52,812 nucleotides of DNA from Clostridia bacterium (lineage in GTDB: Bacteria > Bacillota > Clostridia > Oscillospirales > CAG-272). Below are positions 1-52,812 of this stretch, piece by piece. Positions within the stretch are counted from its first letter, which is position 1; every line of letters starts with the position of its first letter. The translations under genes and the position numbers were made by a program. The notes under the pieces were generated by a model. The model did no database searches, was not told where the DNA came from, and saw only the letters and a program-made list of their open reading frames with translations. The stretch covers positions 1 through 52,812 of the forward strand of contig JAFVQL010000036.1 in the NCBI GenBank assembly GCA_017504785.1, read 5' to 3'.

Positions 1-82
1 CAAATAAAGAAGATACGATTAGAAGCCAAGCAAGATAATCTGAAAAGAAAATGTGAATTACGTTATTGTATTTTTTGTTCAT
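1..82 (-). CDS. N-terminus of an unidentified membrane protein (partial, runs off window start)
   Basis: An ATG at 82 is preceded by a strong GGAGGG ribosome binding site (93-98, read on the minus strand) and opens a frame that stays open to the window edge. The 27 visible residues start MNKKYNNVIHIFFS and continue into a hydrophobic stretch (about residues 17-27), which suggests an N-terminal membrane segment. A promoter with TTGATT-17-TATAAT lies about 90 bases upstream. The codons are distinctly more AT-rich than in the neighbouring genes, so this may be the edge of a region with a different history. Too little is visible to name a family. Confidence 0.6.
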   Translation of the reverse strand, partial: MNKKYNNVIHIFFSDYLAWLLIVSSLF

Positions 83-171
83 AGATTAATTACCCTCCAT
101 TCGTAAAATTCTTATTCTCAACTGATGTTTAGTGTGTTTTCTTTTATGCGTAGAAATAAACCCGCGCCTAT

Positions 172-200
172 ATTATAACACAAAAACCGCAGAAAATCAA
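172..200 (-). promoter_or_regulatory. Promoter for the partial gene at the window start
   Basis: On the minus strand TTGATT (195-200) and TATAAT (172-177) are separated by 17 bases. The -35 box lies in the loop of the terminator hairpin that ends the preceding operon, so the end of one unit and the start of the next are physically overlapped. A leader of roughly 80 bases separates it from the ATG at 82. Confidence 0.6.
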
Positions 201-210
201 TCTGCGGTTT
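182..210 (-). terminator. Terminator of the secA operon
   Basis: A perfect 10-bp stem AAACCGCAGA / TCTGCGGTTT with a 7-base loop is followed on the minus strand by a short T run. It lies downstream of the last gene of the secA operon. A repeated intergenic sequence (214-263) lies between that gene and this hairpin. Confidence 0.8.
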
Positions 211-213
211 CTG

Positions 214-263
214 CTTTTTCTGGCGGTAGGTAAAACTGTCCTTTAGGGTACAGCTCTATTGAA
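214..263 (+). repeat. Intergenic repeat, copy 1 (shared modules with 30811-30869)
   Basis: CTTTTTCTGGCGGTAGGTAA at 214-233 matches 30811-30830 at 19 of 20 positions. It is followed by a GTCCTT..G.GTAC module (235-251) and by CTATTGAA (256-263), both of which also occur in the second copy, in a different order. As in copy 2, the 20-mer comes directly after a hairpin. No open frame covers it. It looks like a dispersed non-coding repeat found at operon ends. Confidence 0.6.
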
Positions 264-313
264 CCTCCGATTTTTGTTCGAGTGAAAAAATTGTAATATT
301 TAAATTTTAAAGC

Positions 314-1747
314 TTAAAATTCTTCTTCGTCCAGACAAAGCTTCGCTTCTTCCTTCAAAACACCCATATAATAGAAGGTATAGATAATGAAGGGAATTGC
401 GATCACGGTCATGATCAAGGGCCAGAATTCCCATTGATGGGAATACGTGCCGACTGATGCGGCGCTGGACGGAATGAAGATGACCTGTCCTTGCAGGTAC
501 ACGTATATACTGCGGCAGATCACGCTGAGAGCCGCGAGAATGAAAAACGCAAGATTCATGTTAAAAAGCGTTTTTTTGTATCGAGTTTCTTTCTTTTCGC
601 CGCTGTCTTTCGTACCGAATGCGCCCTTGACCGTGCGGTTCAGCGCAATCAAAATACACACAAGAAAGGCGGTAAAAAGAATTGCGGTCAGCACGGAAAC
701 GAGCACGCAGGGCTGATATGCGCGGATGGCTTCCTCGTCCTTTAAAAGGCGGTGATAGCCGTAGTTTGCATCAAATTCCTTGATAAGGATGGAGAGTAGC
801 GCCGAAGATGTGAGTGAAAGTGCGCCGAAAATGCGGGTAAGGCCGCGCAGCGGCTTTTCGATGCGGATCCATACTGCGCCGAGCAGCAAGAAGAGCGCAA
901 AGCAGAAAAGCGGCATAAAGTTCATAGAGAAAAGAGAAGCGATCGCAATGAGCGTGAAACCCAGCACGTAGGCAGAGCAAAGCTCGTGCTTTTCTTTCTT
1001 TGCGATGAGCGTATCGCCCGCCAAAGCGAGAAGCGAATTTAAAAATTTGCCTTCCTTCTGTACCGCTTTCATATAGGCGCGCGCCATTACAAGCCAGTAG
1101 ATTCCGATGGCAAGCGTGATCGTTGCGATCAAAAGCAATGCATAAGGATAAAGCTTTGAAAGCGACATTTGCCCGGAAAGATCACCCACGTATTCCTGCT
1201 TTCTCGTGAGCAGAAGAAGCTCGGGAAGAAAGGAAGCAAAGCCCTTGACGAAGAGGAAGAGCAGCGATGCATTCCGCAAGGCTTCGGGGGTGTGTCTGCG
1301 CTCGGAAAGCGTGCCCGATGCGGCATTTTCTTTCGCGCTTTTCTTCGTGCGGAAGGGGGAGATCAGCGCCGTAGCATCGGTGCGCTGACCAAGATAAAAC
1401 AGTCCCTCCGACAGGTGGAAAATAAAGGCGTAACCGAGGATCAACTCTAAAAAGGTAAAAACGATCGCAAAGGTGGGAATGAGATTTTTGTCCGAGATAT
1501 TATTGGAATTGACGCTCACTATGATAAAGGAAGCGGGGATCTTGAAAAGGCAAAGGATCGCAAGCTTTTTGCAAGTGTCCTTCGCTTGCTCAAAATGCGG
1601 TGCCAGACCTGCCGCCTCGGAAATCACAGAGAAAATCAAAAAATATGCAATAAAATCGGGCAGAATATCAACAATATGAATATTGGGATTGACAAGAAGA
1701 AGCAAAGCTGTAAAGATCTTGAGATAATAATTTTTCTTTTTTTTCAT
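314..1747 (-). CDS. Unrecognised multi-spanning membrane protein, third gene of the secA operon
   Basis: 477 residues starting MKKKKNYYLKIF. I chose this ATG because it lies four bases after the stop of the gene before it; longer in-frame versions would run into that gene. Several hydrophobic helices are visible: near the N-terminus (ALLLLVNP, then IAYFLIFSVI), around residues 70-115, and five or more in the C-terminal half. A charged, low-complexity loop around residues 125-150 separates the two halves. The N-terminal pattern (NPNIHIVDILPDFIAYFLIF, an aspartate-containing helix, then a basic segment) resembles that of the preceding gene product, so the two may be distant paralogues. I do not recognise a family. 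Co-transcription with secA is likely from the spacing, but a role in secretion is not shown. Confidence 0.75.
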   Translation of the reverse strand: MKKKKNYYLKIFTALLLLVNPNIHIVDILPDFIAYFLIFSVISEAAGLAPHFEQAKDTCKKLAILCLFKIPASFIIVSVNSNNISDKNLIPTFAIVFTFLELILGYAFIFHLSEGLFYLGQRTDATALISPFRTKKSAKENAASGTLSERRHTPEALRNASLLFLFVKGFASFLPELLLLTRKQEYVGDLSGQMSLSKLYPYALLLIATITLAIGIYWLVMARAYMKAVQKEGKFLNSLLALAGDTLIAKKEKHELCSAYVLGFTLIAIASLFSMNFMPLFCFALFLLLGAVWIRIEKPLRGLTRIFGALSLTSSALLSILIKEFDANYGYHRLLKDEEAIRAYQPCVLVSVLTAILFTAFLVCILIALNRTVKGAFGTKDSGEKKETRYKKTLFNMNLAFFILAALSVICRSIYVYLQGQVIFIPSSAASVGTYSHQWEFWPLIMTVIAIPFIIYTFYYMGVLKEEAKLCLDEEEF

Positions 1748-1751
1748 AGCG

Positions 1752-2444
1752 TTATCTTTTTTTCTTCTTTTTTTTGTTTTGGTTTTTCTTTCGCATCTCT
1801 TCGATGCGTGCTTCAATTTCCGCTTTTTGCTTTTCTTCCTTCCTTGCGCGATAGTCGTTGATAAACCGAAAGCGTGAGGGGCGCTCCTTCATATCCGCAT
1901 CGGAGGGAAGGCAGATGCGCGCATAGCATTTGTAGATGAAGATCGCCATACCGAGCGTGTAGATCAGCGCGCCGATCAAAAGCACGAAGCGCACAGAAAG
2001 AAGCGTGCCGGGATCGACACTCGAAAAGAGCGGATCAATGCCGAGAAGTGCCTGCAGCAGATGGATGAGGGGAGAGAGCGGCATGAGCATCATGGCGCGG
2101 CTCTCCATTTTCTTTAAGCCCACCTCGGCGGTGATCTCCTTTAAGCCGAGCAAAAGACAGACGTGCATGGGGCAGAGTGCCGCCATGCGTAAGGCCTCCG
2201 CCGTCACCGTAAGCGCAGGGGGAAGCGAGGGAAAAAAGGATGCCGAGATCTTTAAAATAAATTCCAAAAGACCGATCGCGGCAAAGGGGATCGTTGAAAA
2301 AAATGCGTATCGAAAGCCCTTGTTCCATCTCCTAAGTTTTTCGAGCGCGTAAAGGATCAGCACGCCCGCAAGCAGATCGGTGTAACCGAAAAAGGATAAA
2401 TTCAGAAGGAAGATATATCCGATAAAGAGAATTCCAAATCCCAT
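1752..2444 (-). CDS. Unrecognised membrane protein with a lysine-rich tail, second gene of the secA operon
   Basis: 230 residues. Five or so hydrophobic segments are visible (residues about 1-35, 45-75, 80-105, 115-140, 150-170), followed by a hydrophilic tail of about 45 residues very rich in Lys, Arg and Glu that ends in a run of lysines, probably cytoplasmic and helical. The ribosome binding site (AGGAG) is inside the last codons of secA and the start is 10 bases after the secA stop, so translation is probably linked to secA. The next gene begins four bases after its stop. No family recognised; the pairing with a similar larger membrane protein is the main clue. Confidence 0.75.
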   Translation of the reverse strand: MGFGILFIGYIFLLNLSFFGYTDLLAGVLILYALEKLRRWNKGFRYAFFSTIPFAAIGLLEFILKISASFFPSLPPALTVTAEALRMAALCPMHVCLLLGLKEITAEVGLKKMESRAMMLMPLSPLIHLLQALLGIDPLFSSVDPGTLLSVRFVLLIGALIYTLGMAIFIYKCYARICLPSDADMKERPSRFRFINDYRARKEEKQKAEIEARIEEMRKKNQNKKKKKKR

Positions 2445-2454
2445 AGAGATCTCC

Positions 2455-5199
2455 TTATGCTTCGGTGCTATTCCGTCCGCAGCACTTCTTGTATTTCAGG
2501 CCGCTGCCGCAGGGGCAGGGATCGTTTCTGCCGACCTTTGAGGATTTTGCGGGCGCGCGCTTCACGCTCTTTCCGTCGCCGAAGCCTTCAACGAGGGGTG
2601 TTGCCACCTGCACGCGCTCCACCTTCTGTACCTTGGGAATCACCGAAAGAACCTTTCTCACGGTATCTTCCTTAATATCGTCGATCATGGTATCGAAGAG
2701 ATCCGCGCCCTGAATGCGGTACATGGCAACGGGATCGCGCTGTGCATAGGAGTTGAGGCCGATGTATTCCTTAAGCTCCTCCATATTGTCGAGATGCTCC
2801 ATCCACTTTTTGTCCACGTTTTCGAGCAGGATCACCTTCTCGATCTCGCGCATAGCATCGGGGCGCATTCCCTCGACGTTTCCGAAAAGCGTGTCCTTGG
2901 TTTCGTAGATCTCGATGGCCTTTTCGGAAAGTCTTTCGCAAAGGGAGTCCTTATCCAGTGCATCGAGCTCTTCCTTGGAGTAATTAAAGTTATCTCCATC
3001 CGTCAGAAGGCCCATATAGTGGTTGCGGAATTCATCAAACTTCCAGTGCTCCTTTTCCTCGGTGCCGAAGCAGAATTCGCAGGTCTCCTTCACGGAGGTA
3101 AGGATCATATTCTTAATGGTTTCGCGAATGTCGTCACTGCAAAGCACGTCACCTCTCTGCTTATAAATGATGCTTCTTTGCTGGTTCATGACGTCATCGT
3201 AGGTCAAAACGTTCTTTCTGCGCGCAAAGTTCATAGATTCGATCTTTCTTTGCGCTCTCTCGATCGAGCCGGAAAGGATGCGGGCATCGATCGGCATATC
3301 CTCTGCAAGTCCGAGTCTTTCGGTGATTCCCATCAGTCGGTCAGAGCCGAAAAGACGCATCAGATCGTCCTCAAGCGAGAGGAAGAAGCGGGAAGCACCC
3401 TCGTCGCCCTGTCGTCCGCTTCGTCCGCGAAGCTGGTTGTCGATACGGCGGCTTTCGTGGCGCTCCGTACCGAGGATGAATAAGCCGCCTGCGGCCTTTA
3501 CCTTCTCGGCCTCGGGTCGGATCTGCTCCTTGTATTTCTTATAAAGCTCGTGGAAAAGTGCTCTCGCCTCCAAAACGGTTTCATCCGTAGTTACGCCCGT
3601 ACCGACGGCATCGGCGATCACCTTGTCCTCGTATCCGCGCTTTCTAAGGTCTGCCTTCGCCATATATTCGGGGTTACCGCCGAGCATAATATCCGTACCG
3701 CGTCCCGCCATGTTGGTGGAAATGGTAACGGCGCCGAAGCGTCCCGCCTGTGCAACGATGTCGGCCTCTTTTTCATGCTGCTTTGCATTCAGGACGTTGT
3801 GGGGAATACCCGCGCGCTTCAAAATGGCGGATAATTCCTCGGATTTATCGATGGAGACCGTACCGACGAGCACGGGCTGTCCCTTCTCGTGGCATTCCTT
3901 GATCTGTGCAACGATGGCGCGGATCTTGCCCTGATAGGTGCGGTATACGGCGTCGTTGAGATCCTTGCGGATCATCGGCTTATTGGTCGGCACCTCCACT
4001 ACGTCGAGCGCGTAAATATCACGGAACTCGTCCTCCTCGGTCAGTGCCGTACCTGTCATGCCCGAAAGCTTGCCGTACATACGGAAGTAGTTCTGGAAGG
4101 TAACGGTCGCAAGCGTTCTCGTTTCCTTTTGGATGTTCACCTTTTCCTTGGCTTCCAGTGCCTGGTGAAGCCCATCGTTGAATCTTCTTCCCGGCATCAG
4201 TCGTCCCGTGAAGGAATCAACGATGATGACCTGATTGTCCTTTACGATGTAGTCCACGTCGTTTTTCATAACGCCGTGTGCCTTGATCGCGGTATTGATA
4301 TGGTGATAGAGGGATGCGTTCTCGGGATCGGAAAGGTTTTCAAGGTGGAAATGTTTTTCCGCCTTCGCGATACCGTGCTGGGTGAGCACGGCGGTGTGCG
4401 CCTTTTCGTCTACGATGTAATCCTCTGCGTAAACGTCGAGATCCTCCTTCGCATCGATCTCCTTGATCACGTGGCGGCGCAGCGTGCGAACAAAGCTGTC
4501 TGCCGCAGCGTAGAGGTCGGTGGATTTCGTTCCCGCGCCGGAAATGATCAGAGGCGTTCTGGCTTCATCGATCAAAATGGAGTCCACCTCGTCCACGATG
4601 GCGAAGGCGTGCCCTCTCTGCACCATGCGCTCCTTGTAAACCACCATGTTATCGCGCAGATAGTCGAAGCCGAGCTCGTTGTTCGTTCCGTACGTGATGT
4701 CTGCGGCATAGGCGCGGCGCTTTTCGTCGGGGGTCTGGCCGTGAATGATCAGTCCCGTCGTAAGGCCGAGGAAGCCGTAAACCTTGCCCATCTCATCGCT
4801 GTCGCGCTTGGCAAGATAGTCGTTGACCGTAACGATATGCACGCCCTTGCCCGTCAGCGCGTTCAAATAGGCGGGAAGCGTAGCCACGAGGGTTTTTCCC
4901 TCACCGGTCTTCATCTCCGCGATACGGCCCTGATGAAGCAAAATACCGCCCATGATCTGCACGGTAAAGGGGCGCTTGCCGAGCACGCGCTCTGCCGACT
5001 CGCGCACAAGCGCAAAGGCCTCGGGCAAAATATCGTCGAGCGTCTTTCCGTCTGCGAGGTCGCCCTTCAGCTTGTCGGTATATGCGCGAAGCGCCTCGTC
5101 GCTCATTGCGGCAAAGGTCGGTGCCAATGCTTCGGTCTGATTTACAAGCGGCATGATGCGCTTGATCTGCTTTTCACTGTATGATTTAAAAAGTCCCAT
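2455..5199 (-). CDS. secA: Preprotein translocase ATPase SecA
   Basis: 914 residues, normal for SecA. This is the motor that pushes unfolded preproteins through SecYEG at the membrane. The N-terminal DEAD-type motor has the Walker A GEGKT near residues 99-103 and VDEVDSILIDEARTPL further on; the preprotein cross-linking domain, second motor domain (GRGTD, LRGRSGRQGD) and helical wing follow in the usual order. The C-terminus carries the zinc-binding/SecB-type tail CPCGSG...KKCCG. Start chosen at MGLFKSYSEK because GGAGGAG sits just upstream; a longer frame reaching 5655 is open only because it runs antisense to trmL. It heads an operon with two unknown membrane proteins and has an extended -10 promoter and a GC-rich hairpin just before its ribosome binding site. 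Confidence 0.98.
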   Translation of the reverse strand: MGLFKSYSEKQIKRIMPLVNQTEALAPTFAAMSDEALRAYTDKLKGDLADGKTLDDILPEAFALVRESAERVLGKRPFTVQIMGGILLHQGRIAEMKTGEGKTLVATLPAYLNALTGKGVHIVTVNDYLAKRDSDEMGKVYGFLGLTTGLIIHGQTPDEKRRAYAADITYGTNNELGFDYLRDNMVVYKERMVQRGHAFAIVDEVDSILIDEARTPLIISGAGTKSTDLYAAADSFVRTLRRHVIKEIDAKEDLDVYAEDYIVDEKAHTAVLTQHGIAKAEKHFHLENLSDPENASLYHHINTAIKAHGVMKNDVDYIVKDNQVIIVDSFTGRLMPGRRFNDGLHQALEAKEKVNIQKETRTLATVTFQNYFRMYGKLSGMTGTALTEEDEFRDIYALDVVEVPTNKPMIRKDLNDAVYRTYQGKIRAIVAQIKECHEKGQPVLVGTVSIDKSEELSAILKRAGIPHNVLNAKQHEKEADIVAQAGRFGAVTISTNMAGRGTDIMLGGNPEYMAKADLRKRGYEDKVIADAVGTGVTTDETVLEARALFHELYKKYKEQIRPEAEKVKAAGGLFILGTERHESRRIDNQLRGRSGRQGDEGASRFFLSLEDDLMRLFGSDRLMGITERLGLAEDMPIDARILSGSIERAQRKIESMNFARRKNVLTYDDVMNQQRSIIYKQRGDVLCSDDIRETIKNMILTSVKETCEFCFGTEEKEHWKFDEFRNHYMGLLTDGDNFNYSKEELDALDKDSLCERLSEKAIEIYETKDTLFGNVEGMRPDAMREIEKVILLENVDKKWMEHLDNMEELKEYIGLNSYAQRDPVAMYRIQGADLFDTMIDDIKEDTVRKVLSVIPKVQKVERVQVATPLVEGFGDGKSVKRAPAKSSKVGRNDPCPCGSGLKYKKCCGRNSTEA

Positions 5200-5215
5200 T
5201 TGGGCTCTCCTCCAC

Positions 5216-5231
5216 GCGGGCGAACGCCCGC
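5216..5231 (-). promoter_or_regulatory. Hairpin next to the secA ribosome binding site
   Basis: A perfect inverted repeat GCGGGC-GAAC-GCCCGC ends three bases before the GGAGGAG ribosome binding site of secA on the minus strand. A stable stem this close to the site could influence initiation or protect the 5' end. Whether it is regulatory is inference; SecA translation is known to be regulated in some bacteria by other means. Confidence 0.4.
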
Positions 5232-5248
5232 AATAAATTTTATATATT

Positions 5249-5257
5249 AGTATAGCA
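5249..5257 (-). promoter_or_regulatory. Extended -10 promoter of the secA operon
   Basis: On the minus strand TGC-TATACT fits an extended -10 (TGnTATAAT). No good -35 box is found at the usual distance (TTTTAT only). It would give a leader of roughly 45 bases that includes the hairpin at 5216-5231. Confidence 0.45.
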
Positions 5258-5326
5258 CATAAAAAAGAAAAATAAAAGGTAAAAATGTAAATATTTAAAA
5301 TTATTCGCAAAAATCCGCAATTTTCC

Positions 5327-5355
5327 TTGACCTTTTTGGCTTTCGGTAGTAAAAT
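5327..5355 (+). promoter_or_regulatory. Promoter of trmL
   Basis: TTGACC (5327-5332) and TAAAAT (5350-5355) with a 17-base spacer, about 45 bases before the trmL ATG; an AAAAGGA ribosome binding site follows at about 5384-5390. Confidence 0.75.
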
Positions 5356-5400
5356 AGAAGCATACGTACATAAAAGAAACGAAAAAAGGAAACACTTTTT

Positions 5401-5883
5401 ATGAAGCCTATCAATATTGTGCTGTATTGTCCCGAGATCCCCCAAAATACAGGGAATATTTCCCGCACCTGTGCCGTGACCGGCGCGGCGCTCCATATCA
5501 TCAAGCCGATGGGATTTGAGATCAGCGATCGAACGCTGAAGCGCGCGGGTCTGGATTATTGGGATAAGCTCAGCGTGACCTATTACGAAAGCGCAGATGC
5601 GTTCTTTGAGAAAAATAAGGATGCCGAAATCTATTATTTTTCCTCCAAGGGGCATAAGAATTACTGCGACGTCGATTATCCCCGCTCGGTCTTTCTTATG
5701 TTCGGCCCGGAAACCAAGGGGTTGCCGGAGGAGCTTCTCAAAGAAAATCTTGAGCGGTGTGTCCGTATTCCCATGCTGCCGACGCTTCGGTGCTTAAATC
5801 TTTCCAATGCGGTGGCCGTAGCGGTGTATGAGGTGCTGAGACAAACGGATTTTGCCGATATGGAAACGTTAGGTTCACTTTAA
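5401..5883 (+). CDS. trmL: tRNA (cytidine/uridine-34 2'-O-)-methyltransferase TrmL
   Basis: 160 residues, typical for this small SPOUT (trefoil-knot) family, which uses S-adenosylmethionine to methylate the wobble ribose of certain leucine tRNAs. Seen: the N-terminal IVLYCPEIPQNTGNISRTC signature with the conserved N-T-G-N-I-x-R, the FGPETKGLP segment, and the C-terminal IPMLPTLRCLNLSNAVAVAVYE knot that binds the cofactor. Single-gene unit with its own promoter and a strong terminator directly after the stop. Confidence 0.95.
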   Translation: MKPINIVLYCPEIPQNTGNISRTCAVTGAALHIIKPMGFEISDRTLKRAGLDYWDKLSVTYYESADAFFEKNKDAEIYYFSSKGHKNYCDVDYPRSVFLMFGPETKGLPEELLKENLERCVRIPMLPTLRCLNLSNAVAVAVYEVLRQTDFADMETLGSL

Positions 5884-5901
5884 ATTCGGTACTGTATTTT
5901 T

Positions 5902-5935
5902 GGCTATTCCATTTTAATGGGGTGGCCTTTTTTAT
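5902..5935 (+). terminator. Terminator after trmL
   Basis: An 11-bp stem (three G-U pairs) GGCTATTCCAT / ATGGGGTGGCC with a 4-base loop followed directly by seven T residues. It ends 15 bases before the next gene's start, so the downstream pair either uses read-through or a promoter I could not identify. Confidence 0.75.
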
Positions 5936-5950
5936 TTGCGAGGAAAAAAT

Positions 5951-7165
5951 ATGAAGGTAGTTTTGCTTGGCGGCGATCTGAACGCCTATGCGGTTGCGGT
6001 TTCGTTTCACGAGACCTTTGGTGTAAAAAGCACGGTCTTTTGCCGATATCCTTGCGGCATAACGTCCACCTCGCCCATTGTGGATGTAAAAACCGAACCG
6101 CGGCTTTTGGATGACGGTATCGGAACCGAGATACTTTTGCGGTATGCGAAAACCGCCTCGGAGAAGCCGTATCTCGTTGCGTGCGGCGATTGGTACGTCA
6201 GCTTCTTGGATCGCAACCGCGAAAGGCTTTCGGCGGCTTATAGATTTTTGCTCCCTTCGCACGAGCTGCTTTTGCAGGTGGCGGATAAACGGAGATTTTA
6301 TGAGCTTCTTGAAAAGGAAGGCTTGCCCTATCCGAAAACCGTGATACTGTCAAAAGAGAATCTAACGCTTTCCGCTTTGCTTTCCGTGGGAGAATATCCC
6401 GCCGTTTTGAAGCCGAGCAACAGTGCCATGTATTATGCACGTCCGTTTGAGGGTATGGAAAAGGTGTATTTCCCGCAGACGCCGAAGGAAGCGCTCTCTA
6501 TCGCGGAAAAAATATTTGCCGCAGGGTACGAGGGCGATCTTTTGTTGCAGAAAAGGATTGGAACGGAGAGCGGCGGCGCGGTGGCAAGAACGCTGACGTT
6601 GCTTTGCGATACCGAGGGAAGCGTGCGGCGCGGCGTTCTCGGCGAGGTACTAATAGAGGAAACGGCACCCGGCGCACGCGGAAACTATGCGGCGATCCTC
6701 ACAAGACCGCCCGATGCTCTCACCTGCCGTCTCATTTCTTTTCTTGAGCGCATCGGCTATACGGGCATCGCGAACATCGATATTCTTTCGGACGAGAGCG
6801 GCTCTTATATATTGGAGCTTAACCCAAGACAGGGCAGAAGCTCGGATTATCTTCGCGCCGCGGGCGTAAGCTTGGCGAAATTTTTGGTGAATGCGATCGA
6901 TCGGCAAAAAATAGCGACCGATCTATCGTCAAGGGTGTGTGTCTGGCATGCGATCCCGCTTTGCTTTTTTGTCAGAAGGCTATCGCCGGAATATAAAAGG
7001 CTTGTTGAAAATTTGAAAAAGCACCGCCGCACTACCTATGCGTTTTCGTACAAAGAGGATAGGACCACCCTTGAGAGAAGACTGTACATTCGCGTACATG
7101 CCGTGCGGCGTGCCGCGGCGCTATGGAAAGGGAGAAAAAAGCATGAAGCGCATTGGTGCGAATGA
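5951..7165 (+). CDS. ATP-grasp ligase resembling D-aspartate ligase (peptidoglycan cross-bridge type)
   Basis: 404 residues; ATG at 5951 chosen for the GCGAGGA site at 5938-5943. The N-terminus (VVLLGGDLNAYAVAVSFHE), the LVACGDWYVSFL segment, YPKTVILSKE, the ATP-binding VLKPSN and the C-terminal NIDILSD..ILELNPRQGRSS with acidic metal ligands correspond in order to the ATP-grasp family that includes the Enterococcus faecium D-aspartate ligase, as I remember that protein. Those enzymes activate D-Asp and attach it to the diamino acid side chain of the peptidoglycan precursor. Here the gene overlaps a Mur ligase by 23 bases, supporting a cell-wall role. The actual acceptor and amino acid cannot be read from the sequence; another carboxylate-amine ligation is possible. 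No Asp racemase gene is adjacent. Confidence 0.8.
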   Translation: MKVVLLGGDLNAYAVAVSFHETFGVKSTVFCRYPCGITSTSPIVDVKTEPRLLDDGIGTEILLRYAKTASEKPYLVACGDWYVSFLDRNRERLSAAYRFLLPSHELLLQVADKRRFYELLEKEGLPYPKTVILSKENLTLSALLSVGEYPAVLKPSNSAMYYARPFEGMEKVYFPQTPKEALSIAEKIFAAGYEGDLLLQKRIGTESGGAVARTLTLLCDTEGSVRRGVLGEVLIEETAPGARGNYAAILTRPPDALTCRLISFLERIGYTGIANIDILSDESGSYILELNPRQGRSSDYLRAAGVSLAKFLVNAIDRQKIATDLSSRVCVWHAIPLCFFVRRLSPEYKRLVENLKKHRRTTYAFSYKEDRTTLERRLYIRVHAVRRAAALWKGRKKHEAHWCE

Positions 7166-8579
7166 ATTTGATGCGTGGATAAAAAGGCATTATGCGGATG
7201 CAAGGATAAGCGGAGAGCCTTGTGATATAAGGGAAATCGCAAAGCACTCGGATGCGGCAAAAAAGGATACTCTTTTCGTCTGCTTAAAGGGAATCGAGGC
7301 GGATGGGCACGATTACGCCCTTGCCGCATATAAAAACGGATGCCGCGCCTTTTTATGCGAGCGCGCCTTGTCCCTGCCGAGAGATGCTTGCACCGTGCTT
7401 GTCCGAAGCATTCGCGGCGGTCTTTTTTATCTGCTTTCGGATTTTTATGGGATCTCGGAAGGCGATTTTAGATTTTGTGCGATTACGGGAACCAAGGGAA
7501 AAACCACGACGTCCGTAATGCTCACGCATCTTTTGAATAAAGGCGGATACCGTGCCGCTTGCAGTACGACGCTCGGACTTTATGACGGAAAGGAAACGAG
7601 GAAAACGGAAAATACGACCTCGGATCTCTTTACCGTCACTTCGTGGCTTGCAGATTTAAAAAGAGAAGGCATACGCTACGTTGTGATCGAGGCTTCCAGC
7701 GCGGCACTTTCGGGAGCGCGCCTCTTCGGAATGCATTTTGACGTCGGTGTTTTGACCTCTTTTTCGAACGATCATATAGGGAAGGGCGAGCATAAAACGT
7801 TTGCGGAATATCTGTGCGCGAAGCGATCTCTGTTTTCCTCTTACGGAATAAAAACGGCGATCTATAAGCGGGACATGGAAAGGGGCGCTTATATCGTTTC
7901 GGACTGCGCGCATACGGTGCCGCTCCCTTCGGATGCCGAAGCGGTTTTGGAGGTCTTTGAGTTAACGGAGGGACAGCGATTTATATACAATGGAAGATCG
8001 ATATTTTTGCCCTTGCCGGGCGCGCATAACCGAACGAATGCCAGGCTTGCTTTGGCGGCGGCAGCGGCCCTGACGGGAAAGGGAGAAGAATACTTTGAGC
8101 CGTATTTTTCGGACGTCTACGTTCCCGGAAGATACGAGCAGTTTATGAAAAACGGCGTTTGCATCGTGATCGATTACGCGCATAACCATGAAAGCTTTTT
8201 AGCCGTCGCCGAAACCGCAAAAAACAGGTCTCAAGCAAGGGTGATCGCGGTTTTCGGCTCTGTCGGCGGTCGCGGAGAGGGAAGGCGTGGCGCGCTTGCC
8301 GTCGCGGCGGATGCGCTGTTTGATTGCTCCGTTATTACGGCAGATAACCCCGGTCGAGAGGATGCATTTCATATTTGTGCCGAGATCTATGCCGCGTTTC
8401 CCGATAAGTCGCATGCGCGTATCGTTGCGGACCGCGCACAAGCCATTCTGTATGCGTTTTCTCTTTGCCGACCGGGGGATATCCTGCTTTTGCTCGGGAA
8501 GGGACATGAGGATTTTCAAAGAACCAAAAACGGGTGCGTCCCCTTTTCTGAAAAGGAAATTCTGCTTTCCGCGCCGTAG
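7143..8579 (+). CDS. murE: MurE-type UDP-N-acetylmuramoyl-peptide ligase with unusual DNPG specificity motif
   Basis: 478 residues. Mur ligase architecture is plain: N-terminal UDP-binding domain, ATP site TGTKGKTT (115-122), the FSNDHIGKGEH segment and AKRSLF typical of the central domain, VPGRYEQF, DYAHNHESF and a C-terminal domain with DNPG (401-404) and LLLGKGHEDFQ. In MurE proteins the DNPR motif binds meso-diaminopimelate through its Arg; lysine enzymes differ there. Here the position is Gly, so DAP addition in the standard manner is doubtful. Start at 7143 (AAAGGGAG upstream) overlaps the ATP-grasp gene in a different frame, indicating coupled translation. Could be the main murE or a second, specialised ligase; the window cannot decide. 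Confidence 0.85.
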   Translation: MKRIGANEFDAWIKRHYADARISGEPCDIREIAKHSDAAKKDTLFVCLKGIEADGHDYALAAYKNGCRAFLCERALSLPRDACTVLVRSIRGGLFYLLSDFYGISEGDFRFCAITGTKGKTTTSVMLTHLLNKGGYRAACSTTLGLYDGKETRKTENTTSDLFTVTSWLADLKREGIRYVVIEASSAALSGARLFGMHFDVGVLTSFSNDHIGKGEHKTFAEYLCAKRSLFSSYGIKTAIYKRDMERGAYIVSDCAHTVPLPSDAEAVLEVFELTEGQRFIYNGRSIFLPLPGAHNRTNARLALAAAAALTGKGEEYFEPYFSDVYVPGRYEQFMKNGVCIVIDYAHNHESFLAVAETAKNRSQARVIAVFGSVGGRGEGRRGALAVAADALFDCSVITADNPGREDAFHICAEIYAAFPDKSHARIVADRAQAILYAFSLCRPGDILLLLGKGHEDFQRTKNGCVPFSEKEILLSAP

Positions 8580-8683
8580 TCCCGTAATGTAAAAAAATGA
8601 AGAATGGCTCTTTTTTAAAATTCAAGCACTTGGAGCAAGGCGAAAAGCGAGGCCATGTCGCTCCCAAAGACACACCGCAAAAA

Positions 8684-8725
8684 AAGCGCGCGATCGGATC
8701 ATCCATTTCGCGCGCTTCTTTTTAT
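8684..8725. terminator. Bidirectional terminator between murE-like and flavin reductase genes
   Basis: A 10-bp GC-rich stem AAGCGCGCGA / TCGCGCGCTT with a 14-base loop, T-rich on both sides, lies between two convergent genes. The rest of 8580-8764 shows no gene. Confidence 0.85.
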
Positions 8726-8764
8726 TTCGCTCTAAAAATCAATATAAATTTTAAAAATCAAGTC

Positions 8765-9343
8765 TTATCCTTTGGCAGAATTTCTGTCTTTGGTTATAAG
8801 ATCCGCAAGCCAAAAGAGGTTTTTTGTTGCAAGCTTCAGTGCGCCAACGCCTTCGGTGTCCGCATCCACGTCTTCGCGCTTGCCGGCGCGAAGAATGGTA
8901 AAATAGTTTGAGGTGGCGATCGGCATCTCGTTGAAGGCGAAGAATTTTTCCATCTCGCAAAGCGTTCCGATATGCCCGGCGCGCCGCCCGATCGCAACGG
9001 CGAAGGCGGGCTTTTTTCTCAAAAGATCTCCCGAAGAGCGAAGGAGCCTTCCCATCACGGATTTTGCCGTTGCACTTGCACCGCCGTAGTGCACCGGACT
9101 TGCAAAGATAAATGCATCCGCCGTCTTGCATAATGGGCGCAGCTCGTTGACGGCGTCTTGATAAAAGCATCCGTCGCCGTGCTTGCAAAGTCCGCAGGCA
9201 ATGCATGAAAAGGTAGGTCCGCTTTTGCAGAAAAATATTTCGCTTTCACCGCCAAGGCGGTTCCATTCCTCGGCTGCGATGGAAAGTGCGCGATCGGTGG
9301 CGCCCTCTGCATGCGGGCTCGTATTGATTAACAATAGCTTCAT
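8765..9343 (-). CDS. NAD(P)H-dependent FMN reductase / flavodoxin-fold iron-sulfur flavoprotein type
   Basis: 192 residues from ATG at 9343 (GGGTG upstream; a GTG at 9352 is possible). The N-terminal LLLINTSPHAEGATDRAL loop is the FMN phosphate-binding region of the NADPH-dependent FMN reductase family, and FASPVHYGGASATAKSVMGRL is the second conserved flavin segment. A cysteine group, C-x2-C-x2-C plus a later C (CIACGLCKHGDGC), sits at about residues 50-62 as in the related iron-sulfur flavoproteins and azoreductase-like proteins, although one Cys ligand more or less would decide cluster binding. Cytoplasmic electron transfer is likely; the substrate is unknown. It is transcribed away from the CobW operon and shares its intergenic region. 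Confidence 0.85.
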   Translation of the reverse strand: MKLLLINTSPHAEGATDRALSIAAEEWNRLGGESEIFFCKSGPTFSCIACGLCKHGDGCFYQDAVNELRPLCKTADAFIFASPVHYGGASATAKSVMGRLLRSSGDLLRKKPAFAVAIGRRAGHIGTLCEMEKFFAFNEMPIATSNYFTILRAGKREDVDADTEGVGALKLATKNLFWLADLITKDRNSAKG

Positions 9344-9390
9344 TGTGATCACACCCGATTGTTATTTATTCGTGATATTTTTTAAACTTC

Positions 9391-9419
9391 TTGACTTTTT
9401 TTGAAAACTGTAATATAAT
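9391..9419 (+). promoter_or_regulatory. Promoter of the CobW operon
   Basis: TTGACT (9391-9396), 17-base spacer, TATAAT (9414-9419). A GGAGG ribosome binding site is at 9466-9470 before the ATG at 9481. Inverted repeats overlap the -10 region (next entry). Confidence 0.8.
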
Positions 9420-9463
9420 ATTCCATGTATATTATATGTGATAATTCGTTTTGTGATTACAGT
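9407..9463 (+). promoter_or_regulatory. Candidate operator(s) over the CobW-operon promoter
   Basis: Two perfect 8-bp inverted repeats are seen: TATAATAT (9414-9421) with ATATTATA (9429-9436), spacer 7, starting exactly at the -10 box; and ACTGTAAT (9407-9414) with ATTACAGT (9456-9463), enclosing the first. The placement over -10 and start site suits a repressor. Given the metal-binding look of the operon a metal-sensing repressor is an inference; the AraC-type gene product of the same operon is another candidate. Confidence 0.45.
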
Positions 9464-9480
9464 TTGGAGGTAGGTTATAA

Positions 9481-10698
9481 ATGACAAGAATAGATATTTT
9501 TTCCGGCTTTCTCGGCGCGGGTAAAACCACTTTGATCAAAAAGCTTCTGAAGGAAGCGTATGCGGGCGAGCAGGTCGTTTTGATTGAAAACGAATTCGGA
9601 GAGATCGGTATTGACGGCGGCTTTTTGCAGGAAGCGGGCATCAATATCACGGAGATGAATTCCGGATGCATTTGTTGCTCTCTTGTCGGCGATTTCACTA
9701 AAGCGCTCGGCGAGGTTTTGAAGCAGTATCATCCCGATCGCGTATTGATCGAGCCCTCGGGTGTCGGTAAGCTTTCGGACGTTGTGAAGGCGGTTTCTTC
9801 CGTCCTTTCCGATGAGGTGGTTCTCGGATGCCTTTGCGCGGTTGCCGATGCGGGCAAGTGCAAGATGTACGCCAAGAATTTTGGCGAGTTTTATATGGAT
9901 CAGATTCGCACCGCAACCTCGATCGTGCTTTCTCATACGAGCGGGGCATCCGATAAGAAGATCGCGGATGCGGTAAATCTTCTGCGTGAAAGCAACGCTA
10001 CGGCAACGATCGTAACCACGCCTTGGGAGCTTCTTGACGGCAAGGCAATTCTCGAAACCATGGAGCATAAGGATACCTTGGATGCCGCGCTTTCTGCATT
10101 AAAGGAAGAGCATCACCATCATCACCACGAGCATGACGAAGAGTGCGGCTGCGGCCATCACCACCACGATCATGACGAAGAGTGCGGCTGCGACCATCAC
10201 CACCACGAGCATGACGAGGAGTGCGGCTGCGGCCATCACCACCACGATCATGACGAAGAGTGCGGCTGCGGCCATCATCACCACGAGCATGACGAGGAGT
10301 GCGGCTGCGGCCATCATCACCACGATCATGACGAGGAGTGCGGCTGCGGCCATCACCACCACGAGCATGACGAAGAGTGCGAGTGTGGCTGTCACGGCCA
10401 TCATCACCACCACGCGGATGAAGTGTTCCAAAGCTGGGGCAAGGAAACTACGCATAAATATACGAAGGACGGCTTGGAAGCGATTTTGGAAACGCTTTCC
10501 GAGGATCCTTCCTACGGCATGGTTTTGCGCGCGAAGGGAATCGTTCCCGCAGAGGATGGCACTTGGTTGCATTTTGATTACGTGCCCGGAGAGCCTGACG
10601 TCAGAATTGGCGGCGCGGGCGTGATCGGTCGCCTTTGCGTGATCGGCGCAGGAATTGACGAAGCAAAGCTTGCCGTTCTTTTCGGCCTTGACGATTGA
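9481..10698 (+). CDS. CobW/ZNG1-type GTPase metallochaperone with seven-unit His/Cys repeat
   Basis: 405 residues. The G3E GTPase core has Walker A GFLGAGKTT (9-17), ENEFG (37-40 region), the metal-binding CxCC motif GCICCS (C63, C65, C66) and EPSGV. Family members use GTP hydrolysis to deliver Zn or another metal to client enzymes. Between the GTPase and the C-terminal CobW domain (about 320-405) lies a tract of seven tandem 13-residue units (213-303) of the type HHHHEHDEECGCG, with the fifth residue alternating strictly between Glu and Asp, followed by CHG and five His. This is a large metal store or relay; His-rich inserts are known in the family but this tract is long. First gene of an operon with a second CobW-like gene and an AraC-type regulator. 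Confidence 0.93.
   Translation: MTRIDIFSGFLGAGKTTLIKKLLKEAYAGEQVVLIENEFGEIGIDGGFLQEAGINITEMNSGCICCSLVGDFTKALGEVLKQYHPDRVLIEPSGVGKLSDVVKAVSSVLSDEVVLGCLCAVADAGKCKMYAKNFGEFYMDQIRTATSIVLSHTSGASDKKIADAVNLLRESNATATIVTTPWELLDGKAILETMEHKDTLDAALSALKEEHHHHHHEHDEECGCGHHHHDHDEECGCDHHHHEHDEECGCGHHHHDHDEECGCGHHHHEHDEECGCGHHHHDHDEECGCGHHHHEHDEECECGCHGHHHHHADEVFQSWGKETTHKYTKDGLEAILETLSEDPSYGMVLRAKGIVPAEDGTWLHFDYVPGEPDVRIGGAGVIGRLCVIGAGIDEAKLAVLFGLDD
10117..10389 (+). repeat. Seven in-frame 39-bp tandem repeats inside the CobW gene
   Basis: Each unit encodes HHHH-(E/D)-HDEECGCG, with small changes (GCD in unit 2, CECG in unit 7). GAG and GAT alternate at the fifth codon, so the real repeat period is 78 bp plus a half unit, which suggests growth by duplication of a dimer. 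No spacers, so it is not a CRISPR array. Confidence 0.95.
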
Positions 10699-10721
10699 TT
10701 GAATTAACGAAGGAAAAAACG

Positions 10722-11663
10722 ATGGAAATTCCCGTATATCTGTTTACCGGTTTTTTGGAAGCCGGAAAAACGAAATTTATTATCGAAACTCTGCACGATC
10801 CGAATTTCAATGACGGAAAGCGCCCTTATCTTCTGATCGCTTGCGAGGAGGGCGAGGAGGAATACGATCCCGACGTCCTTCCGCCCAACGTGAAGCTTGC
10901 AACCTTTGACGAGGAGCAGGCGTTAACGCCGGATCGCATCTCGGCTATGCAAAAGCGCGCGGGCGCAGAGATCGTCGTAGTGGAATACAACGGCATGTGG
11001 TCGCTCGACAGCATTTATAACGCGCTTCCCGAAAACTTTAAGGTTTTTCAGGAGATCTTTATTGCCGATGCCACCACGATACTGAATTACAATGCCAATA
11101 TGCGCCAACAAACGGTGGACAAGCTCACGAGTGCCGAAATGGTAGTTTTTAACCGTTACAGCGATGCGGTGGACAAAATGGCATTGCATAAGCTGGTGCG
11201 CGGAATCAGCCGCCGTGCCTCTATCTGCTATGAGGATCTTGGCGGCGAGATCTCATTTGATGATATCGAGGATCCCTTGCCTTACGATCTTTCGGCCGCC
11301 GTGGTCGAGATCAAGGACGAGGATTTTGCGATCTTCTATCGGGATATGACGGAAGAGCCGGAAAAGTATTTTGGAAAAACCTTTGCATTCAAGGGCATCG
11401 TGGCGTTGGATAAATCGCTTCCCACGGGGCATTTTGCCATCGGCCGCCACGTGATGACCTGCTGTGAGGCGGATATTGCGTATCGCGGTGTTGTGGCAAA
11501 GGGCATGGGTAAGCTGAAGCTTCAAACGCGCGATTGGGTGACGGTGAAGGGAACGCTTGCCGAGGAATATTCAAAGCTGTATCGCGGTCGCGGACCGGTT
11601 CTGACCGTAAAAGAAATCGCAAGGGCAGAGAAGCCCGTGCAGGAGGTTGCGACCTTCTATTAA
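10722..11663 (+). CDS. CobW-like GTPase lacking CxCC, fused to a YcgQ/DUF1980-like C-terminal domain
   Basis: 313 residues; ATG at 10722 with GAAGGA upstream. The N-terminus YLFTGFLEAGKTKF carries the CobW-type Walker A (10-17), but where CobW proteins have CxCC this protein shows LLIACEEGEEEYD, so the usual metal-thiol site is absent. From about residue 210 the C-terminal part (FGKTFAFKGIV, AIGRHVMTCCEADI with C247-C248, WVTVKGTL) resembles the C-terminal domain of YcgQ-type proteins (TIGR03943/DUF1980), which are partners of YraQ/YcgR-like permeases. That assignment is from the pattern R-x-V-x-T-C-C-x-A-D. Twenty-three bases after the first CobW gene, same operon. Likely a metal-linked role; molecular function unknown. 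Confidence 0.8.
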   Translation: MEIPVYLFTGFLEAGKTKFIIETLHDPNFNDGKRPYLLIACEEGEEEYDPDVLPPNVKLATFDEEQALTPDRISAMQKRAGAEIVVVEYNGMWSLDSIYNALPENFKVFQEIFIADATTILNYNANMRQQTVDKLTSAEMVVFNRYSDAVDKMALHKLVRGISRRASICYEDLGGEISFDDIEDPLPYDLSAAVVEIKDEDFAIFYRDMTEEPEKYFGKTFAFKGIVALDKSLPTGHFAIGRHVMTCCEADIAYRGVVAKGMGKLKLQTRDWVTVKGTLAEEYSKLYRGRGPVLTVKEIARAEKPVQEVATFY

Positions 11664-11680
11664 AAAAACAGAGGTGTAAA

Positions 11681-12523
11681 ATGAAAAGAGAGTCTAAAAT
11701 GCCTTTTTCAATGTATGTTGAAAGTGGCGAAGGATGCATCATCGGCGCGCATAAGCATTGTGACTCCATGGAGATACTTCAAATATTGGAAGGAAAGGTA
11801 ACCGTTTGCGTGGGAACCGAGCGTTTGGAGGCGGAATCGGGTGATTTCGTTTTCATACCTGCGGATATGACACACCATGTGGAATCCGATGGATTTGTCA
11901 ACCTGCGCGGTCTTGTATTTGAATCCTCGATCCTCGAAGAGAATATGGCGCATTTTGATACGGAGATCCTGTATATGTTCCACGTGCAGTCCCGCAATCG
12001 CATCGCGCCCCTCGGAAAGTCGCATCCCATTTATCCGATTCTCAAGCAATATATGGCAGAGTCCTACGAGGAGTTTGCCGCGAAAGACGTTTGTTATAAG
12101 CTTCCGATCCGTGCCAATATCTATCTTATGATGACGGCGTATCTTAGGCACTATTGCGGCTCCAAGGATGAATCCGAGCGCATGGTTTATCATAACGTGC
12201 TACGCCTGCGCCCCGTGATCGAATACGTGGAGAAGCATTATAAGGAAAAGATATACATAGACGATCTTGCGGAAAAACTGATGGTTTCCCCGGACTATTT
12301 TACGAGAATGTTCAAGGAGTCCATTGGAAAAACGCCGATCGATTATATCAACGGCTTGCGTATCAACCGCGCCTTGGAGCTTCTTGAAAATCCGCGCCTC
12401 TCGGTTGCCGCCGTAGCGGAAGAGATCGGTTTTTGCAATCCGAACTATTTTCACAAGATTTTTAAGCAGTATATGGACGTAAGCCCCATTGCTTACCGAA
12501 AAACGCTGAAAAGAGAGAGCTGA
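11681..12523 (+). CDS. AraC-family regulator with N-terminal cupin domain
   Basis: 280 residues; GAGGTG site before ATG 11681. The N-terminal cupin (HKHCDSMEILQILEG ... ESGDFVFIPADMTHHVE) keeps His residues that in cupins can bind a metal or ligand. Residues about 180-278 form the AraC DNA-binding domain with two helix-turn-helix motifs (IDDLAEKLMVSPDYFTRMFK and VAAVAEEIGFCNPNYFHKIF). Third gene of the operon with two CobW-type genes, 17 bases after the second, so it may control its own operon. The signal sensed is unknown; a metal or stress role is inference from context. Followed directly by a terminator. Confidence 0.9.
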   Translation: MKRESKMPFSMYVESGEGCIIGAHKHCDSMEILQILEGKVTVCVGTERLEAESGDFVFIPADMTHHVESDGFVNLRGLVFESSILEENMAHFDTEILYMFHVQSRNRIAPLGKSHPIYPILKQYMAESYEEFAAKDVCYKLPIRANIYLMMTAYLRHYCGSKDESERMVYHNVLRLRPVIEYVEKHYKEKIYIDDLAEKLMVSPDYFTRMFKESIGKTPIDYINGLRINRALELLENPRLSVAAVAEEIGFCNPNYFHKIFKQYMDVSPIAYRKTLKRES

Positions 12524-12530
12524 TATTACA

Positions 12531-12576
12531 AAAAACACCCTTTACCTGCGGAATGCAAGTAAGGGGTGTTTTCTTT
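12531..12576. terminator. Bidirectional terminator between the araC-type gene and metA
   Basis: Stem AAAACACCC.TTACCTGC / GCAAGTAA.GGGTGTTTT with a short loop and A/T runs on both sides, between convergent genes. Confidence 0.85.
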
Positions 12577-12582
12577 AGGGTA

Positions 12583-13500
12583 TCAATTGATTTTCGTGAT
12601 ATCGTAAGGCGTCGTCTGATAAACGAAGTAGTTAAGCCAGTTGGAGTAGAAGAGGTTGGCGCAGCTTCTCCAGCAAACGATGGGCTCTTTCGTGTCATCG
12701 TCATTGGGGAAATAGTTTTTGGGAAGCTGAATGTCAAGACCTTGTTTTTTGTCGCGCAGGTATTCCTTTTTCAGCGTATCCGCATCGTATTCGGAATGTC
12801 CGGTAACGAAGATCTGTCTTCCCTTGTCGGTGGAAGCAACGAAAACGCCCGCTTCCTTGGAGCTTGCAAGAACGCGAAGGCCGGGAATGGCCTCAATATC
12901 CTCGCGGCGGTTCATCGTGTGGCGGGAATGGGGAACCATAAAGGTATCGTCAAATCCGCGGAAGAGAATGGAGCGCTTGTAATCCAGCGTATGCTCGAAA
13001 ACGCCGAAAAGCTTCTGATCGAGCGGGTATTTCTGCACGCCGTAATGGTAGTAAAGCGCGGCCTGCGCGCCCCAGCAAATATGGAGCGTGCTCGTCACGT
13101 GCGTTTTGCTCCACTCCATGATCTCGCAAAGCTCATCCCAGTATTCAACCTCCTCAAAGGGGAGATTTTCTACGGGCGCGCCCGTGATGATCATGCCGTC
13201 GAAGTTTTGATCCTTGATATCCTTAAAGTTTTTATAGAAGGCGAGCATGTGCTCGGCAGAGGTGTGCTTCGACTGATGCGTAGCGGTCTGCAAAAGCTCA
13301 AGCTCCACCTGAAGGGGCGTGTTACCGATCAGGCGCGCGATCTGCGTTTCCGTCGTGATCTTCTGCGGCATGAGGTTGAGCATCACGATACGAAGAGGGC
13401 GGATATCCTGCGTGGTTGCGCGCGTTTCGGTGATAACGAATATATTCTCCTCGTGCAAGGTCTGCGTGGCGGGGAGCTGGTTCGGAATTTTAATAGGCAT
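12583..13500 (-). CDS. metAA: Homoserine O-acetyltransferase, MetA family (acetyl type)
   Basis: 305 residues, standard for MetA. It acylates homoserine at the start of methionine synthesis. The catalytic residues sit at the classical numbers: C142 (HICWGAQAA), H235 and E237 (GHSEYD). Residue 111 is Glu (GAPVE); in characterised MetA proteins Gly111 gives succinyl-CoA use and Glu111 gives acetyl-CoA use, so an O-acetyltransferase is expected. This agrees with the neighbour, an O-acetylhomoserine sulfhydrylase type enzyme 20 bases upstream in the same operon. CGGAGA ribosome binding site. Confidence 0.95.
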
Positions 13501-13520
13501 AGCGTTTTTTCTCCGGAAAA

Positions 13521-14810
13521 TTATGCATCGATGGCATCAAGCGCTTGCTTGATATCTGCGATAAGATCCTCTGCGTTTTCAATACCGCAGGAAAGGCGTA
13601 CAAGATCTGCGCTGACGCCGGCGGCGATCAGCTCCTCGTCAGTCATCTGTCTGTGCGTTGCGCTTGCGGGGTGCAGGCAGCAGCTGCGTGCATCGGCAAC
13701 GTGCGTTTCGATCGCGGCGATCTTAAGATGCTTCATGAAAGTCTCTGCCGCCTTTCTTCCGCCCTTCACGCCGAAGCTGACAACGCCGCAAGAGCCGCCG
13801 GGAAGATACTTCTTTGCAAGCTCATAGCACTTATCGCCCTCGAGGGAAGGATAGGTGACCCATGCGATCCTGTCATTGGATGCAAGGAATTTTGCAACAG
13901 CGAGACCGTTCTCGCAGTGGCGCGCCATGCGAACGTGCAGGCTTTCAAGACCGAGGTTGAGAATAAATGCGTTCTGGGGGGACTGGATAGAGCCGAAGTC
14001 GCGCATCAGCTGCGCGGTCGCTTTGGTAATGAAGGCACCGCCGAGGCCGAAGCGCTCGGTGTAGGTTACGCCGTGATAGCTGTCATCAGGCGTGCAAAGA
14101 CCGGGATACTTGTCTGCGTATTTCGTCCAGTCAAACTTGCCGCTATCCACGATGCAACCGCCGACAGCCGCACCGTGACCGTCCATGTACTTCGTGGTCG
14201 AGTGCGTAACGATGTCTGCGCCCCACTCGAAGGGACGGCAGTTCACGGGGGTAGCAAAGGTGTTGTCAACGATGAGCGGAACGCCGTGCGCGTGTGCTGC
14301 CTTTGCAAAGCGTTCGATATCCAAAACGGTGAGCGCGGGATTTGCGATCGTTTCGCCGAAAACGGCCTTGGTGTTGGGGCGGAATGCGGCGTTCAACTCC
14401 TCGTCGGAGCAATCGGGGGCAACGAAGGTGAATTCAATGCCCATCTTCTTCATCGTAACGGAGAAGAGATTGAAAGTACCGCCGTAGATGGTAGAGGAAG
14501 CAACCACGTGATCGCCGCAGGAAGCAATGTTGAAAACGGCGTAGAAGTTTGCGGCCTGACCCGAAGAGGTCAGCATTGCGGCAGTACCGCCCTCAAGCGC
14601 GCAGATCTTCGCGGCAACGTAGTCGTTGGTGGGGTTTTGCAGTCTGGTATAAAAATAGCCGGATGCCTCAAGATCAAAGAGCTTGCCCATATCCTCGCTG
14701 GTGGCATATTTAAAGGTCGTGCTCTGCACGATGGGAATTTGGCGAGGCTCGCCGTTTCCGGGAGTGTAACCGCCTTGAACGCATTTTGTTTCAATTTTAA
14801 AGTCGGACAT
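13521..14810 (-). CDS. metY: O-acetylhomoserine sulfhydrylase (aminocarboxypropyltransferase)
   Basis: 429 residues of the Cys/Met-metabolism PLP enzymes. The N-terminal [11 protein letters not shown] and the 430-residue length are of the OAH sulfhydrylase subgroup rather than the shorter MetB/MetC (about 380-400). PLP-binding lysine K207 in [11 protein letters not shown] and D182 in VDNTFATP are seen. It combines O-acetylhomoserine from MetA with sulfide to give homocysteine (or with methanethiol to give methionine). First gene of the metY-metA operon, with GAGGGA before the ATG. No S-box or T-box leader could be seen; only about 45 bases lie between the tRNA terminator and the gene. Confidence 0.93.
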
Positions 14811-14851
14811 TTTTTATTCCCTCACTGTTATTTAAAAGTCTTTTGGTGTAT

Positions 14852-14886
14852 GAAAAAGGCTGTTTCAAAGCGAATTTGAAACAGCC
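14852..14886 (-). terminator. Terminator of tRNA-Lys, upstream of metY
   Basis: A perfect 12-bp stem GGCTGTTTCAAA / TTTGAAACAGCC with a 5-base loop, followed by a T run on the minus strand. It separates the tRNA from the metY-metA operon read in the same direction; since metY has no clear promoter of its own, read-through may contribute. Confidence 0.85.
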
Positions 14887-14891
14887 TCTAT

Positions 14892-14967
14892 TGGTGCTCC
14901 TGCGGGAACTCGAATCCCGGACACCTTGATTAAAAGTCAAGTGCTCTACCGACTGAGCTACAGGGGC
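14892..14967 (-). tRNA. tRNA-Lys (anticodon TTT), CCA encoded
   Basis: 76 bases including the encoded CCA. Anticodon stem CTTGA/TCAAG with loop CTTTTAA gives anticodon TTT. D arm (AGCTCAGTCGGTAGAGC) and T arm (CGGGA-TTCGAGT-TCCCG) are standard. The acceptor stem GCCCCTG / CAGGAGC has one mismatch, C3-A70. It has its own near-consensus promoter and a terminator. Confidence 0.97.
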
Positions 14968-14985
14968 ATATCACCGCGCCATAAT

Positions 14986-15014
14986 ATAATAGCACAAAAT
15001 CCCCGATTTGTCAA
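14986..15014 (-). promoter_or_regulatory. Promoter of tRNA-Lys
   Basis: TTGACA (15009-15014), 17-base spacer with GGGG near its start, TATTAT (14986-14991) on the minus strand; the tRNA 5' end is 18 bases past the -10 box. Confidence 0.85.
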
Positions 15015-15053
15015 TAGTTTTTTGCAAAAAAACTTTGGCCGAAGTAGAAAATA

Positions 15054-15923
15054 TCAAAAAGAGAAGAGCACCGCTTTATATCCGTGAGAAAACAAGGTTT
15101 CCTGCATTTTTTGTGAAAGCGCGAAATCCTTTGTCAGCGCAAAAACCGAAGGTCCGCTTCCGCTCATCATGGAAATCTCTGCGCCCATCTCGGAAAGCAG
15201 CATCTTGGCTTTTTTTGCTTTCGGACAGAGGGGAAGCACGGCATCCTCGAAAATATTGTAGCTTGGCGGCATTTCTCCGTTCAAAACAGGCTTTAGCATA
15301 TCTCTGTCCGATAGATCCCTCGGAAGTAGGGTGCTTTTTTCAAAATCATGATACATCTCGTCAAGCTTGCCGTAAGCCTTCGGGGTGGAAACCGCCTCGT
15401 CCGTATTGGCGAGAACGCCGAAATAGCTCTCCTTCACCGGGAGCGCAACCATTTCCTCGCCGCGCCCGTAGCATAGCGCGCGTCCACCGAAAAGGCAGAA
15501 GGGAACGTCGCTTCCGAGAGCTGCCGCAAGCTCGAGGAGCGCCGCTTTGGAAAGCGTACCGGGAAGCATGGCATCGAGAGCGCGAAGCGTGCCCGCCGCA
15601 TCGGCAGATCCGCCGCCGAGTCCCGCCGCCATCGGAATATTCTTTTCAAGAAGGATGGAAAGCTCGGCCGTTTTGCCAGCCGCTTCCAAAAACGCCTTTG
15701 CCGCCCGAACGATCAGATTCTTTTCGTCGGTCGGCAGATCGCACGGCGTAGAGAAGGAAAGCGAGATCTTCGTTTCTTTTGCAGGGGATAGCGAAAAATG
15801 CAAAACGTCACAAAGATCCACGGTCTGCATCACGCTCTCAATATCGTGAAAACCATCGCTTCTCTTGGCGGTCACGTTTAAATACAGATTGATCTTCGCC
15901 TGTGCCATTTCCGTGTGCTTCAT
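15054..15923 (-). CDS. ispE: 4-diphosphocytidyl-2-C-methyl-D-erythritol kinase (GHMP kinase)
   Basis: 289 residues, normal length. It phosphorylates CDP-ME in the MEP pathway to isoprenoid precursors; the window also holds ispH, so the organism uses this pathway. Seen: AKINLYL with K10, the glycine-rich ATP loop PMAAGLGGGSADAA (97-110), D139 in GSDVPFCLFGG, and the C-terminal MSGSGPSVFAL motif of GHMP kinases. Ribosome binding site AAAGGA lies 10 bases before the ATG. It stands alone; 40 bases after its stop comes the tRNA-Lys promoter in the same direction. Confidence 0.96.
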   Translation of the reverse strand: MKHTEMAQAKINLYLNVTAKRSDGFHDIESVMQTVDLCDVLHFSLSPAKETKISLSFSTPCDLPTDEKNLIVRAAKAFLEAAGKTAELSILLEKNIPMAAGLGGGSADAAGTLRALDAMLPGTLSKAALLELAAALGSDVPFCLFGGRALCYGRGEEMVALPVKESYFGVLANTDEAVSTPKAYGKLDEMYHDFEKSTLLPRDLSDRDMLKPVLNGEMPPSYNIFEDAVLPLCPKAKKAKMLLSEMGAEISMMSGSGPSVFALTKDFALSQKMQETLFSHGYKAVLFSF

Positions 15924-15971
15924 CGCTTGCGTTTTCCTTTCCGAGATATAACTATGTAATATTATACATGA

Positions 15972-16242
15972 ACGCTATCGTTTTGTCAACCGACCGCCGA
16001 CCGCGAGAGCGGAAAGGCAGAAGCCTACGTAAGAAAAAGCGAAAATATCAAGAAGATGCGCGAGATCGAGAGCACCAAGGCAAGAAATATCCCGCGCGCG
16101 ATCGCGCTTGCCGACGGTGCCGCAGCGCACTATGCGGATGCGAACAGCGATTTTGCCATTGCAAGAAGCGCATTGCGGATCTGACGAAGGCATTGACGAT
16201 TTGCAGAAAACGATTGACGGCAAAATGGTACATCTTTTATAG
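15972..16242 (+). pseudogene. Possible decayed coding fragment upstream of the TerB-N gene
   Basis: Between ispE and the TerB-N promoter one frame stays open to a TGA at 16182 and reads like ordinary protein in this genome's codon style (KAEAYVRKSENIKKM, then PRAIALADGAAAHYADANSD). A second frame continues in the same style (DEGIDDLQKTIDGKMVHLL) to TAG at 16240. One frameshift near 16160-16185 joins them. There is no start codon or ribosome binding site. I read it as the tail of a broken gene, family not recognised; chance is not excluded. Confidence 0.35.
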
Positions 16243-16250
16243 AAAAATCA

Positions 16251-16279
16251 TTGACAAGCAACGCTTTTTCTGTTACAAT
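16251..16279 (+). promoter_or_regulatory. Promoter of the TerB-N/ATPase/helicase operon
   Basis: TTGACA (16251-16256), 17-base spacer, TACAAT (16274-16279), followed by a GAAGGAGG ribosome binding site at 16296-16303. This is a strong constitutive-looking promoter without a visible operator. Confidence 0.85.
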
Positions 16280-16310
16280 AAAGGATAACGAAAATGAAGG
16301 AGGCGATGGT

Positions 16311-17921
16311 ATGGCGTTTGACCGTCGGGATGATTTTTGGGATATCGATAAGCTTGTTCCGAATGCGAAAAAGCCGCATCCGCGCTTCAGAACGGAAAGA
16401 CAAACAAAGGGAGTTGAGATCGAGGGAGACGGCGTATCGGGTGAAAGCAAGCTGACGCTTTCTCTTCGCGGCGGAGAAAGCGAAGAAAGCACGTACGTGC
16501 CGCTTTCCAATCCCTTGATCCGCAAGGTGACCGTGCGCCGCTTTAAGGGCGGATACGATTTTTATGAAAGCTTCCGCAAGGCGGCGCTTCTGTATTACGA
16601 CGTAGTGGCAGAGCCTTCGCCCTTCGTTTCATTTTATTCTTATATGCCGCAGTATTCGCAAATGAGCCGCGAGCAGAAAAACTATTATTTTTATCTGCGC
16701 GCACAGATACGGAGAGGGAATTATTCCTTGAAAACAGACGTTTCCTATCTCTATCTCTACGTATATGAGATATTGAATCTCCCCGAAAAAATTCCCGCAA
16801 AAGAGGGAATCGTGCTTCTTTGCGAGCTTTGGCGGCGCTATCGAAAGCAGATCCCCGCGATCGACCGTTATTTTTCCGTATGGGTGCAGGATTATTGCAT
16901 CGTGCATCGCTTGGATGCGCCGACGGCATTGATAGAGGATTTTATTTACGATATTATTGATGCCGCTTCCTTTAAGGAATTTTATCTCGGCGGTGTTTAC
17001 AGCAAGAACGCCTGCGAGATCACGGCGCTTCTTTCCTGCCTTTCGGATTACGATTGGCGCACGGGGCGTTATGCGGGCGGTGCGGAACGCGATATGTATA
17101 AAAAGCACATTGAGGGGGCAATGCTCCCCGTGCTTCGCTCACTTTGGGAAAAAGGCGCGCTGTTTTTAGAGGATAGCGCGGTAGAGCGGCTTTCGCGCGA
17201 TGCCTTTCCTTGCTCGCTTTGCACGCATAGTGTAAAATGCCGCATCGAAATAGAATATTATCCCCTCGGCCGCTCGGACGGCCTTAGAGACCGCGTGACA
17301 AGTGCCTTGAAATACGTGGAAAATTGCTTGCGCGCGGCACTTTCGGTCAAAAGCCGCCTCGCCGTTAAGCATCTGCATGAGGAGGATAAGCTTTTGATCG
17401 ATGCGTATTTTGCCGAGGCATTCCGCATCGCCAATCAAAAGCGGCGTGAGGCGCAAAGAGCGGCGTATGAAAGCCTATACGATGCGCCGCGGCAGCAGAT
17501 GTCCTTTGCGGGGGCTGAAAGCATAGAGAAAAATTCATGGCAAAATACGTGGCTTCTCGTGGATACGGAAGAGATCGAAACAGTTAAAATCGAGCAACCG
17601 AGCATTGCTTTGGAAAACGAAACGCCGGCGGAAAGTACGAAAGATGCAAAGATCATGATAGAATCGGCGTCTTCGTCGCCTAAAGCGGAAACGGACGAGC
17701 CGCAGCGTGCATTTCTTCGCGCCGCCCTTGTCGGGAACAAGGAAGCCATGCGGCGCGTTGCCGCCGATGCGTTTTTACCTGCTGAAACCTTGGCAGAGCG
17801 CATCAACGAGCTGTTTTTAGAGAAGATCGGAGACGTCGTTTTTGAAATTGCGGACGGCGGTATTTCTTTGATCGAGGATTATAGAGAGGAGGCTTTGGAG
17901 TGGTTACAAGCACAGACGTAA
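16311..17921 (+). CDS. TerB-N / TerB-C domain protein of a helicase-ATPase module
   Basis: 536 residues. After a charged leader of about 100 residues comes a TerB-N-like domain: YSYMPQYSQMSREQKNYYFYLRAQIRRGNY followed by TDVSYLYLYVYEILNL (roughly residues 105-170) match the typical Y-x-P-Q-Y-s-x-M ... D-x-S-Y-x-x-L-Y-x-Y-E pattern. A Cys/His cluster C301-x2-C304-x-H306-x3-C310 may bind zinc. An acidic linker (about 400-460) leads to a TerB-C-like end (ERINELFLEKIGDVVFEI). The name comes from tellurite-resistance loci, but there is no tellurite gene here. It overlaps the following ATPase by 22 bases and is the first gene of the operon, so the three proteins probably act together on nucleic acid. 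Confidence 0.85.
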   Translation: MAFDRRDDFWDIDKLVPNAKKPHPRFRTERQTKGVEIEGDGVSGESKLTLSLRGGESEESTYVPLSNPLIRKVTVRRFKGGYDFYESFRKAALLYYDVVAEPSPFVSFYSYMPQYSQMSREQKNYYFYLRAQIRRGNYSLKTDVSYLYLYVYEILNLPEKIPAKEGIVLLCELWRRYRKQIPAIDRYFSVWVQDYCIVHRLDAPTALIEDFIYDIIDAASFKEFYLGGVYSKNACEITALLSCLSDYDWRTGRYAGGAERDMYKKHIEGAMLPVLRSLWEKGALFLEDSAVERLSRDAFPCSLCTHSVKCRIEIEYYPLGRSDGLRDRVTSALKYVENCLRAALSVKSRLAVKHLHEEDKLLIDAYFAEAFRIANQKRREAQRAAYESLYDAPRQQMSFAGAESIEKNSWQNTWLLVDTEEIETVKIEQPSIALENETPAESTKDAKIMIESASSSPKAETDEPQRAFLRAALVGNKEAMRRVAADAFLPAETLAERINELFLEKIGDVVFEIADGGISLIEDYREEALEWLQAQT

Positions 17922-19267
17922 AAGTCCCGAAGCGAATACTGAACAATCTTATCGCATCGCTTTGTGCGGGCGTTGTGCCCCGCAGCGGTGCGCCCTATAT
18001 AGCAATTGGCCGCAATGACGAGATCGCGGCACTTCTTGAAAATCTACAAACGGTGGCGGAAGGCGGTGCGTTTTGCCGTTTTCTCATCGGTCGCTACGGT
18101 AGCGGAAAGAGCTTTTTGATCCAGCTCATCCGCAGTCACGCCTTGGAGCGCGGCTTTTTGACCGCCGATGCCGATCTTTCTCCTGAACGCAGGCTCACGG
18201 GCGGTAGCGGCGCGGGCCTCGCCACTTACAGAGAGCTGATCGCGCATCTGGCATCCGCCGCTTCGCCCGAAGGCGGAGCATTACCGCTCATTCTTTCCCG
18301 CTATTTCGTAAGCCTTAAAAACGAGATCATTTCGGAGGGCGCGCTTCCTTCGGATGTGGATTTCTCCCGCTTGTTGCAAAAAAAGGTATATAAAATGCTT
18401 TCCGAGCTGGAAGGTGACGTGGGCGGTTTTGATTTTGCGCGTGTTCTTTGCGAATATTACACGGCATCTCTCGAAGAAAACGAGGAAAGAAAAAGCGCGT
18501 GCCTGCGCTTTCTTCGCGGCGAATTTTTAACCAAGACTGAGGCAAAAAATGCGCTCGGCTTCTCCGTAAGCTATATTATCGGGGATGATAACTGGTATGA
18601 CTTTATCAAGCTGTTTGCCGCACTTTCCGTGAAGATCGGCTATAAGGGCTTATTGCTCTTTATCGATGAGTGCGTAAATCTCTATAAGATCCCCAATCGC
18701 ATTTCCCGCGAGGCAAATTACGAAAAGCTGCTTTCGATCTTCAACGATACCTTGCAGGGAAAAGCAAAGAGCATGGGTGTTATCATCGGCGGCGTTCCGC
18801 AGTTTTTGGAGGACACGCGCCGCGGTCTTTTCAGCTATGAGGCTTTGCGCTCTCGCCTTTGCGATTCGCGCTATACCGAGCTTGGATACCGCAATCTTGC
18901 TTCACCTGTGATCCGCCTGCGCCGTCTTTCGGATAACGAGCTTTTCGCTCTTGTCGTCCGTCTTTATAAGCTCTATCAGCAGAAGGAGGGGGAGCGCTCG
19001 CCCGTGCTTTCCACGGAGCAAATCGAGCACTTCATGAGCTGTGCGCTTGGCAAGATCGGCGCAGAGGAAATGATCACGCCGCGCGAGATCATTCGCGATT
19101 TTTTAACGCTACTTAACATCCTGCGCGACAATCCCGAGGCTTCCTTCGAGAAGCTTTTAAAGGGAATGCGCGTCGTGCCGCCCGAAGCACTCGCGCCGCA
19201 AAGCACTTCCGAAAAAGCCGAAGCGCCCGCAAAGAAAACTGTAACAATATTCGATATCGAAATATAA
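17900..19267 (+). CDS. BrxD-like P-loop ATPase (DUF2791-type)
   Basis: 455 residues from a GTG at 17900 with GAGAGGAGG just upstream, inside the end of the TerB-N gene. The order of motifs fits the AAA-like ATP-binding proteins known as BrxD in BREX type 2: IGRNDEI near residue 37, Walker A GRYGSGKSF (64-72), Walker B LLLFIDE (D256, E257), IIGGVPQFLEDTRRGLFSYEALRSRL, and a C-terminal segment with ITPREIIRDFL typical of STAND/AAA proteins of this group. BrxD itself is not well understood. Here it lies between a TerB-N protein and an Lhr-like helicase. The family call is from motif pattern; a profile search would settle it. Confidence 0.85.
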   Translation: MVTSTDVKVPKRILNNLIASLCAGVVPRSGAPYIAIGRNDEIAALLENLQTVAEGGAFCRFLIGRYGSGKSFLIQLIRSHALERGFLTADADLSPERRLTGGSGAGLATYRELIAHLASAASPEGGALPLILSRYFVSLKNEIISEGALPSDVDFSRLLQKKVYKMLSELEGDVGGFDFARVLCEYYTASLEENEERKSACLRFLRGEFLTKTEAKNALGFSVSYIIGDDNWYDFIKLFAALSVKIGYKGLLLFIDECVNLYKIPNRISREANYEKLLSIFNDTLQGKAKSMGVIIGGVPQFLEDTRRGLFSYEALRSRLCDSRYTELGYRNLASPVIRLRRLSDNELFALVVRLYKLYQQKEGERSPVLSTEQIEHFMSCALGKIGAEEMITPREIIRDFLTLLNILRDNPEASFEKLLKGMRVVPPEALAPQSTSEKAEAPAKKTVTIFDIEI

Positions 19268-19282
19268 AACGAGGCAGAAACC

Positions 19283-21520
19283 ATGACGGAAGCAGATAAG
19301 ATATTTGCGAGATTTTCGCCGTTTATAAAAGAATATATCTATTCACACGGTTGGGAGAGCTTTCGCTCTATCCAGCTGGCGGCCGCACACGCAATTTTCG
19401 AAAGTGATGAAAATCTCCTTCTCGCCTCCTCCACCGCCTCGGGAAAAACCGAAGCCGCCTTCTTTCCGATCCTCACGGATCTTTCGGAGCATCCGGTCGA
19501 AGGCTCGGTTGCCGTCTTATATATCGCGCCGCTGAAATCCTTGATCAACGATCAGTTCCTTCGCCTTGGCGAGGTGCTGGATCACTCGGGAATCGCAGTA
19601 TATCATTGGCACGGTGACGTCGGTAATTCTCATAAAACCAATCTTTTGAAAAATCCAAGCGGCATTTTGCAGATCACTCCGGAGTCGCTTGAGTCGCTTT
19701 TGATCCGCCGCCCCAACGATATTCGCCGTCTTTTCGGCGCGCTTCGCTTTATCGTGCTGGATGAGATCCACACGATGATCGGGTCGGATCGCGGCAGTCA
19801 GATCCTTTGTCAGCTTGCGCGCCTTGCGCGCTTTATCGGGTATCATCCGCGTCGCGTGGGACTCAGTGCCACCATAGGAGATACGTCGGTTGCCACGGCA
19901 TGGCTCAGCGTGGGTAGCGGCCGCGGCTGTATTGCGCCTGAGGTGCCTCGCCTTCCTCTGAAGTGGCGGCTCGGCATAGCGCATTTCTACGTGGAAGACC
20001 AAAGAGAAAAGCAAACCCTTCGCCCCACCGAGGAAAACAGCGGCGGTGTGGCTGTTTTAGATCCCGGATATGAATATCTCTACGACTGCGTTTCGGATTC
20101 CAAGGCCCTCGTCTTCTCTAATTCGAGAGAGGAAACCGAATACGTGACCGCAACGCTGCGCCAGATCGCGCATGCGCGCGGCGAAGAGGATATATTCCTC
20201 ATTCATCACGGCAATCTTTCTGCGTCTCTACGCGAGGATGCGGAGCAGAGAATGAAGGACGAGAGCATCACGCGCGCCGTTACCTGCGCCACCGTAACCA
20301 TGGAGCTTGGTATCGATATCGGCCGCCTTGAAAGGGTGGCGCAGGTGGGAGCACCCACCACGGTTTCGGGCTTCCTTCAAAGACTTGGACGCAGCGGCCG
20401 CCGCGGCTCTCCCCCCGAAATGGTAATGGTGTATAGGGAAGAGATGCCCTTGCCGAATGCGCCCTTGCCCCAGCTAATCCCGTGGGATCTTTTGCGTGGA
20501 TTGGCGATCGTGGATCTTTATGCGGAGGAAAGGTTTATAGAGCCGCCGCGCGTAAAGAATATGCCCTTGAGTCTTGCCTTTCATCAAACCTTGAGTCTGC
20601 TTGCATCCGAGGGCGAAAAAACGCCCGCCGAGCTTGCGGCGAGCCTGCTTTCCTTGCCGCCGCTTTCTGCGCTTCCGAAGGATGTGTACAAGGCACTTTT
20701 GGTCTCAATGATCAATACGGAATATCTGGAGCTGACCGAAAGTAAGACCTTGATCATCGGCCTTGCGGGTGAGCGTATCCTAAATAACTATAAGTTTTAT
20801 GCGGTTTTTCGGGACAGCGAGGATTTCACCGTCAGGTGCGGCAGTGAAGAGATCGGAACGATCACAACGCCGCCGCCCGCAGGCGATCGCTTTGCTCTTG
20901 CGGGGCGCGTATGGGAGGTAGAGGATCTGGATACCGCCCGCCGCCTTGTTTTTGTTCACCGCGTGAACGGTAAAATGGAGGTCTCCTGGCCGGGAGACAG
21001 CGGCGAGATCCACACAAAGCTCTTGGTCGCCATGCGCCGCATCCTTCTTTCGGACAAGACCTATCCGTTTTTGAGCGAAAATGCCGCCGTTCGCCTCGCG
21101 GATGCAAGACATCTTGCAAAAAAAGCGGGGCTTGCGAAAAAAAGTCTTGTTTCGCTTGGCGGGCAGAGCTACGTTCTGTTTCCTTGGCTTGGCACAGTGT
21201 CCTTCCGCACCCTTCGTCGCCTTTTAAAGACCTATGCATCACGGCTCGGTATTTCGGATATAGAGTCGGAAGGGTGCTGTTATATCACCTTTAAGGCGCG
21301 CCCCGATGCGGCCGATAATCTTGCGGCGGGTATTGCCGAGATCCTTGATGGCATCGGTGAGGATAAGGAGCAGCTCGTCGGCGCGGCCGAATGCCCAATA
21401 TACGATAAGTATGACGAATTTATACCGCCCGAGCTTCTTCGCCGCGCTTACGCCGCGGATCGCTTGCGGCTGGACGAAATCGCATTGCGATTTAAAAAAA
21501 CAGGGAGGGAAAACGAGTGA
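19283..21520 (+). CDS. Lhr-like DEAD/DEAH-box superfamily 2 helicase (BrxHI-like)
   Basis: 745 residues. Motifs: Q-like SIQLAAAHAI, Walker A ASSTASGKTE (K55), APLKSLINDQ (Ia), DEIH (160-163), GLSATIGD (194-201), VFSNSREETEYV, TMELGIDIGRL and QRLGRSGRRG (through 375). The DEIH box, the winged-helix/beta region after the motor and SAT..GD are like the Lhr core and BREX type 2 helicase BrxHI. No nuclease motif was seen. Full-length Lhr proteins are much longer (about 1500), so this is the short core form. 15 bases after the ATPase gene; its stop overlaps the next start (GTGA). Likely unwinds or remodels DNA or RNA:DNA duplexes. Confidence 0.9.
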   Translation: MTEADKIFARFSPFIKEYIYSHGWESFRSIQLAAAHAIFESDENLLLASSTASGKTEAAFFPILTDLSEHPVEGSVAVLYIAPLKSLINDQFLRLGEVLDHSGIAVYHWHGDVGNSHKTNLLKNPSGILQITPESLESLLIRRPNDIRRLFGALRFIVLDEIHTMIGSDRGSQILCQLARLARFIGYHPRRVGLSATIGDTSVATAWLSVGSGRGCIAPEVPRLPLKWRLGIAHFYVEDQREKQTLRPTEENSGGVAVLDPGYEYLYDCVSDSKALVFSNSREETEYVTATLRQIAHARGEEDIFLIHHGNLSASLREDAEQRMKDESITRAVTCATVTMELGIDIGRLERVAQVGAPTTVSGFLQRLGRSGRRGSPPEMVMVYREEMPLPNAPLPQLIPWDLLRGLAIVDLYAEERFIEPPRVKNMPLSLAFHQTLSLLASEGEKTPAELAASLLSLPPLSALPKDVYKALLVSMINTEYLELTESKTLIIGLAGERILNNYKFYAVFRDSEDFTVRCGSEEIGTITTPPPAGDRFALAGRVWEVEDLDTARRLVFVHRVNGKMEVSWPGDSGEIHTKLLVAMRRILLSDKTYPFLSENAAVRLADARHLAKKAGLAKKSLVSLGGQSYVLFPWLGTVSFRTLRRLLKTYASRLGISDIESEGCCYITFKARPDAADNLAAGIAEILDGIGEDKEQLVGAAECPIYDKYDEFIPPELLRRAYAADRLRLDEIALRFKKTGRENE

Positions 21521-22272
21521 TATACGATCTTCTTGCAGAGTTTTACGATCGGATCAACAGCGATCTGAATTACGATGCATGGGCCGATTTTTTGGAAAAG
21601 ATCTTCGATAAAGAGATGAAGGCGCGCCCCTCTTTAGTCATGGATCTTGGATGCGGCACGGGTAAAATGACGCTCGCGCTTGCCAAAAAGGGCTATGATA
21701 TGACGGGAATCGATTATTCCGTCAATATGCTCGGCAAAGCAAGAGAGGCCGCATACGATGCGGGCCTTTCCGAAAATATCCTTTGGCTTTGCCAGGATAT
21801 ACGGAGCTTTGAGCTCTACGGAACGATGGGCGCGATCGTTTCCTGCCTGGATACGATCAACCATATCACGAAGGAAAAGGAGCTTCTCTCGGTCTTCTCC
21901 TTGGTGCACAATTATCTCGACCCCGATGGGCTTTTTATCTTTGACGTGAACGGAAAAGCGAAGTTTGAAACGCTTTACGCAAATCAGACCTACGTTTTTG
22001 AAGAAGGCGATGATTTTTGCGTATGGGAAAATGAGTATAATGAAAAAAGCAAGCTCTGCCGTTTTTTCATAACCCTGTTCTCGAAGGAGCGTGACGGCAG
22101 ATACGTTCGTTCGGAGGAAACGCAAAGCGAGCGTATGTATACGGTAGATGGCTTGCGCCGTATGCTGGAAGAAACCGGCTTTGAATTTATCGGCGCATAT
22201 TCCGATTTTGATTTCAGTGCGGCAAGTGATATGTCGGAGCGCATTTATATCGCCGCAAGATGCAAAAAGTGA
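21517..22272 (+). CDS. Class I SAM-dependent methyltransferase
   Basis: 251 residues from GTG 21517 with GGGAGGG at 21502-21508; the GTGA overlap with the helicase stop implies coupled translation. Motif I VMDLGCGTGKMTLALAKKGY, motif II TGIDYSVNML and the LDPDGLFIFDVNGKAKFE region are typical of small-molecule/unknown-substrate Rossmann methyltransferases. There is no NPPY/DPPY motif, so it is not an adenine-N6 DNA methyltransferase of the PglX kind. Methyltransferases of this type next to hslO are, as I recall, common in Clostridia, so its link to the helicase module may be only transcriptional. Confidence 0.88.
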   Translation: MIYDLLAEFYDRINSDLNYDAWADFLEKIFDKEMKARPSLVMDLGCGTGKMTLALAKKGYDMTGIDYSVNMLGKAREAAYDAGLSENILWLCQDIRSFELYGTMGAIVSCLDTINHITKEKELLSVFSLVHNYLDPDGLFIFDVNGKAKFETLYANQTYVFEEGDDFCVWENEYNEKSKLCRFFITLFSKERDGRYVRSEETQSERMYTVDGLRRMLEETGFEFIGAYSDFDFSAASDMSERIYIAARCKK

Positions 22273-22283
22273 GGAGAATACTT

Positions 22284-23174
22284 ATGGAAAACAAAAAAAA
22301 TTCAGTGATGCTTCGCGGCATGACCAGAGACGGAAGCGCGCGCGTTCTTGTGATCAATTCCCGCGATATGGTCAATGAAATGATCAAAACGCATAAAACC
22401 GCGCCGACGGCAACCGCCGCGCTCGGCCGCCTTGTGACTGCGGCATCCATGATCGGAAGCATGCTCCCCGAGCCGGGAGATAGCGTGACGGTCGGGTTTA
22501 AGGGCGAAGGCCCTCTTGGGCAGATCTTAGCCGTTGCGGATTATTACGGCTGTGTCAAGGCGTACGTGCAGAATCCCGAGACCGAGCTTCCAAGAAAGAA
22601 AAACGGCGCGCCCGATGTTGGAAATGCGATCGGTGCGGGCACGGTATTCATGGTGCGCGATCTGGCAAGCGGCGAGCCGCAAACAGGAACGGTCGAGATC
22701 GTCAGCGGTGAGGTTGCCGAGGATATTGCAACCTATTTTGCAAAGAGCGAGCAGGTGCCCACGCTTCTTTCGCTCGGTGTATCGCTCGATAAGGACGGCA
22801 GCTGTCTTGCCGCGGGCGGTGTTCTGATCCAGCTTTTGCCTTTTCCGGAGGAAGAGACCGTGGCACTTCTTGAGCGCAATGCGGAAAAGCTTTCTCATAT
22901 CTCGTCACTTTTTGAAAAAGGCCTTTCCAACGAGGAGATCGCCGAGATCGCACTCGAGGATATTCCTTTCGATCCCTTTGATAGCTTGGAGGTTGCTTAC
23001 CGCTGCGATTGCTCGGCAGAGCGCATGCTAAAGAAGATCCGCTCCTTGGCAAGAAGCGAGATCGAGCGCATGCTTTGCGAGCAGGAGGCGGAAGGGAAGC
23101 CGAGAGAGCTGACGGCGGTTTGCCGATTCTGCGGATCCGAATATACCTTTTCTGAAAAAGAACTTCTGAAATGA
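22284..23174 (+). CDS. hslO: Redox-regulated chaperone Hsp33
   Basis: 296 residues, normal length; ATG at 22284 with GAGGAG upstream. Hsp33 is a cytoplasmic holdase that becomes active when its zinc-bound cysteines are oxidised. The core begins with the SARVLVINSRDMV segment; GFKGEGPLGQILAVADYYG and the C-terminal zinc motif CDC (YRCDCS) plus CxxC (CRFCG) are seen. It lies 11 bases after the methyltransferase gene and ends at a strong terminator, closing the operon that starts at 16311. Confidence 0.96.
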   Translation: MENKKNSVMLRGMTRDGSARVLVINSRDMVNEMIKTHKTAPTATAALGRLVTAASMIGSMLPEPGDSVTVGFKGEGPLGQILAVADYYGCVKAYVQNPETELPRKKNGAPDVGNAIGAGTVFMVRDLASGEPQTGTVEIVSGEVAEDIATYFAKSEQVPTLLSLGVSLDKDGSCLAAGGVLIQLLPFPEEETVALLERNAEKLSHISSLFEKGLSNEEIAEIALEDIPFDPFDSLEVAYRCDCSAERMLKKIRSLARSEIERMLCEQEAEGKPRELTAVCRFCGSEYTFSEKELLK

Positions 23175-23179
23175 ACGAA

Positions 23180-23221
23180 AAAAAGCCCTTTATCATAGCA
23201 TTGGATAAAGGGCTTTTTTTA
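23180..23221 (+). terminator. Terminator after hslO
   Basis: Perfect 10-bp stem GCCCTTTATC / GATAAAGGGC, 9-base loop, followed by seven T and preceded by A residues. Ends the operon from 16311. Confidence 0.9.
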
Positions 23222-23238
23222 TTATGGAGGTGGTTTTA

Positions 23239-23712
23239 TTGGGAATCGGCCGCTTTATTTCCGCGCACGCACTCTCCTTGCACCGTGAGTATTTGGAGGC
23301 GCTTCGCGCAAAGAAATGCATGGGGTTGGATGCGAAAGAAGGGTTGGAGCTTAAGATCCGCTCGCATGAGCTTTATTTTTCTTCCTTTCGCACGGGCTTT
23401 GCGCGTTGTGAAAGAGCCGCGAGGGGATATGGATCGGAAAACGCTTTTATATTCGCCCTAAGGGAATTTGCCGAAGCAAAAGAAAACTGCTTTTTGTACG
23501 TATTCCCGCGGAGTCGGTATCCGTACGTCGGCTTTTCCGCTGATAACCGAGATGCGTTCCGCTCCGTTTTGTGCGTGGATCTTTTCGAGCACGCCTATTT
23601 TTTGGATTACGGCTTTGATAAAAACGCATATCTTCACGCCGCGCTTTCGCATCTGGATCTTTCGCTTCTGGATCGGGATTTTCAAAGGAATGGAAAAATT
23701 GTCGGGGAATAG
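23239..23712 (+). CDS. Small protein of unknown function
   Basis: 157 residues if started at the TTG at 23239, which has an ideal GGAGGTGG site 5-6 bases upstream; an in-frame ATG at 23224 overlaps that site and is less likely. Codon use fits the neighbours. The protein is mixed alpha/beta in appearance, starts IGRFISAHALSLHREYLEALRAKK, contains many Arg and Phe residues and has no membrane segment or clear motif; SRYPYVGFSADNRDAFRSVLCVDLFEHAYFLDYGF could be a ligand-binding part (about residues 97-130). It lies just after the hslO terminator and before the pfp promoter, with no promoter of its own seen. No family recognised. Confidence 0.65.
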   Translation: MGIGRFISAHALSLHREYLEALRAKKCMGLDAKEGLELKIRSHELYFSSFRTGFARCERAARGYGSENAFIFALREFAEAKENCFLYVFPRSRYPYVGFSADNRDAFRSVLCVDLFEHAYFLDYGFDKNAYLHAALSHLDLSLLDRDFQRNGKIVGE

Positions 23713-23743
23713 CCGTTTTCTTTAACTTCTTTCGTTTTGCGGA

Positions 23744-23772
23744 TTGACATTTTCTTTTGGGTATAGTATAAT
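23744..23772 (+). promoter_or_regulatory. Promoter of pfp
   Basis: TTGACA (23744-23749), 17-base spacer, TATAAT (23767-23772): full consensus, fitting a highly expressed glycolytic gene. AAGGAGA ribosome binding site at 23793-23799. Confidence 0.92.
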
Positions 23773-23806
23773 TGTGATATAAATATATTTCTTAAGGAGA
23801 ACTGTC

Positions 23807-25027
23807 ATGAAGGGAAACTTGATCGTTGGCCAGTCCGGCGGCCCCACCGCCGCAATTAACGCTACGCTGAGCGGTGTTATCCGCGGTGCAAAGAAGGCAA
23901 AGGCGGATGGATATATCGAGAAAATTTATGGAATGCGTAACGGCATCGAGGGCTTTTTGGAGGATCGTCTGATTGACCTCGACAGTGCTTTTGCGGATAT
24001 CAAGGATCTTTCCTTGCTGGAAGCAACCCCCTCTGCCGCACTTGGCTCTTGCCGCAAGAAGCTCCCCGCACCCGTACTCGGAGATGCAACCTACGAGAAA
24101 ATTTTTGAGCTTTTCAAAAAGTACGATATCCGTTATTTCTTCTATATCGGCGGAAATGACTCGATGGATACCGTGGCAAAGCTTTCCGTATACGCAAAGC
24201 TTGTAAATTATGAGATCCGCGCGATCGGCGTTCCCAAGACCATTGATAACGACCTTGCGGCAACGGATCATACCCCCGGCTTCGGCTCTGCCGCAAAGTT
24301 TATTGCAACCACCATTTCCGAGATCCTTTGCGATACCGCGGTATATCAGATCCCTGCAGTCACGATCGTTGAGATCATGGGTCGTGATGCCGGTTGGCTT
24401 ACGACGGCGGCGGCACTTCCTTCCTTGAACGGCGCAGGTGTGGATTATATTTATCTTCCCGAGGCACCCTTCTCGGTGGATTCCTTCATTGAGGACGTTA
24501 AGAAGGCGCTTGCGCGCCATCCCAACGTTGTTATTGCGGTTTCCGAGGGCATTCGCGATAAGGACGGCAACTATATCAGTGCTTCCGGTAAGAAGGATAA
24601 CTTCGGTCACGTACAGCTCACGGGCGCAGGCAAGGCGCTTGAGGGCATCGTAAAGGAGAAGATCGGCTGCAAGGTGCGCTCTATCGAGATCAGCCTTCTC
24701 CAGAGATGCGCTTCGCATATCGCTTCGCTTACGGATATCACGGAGTCTGTGCAGACGGGTGAATCCGCTGTAAGATTTGCGCTTCGCGGCAGTACCGGCA
24801 CTATGATCTGCATCAAGCGCTATGAAACTGAGAATTACGAGGTTTACTTCGAGGCGCTGGACGTTCTCTCGATTGCAAACGCGGTGAAGTCCGTTCCCGA
24901 GGAGTACATGAACGAGGAGAAAAACGGTGTAACGCAGGCGTGCATTGATTATCTTGCTCCCTTGGTTCTCGGAGAACTTCCCGTAACCTATAAGAACGGT
25001 ATTCCCGAGCACTTCACCTTTGATTGA
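23807..25027 (+). CDS. pfp: Phosphofructokinase, PPi-dependent type
   Basis: 406 residues. It phosphorylates fructose 6-phosphate; the N-terminal GQSGGPTAAINA and MGRDAGWL (191-198) are the fold's signatures. At the two phosphoryl-donor positions the protein has GGND (115-118; Asp where ATP enzymes have Gly in GGDGS) and PKTIDND (143-149; Lys where ATP enzymes have Gly). Both point to pyrophosphate as donor, which makes the step reversible and saves ATP, as in many Clostridia. Single gene with a full-consensus promoter and its own terminator. Codon use is highly biased, as expected for strong expression. Confidence 0.94.
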   Translation: MKGNLIVGQSGGPTAAINATLSGVIRGAKKAKADGYIEKIYGMRNGIEGFLEDRLIDLDSAFADIKDLSLLEATPSAALGSCRKKLPAPVLGDATYEKIFELFKKYDIRYFFYIGGNDSMDTVAKLSVYAKLVNYEIRAIGVPKTIDNDLAATDHTPGFGSAAKFIATTISEILCDTAVYQIPAVTIVEIMGRDAGWLTTAAALPSLNGAGVDYIYLPEAPFSVDSFIEDVKKALARHPNVVIAVSEGIRDKDGNYISASGKKDNFGHVQLTGAGKALEGIVKEKIGCKVRSIEISLLQRCASHIASLTDITESVQTGESAVRFALRGSTGTMICIKRYETENYEVYFEALDVLSIANAVKSVPEEYMNEEKNGVTQACIDYLAPLVLGELPVTYKNGIPEHFTFD

Positions 25028-25036
25028 TTTCTATGT

Positions 25037-25086
25037 AAAAAAATGAGATAGACAAGGCTTTTTGCGATGTCTATCTCATTTTTTTT
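25037..25086. terminator. Bidirectional terminator between pfp and the metallopeptidase gene
   Basis: Perfect 14-bp stem AAATGAGATAGACA / TGTCTATCTCATTT, 13-base loop, A and T runs on the two sides, between convergent genes. Confidence 0.9.
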
Positions 25087-25099
25087 AGGCGGCGGTGCT

Positions 25100-25624
25100 T
25101 TATTCGGGAACCGCTTTGAGCAGTGACTTGCGTTTTTTGTAGTCGGGAAGCACGCTCTCTATTTTTTTGTAAAATGCGGCGGAGTGGTTCATATAAATGC
25201 GGTGGCAAAGCTCGTGAGCGACCACGTATTCCTGCGCCGCGGGCGGAAAGCGCATCAAGCGATAGGAATATGAAATATTTCCCTCGGATGAGCAGGAGCC
25301 GAAGCGCGTCCTTGCAGACGTGATCGTGACGCGCCCGTAAGAAACGCCGAGAAGTCTTGCATAATAATCGGTCATGGGGATTAAATATTTTTTGGCGGCA
25401 TCTTTCAGCTCCCGGATCCTCTCGTTTGTGAGAGAAGCTTCCGATTCCGCCTTTTTGAGCGCGCGATCGCGGTGCTTTTCGATCCAGCCTTGATGCTCTT
25501 CGAGGATCTGCTCGATCCTTTTTTTCTTCGTTCCTTTGGGCGCGCGTACGGTAAGCGTTCCGTTTTTGTCAAACGAAAGAGAGATCGTGCGCCTTATGGA
25601 GTAAATGACGGTATATTCAAGCAT
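25100..25624 (-). CDS. YgjP-family (DUF45, SprT/WLM-like) metal-dependent hydrolase
   Basis: 174 residues. The conserved TSARTRFGSCSSEGNISYSYRLMRFP segment and zinc motif HELCH (137-141) followed by H147 (MNHSAAFY) are those of the YgjP/DUF45 family, which has a zincin-like metallopeptidase fold; one E. coli member was reported as a nucleotide pyrophosphatase, so the substrate is open. The start overlaps the end of the Nudix gene by eight bases, so the two are translated together, which would suit a shared role in nucleotide clean-up, though that is inference. Confidence 0.88.
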   Translation of the reverse strand: MLEYTVIYSIRRTISLSFDKNGTLTVRAPKGTKKKRIEQILEEHQGWIEKHRDRALKKAESEASLTNERIRELKDAAKKYLIPMTDYYARLLGVSYGRVTITSARTRFGSCSSEGNISYSYRLMRFPPAAQEYVVAHELCHRIYMNHSAAFYKKIESVLPDYKKRKSLLKAVPE

Positions 25625-26087
25625 TCTTCCAAAACTCCAAAGTATGGGAAATGAGGGCTTGTCCCTTGTAGCAAAGCTTTAGCGAAAAGAAGGGAACGTC
25701 CTTATCGAGAAGAGAAAGAAAGATCTTATCCCCCTCCCAGATCGGTAGGGTGGTCAGCTTTTTCTTTTCGATCCATTCAAGGTTTCCTTCATCACAGTCA
25801 CGTCGGATCTCCCCCTCAAAAGCCTTCGTGTGGAAAAGATGCATATATTCCGTTCCGAATTCATCCGAAACGAAGGTCACGATGCCTCTGTAATCAAGAG
25901 AAGAAACGGTCAGTCCCGTCTCCTCGAATATTTCTCGCTTCGCACCGTCAAAAGGGGATTCCGATTCCTCGAGCTTTCCGCCGATACCGATCCATTTATC
26001 ATGGTTCATATCGTTTTTCTTTTTCACCCGATGGAGCATCAGATATTTTTCATCCTGTTCGATATAGCATAGCGTCGTGTTCCACAT
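25617..26087 (-). CDS. Nudix hydrolase (MutT-like, 8-oxo-dGTP diphosphatase type)
   Basis: 156 residues. The Nudix box is complete: G37-x5-E43-x7-R51-E52-x2-E55-E56-x-G58-L59, within GGKLEESES. The short N-terminal strand TTLCYIEQDEKYLMLHR and the conserved KWIGIGGK resemble 8-oxo-dGTP diphosphatases of Bacillota, so removal of oxidised nucleotides is a fair guess; other nucleoside diphosphate derivatives are possible. First gene of a two-gene operon with its own promoter (26121-26149, minus). Confidence 0.92.
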   Translation of the reverse strand: MWNTTLCYIEQDEKYLMLHRVKKKNDMNHDKWIGIGGKLEESESPFDGAKREIFEETGLTVSSLDYRGIVTFVSDEFGTEYMHLFHTKAFEGEIRRDCDEGNLEWIEKKKLTTLPIWEGDKIFLSLLDKDVPFFSLKLCYKGQALISHTLEFWKNA

Positions 26088-26120
26088 AGCGAGAAATTCC
26101 TTTTGTCTTCTTTTTCTAAA

Positions 26121-26149
26121 AGTATACCGAAAAAAAGGACACTTGTCAA
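26121..26149 (-). promoter_or_regulatory. Promoter of the Nudix/YgjP operon
   Basis: On the minus strand TTGACA (26144-26149), 17-base spacer, TATACT (26121-26126). Confidence 0.8.
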
Positions 26150-26196
26150 GTGGTGTATAAAATAATATGTATAATCTGTAAAATAGAAAATAGGTG

Positions 26197-26225
26197 TTGA
26201 CTTTTTCCTTGAAATTTTATAAAAT
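26197..26225 (+). promoter_or_regulatory. Promoter of the marR/ABC exporter operon
   Basis: TTGACT (26197-26202), 17-base spacer, TAAAAT (26220-26225). Its -10 overlaps the first of two 11-bp direct repeats (next entry). Confidence 0.8.
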
Positions 26226-26249
26226 AGTTAAGTGGTTAATAGTTAAGTG
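26224..26249 (+). promoter_or_regulatory. Candidate MarR operator: two direct repeats
   Basis: ATAGTTAAGTG occurs at 26224-26234 and again at 26239-26249, period 15, starting in the -10 box and covering the likely start site; the gene just downstream encodes a MarR-type regulator. Autorepression is common in this family; the pairing of this site with this protein is inferred. Confidence 0.6.
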
Positions 26250-26268
26250 CTAAACAAAGGAGGAGATC

Positions 26269-26763
26269 ATGCAGAAAAACGAAAAAGAGCTGCGGATACG
26301 TGCCGTGGAAATGATGATCCGCACGGATCATATGCACCGTGCGCTGATCGATAGCCGCGTGCATGAGATCGGCGTACATCGGACGCAGCATCGGATTTTA
26401 ATGCATCTTGCGAGGCGCGAGCATCTTCCGTCACAAAAGGAGCTTGCCGCGCATTTGGATATTACGCCGGCAGCCGTGACGGGTGCTCTGAAGAAAATAG
26501 AGCGGGACGGCTATATTGAACGTACGCTTGGGCAGGATAACCGCTTCAACGAACTCCGAATTACGGAAAAGGGAAGAGATCTTGTGAAGCTGACGCGCCG
26601 TTTGTTTTCCGAAGCGGATATGTCCGTTTTCGAAGGCTTTTCCGAAGAGGAGCTTTCCACATATGTCGCATTCCTTGAAAAAATGCAAGAGAATATGCGT
26701 GCATACGGCGGCTCAAGATCCGTATGTCAAAAAGAAACACAAAGAAAGGACACTATAGAATGA
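26269..26763 (+). CDS. MarR-family transcriptional regulator
   Basis: 164 residues with an AAAGGAGGAG ribosome binding site. The winged helix-turn-helix is seen in LPSQKELAAHLDITPAAVTGALKKIERDGYIERTLGQDNRFNELRITEKG (about residues 53-103), including the D-x-R wing. MarR proteins usually repress drug or stress genes until a small ligand binds. Its stop overlaps the start of the first exporter gene (ATGA), so regulator and exporter form one operon, and a direct-repeat operator candidate lies over the promoter. Confidence 0.94.
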   Translation: MQKNEKELRIRAVEMMIRTDHMHRALIDSRVHEIGVHRTQHRILMHLARREHLPSQKELAAHLDITPAAVTGALKKIERDGYIERTLGQDNRFNELRITEKGRDLVKLTRRLFSEADMSVFEGFSEEELSTYVAFLEKMQENMRAYGGSRSVCQKETQRKDTIE

Positions 26764-28532
26764 AAAGATGGATGAAATACGTTAAGCCCTATCTAAAGTC
26801 ATTCATCCTCGGCCCTGCGGGCATGATCGTTGAGGTGATCGGTGAAATGTTTATGCCGATTCTTCTTGCGGCGATCATCAACGGGGGCGAGGCGGGTACG
26901 CTGACCGTGGGGAAAAGCATTGGTATCAGTGCACTGTTGACGGCGATCGTTCTTTTGATGATGACGGGCGGTGTTTTCGGTGCTTATTTCGGCTCGAAGG
27001 CCTCCGTAAACTTTGCGGCGGACCTTAGAAAGGACGTGTACGCAAAGATCCAAAAATATTCTTTTGCGAATATTGACCGTTTTTCCACCGGATCGTTGGT
27101 TACGAGAATGACCAATGACGTAACGCAACTTCAGAACTTTGTTAATATGCTACTACGCATGGCTCTGCGCGCTCCGGGTATGCTGATCGGCGGTGTGATC
27201 ATGGCGATCTCCTTAAAACCGAAGCTTTCTATCGTATTGGCTGTCGTTATCCCGCTGATGCTGATCGTAATTGCTATGCTGATCAAGATCAGCTTTCCGC
27301 GTTTTGGCATTATGCAGACCAAAATTGATAAGCTGAATTCCACCGTCCGTGAGAACGTGACGAACGTGCGCGTTGTAAAATCCTTTGTTCGCGAGGATCA
27401 TGAAAAGGAAAAGTTCGCCTGTGATAATGAGAACCTGAAACAAGCGGGTATGTCCGCCGTGAAGGTTATGATTTTTATGGGCCCCGTCATGAACCTTTTC
27501 ATGTATTCCGCGGTAATTGCGATCATCTGGTTTGGCCATGGCATCGTGCTTTCGGAGCACGCGATGGTCGGCGGCATGCAGATCGGCGATCTCAGTGCAT
27601 TTATTACGTATGCAACGCAGATCCTTTCCTCTTTGATGATGGTAACCTTCCTTCTTATGAATACCTCGCGCGCTATGGCTTCGGGCAAGCGTATTTGCGA
27701 GGTTCTGGATGAGAAGATTGATATTATTGATTCGGAAAACGCGAAACTCGACAGAAAAATTGAGGCAGGATACATCGAATTTAAGAACGTCAACTACCGC
27801 TATTATAAACACAGCGAGGAAGCTGTTCTTCAAAATATCAATTTGACGATACCTGCAGGCTCTACGGTAGGCATCATCGGATCCACGGGATGCGGAAAGA
27901 CGACACTCGTTTCCATGATCCCAAGACTCTATGACGTGGATAGCGGAGAGGTATTGATCGACGGCGTGAACGTGAAGGATTACACCTTGACCAATCTGCG
28001 TGACGGTATCGGTATGGTGCTGCAGAAGAATCTCCTTTTCTCCGGAACGATTGCGGAAAATCTTCGCTGGGGCGATATGGAAGCCAGTGATGAAGAGATC
28101 CGTCTGGCGAGCGCACATTCCGCCGCGGATAAGTTTGTATCTTCCTTTAAAGAGGGATACGATACGGTCCTTGAAAAGGGCGGCATGAACCTTTCGGGCG
28201 GCCAAAAGCAACGCCTTTGCATTGCGCGCGCGTTGATCAAAAAACCCAAGATTTTGATTCTTGACGACTCTACGAGCGCGGTCGATACCGCGACCGAGGC
28301 GCAGATCCGCGCGGCACTTCTCTCGGATCTTCCCGGATGCACGAAGATCATCATTGCACAAAGAATCAGCTCGGTTATGGATGCGGATGAGATCGTCGTG
28401 ATGAATGACGGCCAGATCACGGGCGTAGGCACACACGAATATCTTTTAGAAAACAACGCGGAATACGGAGAGATCTATTATTCCCAGATGGAAAAGAAGG
28501 AGGAGAATGGCAGTGGCAAGAACGTTATCTGA
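26760..28532 (+). CDS. ABC exporter subunit, heterodimer half with degenerate ATP site
   Basis: 590 residues; ATG at 26760 overlaps the marR stop. Six transmembrane helices (about residues 15-290) are followed by a nucleotide-binding domain with Walker A GSTGCGKT (374-381), signature LSGGQ (478-482) and Walker B ILILDDSTSAVD. The residue after the Walker B Asp is Asp503 instead of the catalytic Glu, so this half has the non-catalytic site seen in one partner of heterodimeric exporters such as BmrCD or TM287/288. The next gene supplies the partner. Multidrug export is the usual role; lipid or peptide export is possible. Confidence 0.93.
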   Translation: MKRWMKYVKPYLKSFILGPAGMIVEVIGEMFMPILLAAIINGGEAGTLTVGKSIGISALLTAIVLLMMTGGVFGAYFGSKASVNFAADLRKDVYAKIQKYSFANIDRFSTGSLVTRMTNDVTQLQNFVNMLLRMALRAPGMLIGGVIMAISLKPKLSIVLAVVIPLMLIVIAMLIKISFPRFGIMQTKIDKLNSTVRENVTNVRVVKSFVREDHEKEKFACDNENLKQAGMSAVKVMIFMGPVMNLFMYSAVIAIIWFGHGIVLSEHAMVGGMQIGDLSAFITYATQILSSLMMVTFLLMNTSRAMASGKRICEVLDEKIDIIDSENAKLDRKIEAGYIEFKNVNYRYYKHSEEAVLQNINLTIPAGSTVGIIGSTGCGKTTLVSMIPRLYDVDSGEVLIDGVNVKDYTLTNLRDGIGMVLQKNLLFSGTIAENLRWGDMEASDEEIRLASAHSAADKFVSSFKEGYDTVLEKGGMNLSGGQKQRLCIARALIKKPKILILDDSTSAVDTATEAQIRAALLSDLPGCTKIIIAQRISSVMDADEIVVMNDGQITGVGTHEYLLENNAEYGEIYYSQMEKKEENGSGKNVI

Positions 28533-30471
28533 GCTTCGCAGGCAATATAACAGCGTTTCTCACGGACAGTCTTTGCGCGGCGGCGGAATGGGCAGAGGCC
28601 CCGGTCCTCGCGGCAAGGGAAAGCCCAAGGAAATAAAGAAGACTGTGGCGCGCATTCTTTCCTACGTAGGAAAATATAAAGCAAGACTTTTCTTGGTTTT
28701 CGGTTGCATGTTTCTCACTACGCTCGCATCTCTTTGCGGCGGATATCTGATCGTTCCGATCATTAACCGTATCACGCTTGCAATTAATCCTGCGGCGGTT
28801 TTGAATCCTAGCCCTACGGCGAGAGTTGCCGACGGCATCATTTCCGCATTTATGGATACGCAGCTGATCGCCTCTTTGATGAAAAACACCGCGGCATCCG
28901 TGACAGTCTACGTTTTTGCGGCATTGATCATTTTGGGCTGTGTGTATCTCATTTCGGCACTTGGCAGCTACGTGCAGGCACGTCTTATGCTTTCCGTTTC
29001 GCAGAATACGATCAAAAATATTCGAAACGATCTGTTCAATAAGCTTCAGGGCTTGCCCGTACGTTACTTCGATTCGCACCCGACAGGTGAGATCATGAGC
29101 CGCTTCACCAACGACGTTGATAATATCGACGTTATGCTGAACAACTCCTTGACCTCTATCGTCAGCGGTGTTATCACGCTGGTCGGCACGTTCATTTTCA
29201 TGCTGACAACGAACGGATGGCTGACGCTTGTCACGGTAATATTCATTCCTGTTCTTGTCTTTGCGGCCGGCGTGATCGGCAAGAATTCCGCGAAATACTA
29301 CGGTGCACAGCAGGCAGCCCTCGGTGCGGTAAACGGTTATATCGAGGAAACGATCAGCGGTCAGAAGGTCGTGAAGGTATTTAACCACGAGGATGAGTGC
29401 GTGGAGGAGATGGAGCTTCTGAACGAGGATCTTCGCGAAAAACAGGAAAAGGCGCAGTTCTGGGGCGGTGTGACCGGTCCGATCATGCACAATCTCAGCT
29501 TGATCTGTTATGCGATCACGCTCGGTGTCGGCGGTATTCTTATCTGCACGAAGGGATTTACGCCCGGTGAGCTTACCGCATTTGCAAACTACTCCAAGCA
29601 GTTCTCAATGCCCATCAACCAGCTTTCCATGCAGGTGTCCGCGCTCTTTGCCGCGCTTGCGGGTGCAGAACGCGTATTTAAGGTGATGGACGAAGGTCCC
29701 GAAGCAGCCGATGCCGAGGATGCATTGGATAGCGGCATCATCGGTCACGTGATCCTCGAAAACGTATCCTTTGGTTACGTTCCCGAAAAAACGGTTTTGA
29801 AAAACATCTCGCTTTATGCAAAGCCGGGGCAGAAGATTGCATTCGTCGGTTCGACGGGTGCGGGTAAAACGACGGTCACGAACCTTTTGAATCGCTTTTA
29901 CGATATAGAAGAGGGAAGCATTACGATCGACGGAAAGCCCTTGAAGGCATATAAGCGCGATTATCTTCGCGAAAACATCGCCATGGTTTTGCAAGATACG
30001 CATCTTTTTACCGGCACGGTAAGAGAAAATATCCGTTACGGTCGCTTGGATGCAACGGACGATGAGGTTGTAGCGGCGGCAAAGACCGCAAGCGCGCACA
30101 GCTTCATCATGCGCCTTGAAAACGGATACGATACGGTTCTTGAGGGGGACGGAGCCAACCTTTCGCAGGGCCAGCGCCAGCTTTTGAATATTGCGCGCGC
30201 ATCGCTCTCCAATGCGCCGATTCTCGTGCTGGACGAGGCAACCTCTTCGGTGGATACGAGAACCGAGCGTCATATTGAGCACGGTATGGATCGACTGATG
30301 AAGAACCGCACCACCTTCGTGATTGCACACCGTCTTTCCACGGTGCGTAATGCCAATGCGATCATGGTTCTTGAAAAGGGAGAGATCATTGAGCGCGGAA
30401 CGCACGATGAGCTTCTTGCTCTCGGCGGCCGTTACTATGAGCTTTATACCGGAAAAAAAGAATTGGATTAA
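28507..30471 (+). CDS. ABC exporter subunit, catalytic half of the heterodimer
   Basis: 654 residues; start overlaps the previous gene by 26 bases with GAAGGAGGAG upstream. A hydrophilic Gly/Arg-rich N-terminal extension of about 55 residues (GQSLRGGGMGRGPGPRGKGK) precedes six transmembrane helices. The nucleotide-binding domain has Walker A GSTGAGKT (448-455), signature LSQGQ (552-556; Gln in place of the usual second-position Gly) and Walker B with catalytic E577 (LDEATSSVD). Together with the preceding subunit it forms one consensus and one degenerate ATP site. Last gene of the marR operon; downstream lies the inverted-repeat element at 30535-30892. Confidence 0.93.
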   Translation: MAVARTLSELRRQYNSVSHGQSLRGGGMGRGPGPRGKGKPKEIKKTVARILSYVGKYKARLFLVFGCMFLTTLASLCGGYLIVPIINRITLAINPAAVLNPSPTARVADGIISAFMDTQLIASLMKNTAASVTVYVFAALIILGCVYLISALGSYVQARLMLSVSQNTIKNIRNDLFNKLQGLPVRYFDSHPTGEIMSRFTNDVDNIDVMLNNSLTSIVSGVITLVGTFIFMLTTNGWLTLVTVIFIPVLVFAAGVIGKNSAKYYGAQQAALGAVNGYIEETISGQKVVKVFNHEDECVEEMELLNEDLREKQEKAQFWGGVTGPIMHNLSLICYAITLGVGGILICTKGFTPGELTAFANYSKQFSMPINQLSMQVSALFAALAGAERVFKVMDEGPEAADAEDALDSGIIGHVILENVSFGYVPEKTVLKNISLYAKPGQKIAFVGSTGAGKTTVTNLLNRFYDIEEGSITIDGKPLKAYKRDYLRENIAMVLQDTHLFTGTVRENIRYGRLDATDDEVVAAAKTASAHSFIMRLENGYDTVLEGDGANLSQGQRQLLNIARASLSNAPILVLDEATSSVDTRTERHIEHGMDRLMKNRTTFVIAHRLSTVRNANAIMVLEKGEIIERGTHDELLALGGRYYELYTGKKELD

Positions 30472-30534
30472 ATTTTAAAAGCGTTTTTACGCATGAAGTA
30501 TTTCGGTGGTTTAGAAAAAACGAATATACAACTA

Positions 30535-30892
30535 AAAAAACGAGCGCGGTATTAGCGTAGTGCCCTTAAGGACACTACGCAACTATGATCGCCTACGGCG
30601 AGTTTAGCGTTATGATTGGCTACGCCAAGTTATGATGTGCCTTCGGCACAGTTTGAAGGTACAAGGCGATCATATCATAACGTTTGCGAAGCAAACTCAT
30701 AACGGTGAGCGTAAGCGAAGTTCATAACTCGTAACCAAAAATAGCTTCTGTGTCCACAGAAGCAGTGCTTGCCAAGAAAAAAGGACGAGGAATTTTACCA
30801 ATTCTTCGCCCTTTTTCTGTCGGTAGGTAACGTATTCTATTGAATTTCAAAAGCTGTCCTTAAGAGTACGTCTCCTTCCGCGCTCGTTTTTT
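30535..30892. repeat. Structured non-coding element bounded by 15-bp inverted repeats (MITE-like, in a split terminator)
   Basis: AAAAAACGAGCGCGG (30535-30549) and its exact reverse complement (30878-30892) bound 358 bases without a credible gene. Inside are many hairpins: GCGTAGTG/CACTACGC (30555-30580), CGCC-TAC-GGCG (30590-30600), TTGGC-TAC-GCCAA (30616-30628), TGTGCC-TTC-GGCACA (30636-30650), GTTTGC-GAA-GCAAAC (30682-30696), GCTTCTGTG/CACAGAAGC (30744-30763), and a 15-bp stem followed by T residues (about 30779-30815). Left-arm TATGATCGCC (30584-30593) pairs with GGCGATCATA (30665-30674), and CGTTATGAT (30608-30616) with ATCATAACG (30674-30682). The outer arms, with A and T runs, look like the two halves of a bidirectional terminator that an element has entered. 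Confidence 0.75.
30811..30869 (+). repeat. Intergenic repeat, copy 2 (shared modules with 214-263)
   Basis: CTTTTTCTGTCGGTAGGTAA (30811-30830), CTATTGAA (30837-30844) and GCTGTCCTTAAGAGTAC (30853-30869). The first matches 214-233 at 19 of 20 positions; the other modules recur there too, in changed order. It forms the right part of the 30535-30892 element, directly after its last large hairpin. Confidence 0.6.
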
Positions 30893-30996
30893 GTTTGCGT
30901 ATGAGGCACGATTCTCGGATGCATACGTTCGAATGCCGAAGTGCAGATAAACCGTATATATCCGTGAGAGCTTCACTTTCTTCATCGAATGAAAAA

Positions 30997-31025
30997 ATCT
31001 CCCCCGGCTGTAAGCAGGGGGAGAT
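30997..31025 (-). terminator. Terminator of the gltX-rpsA operon
   Basis: Perfect 9-bp stem ATCTCCCCC / GGGGGAGAT with an 11-base loop and a run of six T on the minus strand. A smaller hairpin GCATATC / GATATGC (31053-31073) precedes it directly after the rpsA stop. Nothing else is visible in 30893-30996. Confidence 0.88.
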
Positions 31026-31087
31026 GAATTTTGCTCGTCTTTATTTAAGGGTGCATATCAGAAGCGGATATGCTTTATAGAAAGGAA

Positions 31088-32284
31088 TTAGATGGAACCT
31101 ACGATGTAGGGAGCCATATCAGCTCTCTCCTCAGCAAGTCTCTTTTCCTCTTCGGCTCTTTCGGCATCTCTTGCAGCCTTTTCAGCAGCTCTTGCCTCGG
31201 CTTCAGCAGCCTTCTTCTCGGCTTCCTCAATTGCGCGGATAGAAAGAGCAAGCTTTCTGTTTTCGTCATCGATCTCGGTGATCTTAACGTTAACGATCTG
31301 GCCGATGGAAAGAACGTCTGCGGGAGAGTTAACTCTCTCGGTGGAAATTCTGGAGATGTGGATCAAGCCGTCAACGTCCTCGTAAACCTCGGCAAATGCA
31401 CCGAAGGGCATAAGAGAAACGATCTTAGCGGGAACGATATCGCCAACTGCGAACTTCTGGGTGAACTGGAACCAAGTGTCGTTTTCCTGCGTCTTGTAGC
31501 CGAGAGAGATTCTCTTCTTCTCAAGGTCAAGCTCCTTGATGAATACGTCGATCTCCTGACCAACGGAAAGAACAGCGGAAGGATGCTTGATTCTCTTCCA
31601 AGAAAGCTCGGAATTGTGAACCATACCGTCAACGCCGCCGATATCAACGAATGCACCGTAGGGAGCGAGGTTCTTAACGATACCGTTGTAGTGAGCGCCA
31701 ACCTCAAGGGTTGCCCAAATTGCTTCTTCGGCTGCCTTCTTTTCCTCATTGAGGATCACCTTGATAGAGCCGAGAGCCTTCTTCTTGCCCTCATCAAACT
31801 CGATCAAGCGAACTCTCTGCGTCGTACCAACGAGAACGGACATATCGCCGTCCTTTGCGATACCAGTCTGCGAAGCGGGAACGAATACACGGTTGCCTGC
31901 AACGGTCATAACAACGCCGCCCTTAACAACTGCGTTTACCACGCCCTCAAGATTTTCGCCCTTTTCAAAGGCCTCTTTGAGTACGATCCAGCTTCTGTCG
32001 CGGTCTACTCTTGTTTTGGAGAGCGTTGCCATACCCTTGCCATCTTCCACTCTGATGACGAAAGCGGTAACCTCATCTCCAACCTTGAACATATCCTGGA
32101 GCTTAGCCGATGCATCTTCGGTGATCTGCTCTTTAACGATCACGCCGGTGAACTTGGCGCCAAGATCAAGATAGATCTCGTTATCGGTGATGGCGTAAAC
32201 GATACCGGTCACGGTTTCTCCTGTATGTAAAGGTTTGATTGATTCCTCCAGCATTGTAACAAAGTTGTTCTCTGTCATTTCCAT
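31088..32284 (-). CDS. rpsA: S1 RNA-binding domain protein (ribosomal protein S1 homologue)
   Basis: 398 residues, near the usual length of four-domain S1 proteins in Bacillota. Four S1 domains can be seen: starting at GETVTGIVYAITDNEIYLDLG (about 21), GENLEGVVNAVVKGGVVM (about 107), GAHYNGIVKNLAPYGAFVDIGGVDGMVHNSELSW (about 193) and GDIVPAKIVSLMPFGAFAEVYEDVDGLIHISRIS (about 278). The last two have the best S1 motifs. After residue 355 comes an Ala/Glu/Arg-rich, probably coiled tail. It binds mRNA and may help initiation or RNA stability. GGAGG ribosome binding site; the start overlaps the end of ispH by 10 bases. Last gene of the operon. Confidence 0.93.
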   Translation of the reverse strand: MEMTENNFVTMLEESIKPLHTGETVTGIVYAITDNEIYLDLGAKFTGVIVKEQITEDASAKLQDMFKVGDEVTAFVIRVEDGKGMATLSKTRVDRDRSWIVLKEAFEKGENLEGVVNAVVKGGVVMTVAGNRVFVPASQTGIAKDGDMSVLVGTTQRVRLIEFDEGKKKALGSIKVILNEEKKAAEEAIWATLEVGAHYNGIVKNLAPYGAFVDIGGVDGMVHNSELSWKRIKHPSAVLSVGQEIDVFIKELDLEKKRISLGYKTQENDTWFQFTQKFAVGDIVPAKIVSLMPFGAFAEVYEDVDGLIHISRISTERVNSPADVLSIGQIVNVKITEIDDENRKLALSIRAIEEAEKKAAEAEARAAEKAARDAERAEEEKRLAEERADMAPYIVGSI

Positions 32285-33138
32285 AGTTTTAAAACCTCCG
32301 TTATTATATCGCCGGGCGTGGAGGCACCGGCAGTTATACCAATTTTATTTTTCCCGACAGGGAAGTCCTTCGGGATATCTGAGGCGGATTCGACCAACAC
32401 GGTCTCATCGCACTGCTCCTTGCATAACTGATAGAGCTTTTTCGTGTTCGAGCTGTTTTTACCGCCGATCACGATCATGCCGTCCGAAGCCTTTGCTAAA
32501 GCGATCGCTTCGGTCTGCCTATTTTCAGTCACACTACATATTGTATCAAAAAAAATCGCGTTTGTATATAGGTTTTTCAAAAAATTTTTAATTTTTTTAA
32601 ATTCGACTAAATTCTCGGTCGTTTGTGAACATAATATAGGAATTTTGCCATCTAAATTTATCAATTTTATGTCTTCGATGGAAGAAATTGCATATTTTTC
32701 ACCCTTTGCATAGCTCATATTCCCAAGTGCCTCGGGATGATCCTTGTGGCAAAAGTGAAGAAAAACGGTTTGATCGGACGTGTTGCTTTCTGCAATTCTG
32801 TGGATGCTTTTGACAAAGGGGCAGGTCATATCGATGATTTGTAAGCGTCCGCTCTTTTCCGCGAGTGTCCGGAGCTCTCTCTCTTGCTCAAGAGGGATAC
32901 CGTGTGTTCTTAAGATCAAATGCATCGTTTCGGGTGCTATCGCGTTGAGCACGGATTCGATCTCGTCAAAGCCGATCGAGCGGATCCCCAGCTCTTCCAG
33001 CTTCTTTAAAAAAGGGGGATTGTGGATCAGCTCGCCAAGCGTGTAGGTGTTTTTGGTTGTCGCATAGGTAAGCGCTTTGTCAACCGCACGCTTAACGCCG
33101 GGGCAAAAGCCCGCATTTTTTGCTAAAGTGATCTCCAT
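32275..33138 (-). CDS. ispH: 4-hydroxy-3-methylbut-2-enyl diphosphate reductase
   Basis: 287 residues, normal for IspH (LytB), the iron-sulfur enzyme that makes IPP and DMAPP in the last step of the MEP pathway. The three cluster-binding cysteines are present: C12 (GFCPGV), C106 (MTCPFVK) and C201 (TICSVTENRQ). Substrate-binding His residues in THGIP and HPE and the C-terminal TAGASTP are seen. Start ATG overlaps the stop of the cmk-plsC fusion by one base (TAATG), and the end overlaps rpsA. In many Clostridia ispH lies between cmk/plsC and rpsA as here. Middle part of the gene is AT-richer than its ends. Confidence 0.96.
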   Translation of the reverse strand: MEITLAKNAGFCPGVKRAVDKALTYATTKNTYTLGELIHNPPFLKKLEELGIRSIGFDEIESVLNAIAPETMHLILRTHGIPLEQERELRTLAEKSGRLQIIDMTCPFVKSIHRIAESNTSDQTVFLHFCHKDHPEALGNMSYAKGEKYAISSIEDIKLINLDGKIPILCSQTTENLVEFKKIKNFLKNLYTNAIFFDTICSVTENRQTEAIALAKASDGMIVIGGKNSSNTKKLYQLCKEQCDETVLVESASDIPKDFPVGKNKIGITAGASTPGDIITEVLKLWK

Positions 33139-34421
33139 TATTTTGCGCCTTTCTCTTCAGCGCTCTTTTCAAGCGCGATAATGGCGTTGAAAATCTGCTT
33201 GGTAATAAGATCGTAGCCGCTTCCGTTTTCGGTCAGCTTTTCATAGGGAAGCAACTCTCCGATATGAATATTTACGCGGCGGAAAAGCCCGTATTTTCTG
33301 TTTTTCGTTTCGATGTAAACCGGAAGTACGGGGCATTTTGCGTGTGCGGCAAGGAAGGCCGCGCCACGCTTGAAATTTGTTTCTTCGATCGGAACGCAGG
33401 GGTTTCTGTGTCCTTGCGGGAATACGGTGACCGCTTGTCCAAACGTAATGCATTCCTCTGCTTTTTTTAATGCCGCAGTATCTGCCGTGGAGCGATCCAG
33501 GCGAATCGCGCCCAAAGCGGTAATTATGCCGCGAAGCAGGGGAACGGAGAAAAGCTCCTTTTTTGCAAGAAACCTGAGCTGTCTCGGATATACGGACGAG
33601 ATTAAGACGGGATCGCGCAGTCCGATATGGTTGGAACATACGATCAGCCTATCGTGCGCGGGGATGTTTTCTTTTCCCTTTAACCGAACACCGAAAAGAA
33701 AACGAACGGGAGCGGCCAAAAGCTTCCACAAAATTTTATATCGCCGTTCGAGCTTATTTACCGCCTTTTTTTTTTCGAGCAGTTCAATGATCTTGTCAGC
33801 GGTGCCTTCAAGATCAAGATTTGAGTTGTCGAGAAGTATTGCATCCTCTGCGGGAATGCAGGGAGCTGTTGCTCGTGTGGAATCGTTTTTATCGCGTTCG
33901 TTCATTTCAGAAAGAACGCTTTCAAAGGTAACGTTGCTTCCTTTGGCGATCAATTCGTCGTAACGGCGCTTTGCTCTCGCTTCTGCGGATGCAAATAAAA
34001 AGATCTTGAGATCCGCATTGGGTAGGATCACGGTGCCGATGTCGCGTCCGTCCATAATAACGTTGTTTTTTTCCGCGATGTCACGCTGTGTGTCGAGCAA
34101 AAATGCGCGCACGGCAGGGATCGCGCTGACGGCGCTTGCCGCCATGGATATCTCAGGCGTGCGGATCTTATCTCCGACTTCCTCGCCGCAAAGATAAAGC
34201 TCCTGCTTATCCGTAAATTTCAAAGAGATCTTAACCTCGGAGAGTGCAGCGGTTACCGCTTCTGCATCCTCGGGAGAGATCCCTTTGGAAACCATGTAGT
34301 ATCCGACGGCTCTGTAAAGCGCGCCGGTATCCACGTAGATAAATTTGAGGCGGGAAGCGATCAGCTTCGAAACGCTGGATTTTCCTGCGCCGCCGGGTCC
34401 GTCGATTGCAATATGAGTCAT
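33138..34421 (-). CDS. cmk: Cytidylate kinase fused to a 1-acylglycerol-3-phosphate acyltransferase (PlsC)-like domain
   Basis: 427 residues in a single frame. Residues 1-220 are cytidylate kinase: P-loop GPGGAGKS (8-15), VDTGALYRAVG, MDGRDIGTVI (123-132), RDKNDSTRA (177-185). It phosphorylates CMP and dCMP. From about 230 there is a PlsC-type acyltransferase: hydrophobic LWKLLAAPVRFLFG, SNHIGLRD with the catalytic H265-x4-D270, then FPQGHR (334-339) where the family normally has FPEGTR, so the acyl-acceptor-binding motif is altered but its Arg is kept. In related genomes cmk and plsC are neighbours; here they are one polypeptide. The acyltransferase would act at the membrane in phosphatidic acid synthesis. 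Reading is continuous, no frameshift suspected. Confidence 0.93.
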   Translation of the reverse strand: MTHIAIDGPGGAGKSSVSKLIASRLKFIYVDTGALYRAVGYYMVSKGISPEDAEAVTAALSEVKISLKFTDKQELYLCGEEVGDKIRTPEISMAASAVSAIPAVRAFLLDTQRDIAEKNNVIMDGRDIGTVILPNADLKIFLFASAEARAKRRYDELIAKGSNVTFESVLSEMNERDKNDSTRATAPCIPAEDAILLDNSNLDLEGTADKIIELLEKKKAVNKLERRYKILWKLLAAPVRFLFGVRLKGKENIPAHDRLIVCSNHIGLRDPVLISSVYPRQLRFLAKKELFSVPLLRGIITALGAIRLDRSTADTAALKKAEECITFGQAVTVFPQGHRNPCVPIEETNFKRGAAFLAAHAKCPVLPVYIETKNRKYGLFRRVNIHIGELLPYEKLTENGSGYDLITKQIFNAIIALEKSAEEKGAK

Positions 34422-34438
34422 AGCAAGACTCCTTCTTT

Positions 34439-35662
34439 TTAATATTCTGCCGCACTTTTTCCAGCTAAATAACCGGTTGAAAAGGCGATTTGTAAATTAT
34501 ATCCGCCTGTATAGGCATCCACGTCGATAATTTCTCCCGCAAGATAAAGCCCTGGAAGAATTTTGGATTCCATGGTCTTGGGTGAGATCTCCTTCACCTC
34601 AACACCGCCGCGGGTGACGATCGCTTCCTCGATTGGGCGGAACCCCGAAAGAGGAATCGGAAAGGATTTCAAAAGATTCAAAAGCCGTTTTCTTTCCTCC
34701 TTGGTTATTTCCCGCACCTTCTTGTGCGCCGGTATATCCGATGCAAGAATGAAGGATTCGATTGCCGCCGAGGGAAGAAGCGAGCCGAGCGCGTTCACGA
34801 AGTCGCGGTTGCTTTCCTTTTCAAAAACGGTAATGAGTCTTTCGTCCAAGGTCTTTTCATCAAGAGCACTCTTCCAATCGATGTAAAGCGTTACGTTCGT
34901 AAGATCCTCGCCCGCAAGATGCGCGGATGCGGAAAGGATCATCGGACCGCTGACGCCAAAGTGCGTGAAAAGCATTTCTCCAAAATCGGAGTAGAGCGGC
35001 TTCCCGTCGCGCTCGATGCGTATCGATACGTTTTTTAGCGAAAGTCCCTGCATTCTTTTGCAATGATCGGACGGGGACTCCATAGGAACGAGAGAAGCAA
35101 GTATGGGGGTCACGGTATGCCCGAGCTTTCTTGCGATTCTGTGGCCCGATCCGTCCGAGCCGGTGCGCGGATAAGAGCGGCCGCCCGTTGCAAGGATCAC
35201 CTTATCAAATACGAGGGAAGGATCGTTGTTGATCTTAAAGCCGCCCTCGAAAGGAAGAACGGAGGTTACCTTTTTGTGAAGGATTTTTGCGTCGGCAACG
35301 TACTTTCGGAGTGCGTTGACGATCGTTGCCGCTTTGTCGCTTTCGGGAAAAACGCGGCGCGCGCGCTCTACCTTTAGCTTAACGCCGAGCTCCTCGAAGA
35401 GCTGCATCGTGTTGTCGGGACCGAGTGCCGTAAGCGCGGCGTATAGAAAGCGCGGATTTCTCGGCACGTTTTCCATAAATTCCTGCAGCGTGCAGGCGTT
35501 TGTCAGATTGCAACGGCCTTTTCCCGTGATACCGATCTTTCGGCCAACGTATTCCATGTGCTCGAAGATCGTAACGTCTGCACCGCATCTTGTTGCGGTT
35601 CCTGCCGCCATGAGTCCCGCGGCACCACCGCCGATCACGGCGATTTTGGTTATTTCATTCAT
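34439..35662 (-). CDS. HI0933/BaiN-family flavoprotein (NAD(P)/FAD-dependent oxidoreductase)
   Basis: 407 residues. The FAD-binding N-terminus AVIGGGAAGLMAAGTATR (about 8-25), VGRKIGITGKGRCNLTNAC (about 40-57), LATGGRSYPRTGSDGSGHRIARKLGH (about 155-180) and the C-terminal GGVEVKEI...GLYLAGEIIDVDAYTGGYNLQIAFSTG are the HI0933 family's signatures. Members include BaiN, which acts in bile acid dehydroxylation in some gut Clostridia, but the family is broad and mostly of unknown substrate; this operon setting (between rpiR and cmk) is the housekeeping one and does not suggest bile acid use. Confidence 0.93.
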   Translation of the reverse strand: MNEITKIAVIGGGAAGLMAAGTATRCGADVTIFEHMEYVGRKIGITGKGRCNLTNACTLQEFMENVPRNPRFLYAALTALGPDNTMQLFEELGVKLKVERARRVFPESDKAATIVNALRKYVADAKILHKKVTSVLPFEGGFKINNDPSLVFDKVILATGGRSYPRTGSDGSGHRIARKLGHTVTPILASLVPMESPSDHCKRMQGLSLKNVSIRIERDGKPLYSDFGEMLFTHFGVSGPMILSASAHLAGEDLTNVTLYIDWKSALDEKTLDERLITVFEKESNRDFVNALGSLLPSAAIESFILASDIPAHKKVREITKEERKRLLNLLKSFPIPLSGFRPIEEAIVTRGGVEVKEISPKTMESKILPGLYLAGEIIDVDAYTGGYNLQIAFSTGYLAGKSAAEY

Positions 35663-35677
35663 CTACAAAACTTTCCT

Positions 35678-36535
35678 TTATCGTTTTGAATAGACGTTGT
35701 ATTCGTCCCAGACCTTCTCCAGCTTTTCAAAACGCCTCGTGATGCGGCCTTCGATCTGCTGCGCGATCTCGGCAATCAGCGCGTTCAGAATGCTGAACGG
35801 CGCCACAAGCGAGTCGGAGAAGGAGGCCATATCGGACTGTGCCGTTAAAAGGAAGGATGCGTGCTCCGCAAGCGGAGAAACGTCGGAGTCGGTGATCACA
35901 ACGACCTTGGCATCGTTTTGCCTTGCGAATTTCACCGCGCTGATCATCTTGTTAAAGTAGCGGGGGAAGGAGAAGGCGATAAGCACGTCCTGCTCACCGA
36001 TGGCGATCAGCTGCTCGAACATTTCCGCGGAGGACGTGGGCTGCACGTATTTCACGTTGTCGAAAATAAGCGTGAGGTTGTATTTCAAAAAATACGCAAG
36101 AGCCTCGGAGCTTCGCGCTCCCATTATGAAAATATTTCGCGCGCTGATGATGTTTTGAACGGCACCGTGGAAATGCTCACGGTTCAAATGCTTAAGGGTG
36201 TAGCGGATCTTTCTGATATCCGCTTCCATTACGCAGTCTATCATATCCAAGCGGCCGACGCGGTTTTTCGTTACTGCGATTCTCTGATTTGGGGTAAGCT
36301 TAATTCGCATAAGCTCTTGCACGGCGCGTTGAAATTCGGCGTATCCTTCAAAGCCGAGCTCGCCCGCAAAGCGAACAACGGTGGATTCCGAAACACCGAC
36401 GAGGCGGCCGAGCCGCGCCGCAGTCATAAAAGCAACCTTGTCGTAATCCTGGAGGATCGCGGTCGCTATTTTTTTCTGTCCTTTGGAAAAGGTGGAATAT
36501 TTACGCCGTATACGTTGGGAAATATCAATAGCCAT
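35678..36535 (-). CDS. RpiR/MurR-family regulator (HTH plus SIS domain)
   Basis: 285 residues. N-terminal helix-turn-helix (about 15-75; MTAARLGRLVGVSESTVVRFAGELGFEGYAEF) and C-terminal SIS sugar-phosphate-binding domain (about 120-260; ARNIFIMGARSSEALAYFLKYNL, AFSFPRYFNKMISAVKFARQNDAKVVVITDS). Such proteins sense phosphosugars, including N-acetylmuramic acid phosphate. No sugar operon is next to it; it lies between gltX and a flavoprotein gene in a housekeeping operon, so the target is unknown. GAGGT site before the ATG. Confidence 0.93.
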   Translation of the reverse strand: MAIDISQRIRRKYSTFSKGQKKIATAILQDYDKVAFMTAARLGRLVGVSESTVVRFAGELGFEGYAEFQRAVQELMRIKLTPNQRIAVTKNRVGRLDMIDCVMEADIRKIRYTLKHLNREHFHGAVQNIISARNIFIMGARSSEALAYFLKYNLTLIFDNVKYVQPTSSAEMFEQLIAIGEQDVLIAFSFPRYFNKMISAVKFARQNDAKVVVITDSDVSPLAEHASFLLTAQSDMASFSDSLVAPFSILNALIAEIAQQIEGRITRRFEKLEKVWDEYNVYSKR

Positions 36536-36563
36536 ATTTTACCTCGGCAATGTAATAAAAGTT

Positions 36564-38009
36564 TTATGCGATCTTTTCAAGAGCGGCGGTTATGCGGGCA
36601 AGCGTTTCTGCCTTGCCGATAACCTCCATGATCTCGGTTGCACCGCCGGGGGTGGCGCTAAGTCCGGAAACTGCGATGCGAATGCACCACATGATAGCAC
36701 CCGTTTTGAGTCCCAACTGCTCGTTGAGAGGCGCGAGAGCGGCAAAAAGAGTGTCGTTATCAAAAGCATCAAGATCCAAGAGAATGTCTTTTGCCGCGCA
36801 GAGCACGGTCTTGACGGTTTCAAACTCGGAGATCTTGTTCTTCTTGTTAAGGAACAGCTCCTTTTCGTATTCGGGAAGGGCGAGGAAGAATGCCATCTTC
36901 TCATCCAGCTCGGAAAGCTTGGCGATTCTGGATTTTAAGAGCAAAAGCATTTTTTCCTTCTTTACCGTTTCGGGGATCTCGGATTGAATGAAGGGCGCGG
37001 AAATTTCAAGGAAGCGCTCCTCGCTGAGGGCGCGCAGATATTCGCCGTTGAACCAAAGAAGCTTCTCAAAGTCAAATACTGCGGGGGATTTGGAAATTCC
37101 ATCCAGGGTAAAGATATCCTTCAGCTCCGAAAGATCGAAGATCTCCTTCTGTACCTCTTTGGGGCACCAGCCGAGAAGCGCAATGTAATTGACGATGGTT
37201 TCGGGAAGGAAGCCGTCATTTACAAGATCCTGGAAGGATACTGCACCGTGACGCTTGGAAAGCTTGGAAACCGAGCCATCCTCGTTTTTGCCCATGAGAA
37301 GGGGAAGATGTACGTAGGTAGGGCGCTCCCAGCCGAATGCATCGTAGAGAAGCGCATACTTGGGCGTGGAGGTCAGATATTCCGAGCCGCGAACCACGTG
37401 CGTAACCTTCATAAGGTAGTCGTCCACTACGTGAGCAAAGTTGTAGGTGGGGTAACCGTCTGCCTTCATAAGGATCTGATCCTGCAGCTCTTCGTTGTTC
37501 ATTGAAATTTCGCCAAATACCGCATCGGTATATGTCGTAGTGCCCGTAAGAGGCATTTTTTGGCGAATAACGAAGGGAATACCCGCGGCGAGATTCTTTT
37601 CCACCTCTTCTGCGGAAAGGTTGCGGCAATGGCGATCGTAGCCGCCGGTCGCATCCTCCTCGTGCAGCTGCTCAAGACGCTCCTTGGTGCAGAAGCAATA
37701 GTATGCCGCGCCGAGAGAAACAAGCTTCTTTGCGTATTCCATATAGATCGGCTTGCGGTCGCTCTGAATATAAGGACCGTGCTCGCCGCCAACGTCGGGA
37801 CCTTCATCCCAAAGGAGTCCCGTGGTTTTCAGCGTGTCTTTGATTACGTCCACCGCGCCGTCAACGAGTCTTTCTCTGTCAGTATCCTCGATACGAAGAA
37901 TAAAGGTGCCGCCATCGTGCTTGGCGATCAGATAAGCGTAAAGCGCGGTTCTGAGATTTCCGATATGCATATAGCCCGTAGGGCTGGGGGCAAATCTTGT
38001 AACAGTCAT
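36564..38009 (-). CDS. gltX: Glutamyl-tRNA synthetase
   Basis: 481 residues, normal size. Class I signatures HIGN (15-18, HIGH type) and KLSKR (249-253, KMSKR type), FAPSPTGYMHIGNLRTALY, and a zinc-type group C105-x-C107 ... Y124-x3-C128 as in bacterial GluRS. It charges tRNA-Glu, and possibly tRNA-Gln in organisms that use GatCAB; no amidotransferase or glutaminyl-tRNA synthetase is in the window. First gene of the long minus-strand operon, with GGAGG before the ATG and a good promoter at 38054-38082. Confidence 0.97.
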   Translation of the reverse strand: MTVTRFAPSPTGYMHIGNLRTALYAYLIAKHDGGTFILRIEDTDRERLVDGAVDVIKDTLKTTGLLWDEGPDVGGEHGPYIQSDRKPIYMEYAKKLVSLGAAYYCFCTKERLEQLHEEDATGGYDRHCRNLSAEEVEKNLAAGIPFVIRQKMPLTGTTTYTDAVFGEISMNNEELQDQILMKADGYPTYNFAHVVDDYLMKVTHVVRGSEYLTSTPKYALLYDAFGWERPTYVHLPLLMGKNEDGSVSKLSKRHGAVSFQDLVNDGFLPETIVNYIALLGWCPKEVQKEIFDLSELKDIFTLDGISKSPAVFDFEKLLWFNGEYLRALSEERFLEISAPFIQSEIPETVKKEKMLLLLKSRIAKLSELDEKMAFFLALPEYEKELFLNKKNKISEFETVKTVLCAAKDILLDLDAFDNDTLFAALAPLNEQLGLKTGAIMWCIRIAVSGLSATPGGATEIMEVIGKAETLARITAALEKIA

Positions 38010-38053
38010 GTAAATTCCTCCGAAATTGTATCATTGCATAATTTTACTTATAT

Positions 38054-38082
38054 ATTTTATCATATTAAAAATATAATGTCAA
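38054..38082 (-). promoter_or_regulatory. Promoter of the gltX-rpsA operon
   Basis: On the minus strand TTGACA (38077-38082), 17-base AT-rich spacer, TAAAAT (38054-38059). Back to back with the histidine kinase promoter 18 bases away. Confidence 0.85.
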
Positions 38083-38100
38083 TGGATTTGAAAAAATAGT

Positions 38101-38129
38101 TTGACACCGATGCAGGATTCTGTTATAAT
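38101..38129 (+). promoter_or_regulatory. Promoter of the histidine kinase/dinB operon
   Basis: TTGACA (38101-38106), 17-base spacer, TATAAT (38124-38129): full consensus. AAGGAAGG ribosome binding site at 38147-38154 before the ATG at 38161. No SOS-type box was seen near it. Confidence 0.9.
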
Positions 38130-38160
38130 GGAGCTGTAATTATGGCAAGGAAGGCTAAAG

Positions 38161-39630
38161 ATGTATAAATCGGTCTCTACTAAATATTTTATGGCGGTGA
38201 TGCTGATCCTTGGAATCAGTATCGTTATGCTGTCTTCCATTTTCACGGCAAAGATACATGAGTATACCGTGGATGATAGCGACGAAAGACTTCGCAAGAC
38301 CTGCGCCACGGTAGCGCAGATGCTTGTTCAACCGGATGCGGATATCAGCAAGGAGCATTTCGGCGCGGCCGTTTGGCAAGCCCAGAATACGATCAAGGGT
38401 GTTGTTATGATCAATACCGATCAAAACATCATTGTAACCGATGCAAGCGGCGCGGTTCTTCTTTCCACCGTGGAGGGCGTGAAAAAAGACGCGGATATCG
38501 ATCTTTCCGCGTTTGAATTTTATACGGACGAGGAGGGGGAGAGGTTTTTATTTTCGATCCTTTCGCTCCTGCCCGATACGTCGGAGAAATACCGCATCTA
38601 TGCAAAATCCTTGACGAGCAGAGAAGAAACGGTCGGTTATATCATGGCGCTAAAATCCACCACCAAGCTAGATGAGATCCTCAGCGTTACGAGCCGAGCG
38701 GTTATTATGGGCTCGCTTTTGATGATTCTGGCGGCAGTGGTTGCGATATATTTCATTACGGAACGAATGATGCGTCCTCTGCGAAGCATGACAAAGGCAA
38801 CCAAGCGGTATGCGAAGGGGGATTTCTCTGCCAGGGTCGAGGTTTGGGGCGATGATGAGATCGCAGAGCTCGGTATTGCATTCAATCAGATGGCACAGGC
38901 GCTGGATAATCTTGAAAAGATGCGCGCATCCTTTTTGCAGAGCGTTTCTCACGACCTTCGCACGCCGATGACGGTGATCGCGGGCTTCATCGATAATATC
39001 AACAGCGGAGTGATTCCACCCGATATGCATCGCCACTATCTTGAAATCGTTTCCAACGAGGTGAAGCGGCTCTCACGCATGGTGAATACCTTGCTGGACG
39101 TTTCGAGGCTTGAGAGCGGTGATAAAAAGTATAATTTCACGGATTTTGATATTGCGGAAATGGCACGTCTGATCCTCATTTCCTTTGAAAAGCCGATCGA
39201 AGAGAAGAAGATAGAGGTTGAGTTCATTGCAGAGGATTCTATTTTCGTTCATGCGGATGAGGATTCGATCCACCGCGTGATCTATAACCTTTGCCATAAT
39301 GCGATCAAATTTTCTGCCGAAGGCGGTCTTTTGCGTATCAAGCTCGAGAGAACGAAGGATGAGAAGGTTTCCGTCTCGGTATACAACGAAGGGCAAGGAA
39401 TTGCGGCAGAGGACCTTCCGTACGTATTCGATAGATTTTATAAATCGGATAAGAGTCGCGGTCTTGATAAAACGGGGGTCGGCCTTGGACTTTATATCTC
39501 AAAAACGATGATCGATGCACATGGCGAAACGCTTTGCGTAAAATCCGAGGAAGGCAAAAACTGCGAATTTGCTTTTTCGCTGAAAACGGTGGCACCACAC
39601 GATAAAAACGGTAAAAATTTATTACAATAA
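38161..39630 (+). CDS. Sensor histidine kinase (HAMP, HisKA, HATPase) without adjacent response regulator
   Basis: 489 residues. Transmembrane helix at about 8-29, an extracellular sensor of about 150 residues, second helix at about 179-199, HAMP linker (about 200-255), HisKA with phosphorylated H264 (SVSHDLRTPM), and HATPase with N box (LCHNAIKF), G1/F/G2 boxes (VYNEGQGIA, YVFDRFYKSD, GVGLGLYISKTMI). Architecture resembles the BaeS/PhoR class. No response regulator gene lies beside it: gltX is upstream on the other strand and dinB follows 20 bases downstream. The partner must be elsewhere. Signal unknown. Confidence 0.94.
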   Translation: MYKSVSTKYFMAVMLILGISIVMLSSIFTAKIHEYTVDDSDERLRKTCATVAQMLVQPDADISKEHFGAAVWQAQNTIKGVVMINTDQNIIVTDASGAVLLSTVEGVKKDADIDLSAFEFYTDEEGERFLFSILSLLPDTSEKYRIYAKSLTSREETVGYIMALKSTTKLDEILSVTSRAVIMGSLLMILAAVVAIYFITERMMRPLRSMTKATKRYAKGDFSARVEVWGDDEIAELGIAFNQMAQALDNLEKMRASFLQSVSHDLRTPMTVIAGFIDNINSGVIPPDMHRHYLEIVSNEVKRLSRMVNTLLDVSRLESGDKKYNFTDFDIAEMARLILISFEKPIEEKKIEVEFIAEDSIFVHADEDSIHRVIYNLCHNAIKFSAEGGLLRIKLERTKDEKVSVSVYNEGQGIAAEDLPYVFDRFYKSDKSRGLDKTGVGLGLYISKTMIDAHGETLCVKSEEGKNCEFAFSLKTVAPHDKNGKNLLQ

Positions 39631-39650
39631 AAAGAAAAAGGAGAAGCGGC

Positions 39651-40865
39651 ATGAAAGGACCTACGATCTTGCACTGTGACTGCAACTCCTTTTTTGCATC
39701 CGTGGAAACGGTTTTAAATCCCGCATACAAAAACGTACCCATGGCGGTCTGCGGCAGCGCCGAGGATCGCAGAGGGATCGTGCTTGCAAAAAATGAGCTT
39801 GCAAAGAAATTCGGTGTTCAAACGGCGGAAACGATATATTCCGCCAAAAAGAAGTGCCCGGCACTCGTGATAGCCGATCCGCACTATGATCGTTACGTTG
39901 AATATTCTCGGCGTGTCAATCAGATCTATGCTCGCTATACGGATATCATCGAGCCCTTCGGCATCGATGAATCCTGGCTTGACGTGACCGCCAGCTTTAA
40001 GCTTTTCGGAAGCGGAGAAGAGATTGCCGAGCGCATACGCAGGGAAGTAAAGGAAGAGCTCGGAATCACGGTTTCGATCGGCGTTTCATTTAATAAAACC
40101 TTCGCAAAGCTTGGCAGTGATTATAAAAAGCCTGATGCCGTAACCGTCATAAACGAAGAGAATTTTCGCTCTATCGTATACCCGCTTCCCGTCTCGGATC
40201 TTCTTTTCGTCGGGAAGAAAACCGCAGAGCGTTTACTGCAAATGAACGTGCGTACCGTCGGAGATCTTGCGAACGTTTCGCTCCCGCTTTTGGAGCATAG
40301 CTTCGGCAAGCACGGCACGCTCTTGCATCGGTGTGCAACCGGCGAAGAAGATAGCCCCGTAACCGTGCCGACCGACGAGGTAAAAAGCATAGGCCGCGGC
40401 TGTACCTTTCGGCGTGATCTTTTAACGCGGGAAGAATGTTATATCGGACTTTTGCATCTTTGCGAGCAGATCGGTGAGCAGCTGCGCGCCAAGGGGCTCG
40501 TGGGAAGCACGGTGTCGCTAAAAATCAAGGATGAATACCTCGTGAGTATCCAACGGCAGAAGGCGCTCACCGCGCCCACCGATCTCTCAAAGGAGATTTT
40601 AGCTCTCGCTTATGAGATCCTTTGCGAGCAATGGAAATCGGGAAAACCCATAAGGATGCTGACGGTGACCGTGACGGGCTTGATGAAAAAAAGCGAGGTG
40701 TCCGAGCAGATCTCTTTGTTTGACGATCCCAAAACGCGCATGAATGAAAAAGAGGAAAAAATTGAAAAAACAAAGGATAGTATACGGCAGAAATTTGGTT
40801 CTTCGGCGATTTTTGCCGGTTCTGTGATGGACGAAGACCTTGGTTTATACCGAAAACACAAATAG
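39651..40865 (+). CDS. dinB: DNA polymerase IV (Y-family translesion polymerase)
   Basis: 404 residues. Y-family catalytic acids D10 (LHCDCNSFF) and D106-E107 (FGIDESWLDVT), the steric-gate Phe after D10, GVSFNKTFAKLGSDYKKPDAVT, two helix-hairpin-helix motifs around VGKKTAERLLQMNVRTVGDL, a little-finger domain with IGRGCTFRRDLL, and a clamp-binding type peptide QISLFDD near residue 352. It copies past damaged bases with low fidelity. A GGAG ribosome binding site lies before the ATG; the gene is 20 bases after a histidine kinase, so it is probably transcribed from that gene's promoter. Confidence 0.95.
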   Translation: MKGPTILHCDCNSFFASVETVLNPAYKNVPMAVCGSAEDRRGIVLAKNELAKKFGVQTAETIYSAKKKCPALVIADPHYDRYVEYSRRVNQIYARYTDIIEPFGIDESWLDVTASFKLFGSGEEIAERIRREVKEELGITVSIGVSFNKTFAKLGSDYKKPDAVTVINEENFRSIVYPLPVSDLLFVGKKTAERLLQMNVRTVGDLANVSLPLLEHSFGKHGTLLHRCATGEEDSPVTVPTDEVKSIGRGCTFRRDLLTREECYIGLLHLCEQIGEQLRAKGLVGSTVSLKIKDEYLVSIQRQKALTAPTDLSKEILALAYEILCEQWKSGKPIRMLTVTVTGLMKKSEVSEQISLFDDPKTRMNEKEEKIEKTKDSIRQKFGSSAIFAGSVMDEDLGLYRKHK

Positions 40866-40906
40866 AAAAGAACCCCGAAAATTCAAAAATTCGGGGTTCT
40901 TTTTTC
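40866..40906. terminator. Terminator after dinB (bidirectional)
   Basis: Perfect 12-bp stem AAGAACCCCGAA / TTCGGGGTTCTT, 10-base loop, followed by six T; convergent with the ABC importer ATPase gene, which ends a few bases away. Confidence 0.9.
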
Positions 40907-40911
40907 TTCGT

Positions 40912-41493
40912 TTAGTTTTCGAGTGAAACAATCGTGTGATCGAGATTTGAAAGCATATCCAAGCTGTGTGCCGTCATAATGATAAGCCTTTTCTTGGATT
41001 CCTTTTCTATAAGATCGCATAGCTTTGCGCGCAGATCCGCATCCAGCTCCTTAAAAGGCTCGTCCAACAAAAGGACACCTTGATTTGAAAGGAAAGCGCG
41101 GCAGAGCGCGACGCGCTGTTTCATTCCGCCGGAGAGCTCATTGGGAAAAAGCAACGTATCCGCTTGTGTAAAATTGAAGCTTTCGAGAAGCTTTTTTGCG
41201 TTTTCAATTTCGCTTTTTTTCGGCTTTTCCCAAAGAATTCTCGTGATGTTTTCAAGTGCGTTCAGACTAGGAAAAAGACGGTATTCTTGAAATGCATAGG
41301 CGGCTTTTTGCTTTGTGATTTCGCCGCTGAAATCCTTGTCAAGCCCTGCGATTATGCGAAGAAGCGTCGTTTTTCCTCTGCCGCTGTTTCCAACGAGAAC
41401 GAAAAGTCCCTTTTCGGAAAAGGTATAACTGAAATTCTCAAAGACCTTTTTATCGCCAAAGCTTTTGGTAAGATTTTTTATTATAAGCGGCAT
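40912..41493 (-). CDS. ABC importer ATP-binding protein (NitT/TauT type), short
   Basis: 193 residues from ATG 41493 (a GTG at 41508 with GGAGAG just upstream is the alternative). Walker A GNSGRGKTT, Q-loop FQEYRLFP, signature LSGGMKQR and Walker B VLLLDEPFKELD are intact. The protein stops soon after the H-loop (MTAHSLDML), so it lacks the C-terminal extension usual in this class (about 250 residues), but nothing essential appears missing. It energises uptake by the overlapping permease and the lipoprotein encoded two genes upstream. Last gene of the operon. Confidence 0.92.
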   Translation of the reverse strand: MPLIIKNLTKSFGDKKVFENFSYTFSEKGLFVLVGNSGRGKTTLLRIIAGLDKDFSGEITKQKAAYAFQEYRLFPSLNALENITRILWEKPKKSEIENAKKLLESFNFTQADTLLFPNELSGGMKQRVALCRAFLSNQGVLLLDEPFKELDADLRAKLCDLIEKESKKRLIIMTAHSLDMLSNLDHTIVSLEN

Positions 41494-42239
41494 TTTTTCT
41501 TCACCCACTCTCCGAGCTTGCCCATCAGCTTTTCAAAGACAAGACTCAATATGATGACGGTAATGGTATAGGCGAAAAGATCCGCCCCTTCAAAATACGC
41601 CTTTGAAAGATAAATTTCCTTGCCGATCGAATTTTTCGTATAGGCGATGATCTCCGCCGCGATCGATGCCTTCCAGCACAGACCGATACCGCTGACGGTA
41701 GAGGGAATCAGAAACGAAAGAAGCTCGGGAAGGTACAGATATCTGAATTTTCTGTATCCTTTCACCTCGTAAATCAAGCAAACCTCTTCAAGCTCCCGAT
41801 CTTTTTTGTTCAGCGCATCGTAAAGATTGTGATAGATCAAGGGTGCAACCATCAGAGCACCGATCACGATGGGAACGGGAGATGAGCCGATAAAGCACCA
41901 TAGCACCATGATAAAGGAAGCAACGGGGGTGGCTTTGATCACACTCATCATAGGCGATATGATCGCGCGGCAAACGGTATTGCCGTGAGAAAGAAAGGCG
42001 AAAAGGCAACCGAAGGCAAAACCGATCACAAAGCCGAGAAGCACGCGCAACAGGGAAAAGCAAACGTTTTTATAAAAAACGGGGAGAGAAAGAAGGGAGA
42101 GCAACGCATGTGCGGTTTCGGAAACCGTCGGAAATATAAAATTCAGATCCAGCGTTCTTGCAAGGATCTCCCAAAGAGAGAGCCAAAAGGCCAAGGAAAG
42201 AACGCCTAAAATATAAGGATAATAACGCTTATTTACCAT
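41481..42239 (-). CDS. ABC importer permease (NitT/TauT/SsuC type)
   Basis: 252 residues from ATG 42239. Six hydrophobic helices; an N-terminal region KRYYPYILGVLSLAFWLSLWEIL typical of SsuC/TauC-type permeases and the EAA-type coupling loop (around ELEEVCLIYEVKGYRKFRYLYLPEL, residues about 155-180). No strong ribosome binding site; it overlaps the end of the lipoprotein gene by 11 bases, so translational coupling is likely. It also overlaps the ATPase gene. The substrate cannot be read from the sequence. Confidence 0.92.
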   Translation of the reverse strand: MVNKRYYPYILGVLSLAFWLSLWEILARTLDLNFIFPTVSETAHALLSLLSLPVFYKNVCFSLLRVLLGFVIGFAFGCLFAFLSHGNTVCRAIISPMMSVIKATPVASFIMVLWCFIGSSPVPIVIGALMVAPLIYHNLYDALNKKDRELEEVCLIYEVKGYRKFRYLYLPELLSFLIPSTVSGIGLCWKASIAAEIIAYTKNSIGKEIYLSKAYFEGADLFAYTITVIILSLVFEKLMGKLGEWVKKKCRL

Positions 42240-43206
42240 AGTAGAACGCCGTGTCGGGCTGCTTTCCGCCAACCGTGGCGGCGGAGGAGCTCAATAAAAC
42301 GTCGTAAAATGCGACGAGCGTATCCTTCATTTGTTGCCCGGTGATCAAAACGATAGAGCCGTCGAGATTTTCAAGTGCACTCGTTGCAAGAGGGAGCTTG
42401 GGAATGATGCCCGCGCTTACAATGGTCGCGGCTGCCGCTTCGCGGTTTTCCTTTGCGGCAATATAATCCACGGAGGCCTTATAATCCTTCAAAAATTCAT
42501 CCACCTCGGCCTTGTTTGCTTTGAGGAAGTCGTTGCGAACGACGATGCAGCCCATGGCAAGGGGCTGATCCGAAACCTTCTCCCATTCCTTGGAAAGATT
42601 CAATTTCACAACGAAATCTTTGGACTGATTTTTTGCTTGCATGATCGCCGCGCTGACCTTAGGCTCGGGCAAGACCGCTATCATCTCGCCTTCGGACTTC
42701 ACGACCGCTTCAACGAGAACATCATGATCCTTTGCGGAGCTGTCAATGGTAGCGTTTACTTGGTTCTTTTCAAGAATATACTTCAAGATCGGCTCTGTGG
42801 TGGATCCCGGAACGCTTGTAAGGATCGTTTTTCCTTCCAGATCTCGAATGCTCTCGATCTTTGTGTTTTTATCGGCGATAAGGTAAAGAGAGCCGAGTGT
42901 GTTGACCGCGATGACTGAAATATCCTTTCCCTTGTTGAAAAGGTTTGCCGCAGCATTGGTGGGAAGGCAAGCCATATCTACATTTCCGCTGAGAAGCTCG
43001 GATGCCGCAGTATTGGGGTCGGTGAAGGGGGTGAAGGAATAATCCTCGGAATCCTCGGGGGTGTCCTTTATTAACTTTGCCATTCCCATACCGGTCGGTC
43101 CTGCAAGGTAGGCGACGGATATTTTTTCTCTTGGATCCGGCCCACAGGAAGCGAGGGCAAGCGTGGCAAAAGTGAAAACGAGGAAGAGAGAGAGTAGCTT
43201 TTTCAT
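42229..43206 (-). CDS. ABC transporter substrate-binding lipoprotein (NitT/TauT-like)
   Basis: 325 residues. Lipoprotein signal peptide with hydrophobic core and lipobox LALASC, so C21 would be lipidated and the protein anchored outside the membrane. The mature part shows AYLAGPTGMGMAKLI, GNVDMACLPTNAAANLFNKGKDI and TLGSLYLIADK, a periplasmic-binding type II pattern shared with NitT/TauT and related binding proteins. Ligand unknown. The start overlaps the regulator's stop by one base (TAATG), so regulator, binding protein, permease and ATPase form one operon. Confidence 0.92.
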   Translation of the reverse strand: MKKLLSLFLVFTFATLALASCGPDPREKISVAYLAGPTGMGMAKLIKDTPEDSEDYSFTPFTDPNTAASELLSGNVDMACLPTNAAANLFNKGKDISVIAVNTLGSLYLIADKNTKIESIRDLEGKTILTSVPGSTTEPILKYILEKNQVNATIDSSAKDHDVLVEAVVKSEGEMIAVLPEPKVSAAIMQAKNQSKDFVVKLNLSKEWEKVSDQPLAMGCIVVRNDFLKANKAEVDEFLKDYKASVDYIAAKENREAAAATIVSAGIIPKLPLATSALENLDGSIVLITGQQMKDTLVAFYDVLLSSSAATVGGKQPDTAFYYGK

Positions 43207-43868
43207 TATTTTTTCTCCTTAATTTGATTTTCGATGTAATCGGGTTGAAGAATCTCAACCGCATTGTCGCGATATATCAAAACGCCTTTTTCCTCAAGAG
43301 AAGCAAGCGCGCGGTACAGAGAAGCCCGTCCTGCGCTTATTTTTCGTGCAACGCCGGAGATCGGGAAGGGAAAAAGGGCGCCGCTTTTTCGGTATTCTTG
43401 TTTTAAGTATGCGATGCATTTGTCTTCGACGGTGGCACCGCCGAGTGTTGCGACCTTTTGATTCAAAAAGGTAACGCGGCCCGCGAGAAATCGTATTACG
43501 TTCATAGAGACCGCGGGAAGCTGCTCGATCAGCAGGATCAAGTCGTCGTGACTCAAAAAAAGGATCTTGGTTTCTTTTTTTGCAATGACAGCGGTGGGAT
43601 ACGGTTCGCTTGAAAAAATGGAAAGGATACCGAAGCTGTCTCCCTTTTTTAGGGTGTTAAGCACCAGATCGTCTTTCATGACGACGCATTCGCCCGAAAG
43701 GATAAACGCGATTTTTTTGCTCTCCGAGAAATTTAGATCTGCGCGCTCACCTTTGGAGAAAATCGGGGTTTTGCAATCAATTTTTCTTGGCATCTTTTCG
43801 ATATCTTCAAAGCGAACGCCCTCGAGCAGAAAGGTTTCGGAAAGAAACAAAAACTCTTTTTTGTTCAT
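43206..43868 (-). CDS. Crp/Fnr-family transcriptional regulator
   Basis: 220 residues. Cyclic-nucleotide-binding-like jelly roll (about 25-125; KKIAFILSGECVVMKDD, LKKGDSFGILSIFS) and C-terminal winged helix (about 150-215; ISGVARKISAGRASLYRALASLEEKGVLIY). There is no Fnr-type cysteine set for an iron-sulfur cluster and no clear cAMP-contact motif, so the effector is unknown. It heads the importer operon, and a perfect palindrome of the Crp/Fnr kind overlaps its promoter, suggesting autoregulation. Confidence 0.93.
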   Translation of the reverse strand: MNKKEFLFLSETFLLEGVRFEDIEKMPRKIDCKTPIFSKGERADLNFSESKKIAFILSGECVVMKDDLVLNTLKKGDSFGILSIFSSEPYPTAVIAKKETKILFLSHDDLILLIEQLPAVSMNVIRFLAGRVTFLNQKVATLGGATVEDKCIAYLKQEYRKSGALFPFPISGVARKISAGRASLYRALASLEEKGVLIYRDNAVEILQPDYIENQIKEKK

Positions 43869-43883
43869 TTTTTCACCTCAAAC

Positions 43884-43899
43884 TGTATCATCTGATACA
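43884..43899 (-). promoter_or_regulatory. Palindromic operator at the Crp/Fnr-operon promoter
   Basis: TGTATCA-TC-TGATACA, a perfect 7+7 palindrome placed immediately downstream of the -10 box and over the expected start site. The size and symmetry fit a Crp/Fnr dimer, and the position predicts repression. That the adjacent regulator binds it is inferred. Confidence 0.7.
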
Positions 43900-43928
43900 A
43901 TTATACAACAAAACAGACCCTTTGTCAA
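43900..43928 (-). promoter_or_regulatory. Promoter of the Crp/Fnr-ABC importer operon
   Basis: On the minus strand TTGACA (43923-43928), 17-base spacer, TATAAT (43900-43905): full consensus, directly abutting the palindrome at 43884-43899. Confidence 0.9.
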
Positions 43929-43986
43929 GCGAAAAAACAGTCAAAAAATATTTTTCTTGATTTTTCTTTCGTCAGAAGAAAAGGTA

Positions 43987-44015
43987 TTGATTTTTAAATA
44001 ATAATATGATATACT
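43987..44015 (+). promoter_or_regulatory. Promoter of cdaA
   Basis: TTGATT (43987-43992), 17-base AT-rich spacer, TATACT (44010-44015); ATG of cdaA at 44067. Confidence 0.75.
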
Positions 44016-44066
44016 ATAAAAGTAATATTGTTTTAAAATTATGCCAAACGGCATCGGAGATATTGT

Positions 44067-44879
44067 ATGGAAAATTTTTCTGCATTCATTGAGTCAGTCG
44101 CAGAATCCTTCGTGAATTTCAAGGTTTGGGATGTGATCGATATTCTCCTTCTCACGGGGCTGCTTTACTTTTTATTTCATTTTGTATTCAGCCGCAAGAG
44201 TAATGCGATTTTGGTCGGCATTGCGATTTGCCTGCTTTTGTTTTTCGCGACCTTCATCTTCAATTTGAAGGCGACGCATTTTCTGCTGAACTCGGTGATC
44301 CGTATGGGCGGTCTTGCGCTCCTGATCCTTTTTCAACCGGAGATACGTGATGCGATCGAAAAGATCGGTTCCGGCGCGCTCACCAGCATTTCTTCGCTTG
44401 GCGATCGTAAGAAAAAGGAAGCGATGCATTCTGCGATCGAGGAGATCTGCAAAGCGGTTGAGGATCTTTCCAAAACCAGAACGGGTGCTCTGATCGCTAT
44501 TACGCGCACGACGAGGATCGACGACGTGCTTCAGACGGGAGTTGCCGTAAATGCGGACGTCAATTCCTTCCTTTTGAGAAATCTCTTTTTCCACAAAGCA
44601 CCTTTGCACGACGGTGCTGTGGTGATCGATAATGCGCGCATTGCCGCGGCGGGCTGTCTTTTGCCTTTAACGCGGCGTTCGGACGTGGACAGTGACCTCG
44701 GAACGCGTCACAGATCGGCGATCGGACTTTCCGAAACGAGCGATGCCGTGATCATCGTTGTTTCCGAGGAGACGGGAATCATTTCCGTTGCCAACGACTG
44801 CACGCTTACGAGAAACTATACCCCCGACTCGCTTAAAGCCTATCTCATGCAGAAGGTTTTAAGAGAACATCAAATTTGA
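44067..44879 (+). CDS. cdaA: Membrane diadenylate cyclase CdaA
   Basis: 270 residues, normal length. Three N-terminal transmembrane helices (about 20-95) are followed by the DAC domain with the catalytic motifs HDGA (D182-G-A184) and RHR (214-216, GTRHRSAIGLSE). It makes cyclic di-AMP from two ATP; this messenger controls potassium, osmolyte and cell-wall balance in Bacillota. In most Bacillota the next gene is cdaR (YbbR repeats), a regulator of CdaA, then glmM. Here neither follows; a 33-residue membrane peptide takes the place of cdaR. Confidence 0.96.
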   Translation: MENFSAFIESVAESFVNFKVWDVIDILLLTGLLYFLFHFVFSRKSNAILVGIAICLLLFFATFIFNLKATHFLLNSVIRMGGLALLILFQPEIRDAIEKIGSGALTSISSLGDRKKKEAMHSAIEEICKAVEDLSKTRTGALIAITRTTRIDDVLQTGVAVNADVNSFLLRNLFFHKAPLHDGAVVIDNARIAAAGCLLPLTRRSDVDSDLGTRHRSAIGLSETSDAVIIVVSEETGIISVANDCTLTRNYTPDSLKAYLMQKVLREHQI

Positions 44880-44916
44880 TAATATCTGCTTTTGCTTTTG
44901 CAAATTGGAGGAAAGC

Positions 44917-45018
44917 ATGAACAATAAAAGATTGCATTTGCTGAAAACGGCGCTTGGCGTGCTTGGATGCTTGCTTGGGGCTGTGATAATTTGGCTTTTT
45001 GTGAATTTTTCAATGTGA
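44917..45018 (+). CDS. 33-residue single-span membrane peptide after cdaA (possible mini-CdaR)
   Basis: MNNKRLHLLKTALGV begins a 33-residue frame with a very good ribosome binding site (TTGGAGG-AAAGC-ATG). Residues about 9-29 form one hydrophobic helix ending in WLFVNFSM, with positive residues before it. The charged start, helix and trailing W-L-F-V-N look like the N-terminal membrane anchor of CdaR (YbbR) proteins, which usually continue into several extracellular repeats. So it may be a cdaR reduced to its anchor, or an unrelated small regulator of CdaA. The stop is clean and a hairpin follows at 45055. Product not proven. Confidence 0.6.
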   Translation: MNNKRLHLLKTALGVLGCLLGAVIIWLFVNFSM

Positions 45019-45054
45019 TGCGCGATCTCTCGGAGATTGCCCCCTGTTGCTCGG

Positions 45055-45083
45055 ATTGGCGGGTATCCCCCGCCAATTTCATT
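45055..45083 (+). terminator. Terminator after cdaA and the small membrane peptide
   Basis: Perfect 9-bp stem ATTGGCGGG / CCCGCCAAT with a 5-base loop, then TTCATTTTTT. A second small hairpin (GCGATCTC-TCG-GAGATTGC, 45022-45040) precedes it. The next gene starts at 45105 without a clear promoter of its own, so some read-through is likely. Confidence 0.75.
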
Positions 45084-45104
45084 TTTTGAGAAAGGAGAAT
45101 GCGT

Positions 45105-46718
45105 ATGAAGGAAACCGCTTTGATCATAAACGATATTGCGCTTGCCGTAACCGATTCGCAGGATGAGGCTTTTTCTGTCGCGCGTTCTCGTTTGAAAAAA
45201 GCAGGGCTTTCTCTTTCGAACGCGCGCTTCTCGATATACAGAAGAAGCGTGGATGCCAGAAAGAAAAAAGACATCCGTTTGGTTTATTCCGTCGTTGCCG
45301 TCGGAAATTTTTCCGTGATCGATGCGGCGAAAATGAAAGAGCTTCATATTGCGCTTCTTCGGGATGAGAATATATCGTATGCTTTTGGAAATGAAAAGCT
45401 TTCTCACCCCCCGGTCGTTGTCGGTGCAGGTCCTTGCGGCTTGTTTTGCGCTTTGCTGCTTGCCAAAAACGGATATGCGCCCATTGTGCTTGAGCGCGGC
45501 GCGAGCGTGGAAGAGCGCGTTGCTTCGGTTGCGCGTTTTCACGAGAAACAGACGTTGGATCTCGAAACCAACGTTCAATTCGGCGCAGGCGGAGCGGGGA
45601 CCTTTTCGGACGGAAAGCTTATCACGCGCCTGAACGATCCGCACACGGCTTATATCCTTAAAACTTTGCTTGAGATGGGCGCGGATCCCGATATTCTTAC
45701 GAAGGCGAAGCCCCACGTCGGCACGGACGTTTTGCGTACGGTTACGGAAAATTTGATCCGTGCGATAGAAGAAAACGGCGGTCGCGTTTTGTTCCATACG
45801 AAATTTCTTGAAGCAATTGAGCGAAACGGCGTTGTTACGGCAGTCAAGACCTCCGGGGGCGAGATTGCGGCAGGTGCGTTGATCCTTGCTATCGGTCACA
45901 GTGCAAGAGATACGTATGAAGCGCTTCTTTCGTCGCCGCTTTCCATTGAAGCAAAGCCTTTTTCTGTCGGTATGCGTATAGAGCATCTTACCGAAAATAT
46001 AGACCGCGCCATGTACGGCGATTTTGCAGGGCATCCTGCGCTCGGCCATGCGGAATACAGTCTTTCGCATAATACCAAGGTTCGCGGTGTCTACACCTTT
46101 TGTATGTGCCCCGGCGGCACGGTCGTTGCGGCGGCGTCGGAGCATGGGGGCGTTGTTGTTAACGGTATGAGCGAACGGGCAAGAGACGGAAAAAACTCAA
46201 ACAGTGCCGTGGTATGCTCGGTTTTTAAAGAGGATTACGGCGCAAAGCCGCAGCTCGCGATCGATTTTCAAAGATCCATAGAACGCGCCGCCTTTGTCGC
46301 AGGCGGAAGCGATTACAGCGCTCCGTTTTGCACGGTGGGGAATTTTCTCGGCTCGGCGGCAGAGCATAGGTTGGGAAGCGTAGCACCCACTTATATGGCG
46401 GGAAAAAAGCTCCGCTTCGCCCGTCCTGAAAGCTACCTGCCGACGTTCGTTACGGAAAATATTCGCTCGGCACTTTTTTCCTTCGATAAAAAAATCGAGG
46501 GATTTGCCGCTTCCGATGCATTGCTTACGGGAGCGGAAACAAGAACGAGCGCTCCGATCCGCATTCTTCGCAATCCCGAAACGCATCTTGCGCTCGGTTA
46601 TAAAAATCTTTATCCCGGCGGCGAAGGCGCCGGCTACGCGGGCGGTATCACAAGTGCCGCATTGGACGGTACTTATATAGCCATTTCCTTAATGGAGCAA
46701 TACGCGCCCTTTCACTAA
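45105..46718 (+). CDS. FAD-dependent dehydrogenase (COG2509-type)
   Basis: 537 residues; ATG 45105 chosen because AAAGGAG (45091-45097) is seven bases before it, whereas the ATG at 45099 is too close. An N-terminal domain of about 90 residues with VARSRLKKAGLSLSNARFSIYRRSVDARKKKDIRLVYSV leads into a dinucleotide fold VVVGAGPCGLFCALLLAKNGYAPIVLERG (about 103-131), then FGAGGAGTFSDGKLITRLND and a C-terminal YPGGEGAGYAGGITSAALDGTY. This layout is that of the large conserved 'uncharacterised FAD-dependent dehydrogenase' family of Bacillota. Substrate unknown. It is followed by recJ with a structured spacer. Confidence 0.93.
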   Translation: MKETALIINDIALAVTDSQDEAFSVARSRLKKAGLSLSNARFSIYRRSVDARKKKDIRLVYSVVAVGNFSVIDAAKMKELHIALLRDENISYAFGNEKLSHPPVVVGAGPCGLFCALLLAKNGYAPIVLERGASVEERVASVARFHEKQTLDLETNVQFGAGGAGTFSDGKLITRLNDPHTAYILKTLLEMGADPDILTKAKPHVGTDVLRTVTENLIRAIEENGGRVLFHTKFLEAIERNGVVTAVKTSGGEIAAGALILAIGHSARDTYEALLSSPLSIEAKPFSVGMRIEHLTENIDRAMYGDFAGHPALGHAEYSLSHNTKVRGVYTFCMCPGGTVVAAASEHGGVVVNGMSERARDGKNSNSAVVCSVFKEDYGAKPQLAIDFQRSIERAAFVAGGSDYSAPFCTVGNFLGSAAEHRLGSVAPTYMAGKKLRFARPESYLPTFVTENIRSALFSFDKKIEGFAASDALLTGAETRTSAPIRILRNPETHLALGYKNLYPGGEGAGYAGGITSAALDGTYIAISLMEQYAPFH

Positions 46719-46732
46719 TTTTAAATCCTTGA

Positions 46733-46819
46733 GCACGGGTGAAATCAAGACCGTGAGGGACACCCCCTAAAAGGTGATATTCCTTTGATAATAAAATGGA
46801 AGGCGAGGCATCTGCCTCG
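46733..46819 (+). promoter_or_regulatory. Structured leader overlapping the start of recJ
   Basis: Three hairpins occur in succession: CACGG / CCGTG (about 46734-46755), AAAGG-TGATATT-CCTTT (46770-46786) and CGAGGC-ATCT-GCCTCG (46804-46819). GGGTG (46737-46741) can instead pair with CACCC (46761-46765), which excludes the first stem, so two alternative folds exist. I compared it from memory with common riboswitch classes (c-di-GMP, TPP, SAM, THF, ZTP, fluoride) and found no match. It could be a cis-regulatory RNA or simply a stable spacer. Confidence 0.4.
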
Positions 46820-49048
46820 ACTATGGTTAAAATAATGTCAGAAAACACAAAGATGCTTCGGGAGAAGCGATGGGTTTTAAAATCCGCGCAAAATCCCGGA
46901 CTTTCGCATGGAGCGAGCGCCATTGCAGAGGGCTTGAACATCCATCCGATCGTCGCAAGCCTCTTGTATTCGAGAGGGTATAATACACCCGAGGATGCAA
47001 GATCGTTCCTTGCAATGGAAAGCGAAATGCTCTGCAATCCCTTCGAGCTGAAGGATATGAAGGCGGCGGTTCGCCGTGTTCTTGCCGCGACGTCGCGCCG
47101 TGAGAAAATTACGATCTACGGCGATTATGACGTGGACGGCGTTACCTCCGTTTGCACGCTTTATCTGTATTTAAAATCAATTGGTGCGATCGTGGATTAC
47201 TACATTCCCAATCGAGCAACCGACGGATACGGCGTTACCAAAGCCGCGCTTGATTCTTTGAAAGCCGGTGGGACCGCGCTTGTCGTTACTGTGGATACGG
47301 GTATTACCGCCATCGAAGAGGTGCAGTATGCCAAGAGTATCGGGATCGATTTCGTAATCACGGATCACCATGAATGCCGCGCAGAGATTCCGCGCGCCGA
47401 GGCGGTCGTGAATCCCCACAGACCCGATTGTCCTTATCCTTTTAAGGAGCTTGCGGGTGTCGGCGTCGTTTTTAAGTTTATTTGTGCGATCGAAGAAACA
47501 AGAAGCACGAAAAGCCGTATCGCCGTGGCACAGAAAATGTTCTCCTTCTATTCGGATCTTGTTGCGATCGGTACGATTGCCGACGTTATGCCTATTCACG
47601 GAGAGAACAGAATTATCGTCAGCTATGGCTTGCACATGATCGAAAACACCAAGAGGCCCGGTCTTCTTGCGCTTATGGATGCGGCCGCAAGCCGCCCGGA
47701 TGAGCGCAAATGGGATAACAAGAAAAAGAAATCCATAAAGATCTCCTCCGGATATATCGGCTACACGATCGCGCCTCGTATCAATGCGGCGGGACGCATC
47801 AAAAGCGCAACGCGCGCCGTGGAGCTTTTTCTTTCCACGAATTACGATGATGCTTACGCGATCGCAGAAGAGCTTTGCCTCGCAAATAAGGAGAGGCAGA
47901 ATGAAGAAAACAAGATCATCCAGGATGCCTTCCGCATCATAGATGAGGAAATGGATCTTGAGAAGAATCCCGTCGTGGTTCTTTCCGCAGATAACTGGCA
48001 TCATGGCGTGATCGGTATCGTGGCATCGAGAATTACCGAGCGCTTCTGCTGTCCTTCTATACTCGTCTCCTTTGAGGGCGGTGAGAATGCGGTAGAGGGT
48101 GTTGACGTCGGAAAGGGCTCCGGGCGCAGTATCAAGGGAATGAATCTCGTGGATGCGCTTTGCCACTGTAGTGATCTTCTCGTGAAATTCGGGGGACACG
48201 AATTGGCCGCCGGTCTTTCGGTTACGAGAGAAAATCTTCCGCTTTTCCGAGAGAAGATCAATGCTTACGCCAGAGAAAATCTTTCTGCGGCGGACATGGT
48301 GCCAACGATAGAAGCAGATCTTGAGGTAAATTTTGAGGACGTTAATATGTCGCTTGCCGAATCTCTGCGTGCGCTTGAGCCGTACGGTGTCGGCAACCCG
48401 GTTCCTACCTTTGCGATGTACGGCGTTTCGGTTGCGGATATCTCTCCCGTGAGCGACGGTAAGCACACGAGATTGACCTTAACCAAGGATGGGCGCGATC
48501 TCACGGCAATGTTCTTTTCCGTATCGCCGAAATCTCTCGATATTTTCGTCGGGGACAGTGCGGACCTGATCTTTAATCTCGACGTGAATGACTGGATGGG
48601 GCGTCGCTCCGTTCAGCTGATCGTTAAGGATATTCGAGTTTCCGAAAAGCAGAGCGTCAAGCAAGATGACGAGCGCGAGCGTTTTCGAAAGATTTGGGGC
48701 GGTGCCCCCTTTCTCCCATCCGAGGACGTTTTGCCCGATCGCAACGATTTTGCGGCGGTGTACCGACTGATTCTTTCTTCGTCTCGCGTCGGTATTGAAA
48801 CTCTCGGCCATCGCGAGATCTGCGCCAAGGCCTCTGCAGGGGCGGAAGGCAGACGCATTGGATATATTAAACTGAAAATCATCATCAAGGTGCTGATCGA
48901 ATTGAATATTGTTGGGATCACCGAGGTGGCAGAGGAGCTTTATACCTTCCATCTGCATTACAACTCAATGAAAACAGATCTTGAAAAATCCTCGCTCTTA
49001 CGCAGATTGCGGACCCAACAAAAAAACGCGACGGCATCGGATAGGTAA
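46796..49048 (+). CDS. recJ: Single-strand DNA 5'-3' exonuclease RecJ
   Basis: 750 residues from ATG 46796. DHH-family motifs: IYGDYDVDG (107-115), TVDTGI, ITDHHE with D190-H191-H192, PYPFKELAGVGVVFK, and the DHHA1 domain with INAAGRIKSA and GSGRSIKGMNL and KFGGHELAAG. An OB-fold follows (about 530-640), then a C-terminal helical part. RecJ works in recombination and mismatch or base-excision repair. The start is uncertain: none of the ATGs at 46796, 46823, 46835 or 46853 has a classical ribosome binding site, and a hairpin lies inside the first codons. Homologues begin near RWVLKSAQ, so 46835 is equally possible. Confidence 0.94.
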   Translation: MEGEASASTMVKIMSENTKMLREKRWVLKSAQNPGLSHGASAIAEGLNIHPIVASLLYSRGYNTPEDARSFLAMESEMLCNPFELKDMKAAVRRVLAATSRREKITIYGDYDVDGVTSVCTLYLYLKSIGAIVDYYIPNRATDGYGVTKAALDSLKAGGTALVVTVDTGITAIEEVQYAKSIGIDFVITDHHECRAEIPRAEAVVNPHRPDCPYPFKELAGVGVVFKFICAIEETRSTKSRIAVAQKMFSFYSDLVAIGTIADVMPIHGENRIIVSYGLHMIENTKRPGLLALMDAAASRPDERKWDNKKKKSIKISSGYIGYTIAPRINAAGRIKSATRAVELFLSTNYDDAYAIAEELCLANKERQNEENKIIQDAFRIIDEEMDLEKNPVVVLSADNWHHGVIGIVASRITERFCCPSILVSFEGGENAVEGVDVGKGSGRSIKGMNLVDALCHCSDLLVKFGGHELAAGLSVTRENLPLFREKINAYARENLSAADMVPTIEADLEVNFEDVNMSLAESLRALEPYGVGNPVPTFAMYGVSVADISPVSDGKHTRLTLTKDGRDLTAMFFSVSPKSLDIFVGDSADLIFNLDVNDWMGRRSVQLIVKDIRVSEKQSVKQDDERERFRKIWGGAPFLPSEDVLPDRNDFAAVYRLILSSSRVGIETLGHREICAKASAGAEGRRIGYIKLKIIIKVLIELNIVGITEVAEELYTFHLHYNSMKTDLEKSSLLRRLRTQQKNATASDR

Positions 49049-49054
49049 ACTGAC

Positions 49055-51271
49055 ATGTATACTGAAATGAAGCCACTGCTTCAAGCAATTGAAGCAAGTG
49101 ATAAAAATTACAATCTCGAAAAAATTAAAAATGCTTTCCTTTATGCCAAAAACTTGCATGAAGGACAGATGCGCCAGAGCGGAGAGCCGTATATCAGTCA
49201 CCCCGTTTCCGTAGCAACGATCGTTGCGGGGCTTGGCTTGGATACCGATTCCATCTGCGCCGCCTTGCTTCACGATACGGTGGAGGACTGTTCCGATCGC
49301 ACATGCCTTGAAACCCTCACCAAAATGTTTGGTTCAGAGGTTGCGATGCTTGTGGACGGCGTAACGAAGATCATTCAGGTACAAGTGGCGGATAAGGAAG
49401 AAGCACATATCGAGAATATTCGCAAAATGCTTCTTGCAATGAATAAGGATATTCGAGTCATCTTTATTAAGCTTTGCGACCGTCTGCATAACATGCGAAC
49501 GCTGGCCGCAAAGAAGGAGGATCGGCAGAGGGCCATTGCGCTTGAAACGATGTATATCTACGCGCCGCTCGCGCACCGACTCGGTATGCAGAAGATCAAG
49601 CAGGAGCTGGAAAATATCAGCTTATATTATCTGGACCGTATCGGTTATGACGAGATCCAGCAATCGATCGACAAAAAATACGGCCAGAGCCGCTCGTTCC
49701 TTGGAGAAGCGGAGCAGATCCTTACGACGAAGCTGCGTGAGAACGATATCAATTTCACGCTCGAAAGCCGTATAAAATCCGTATATAGCCTTTATCGCAA
49801 GGTCTATGTGATGAACCGCGCGTTCGATGAAATTTACGATTTTTATGCGGTTCGTATTATCGTTCGCACGGAGCTGGAATGCTATACGGCGCTCGGCCTT
49901 GTGCACGAGCTTTTCAAATCCGTTCCCGGGCGCTTTAAGGACTATATATCCACGCCGAAGCCGAACCTGTACCGCTCGCTGCATACGACGGTCATGGGAC
50001 GCGGTGCCGTTCCTTTTGAGGTGCAGATCCGTACCGAACAGATGCACCACGAGGCGGAATACGGTCTGGCGGCACACTGGAAATATAAATCCGGCGAAAA
50101 GAGTGGAGCGGATATTGACGAAAAGCTGCGCTGGATCGCACAGCTTTTGGAATCGGATGAAAACACGAGAGATCCCGATGAATTTATGCGTTCCTTCAAA
50201 ACGGATATTTTCCACGACGAGACCTTCGTTTTCACGCCGAAGGGCGACGTGATCTCTCTGCCTCTCGGCGCAACGGTCATTGACTTTGCTTACGCGATCC
50301 ATTCGGCTGTCGGTAACAAGATGGTCGGCGCAAAGATCAACGGTGTGATCGTTCCGATCGACCGCGTTCCCAACAACGGCGAAATTATTGAGATCCTCAC
50401 GTCCTCGAGCTCGAAGGGGCCGAGCCGTGATTGGCTTAAAATTGTAAAGACGGGTCAAGCAAGAACAAAGATCCGCCAATGGTTTAAAAAGGAAAAACGC
50501 CCCGAGAATATCGTGCTTGGACGTTCCGAGGTGGAAAAAGAGGTTCGCCGTCTTAGCCGCTCGATCACGGATGCGGAGATCGACGAGATCGTGGTCGGCG
50601 TTGCGAAGCGAATCGGAATTCAGGATGCGGATGACTTTTATAATACGCTTGGCTTCGGCGGCATTTCCTTGCAACGTTTTCTTCCAAGGATCAAAGAGGA
50701 AGTGGAAAAAATATCCGCCTCAAAGGATCCGCAGCCGATTTCCGTTGAGGACGAGATCAAGAACGTCAAGATCAAGCAAAATACGCGCGTGCATTCGCAC
50801 GGCGGCGTGATCGTAGACGGTGAGCGCGGATGTCAGATAAAATTCGCGAAATGCTGCAATCCCTTGCCCGGTGATAAGATCATCGGATTTATCACGCGCG
50901 GATTTGGCGTCTCTCTTCATAAGATGGATTGCAAAAACGTTATAAGCGGCTTAAACGATCCCGAGAGCAAATCGCGTTTTGTATCCGCCGAATGGGAAAA
51001 GGACGATGCCGCAGGGTTCGGTGCTTTGTATGAAGCGGCACTTTCGCTCGAGCTTGAGGACGATATCGGCGTGATCGCGACGATAACGATGGCACTTGCG
51101 GAAATGAAGGTTTCCATTGTGCAGATCAATATGCAAAAGTCCAAAAGCGGAGATCGCATGATCGTGCATCTTGCGATCCGATGCAAAAACACTTCGCATT
51201 ATGATTCGATCGTTTCGAAGCTGCGCCAGCTTCCGTGCGTTCTTTCCGTCGTTCGCGGCTATACCAACTGA
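49055..51271 (+). CDS. relA: Bifunctional (p)ppGpp synthetase/hydrolase (long RSH)
   Basis: 738 residues, the usual length for Rel of Bacillota. Hydrolase domain with HD motif (H49, H73-D74 in LLHDTVED) and RLHNMRTL; synthetase domain with RIKSVYSLYRK, DFYAVRIIV, GRFKDYISTPKPNLYRSLHTTV and EVQIRTEQMHHEAEYGLAAHWKYK; then TGS (about 385-450; VFTPKGDVISLPLGATVIDFAY), the zinc-finger-like region with HGGVIVDGERGCQIKFAKCCNPLPGD, and a C-terminal ACT domain. Both active sites look intact, so it should make and degrade the alarmone. Start six bases after recJ with a weak ribosome binding site, so coupling is likely. dtd follows directly as in many Bacillota. Confidence 0.97.
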   Translation: MYTEMKPLLQAIEASDKNYNLEKIKNAFLYAKNLHEGQMRQSGEPYISHPVSVATIVAGLGLDTDSICAALLHDTVEDCSDRTCLETLTKMFGSEVAMLVDGVTKIIQVQVADKEEAHIENIRKMLLAMNKDIRVIFIKLCDRLHNMRTLAAKKEDRQRAIALETMYIYAPLAHRLGMQKIKQELENISLYYLDRIGYDEIQQSIDKKYGQSRSFLGEAEQILTTKLRENDINFTLESRIKSVYSLYRKVYVMNRAFDEIYDFYAVRIIVRTELECYTALGLVHELFKSVPGRFKDYISTPKPNLYRSLHTTVMGRGAVPFEVQIRTEQMHHEAEYGLAAHWKYKSGEKSGADIDEKLRWIAQLLESDENTRDPDEFMRSFKTDIFHDETFVFTPKGDVISLPLGATVIDFAYAIHSAVGNKMVGAKINGVIVPIDRVPNNGEIIEILTSSSSKGPSRDWLKIVKTGQARTKIRQWFKKEKRPENIVLGRSEVEKEVRRLSRSITDAEIDEIVVGVAKRIGIQDADDFYNTLGFGGISLQRFLPRIKEEVEKISASKDPQPISVEDEIKNVKIKQNTRVHSHGGVIVDGERGCQIKFAKCCNPLPGDKIIGFITRGFGVSLHKMDCKNVISGLNDPESKSRFVSAEWEKDDAAGFGALYEAALSLELEDDIGVIATITMALAEMKVSIVQINMQKSKSGDRMIVHLAIRCKNTSHYDSIVSKLRQLPCVLSVVRGYTN

Positions 51272-51285
51272 GAAAGGATAAGCGT

Positions 51286-51741
51286 ATGACGGCTGTTTTA
51301 CAAAGAATCAGACAAGCCACCGTATATGCGGACGGCTTGTTGTCCGGAGAAGTTGGGCACGGCCTGTATATTTTGCTCGGCGTGGAAAACGGCGACGATA
51401 TAGACGATGCGGCAGTACTTGCAGAAAAGATTGCCAAGCTTCGCATTTTTGAAGATGCGATGGGGAAAATGAATCTTTCCGTGCAGGATGTTGACGGCGA
51501 GATCATGGTGGTTTCCAATTTCACCCTTGCCGCAGATTATTCGCACGGTAACCGCCCGAGTTATATCGGTGCGGCTGCGCCCGCGATCGCCGAGGCGCTT
51601 TACGATCGTTTCGTTTCCATGATCGGAAGCAAGGTAAAAAAGGTCGCAACCGGCAAATTCGGTGCGGATATGCGTACCGATATGCAAACGGATGGACCTG
51701 TGACGATCGTGATGCATTCTTCGGTTTTACGCAAGAAATAA
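51286..51741 (+). CDS. dtd: D-aminoacyl-tRNA deacylase
   Basis: 151 residues; ATG at 51286 with GAAAGGA upstream. It removes D-amino acids wrongly attached to tRNA. The N-terminal TAVLQRIRQATVYADG, the catalytic-type segment VVSNFTLAADYSHGNRPSY (SQFTL in most homologues, here SNFTL) and the Gly-cisPro motif DGPVTIVMHS are seen. The Gln-to-Asn change sits in the substrate-side motif and is worth noting. rsh-dtd-hemZ order is typical in Clostridia. Confidence 0.96.
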   Translation: MTAVLQRIRQATVYADGLLSGEVGHGLYILLGVENGDDIDDAAVLAEKIAKLRIFEDAMGKMNLSVQDVDGEIMVVSNFTLAADYSHGNRPSYIGAAAPAIAEALYDRFVSMIGSKVKKVATGKFGADMRTDMQTDGPVTIVMHSSVLRKK

Positions 51742-51760
51742 ATTTTGGGAGTCTTCTTAT

Positions 51761-52812
51761 ATGATTCTGCATATAGATGGCGAAATCAATAAATATTACG
51801 TACAAACGCTTCTCATGGCCTTTTTCCCGGGTTCTACCTTTGGCGAAAATGAAGAAATAAAGGATGGAATTCCCGAAGCGTGGGTAAACGTTTATGCCGA
51901 TGACGACGGTTCTTATACCTCGTACGTTCGCATACGCCTCAACGACCGTGTTTGCGAGGCGACGGAAACGGTATCGGGCAAAGAGAAAATTACGATTTCC
52001 ACGCATGCTTCTTTGGCTGTTGGCCGTGCGATTTTTGCGGCGGGCAAGGAGCTTATCGGGCATATTCCGCCTTGGGGAATTCTCACGGGTATCCGTCCTG
52101 CTAAAATGGCGGGCGCGCTTCTTGCACAGGGGAACGGTATTATCCGCTCCAAACGCATATTGCGTGACGAATATTTCCTTGCGCCGCAGAAGGCGGCGCT
52201 TGCGGTCAGCGTTGCTTCCACGGAAAATAAGATCTTAAAGAAAATACCGAAAAACGCATGCTCTGTATACATATCGATTCCGTTTTGCCCATCAAGATGC
52301 TCCTATTGCAGCTTCGTTTCATATACAAACGCCAAGCTTTTATCATTGATCGATTCGTATCTTCAAGCCATTCTTGAGGATATAGATAACACCTTTTCTA
52401 TCATTTCCGAGCTTGGAATGCAGGTTTTGACCGTTTATATCGGCGGCGGTACACCGACGATCTTGACCGCAGAGCAGCTGAAAATGCTTCTTTCGCGCAT
52501 CGGGGCTCATATCGACGTTTCAAAATTAATGGAATTCACGTTAGAGGCAGGACGTCCGGATACGATTACAAAAGAAAAGCTTGCGGTTGCAAAGGAGTAT
52601 GGCATAACGCGTATCAGCGTGAATCCGCAAACCCTAAACGATGAGATCCTCAAGGAGATCGGCCGCCGCCACACGGTGGAGGACTTTTATCGTGCCTTCG
52701 AGCTTGCCAAGGAGAGCGGGATCCGAGATATTAACGTAGATCTTATAGCGGGACTTCCCGGAGACGATTTTGCGAATTTCTCGGAAACGATGGATAAGAT
52801 CATCGAGCTTGC
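51761..52812 (+). CDS. hemZ: Coproporphyrinogen dehydrogenase HemZ-like radical SAM protein (partial, runs off window end)
   Basis: The frame opens at ATG 51761 (GGGAG at 51747-51751) and stays open for 350 codons to the window edge; about two thirds of a HemZ (about 490-500 residues). An N-terminal domain of about 165 residues with GILTGIRPAKMA, then the radical SAM cluster site C176-x3-C180-x2-C183 (CPSRCSYCSF) and the SAM-binding YIGGGTPT are HemZ-like, as are LEAGRPDTITKEKL and the ISVNPQTLNDEILKEIGRRHT segment. HemN relatives oxidise coproporphyrinogen III without oxygen, but many HemN-like proteins do other jobs (heme chaperones, methyltransferases). The N-terminal domain favours HemZ. 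Confidence 0.88.
   Translation, partial: MILHIDGEINKYYVQTLLMAFFPGSTFGENEEIKDGIPEAWVNVYADDDGSYTSYVRIRLNDRVCEATETVSGKEKITISTHASLAVGRAIFAAGKELIGHIPPWGILTGIRPAKMAGALLAQGNGIIRSKRILRDEYFLAPQKAALAVSVASTENKILKKIPKNACSVYISIPFCPSRCSYCSFVSYTNAKLLSLIDSYLQAILEDIDNTFSIISELGMQVLTVYIGGGTPTILTAEQLKMLLSRIGAHIDVSKLMEFTLEAGRPDTITKEKLAVAKEYGITRISVNPQTLNDEILKEIGRRHTVEDFYRAFELAKESGIRDINVDLIAGLPGDDFANFSETMDKIIEL

Follow-up and report, generated by a model that had tools for sequence, protein, structure and literature searches.

Shango, in the version reported from Pseudomonas aeruginosa PA14, comprises a TerB-like protein, an ATPase and a DEAD/DEAH helicase (PMC10250203). According to the same report, the PA14 system placed in PAO1 changed plating modestly, by 10-100-fold, for many phages but not all, and gave generally strong protection in liquid assays; an earlier report of Shango tested in E. 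coli is cited there. TerB domains are listed for both Shango and Bunzi (PMC10952713), and a rumen survey includes Shango among the systems seen by DefenseFinder in rumen genomes (PMC13356809). The mechanism of Shango is entered as unknown in a 2026 review (PMC12926258). A literature search, which covered titles and abstract openings and makes no claim of absence from print, returned no stated mechanism for Shango and no mention of a genus-core Shango. The E. coli paper reportedly dates from 2022, and comparative work on ter genes is said to date from 2012.

The window analysed here, a 52,812-nucleotide stretch of a Clostridia bacterium (contig JAFVQL010000036.1), contains three genes which, as judged from the proteins they encode, almost certainly form a complete chromosomal Shango system, sngA-sngB-sngC (Table 1). 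Rechecking of the reading frames confirmed the position of the trio given in an earlier note on this DNA, including the 22-base overlap between sngA and sngB and the 15-base gap between sngB and sngC. The strong promoter described in that note holds as a site, with 11 of 12 matches, but not in the number of such sites, since 7 promoter-type sites were found in the region by scan against 6.3 in shuffles, and the case for a promoter therefore lies in match quality and position only. The view of the trio as a compact three-gene unit ending at position 21520 had to be given up, as the run continues with a methyltransferase gene and then with a gene that we take to encode an Hsp33-like protein. Both lie on the same strand after sngC, making the trio the head of a longer gene run, and sngA through the Hsp33-like gene are presumably carried on one transcript. 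The methyltransferase had a partial PADLOC match to the methyltransferase-type profile mad2 (4.4e-17), which we read as a general one, and the Hsp33-like protein had no match in the PADLOC scan.

Table 1. Features of the Shango locus and its surroundings, in window positions.
Feature	Positions	Strand	Remarks
ispE-like gene (presumed from sequence)	15054..15923	-	left neighbour
promoter-like TTGACA-17-TACAAT	16251..16279	+	5' of sngA; 11/12 matches; TG precedes second hexamer
sngA	16311..17921	+	ATG start, 536 aa; Pfam TerB_N 5.1e-18, TerB_C 1.2e-7; PADLOC SngA 1.1e-42
sngB, BrxC/BrxD-family ATPase	17900..19267	+	GTG start, 455 aa; PF10923 8.5e-144; PADLOC SngB 3.7e-157
sngC, SF2 helicase related to BrxHI	19283..21520	+	ATG start, 745 aa; DEAD and Helicase_C (Pfam); PADLOC SngC 1e-232
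SAM-dependent methyltransferase	21517..22272	+	start overlaps sngC stop by 4 bases
Hsp33-like redox chaperone (presumed from sequence)	22284..23174	+	next gene in the run after the methyltransferase

Each of the three proteins was best matched in PADLOC by its own Sng profile (PDLC03958-03960), with 145.4 bits for SngA, 521.9 for SngB and 772.9 for SngC. The TerB protein, ATPase and DEAD/DEAH helicase are encoded by three adjacent genes on one strand, and the key ATPase and helicase residues are intact in alignments. These results bear out the family-level reading of the earlier note, which had seen a TerB_N/TerB_C protein, a BrxC/BrxD-family ATPase and a BrxHI-related SF2 helicase with no BREX core in view. 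Its statement that the trio had no known experimental role was wrong, the trio being Shango, of which the version from P. aeruginosa PA14 is reported as tested (PMC10250203). What that note left open is settled in so far as the trio has a described role, and phage defence by the present copy is predicted, carried over from its published relatives. The system is of a known kind, its evolutionary setting is uncommon, and the identity of the locus as Shango together with its vertical history, taken jointly, is highly probable.

The PF10923 (BrxC/BrxD) match and the BrxHI-related helicase would also suit a BREX type 2 locus in degenerate or incomplete form, a reading that is barely credible given the scores of both proteins and the genes around them. 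The ATPase reaches 150.7 bits with the NCBIfam model BREX_BrxD, for which the curated equivalog cut-off is 350, and in PADLOC the SngB and SngC profiles lie far above BrxD (1.4e-43) and BrxHI (2.8e-119). The kinship with BrxD and BrxHI proposed earlier therefore stands at family level, but the closest families of the ATPase and helicase are SngB and SngC. PglZ was found in 0 of 60 genomes of the genus, including the window's own (77% complete), and in 2 of 14 control genomes, in agreement with the earlier observation that the BREX core is missing; neither PglX nor BrxC had a PADLOC match among the ten flanking proteins scanned. With BrxD below its cut-off, the Sng profiles higher and PglZ absent, a BREX remnant was rejected.

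Residue conservation was assessed in aligned proteins of the window and the fetched genomes (50 SngA, 55 SngB and 58 SngC). At least 95% of the SngB sequences keep the key residues of what we take to be Walker A (GSGKS) and Walker B (DE), and at least 95% of the SngC sequences keep those of the presumed helicase motifs I, II, III and VI, so that the motifs reported earlier as intact are both present and conserved. The proposed zinc site of SngA fared differently: of the 50 sequences, 4% have C301, 68% C304, 50% H306 and 48% C310, and the corresponding counts in a broader set of 26 are 1, 23, 4 and 8, only C304 being common. This Cys/His group, conserved in neither alignment, was rejected as a general feature. 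Comparison with solved structures gave no relatives of SngA up to E 5, three matches of SngB at chance level (E 0.19-0.59) and, among the best 60 of 104 matches of SngC, many general SF2 helicases.

Occurrence in the genus, one of uncultured gut bacteria, was surveyed in 60 genomes including the window's own, 19 of which are of high quality (completeness of 90% or more, contamination of 5% or less). SngC is present in 45 of the 60, as is SngA, and in 17 of the 19 high-quality genomes, in each of which the methyltransferase, ispE and Hsp33 genes were also found (19/19 each). HSDR_N, a type I restriction domain and the sole contrast defence family used for genus frequency, occurs in 13 of the 60 (12 above its cut-off) and 4 of the 19. 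The neighbourhood survey proposed in the earlier note found the three genes regularly side by side in other genomes, and sngC lies directly 5' of the methyltransferase gene in 43 of 45 carriers, as counted from match coordinates; the two exceptions have the methyltransferase on another contig (G008) or are a fragment without it (G066). The arrangement is on one strand in 36 of 37 fetched positive loci, with negative gaps in these loci partly due to longest-frame choice, and ispE and sngA, where they share a stretch and a strand, are spaced 68 bases to 8.7 kb apart. Other defence genes or mobile elements nearby, a usual but not required trait of Shango, were not seen here, with 0 of 10 flanking proteins matching PADLOC at 0.001 in a scan of part of the window's genes. 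A conserved position beside housekeeping genes is less typical for a defence system.

Fifteen genomes are SngC-negative, and seven of these, representing seven species, have ispE and the methyltransferase gene on one contig, indicating a site that was assembled without Shango. In six of the seven, ispE adjoins the methyltransferase gene, the matched stretches being 23 to 312 bases apart, and in the seventh (G011) 1.9 kb with further frames separates them. A search for Shango relics at these seven empty sites gave nothing better than E 0.05. Since the methyltransferase gene is kept where Shango is absent, it is a context gene rather than a part of Shango. The other eight negative genomes had no convincing match for ispE, methyltransferase or Hsp33 (G068 had a weak methyltransferase match, 9e-4), and the region was probably not assembled in them.

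Within the genus, Shango has probably been inherited mainly vertically at one chromosomal site. SngC had been fetched from 38 genomes of the genus; nine of these were dropped because a marker was missing or short, and gene trees of SngA, SngB, SngC, methyltransferase, Hsp33 and RelA were built for the other 29. The 26 splits of the RelA tree were shared by SngC in 14 cases, SngB in 12, SngA in 14, methyltransferase in 15 and Hsp33 in 12, while shuffled labels of the Sng trees gave a mean of about 0.2 and at most 3. The RelA gene is 28 kb away in the window and shares a contig with the trio in a few relatives too, so that it is a distant rather than fully independent marker. Distance correlations with RelA were 0.77 for SngC, 0.76 for SngB, 0.82 for SngA, 0.86 for methyltransferase and 0.80 for Hsp33. 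By both measures, agreement with RelA is about as close for the trio as for its neighbour genes. Between 11 and 14 of the RelA splits are missing from each of the five trees, which may reflect poor resolution or some exchange, and the absence of 12 to 14 splits from each Sng tree leaves room for some exchange within the genus. Values of dN/dS between the window and G062 (0.17 for ispE, 0.07 for SngB and 0.08 for SngC) are saturated, with dS above 1, and were not used as evidence.

On a RelA tree built from 43 genomes, at least four changes are required to explain the seven absences, against a shuffled mean of 6.7, and six of the seven Shango-free species sit inside the carrier clade, which fits losses; the root of this tree is unsure, and the Shango-free G005 is on a long branch. 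In a quick SngC tree of 85 rows, which omitted rows shorter than 600 aa among named contigs, the 42 genus rows, three of them second copies of the same sequence, form one clade with SH-aLRT 100. The most likely history is a single gain of Shango before the radiation of the genus, at the site 5' of the methyltransferase and Hsp33 genes, followed by about four losses.

Outside the genus, SngC was found at 1e-100 in 40 of 197 genomes and 27 of 111 genera of the order, and in 6 of the 13 family genomes listed, the window's own included. The five other SngC-carrying genomes of the family have no gene 3' of sngC that clusters with the methyltransferase or Hsp33, and the next genes in the three that were scanned encode a DEAD_2 helicase, a SpoIIE protein and an FtsX protein, so that, among the genomes seen, the position beside the methyltransferase gene distinguishes the genus. 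SngC relatives at 1e-60 occur in 525 of 72,556 plasmid records, all with less than 60% identity, and 404 of these plasmids were typed as conjugative. The three records inspected (Paenibacillus, Klebsiella and E. coli) all carry an annotated TerB N-terminal protein, ATP-binding protein and DEAD/DEAH helicase, in that order as in the window. SngB had no match in 50,697 phage records at 1e-20.

Such mobility elsewhere, together with the variable spacing of ispE and sngA, could mean that Shango was gained repeatedly at one insertion hotspot 5' of the methyltransferase gene rather than once long ago. This is improbable, as the genus SngC rows form one clade, SngC follows the RelA tree far above chance and the G+C content of the trio genes (0.51-0.55) lies within that of their neighbours (0.47-0.55). 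Shango as a kind can thus be mobile, but the copy of the present lineage looks resident: the fixed site, the single SngC clade and the agreement of the Sng trees with RelA, set beside plasmid copies elsewhere, depict a known system apparently retained through vertical descent in one lineage.

ATPases of the BrxC/BrxD family and BrxHI-like helicases belong to DNA-directed defence systems, and by analogy Shango might act as a DNA-directed ATPase-helicase complex, a model put forward tentatively. The SngB ATPase and SngC helicase would assemble on foreign or replicating DNA, with SngA sensing or scaffolding the complex through its TerB domains, and the block to phage replication would come from the translocating complex itself or from a nuclease supplied by genes outside the trio. 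The second option arises because profile scans detected no nuclease domain in SngA, SngB or SngC. In one locus of another lineage (L098), scanned genes for AddB and AddA lie directly 3' of sngC; by clustering, the gene after sngC in L103 and L115, whose SngC proteins are almost identical, groups with the L098 AddB, and L115 also has an AddA-clustering gene. A large helicase with an MTES_1575 nuclease domain was found by scan directly 3' of sngC in L170, and genes after sngC in L078, L172 and L183 cluster with it. Nuclease neighbours of sngC occur in few lineages and are absent from the window. Their presence elsewhere weakly suggests that a nuclease may come from outside the trio, and offers a concrete, if weak, lead for the Shango effector.

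The same AddB and AddA neighbours in L098 would also be compatible with a Shango-derived trio that now serves, co-expressed with the methyltransferase and Hsp33, as a core complex for genome maintenance or stress, in which phage defence is secondary or lost. The frequency of the trio in high-quality genomes (17/19, against 4/19 for HSDR_N), its fixed site, its near-congruent trees and the lack of PADLOC matches in the ten flanking proteins scanned all point in this direction. Nevertheless, this reading is unlikely. Seven species of the genus with the site assembled lack the trio, with at least four changes, showing it to be dispensable; in length, the SngA tree exceeds the RelA tree about threefold (23.25 against 7.12), and the close matches of SngA, SngB and SngC to their profiles suggest that the ancestral function has been kept. 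A related proposal, for which we see a rather low probability, is that Shango in this genus now belongs to the core as a vertically inherited member of a housekeeping operon that includes the methyltransferase and Hsp33 genes, serving the uninfected cell as a resident DNA-surveillance or stress complex in addition to phage defence. Under the favoured reading of a Shango system inherited mainly vertically, an innate defence system apparently persists through descent at a single site in the majority of the species sampled from the genus, with clean natural absences. Pairs of species with and without it would allow its cost, and its roles besides blocking phages, to be asked about.

Among known systems, Shango as reported in PMC10250203 has the same three protein families and gene order as the present trio. 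The trio differs from Shango elsewhere in its fixed housekeeping site, where it is followed by the methyltransferase and Hsp33 genes in most of the species sampled from the genus: P. aeruginosa Shango is reported from a variable defence hotspot (PMC10250203), and the copies described from E. coli lie in genomic islands (PMC11096173). In BREX type 2, BrxD and BrxHI are homologous to the present ATPase and helicase, through PF10923 and the PADLOC matches given above, but the trio has a TerB protein in place of the BREX core. The helicases of Druantia (DruE) and Dpd (DpdJ) are reported to form one clade with SngC and BrxHI in a helicase tree in which HamB of Hachiman is placed with the Ski2 helicases (PMC12278908). 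Hachiman provides a worked model for the sensing of DNA state by a helicase, and differs from the present trio, in whose proteins no nuclease domain was detected, in having its own nuclease, HamA.

In fetched locus L098, addB and then addA lie behind sngC in the same orientation, with a 1-base overlap between sngC and addB and with both AddB and AddA recognised by scanning. Clustering of neighbour proteins placed genes of both the AddB and AddA clusters behind sngC in L115, and a member of the AddB cluster only in L103. A gene for a large protein (1,661-1,790 aa) follows sngC in L170, L078, L172 and L183; in L170, the sole one of these four to be scanned, this protein has helicase-like and MTES_1575 nuclease domains.

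In L177, sngA and sngB precede a tandem pair of sngC genes. A second recurrent Shango site, present in other Clostridia, is found in L085 and also in L082, L084, L089 and L090, and the genes downstream of Shango in L085 include those of PALP/ACT and TPP enzymes. L068 (G008:C13) is the sole member of the window's genus in which the trio is present yet separated from the methyltransferase gene, which lies on a different contig.

The left neighbour ispE is divergent from sngA in the window's genome and in genome G062; in every other carrier locus that was fetched and allowed the two genes to be located, they share a strand. On the other flank, a perfect promoter-like match stands just ahead of a gene that is presumably phosphofructokinase-like.

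Coordinates of features in the window and in fetched loci
Feature	Location	Position
ispE	window	15054-15923
TTGACA-17-TATAAT	window	23744-23772
Phosphofructokinase-like gene (presumed)	window	23807
Tandem sngC genes	L177 (G175:C52)	6360-10797
Second Shango site	L085	8335-21325
sngC, addB, addA	L098	8050-17050
Large-protein gene behind sngC	L170	8105-13129
214-aa protein gene, ATPase gene	L113	9298-11263

In Lachnospiraceae, a SngB-family ATPase gene in L113 lies behind a gene whose 214-aa product matches DUF4391 weakly, at 24.8 bits, which is under the cut-off. The same cluster pair is present in L107, L109, L110, L111, L112, L114, L116, L117, L119, L120 and L123, and pth and mfd occur in the vicinity of the pair. 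A SngC search of 10 Lachnospiraceae genomes with the pair gave no match in four, matches of only ~5e-4 in two, and partial matches of ~1e-37, inside 1,400-aa frames, in the other four. The L113 ATPase matched the PADLOC SngB profile at 3.7e-153.
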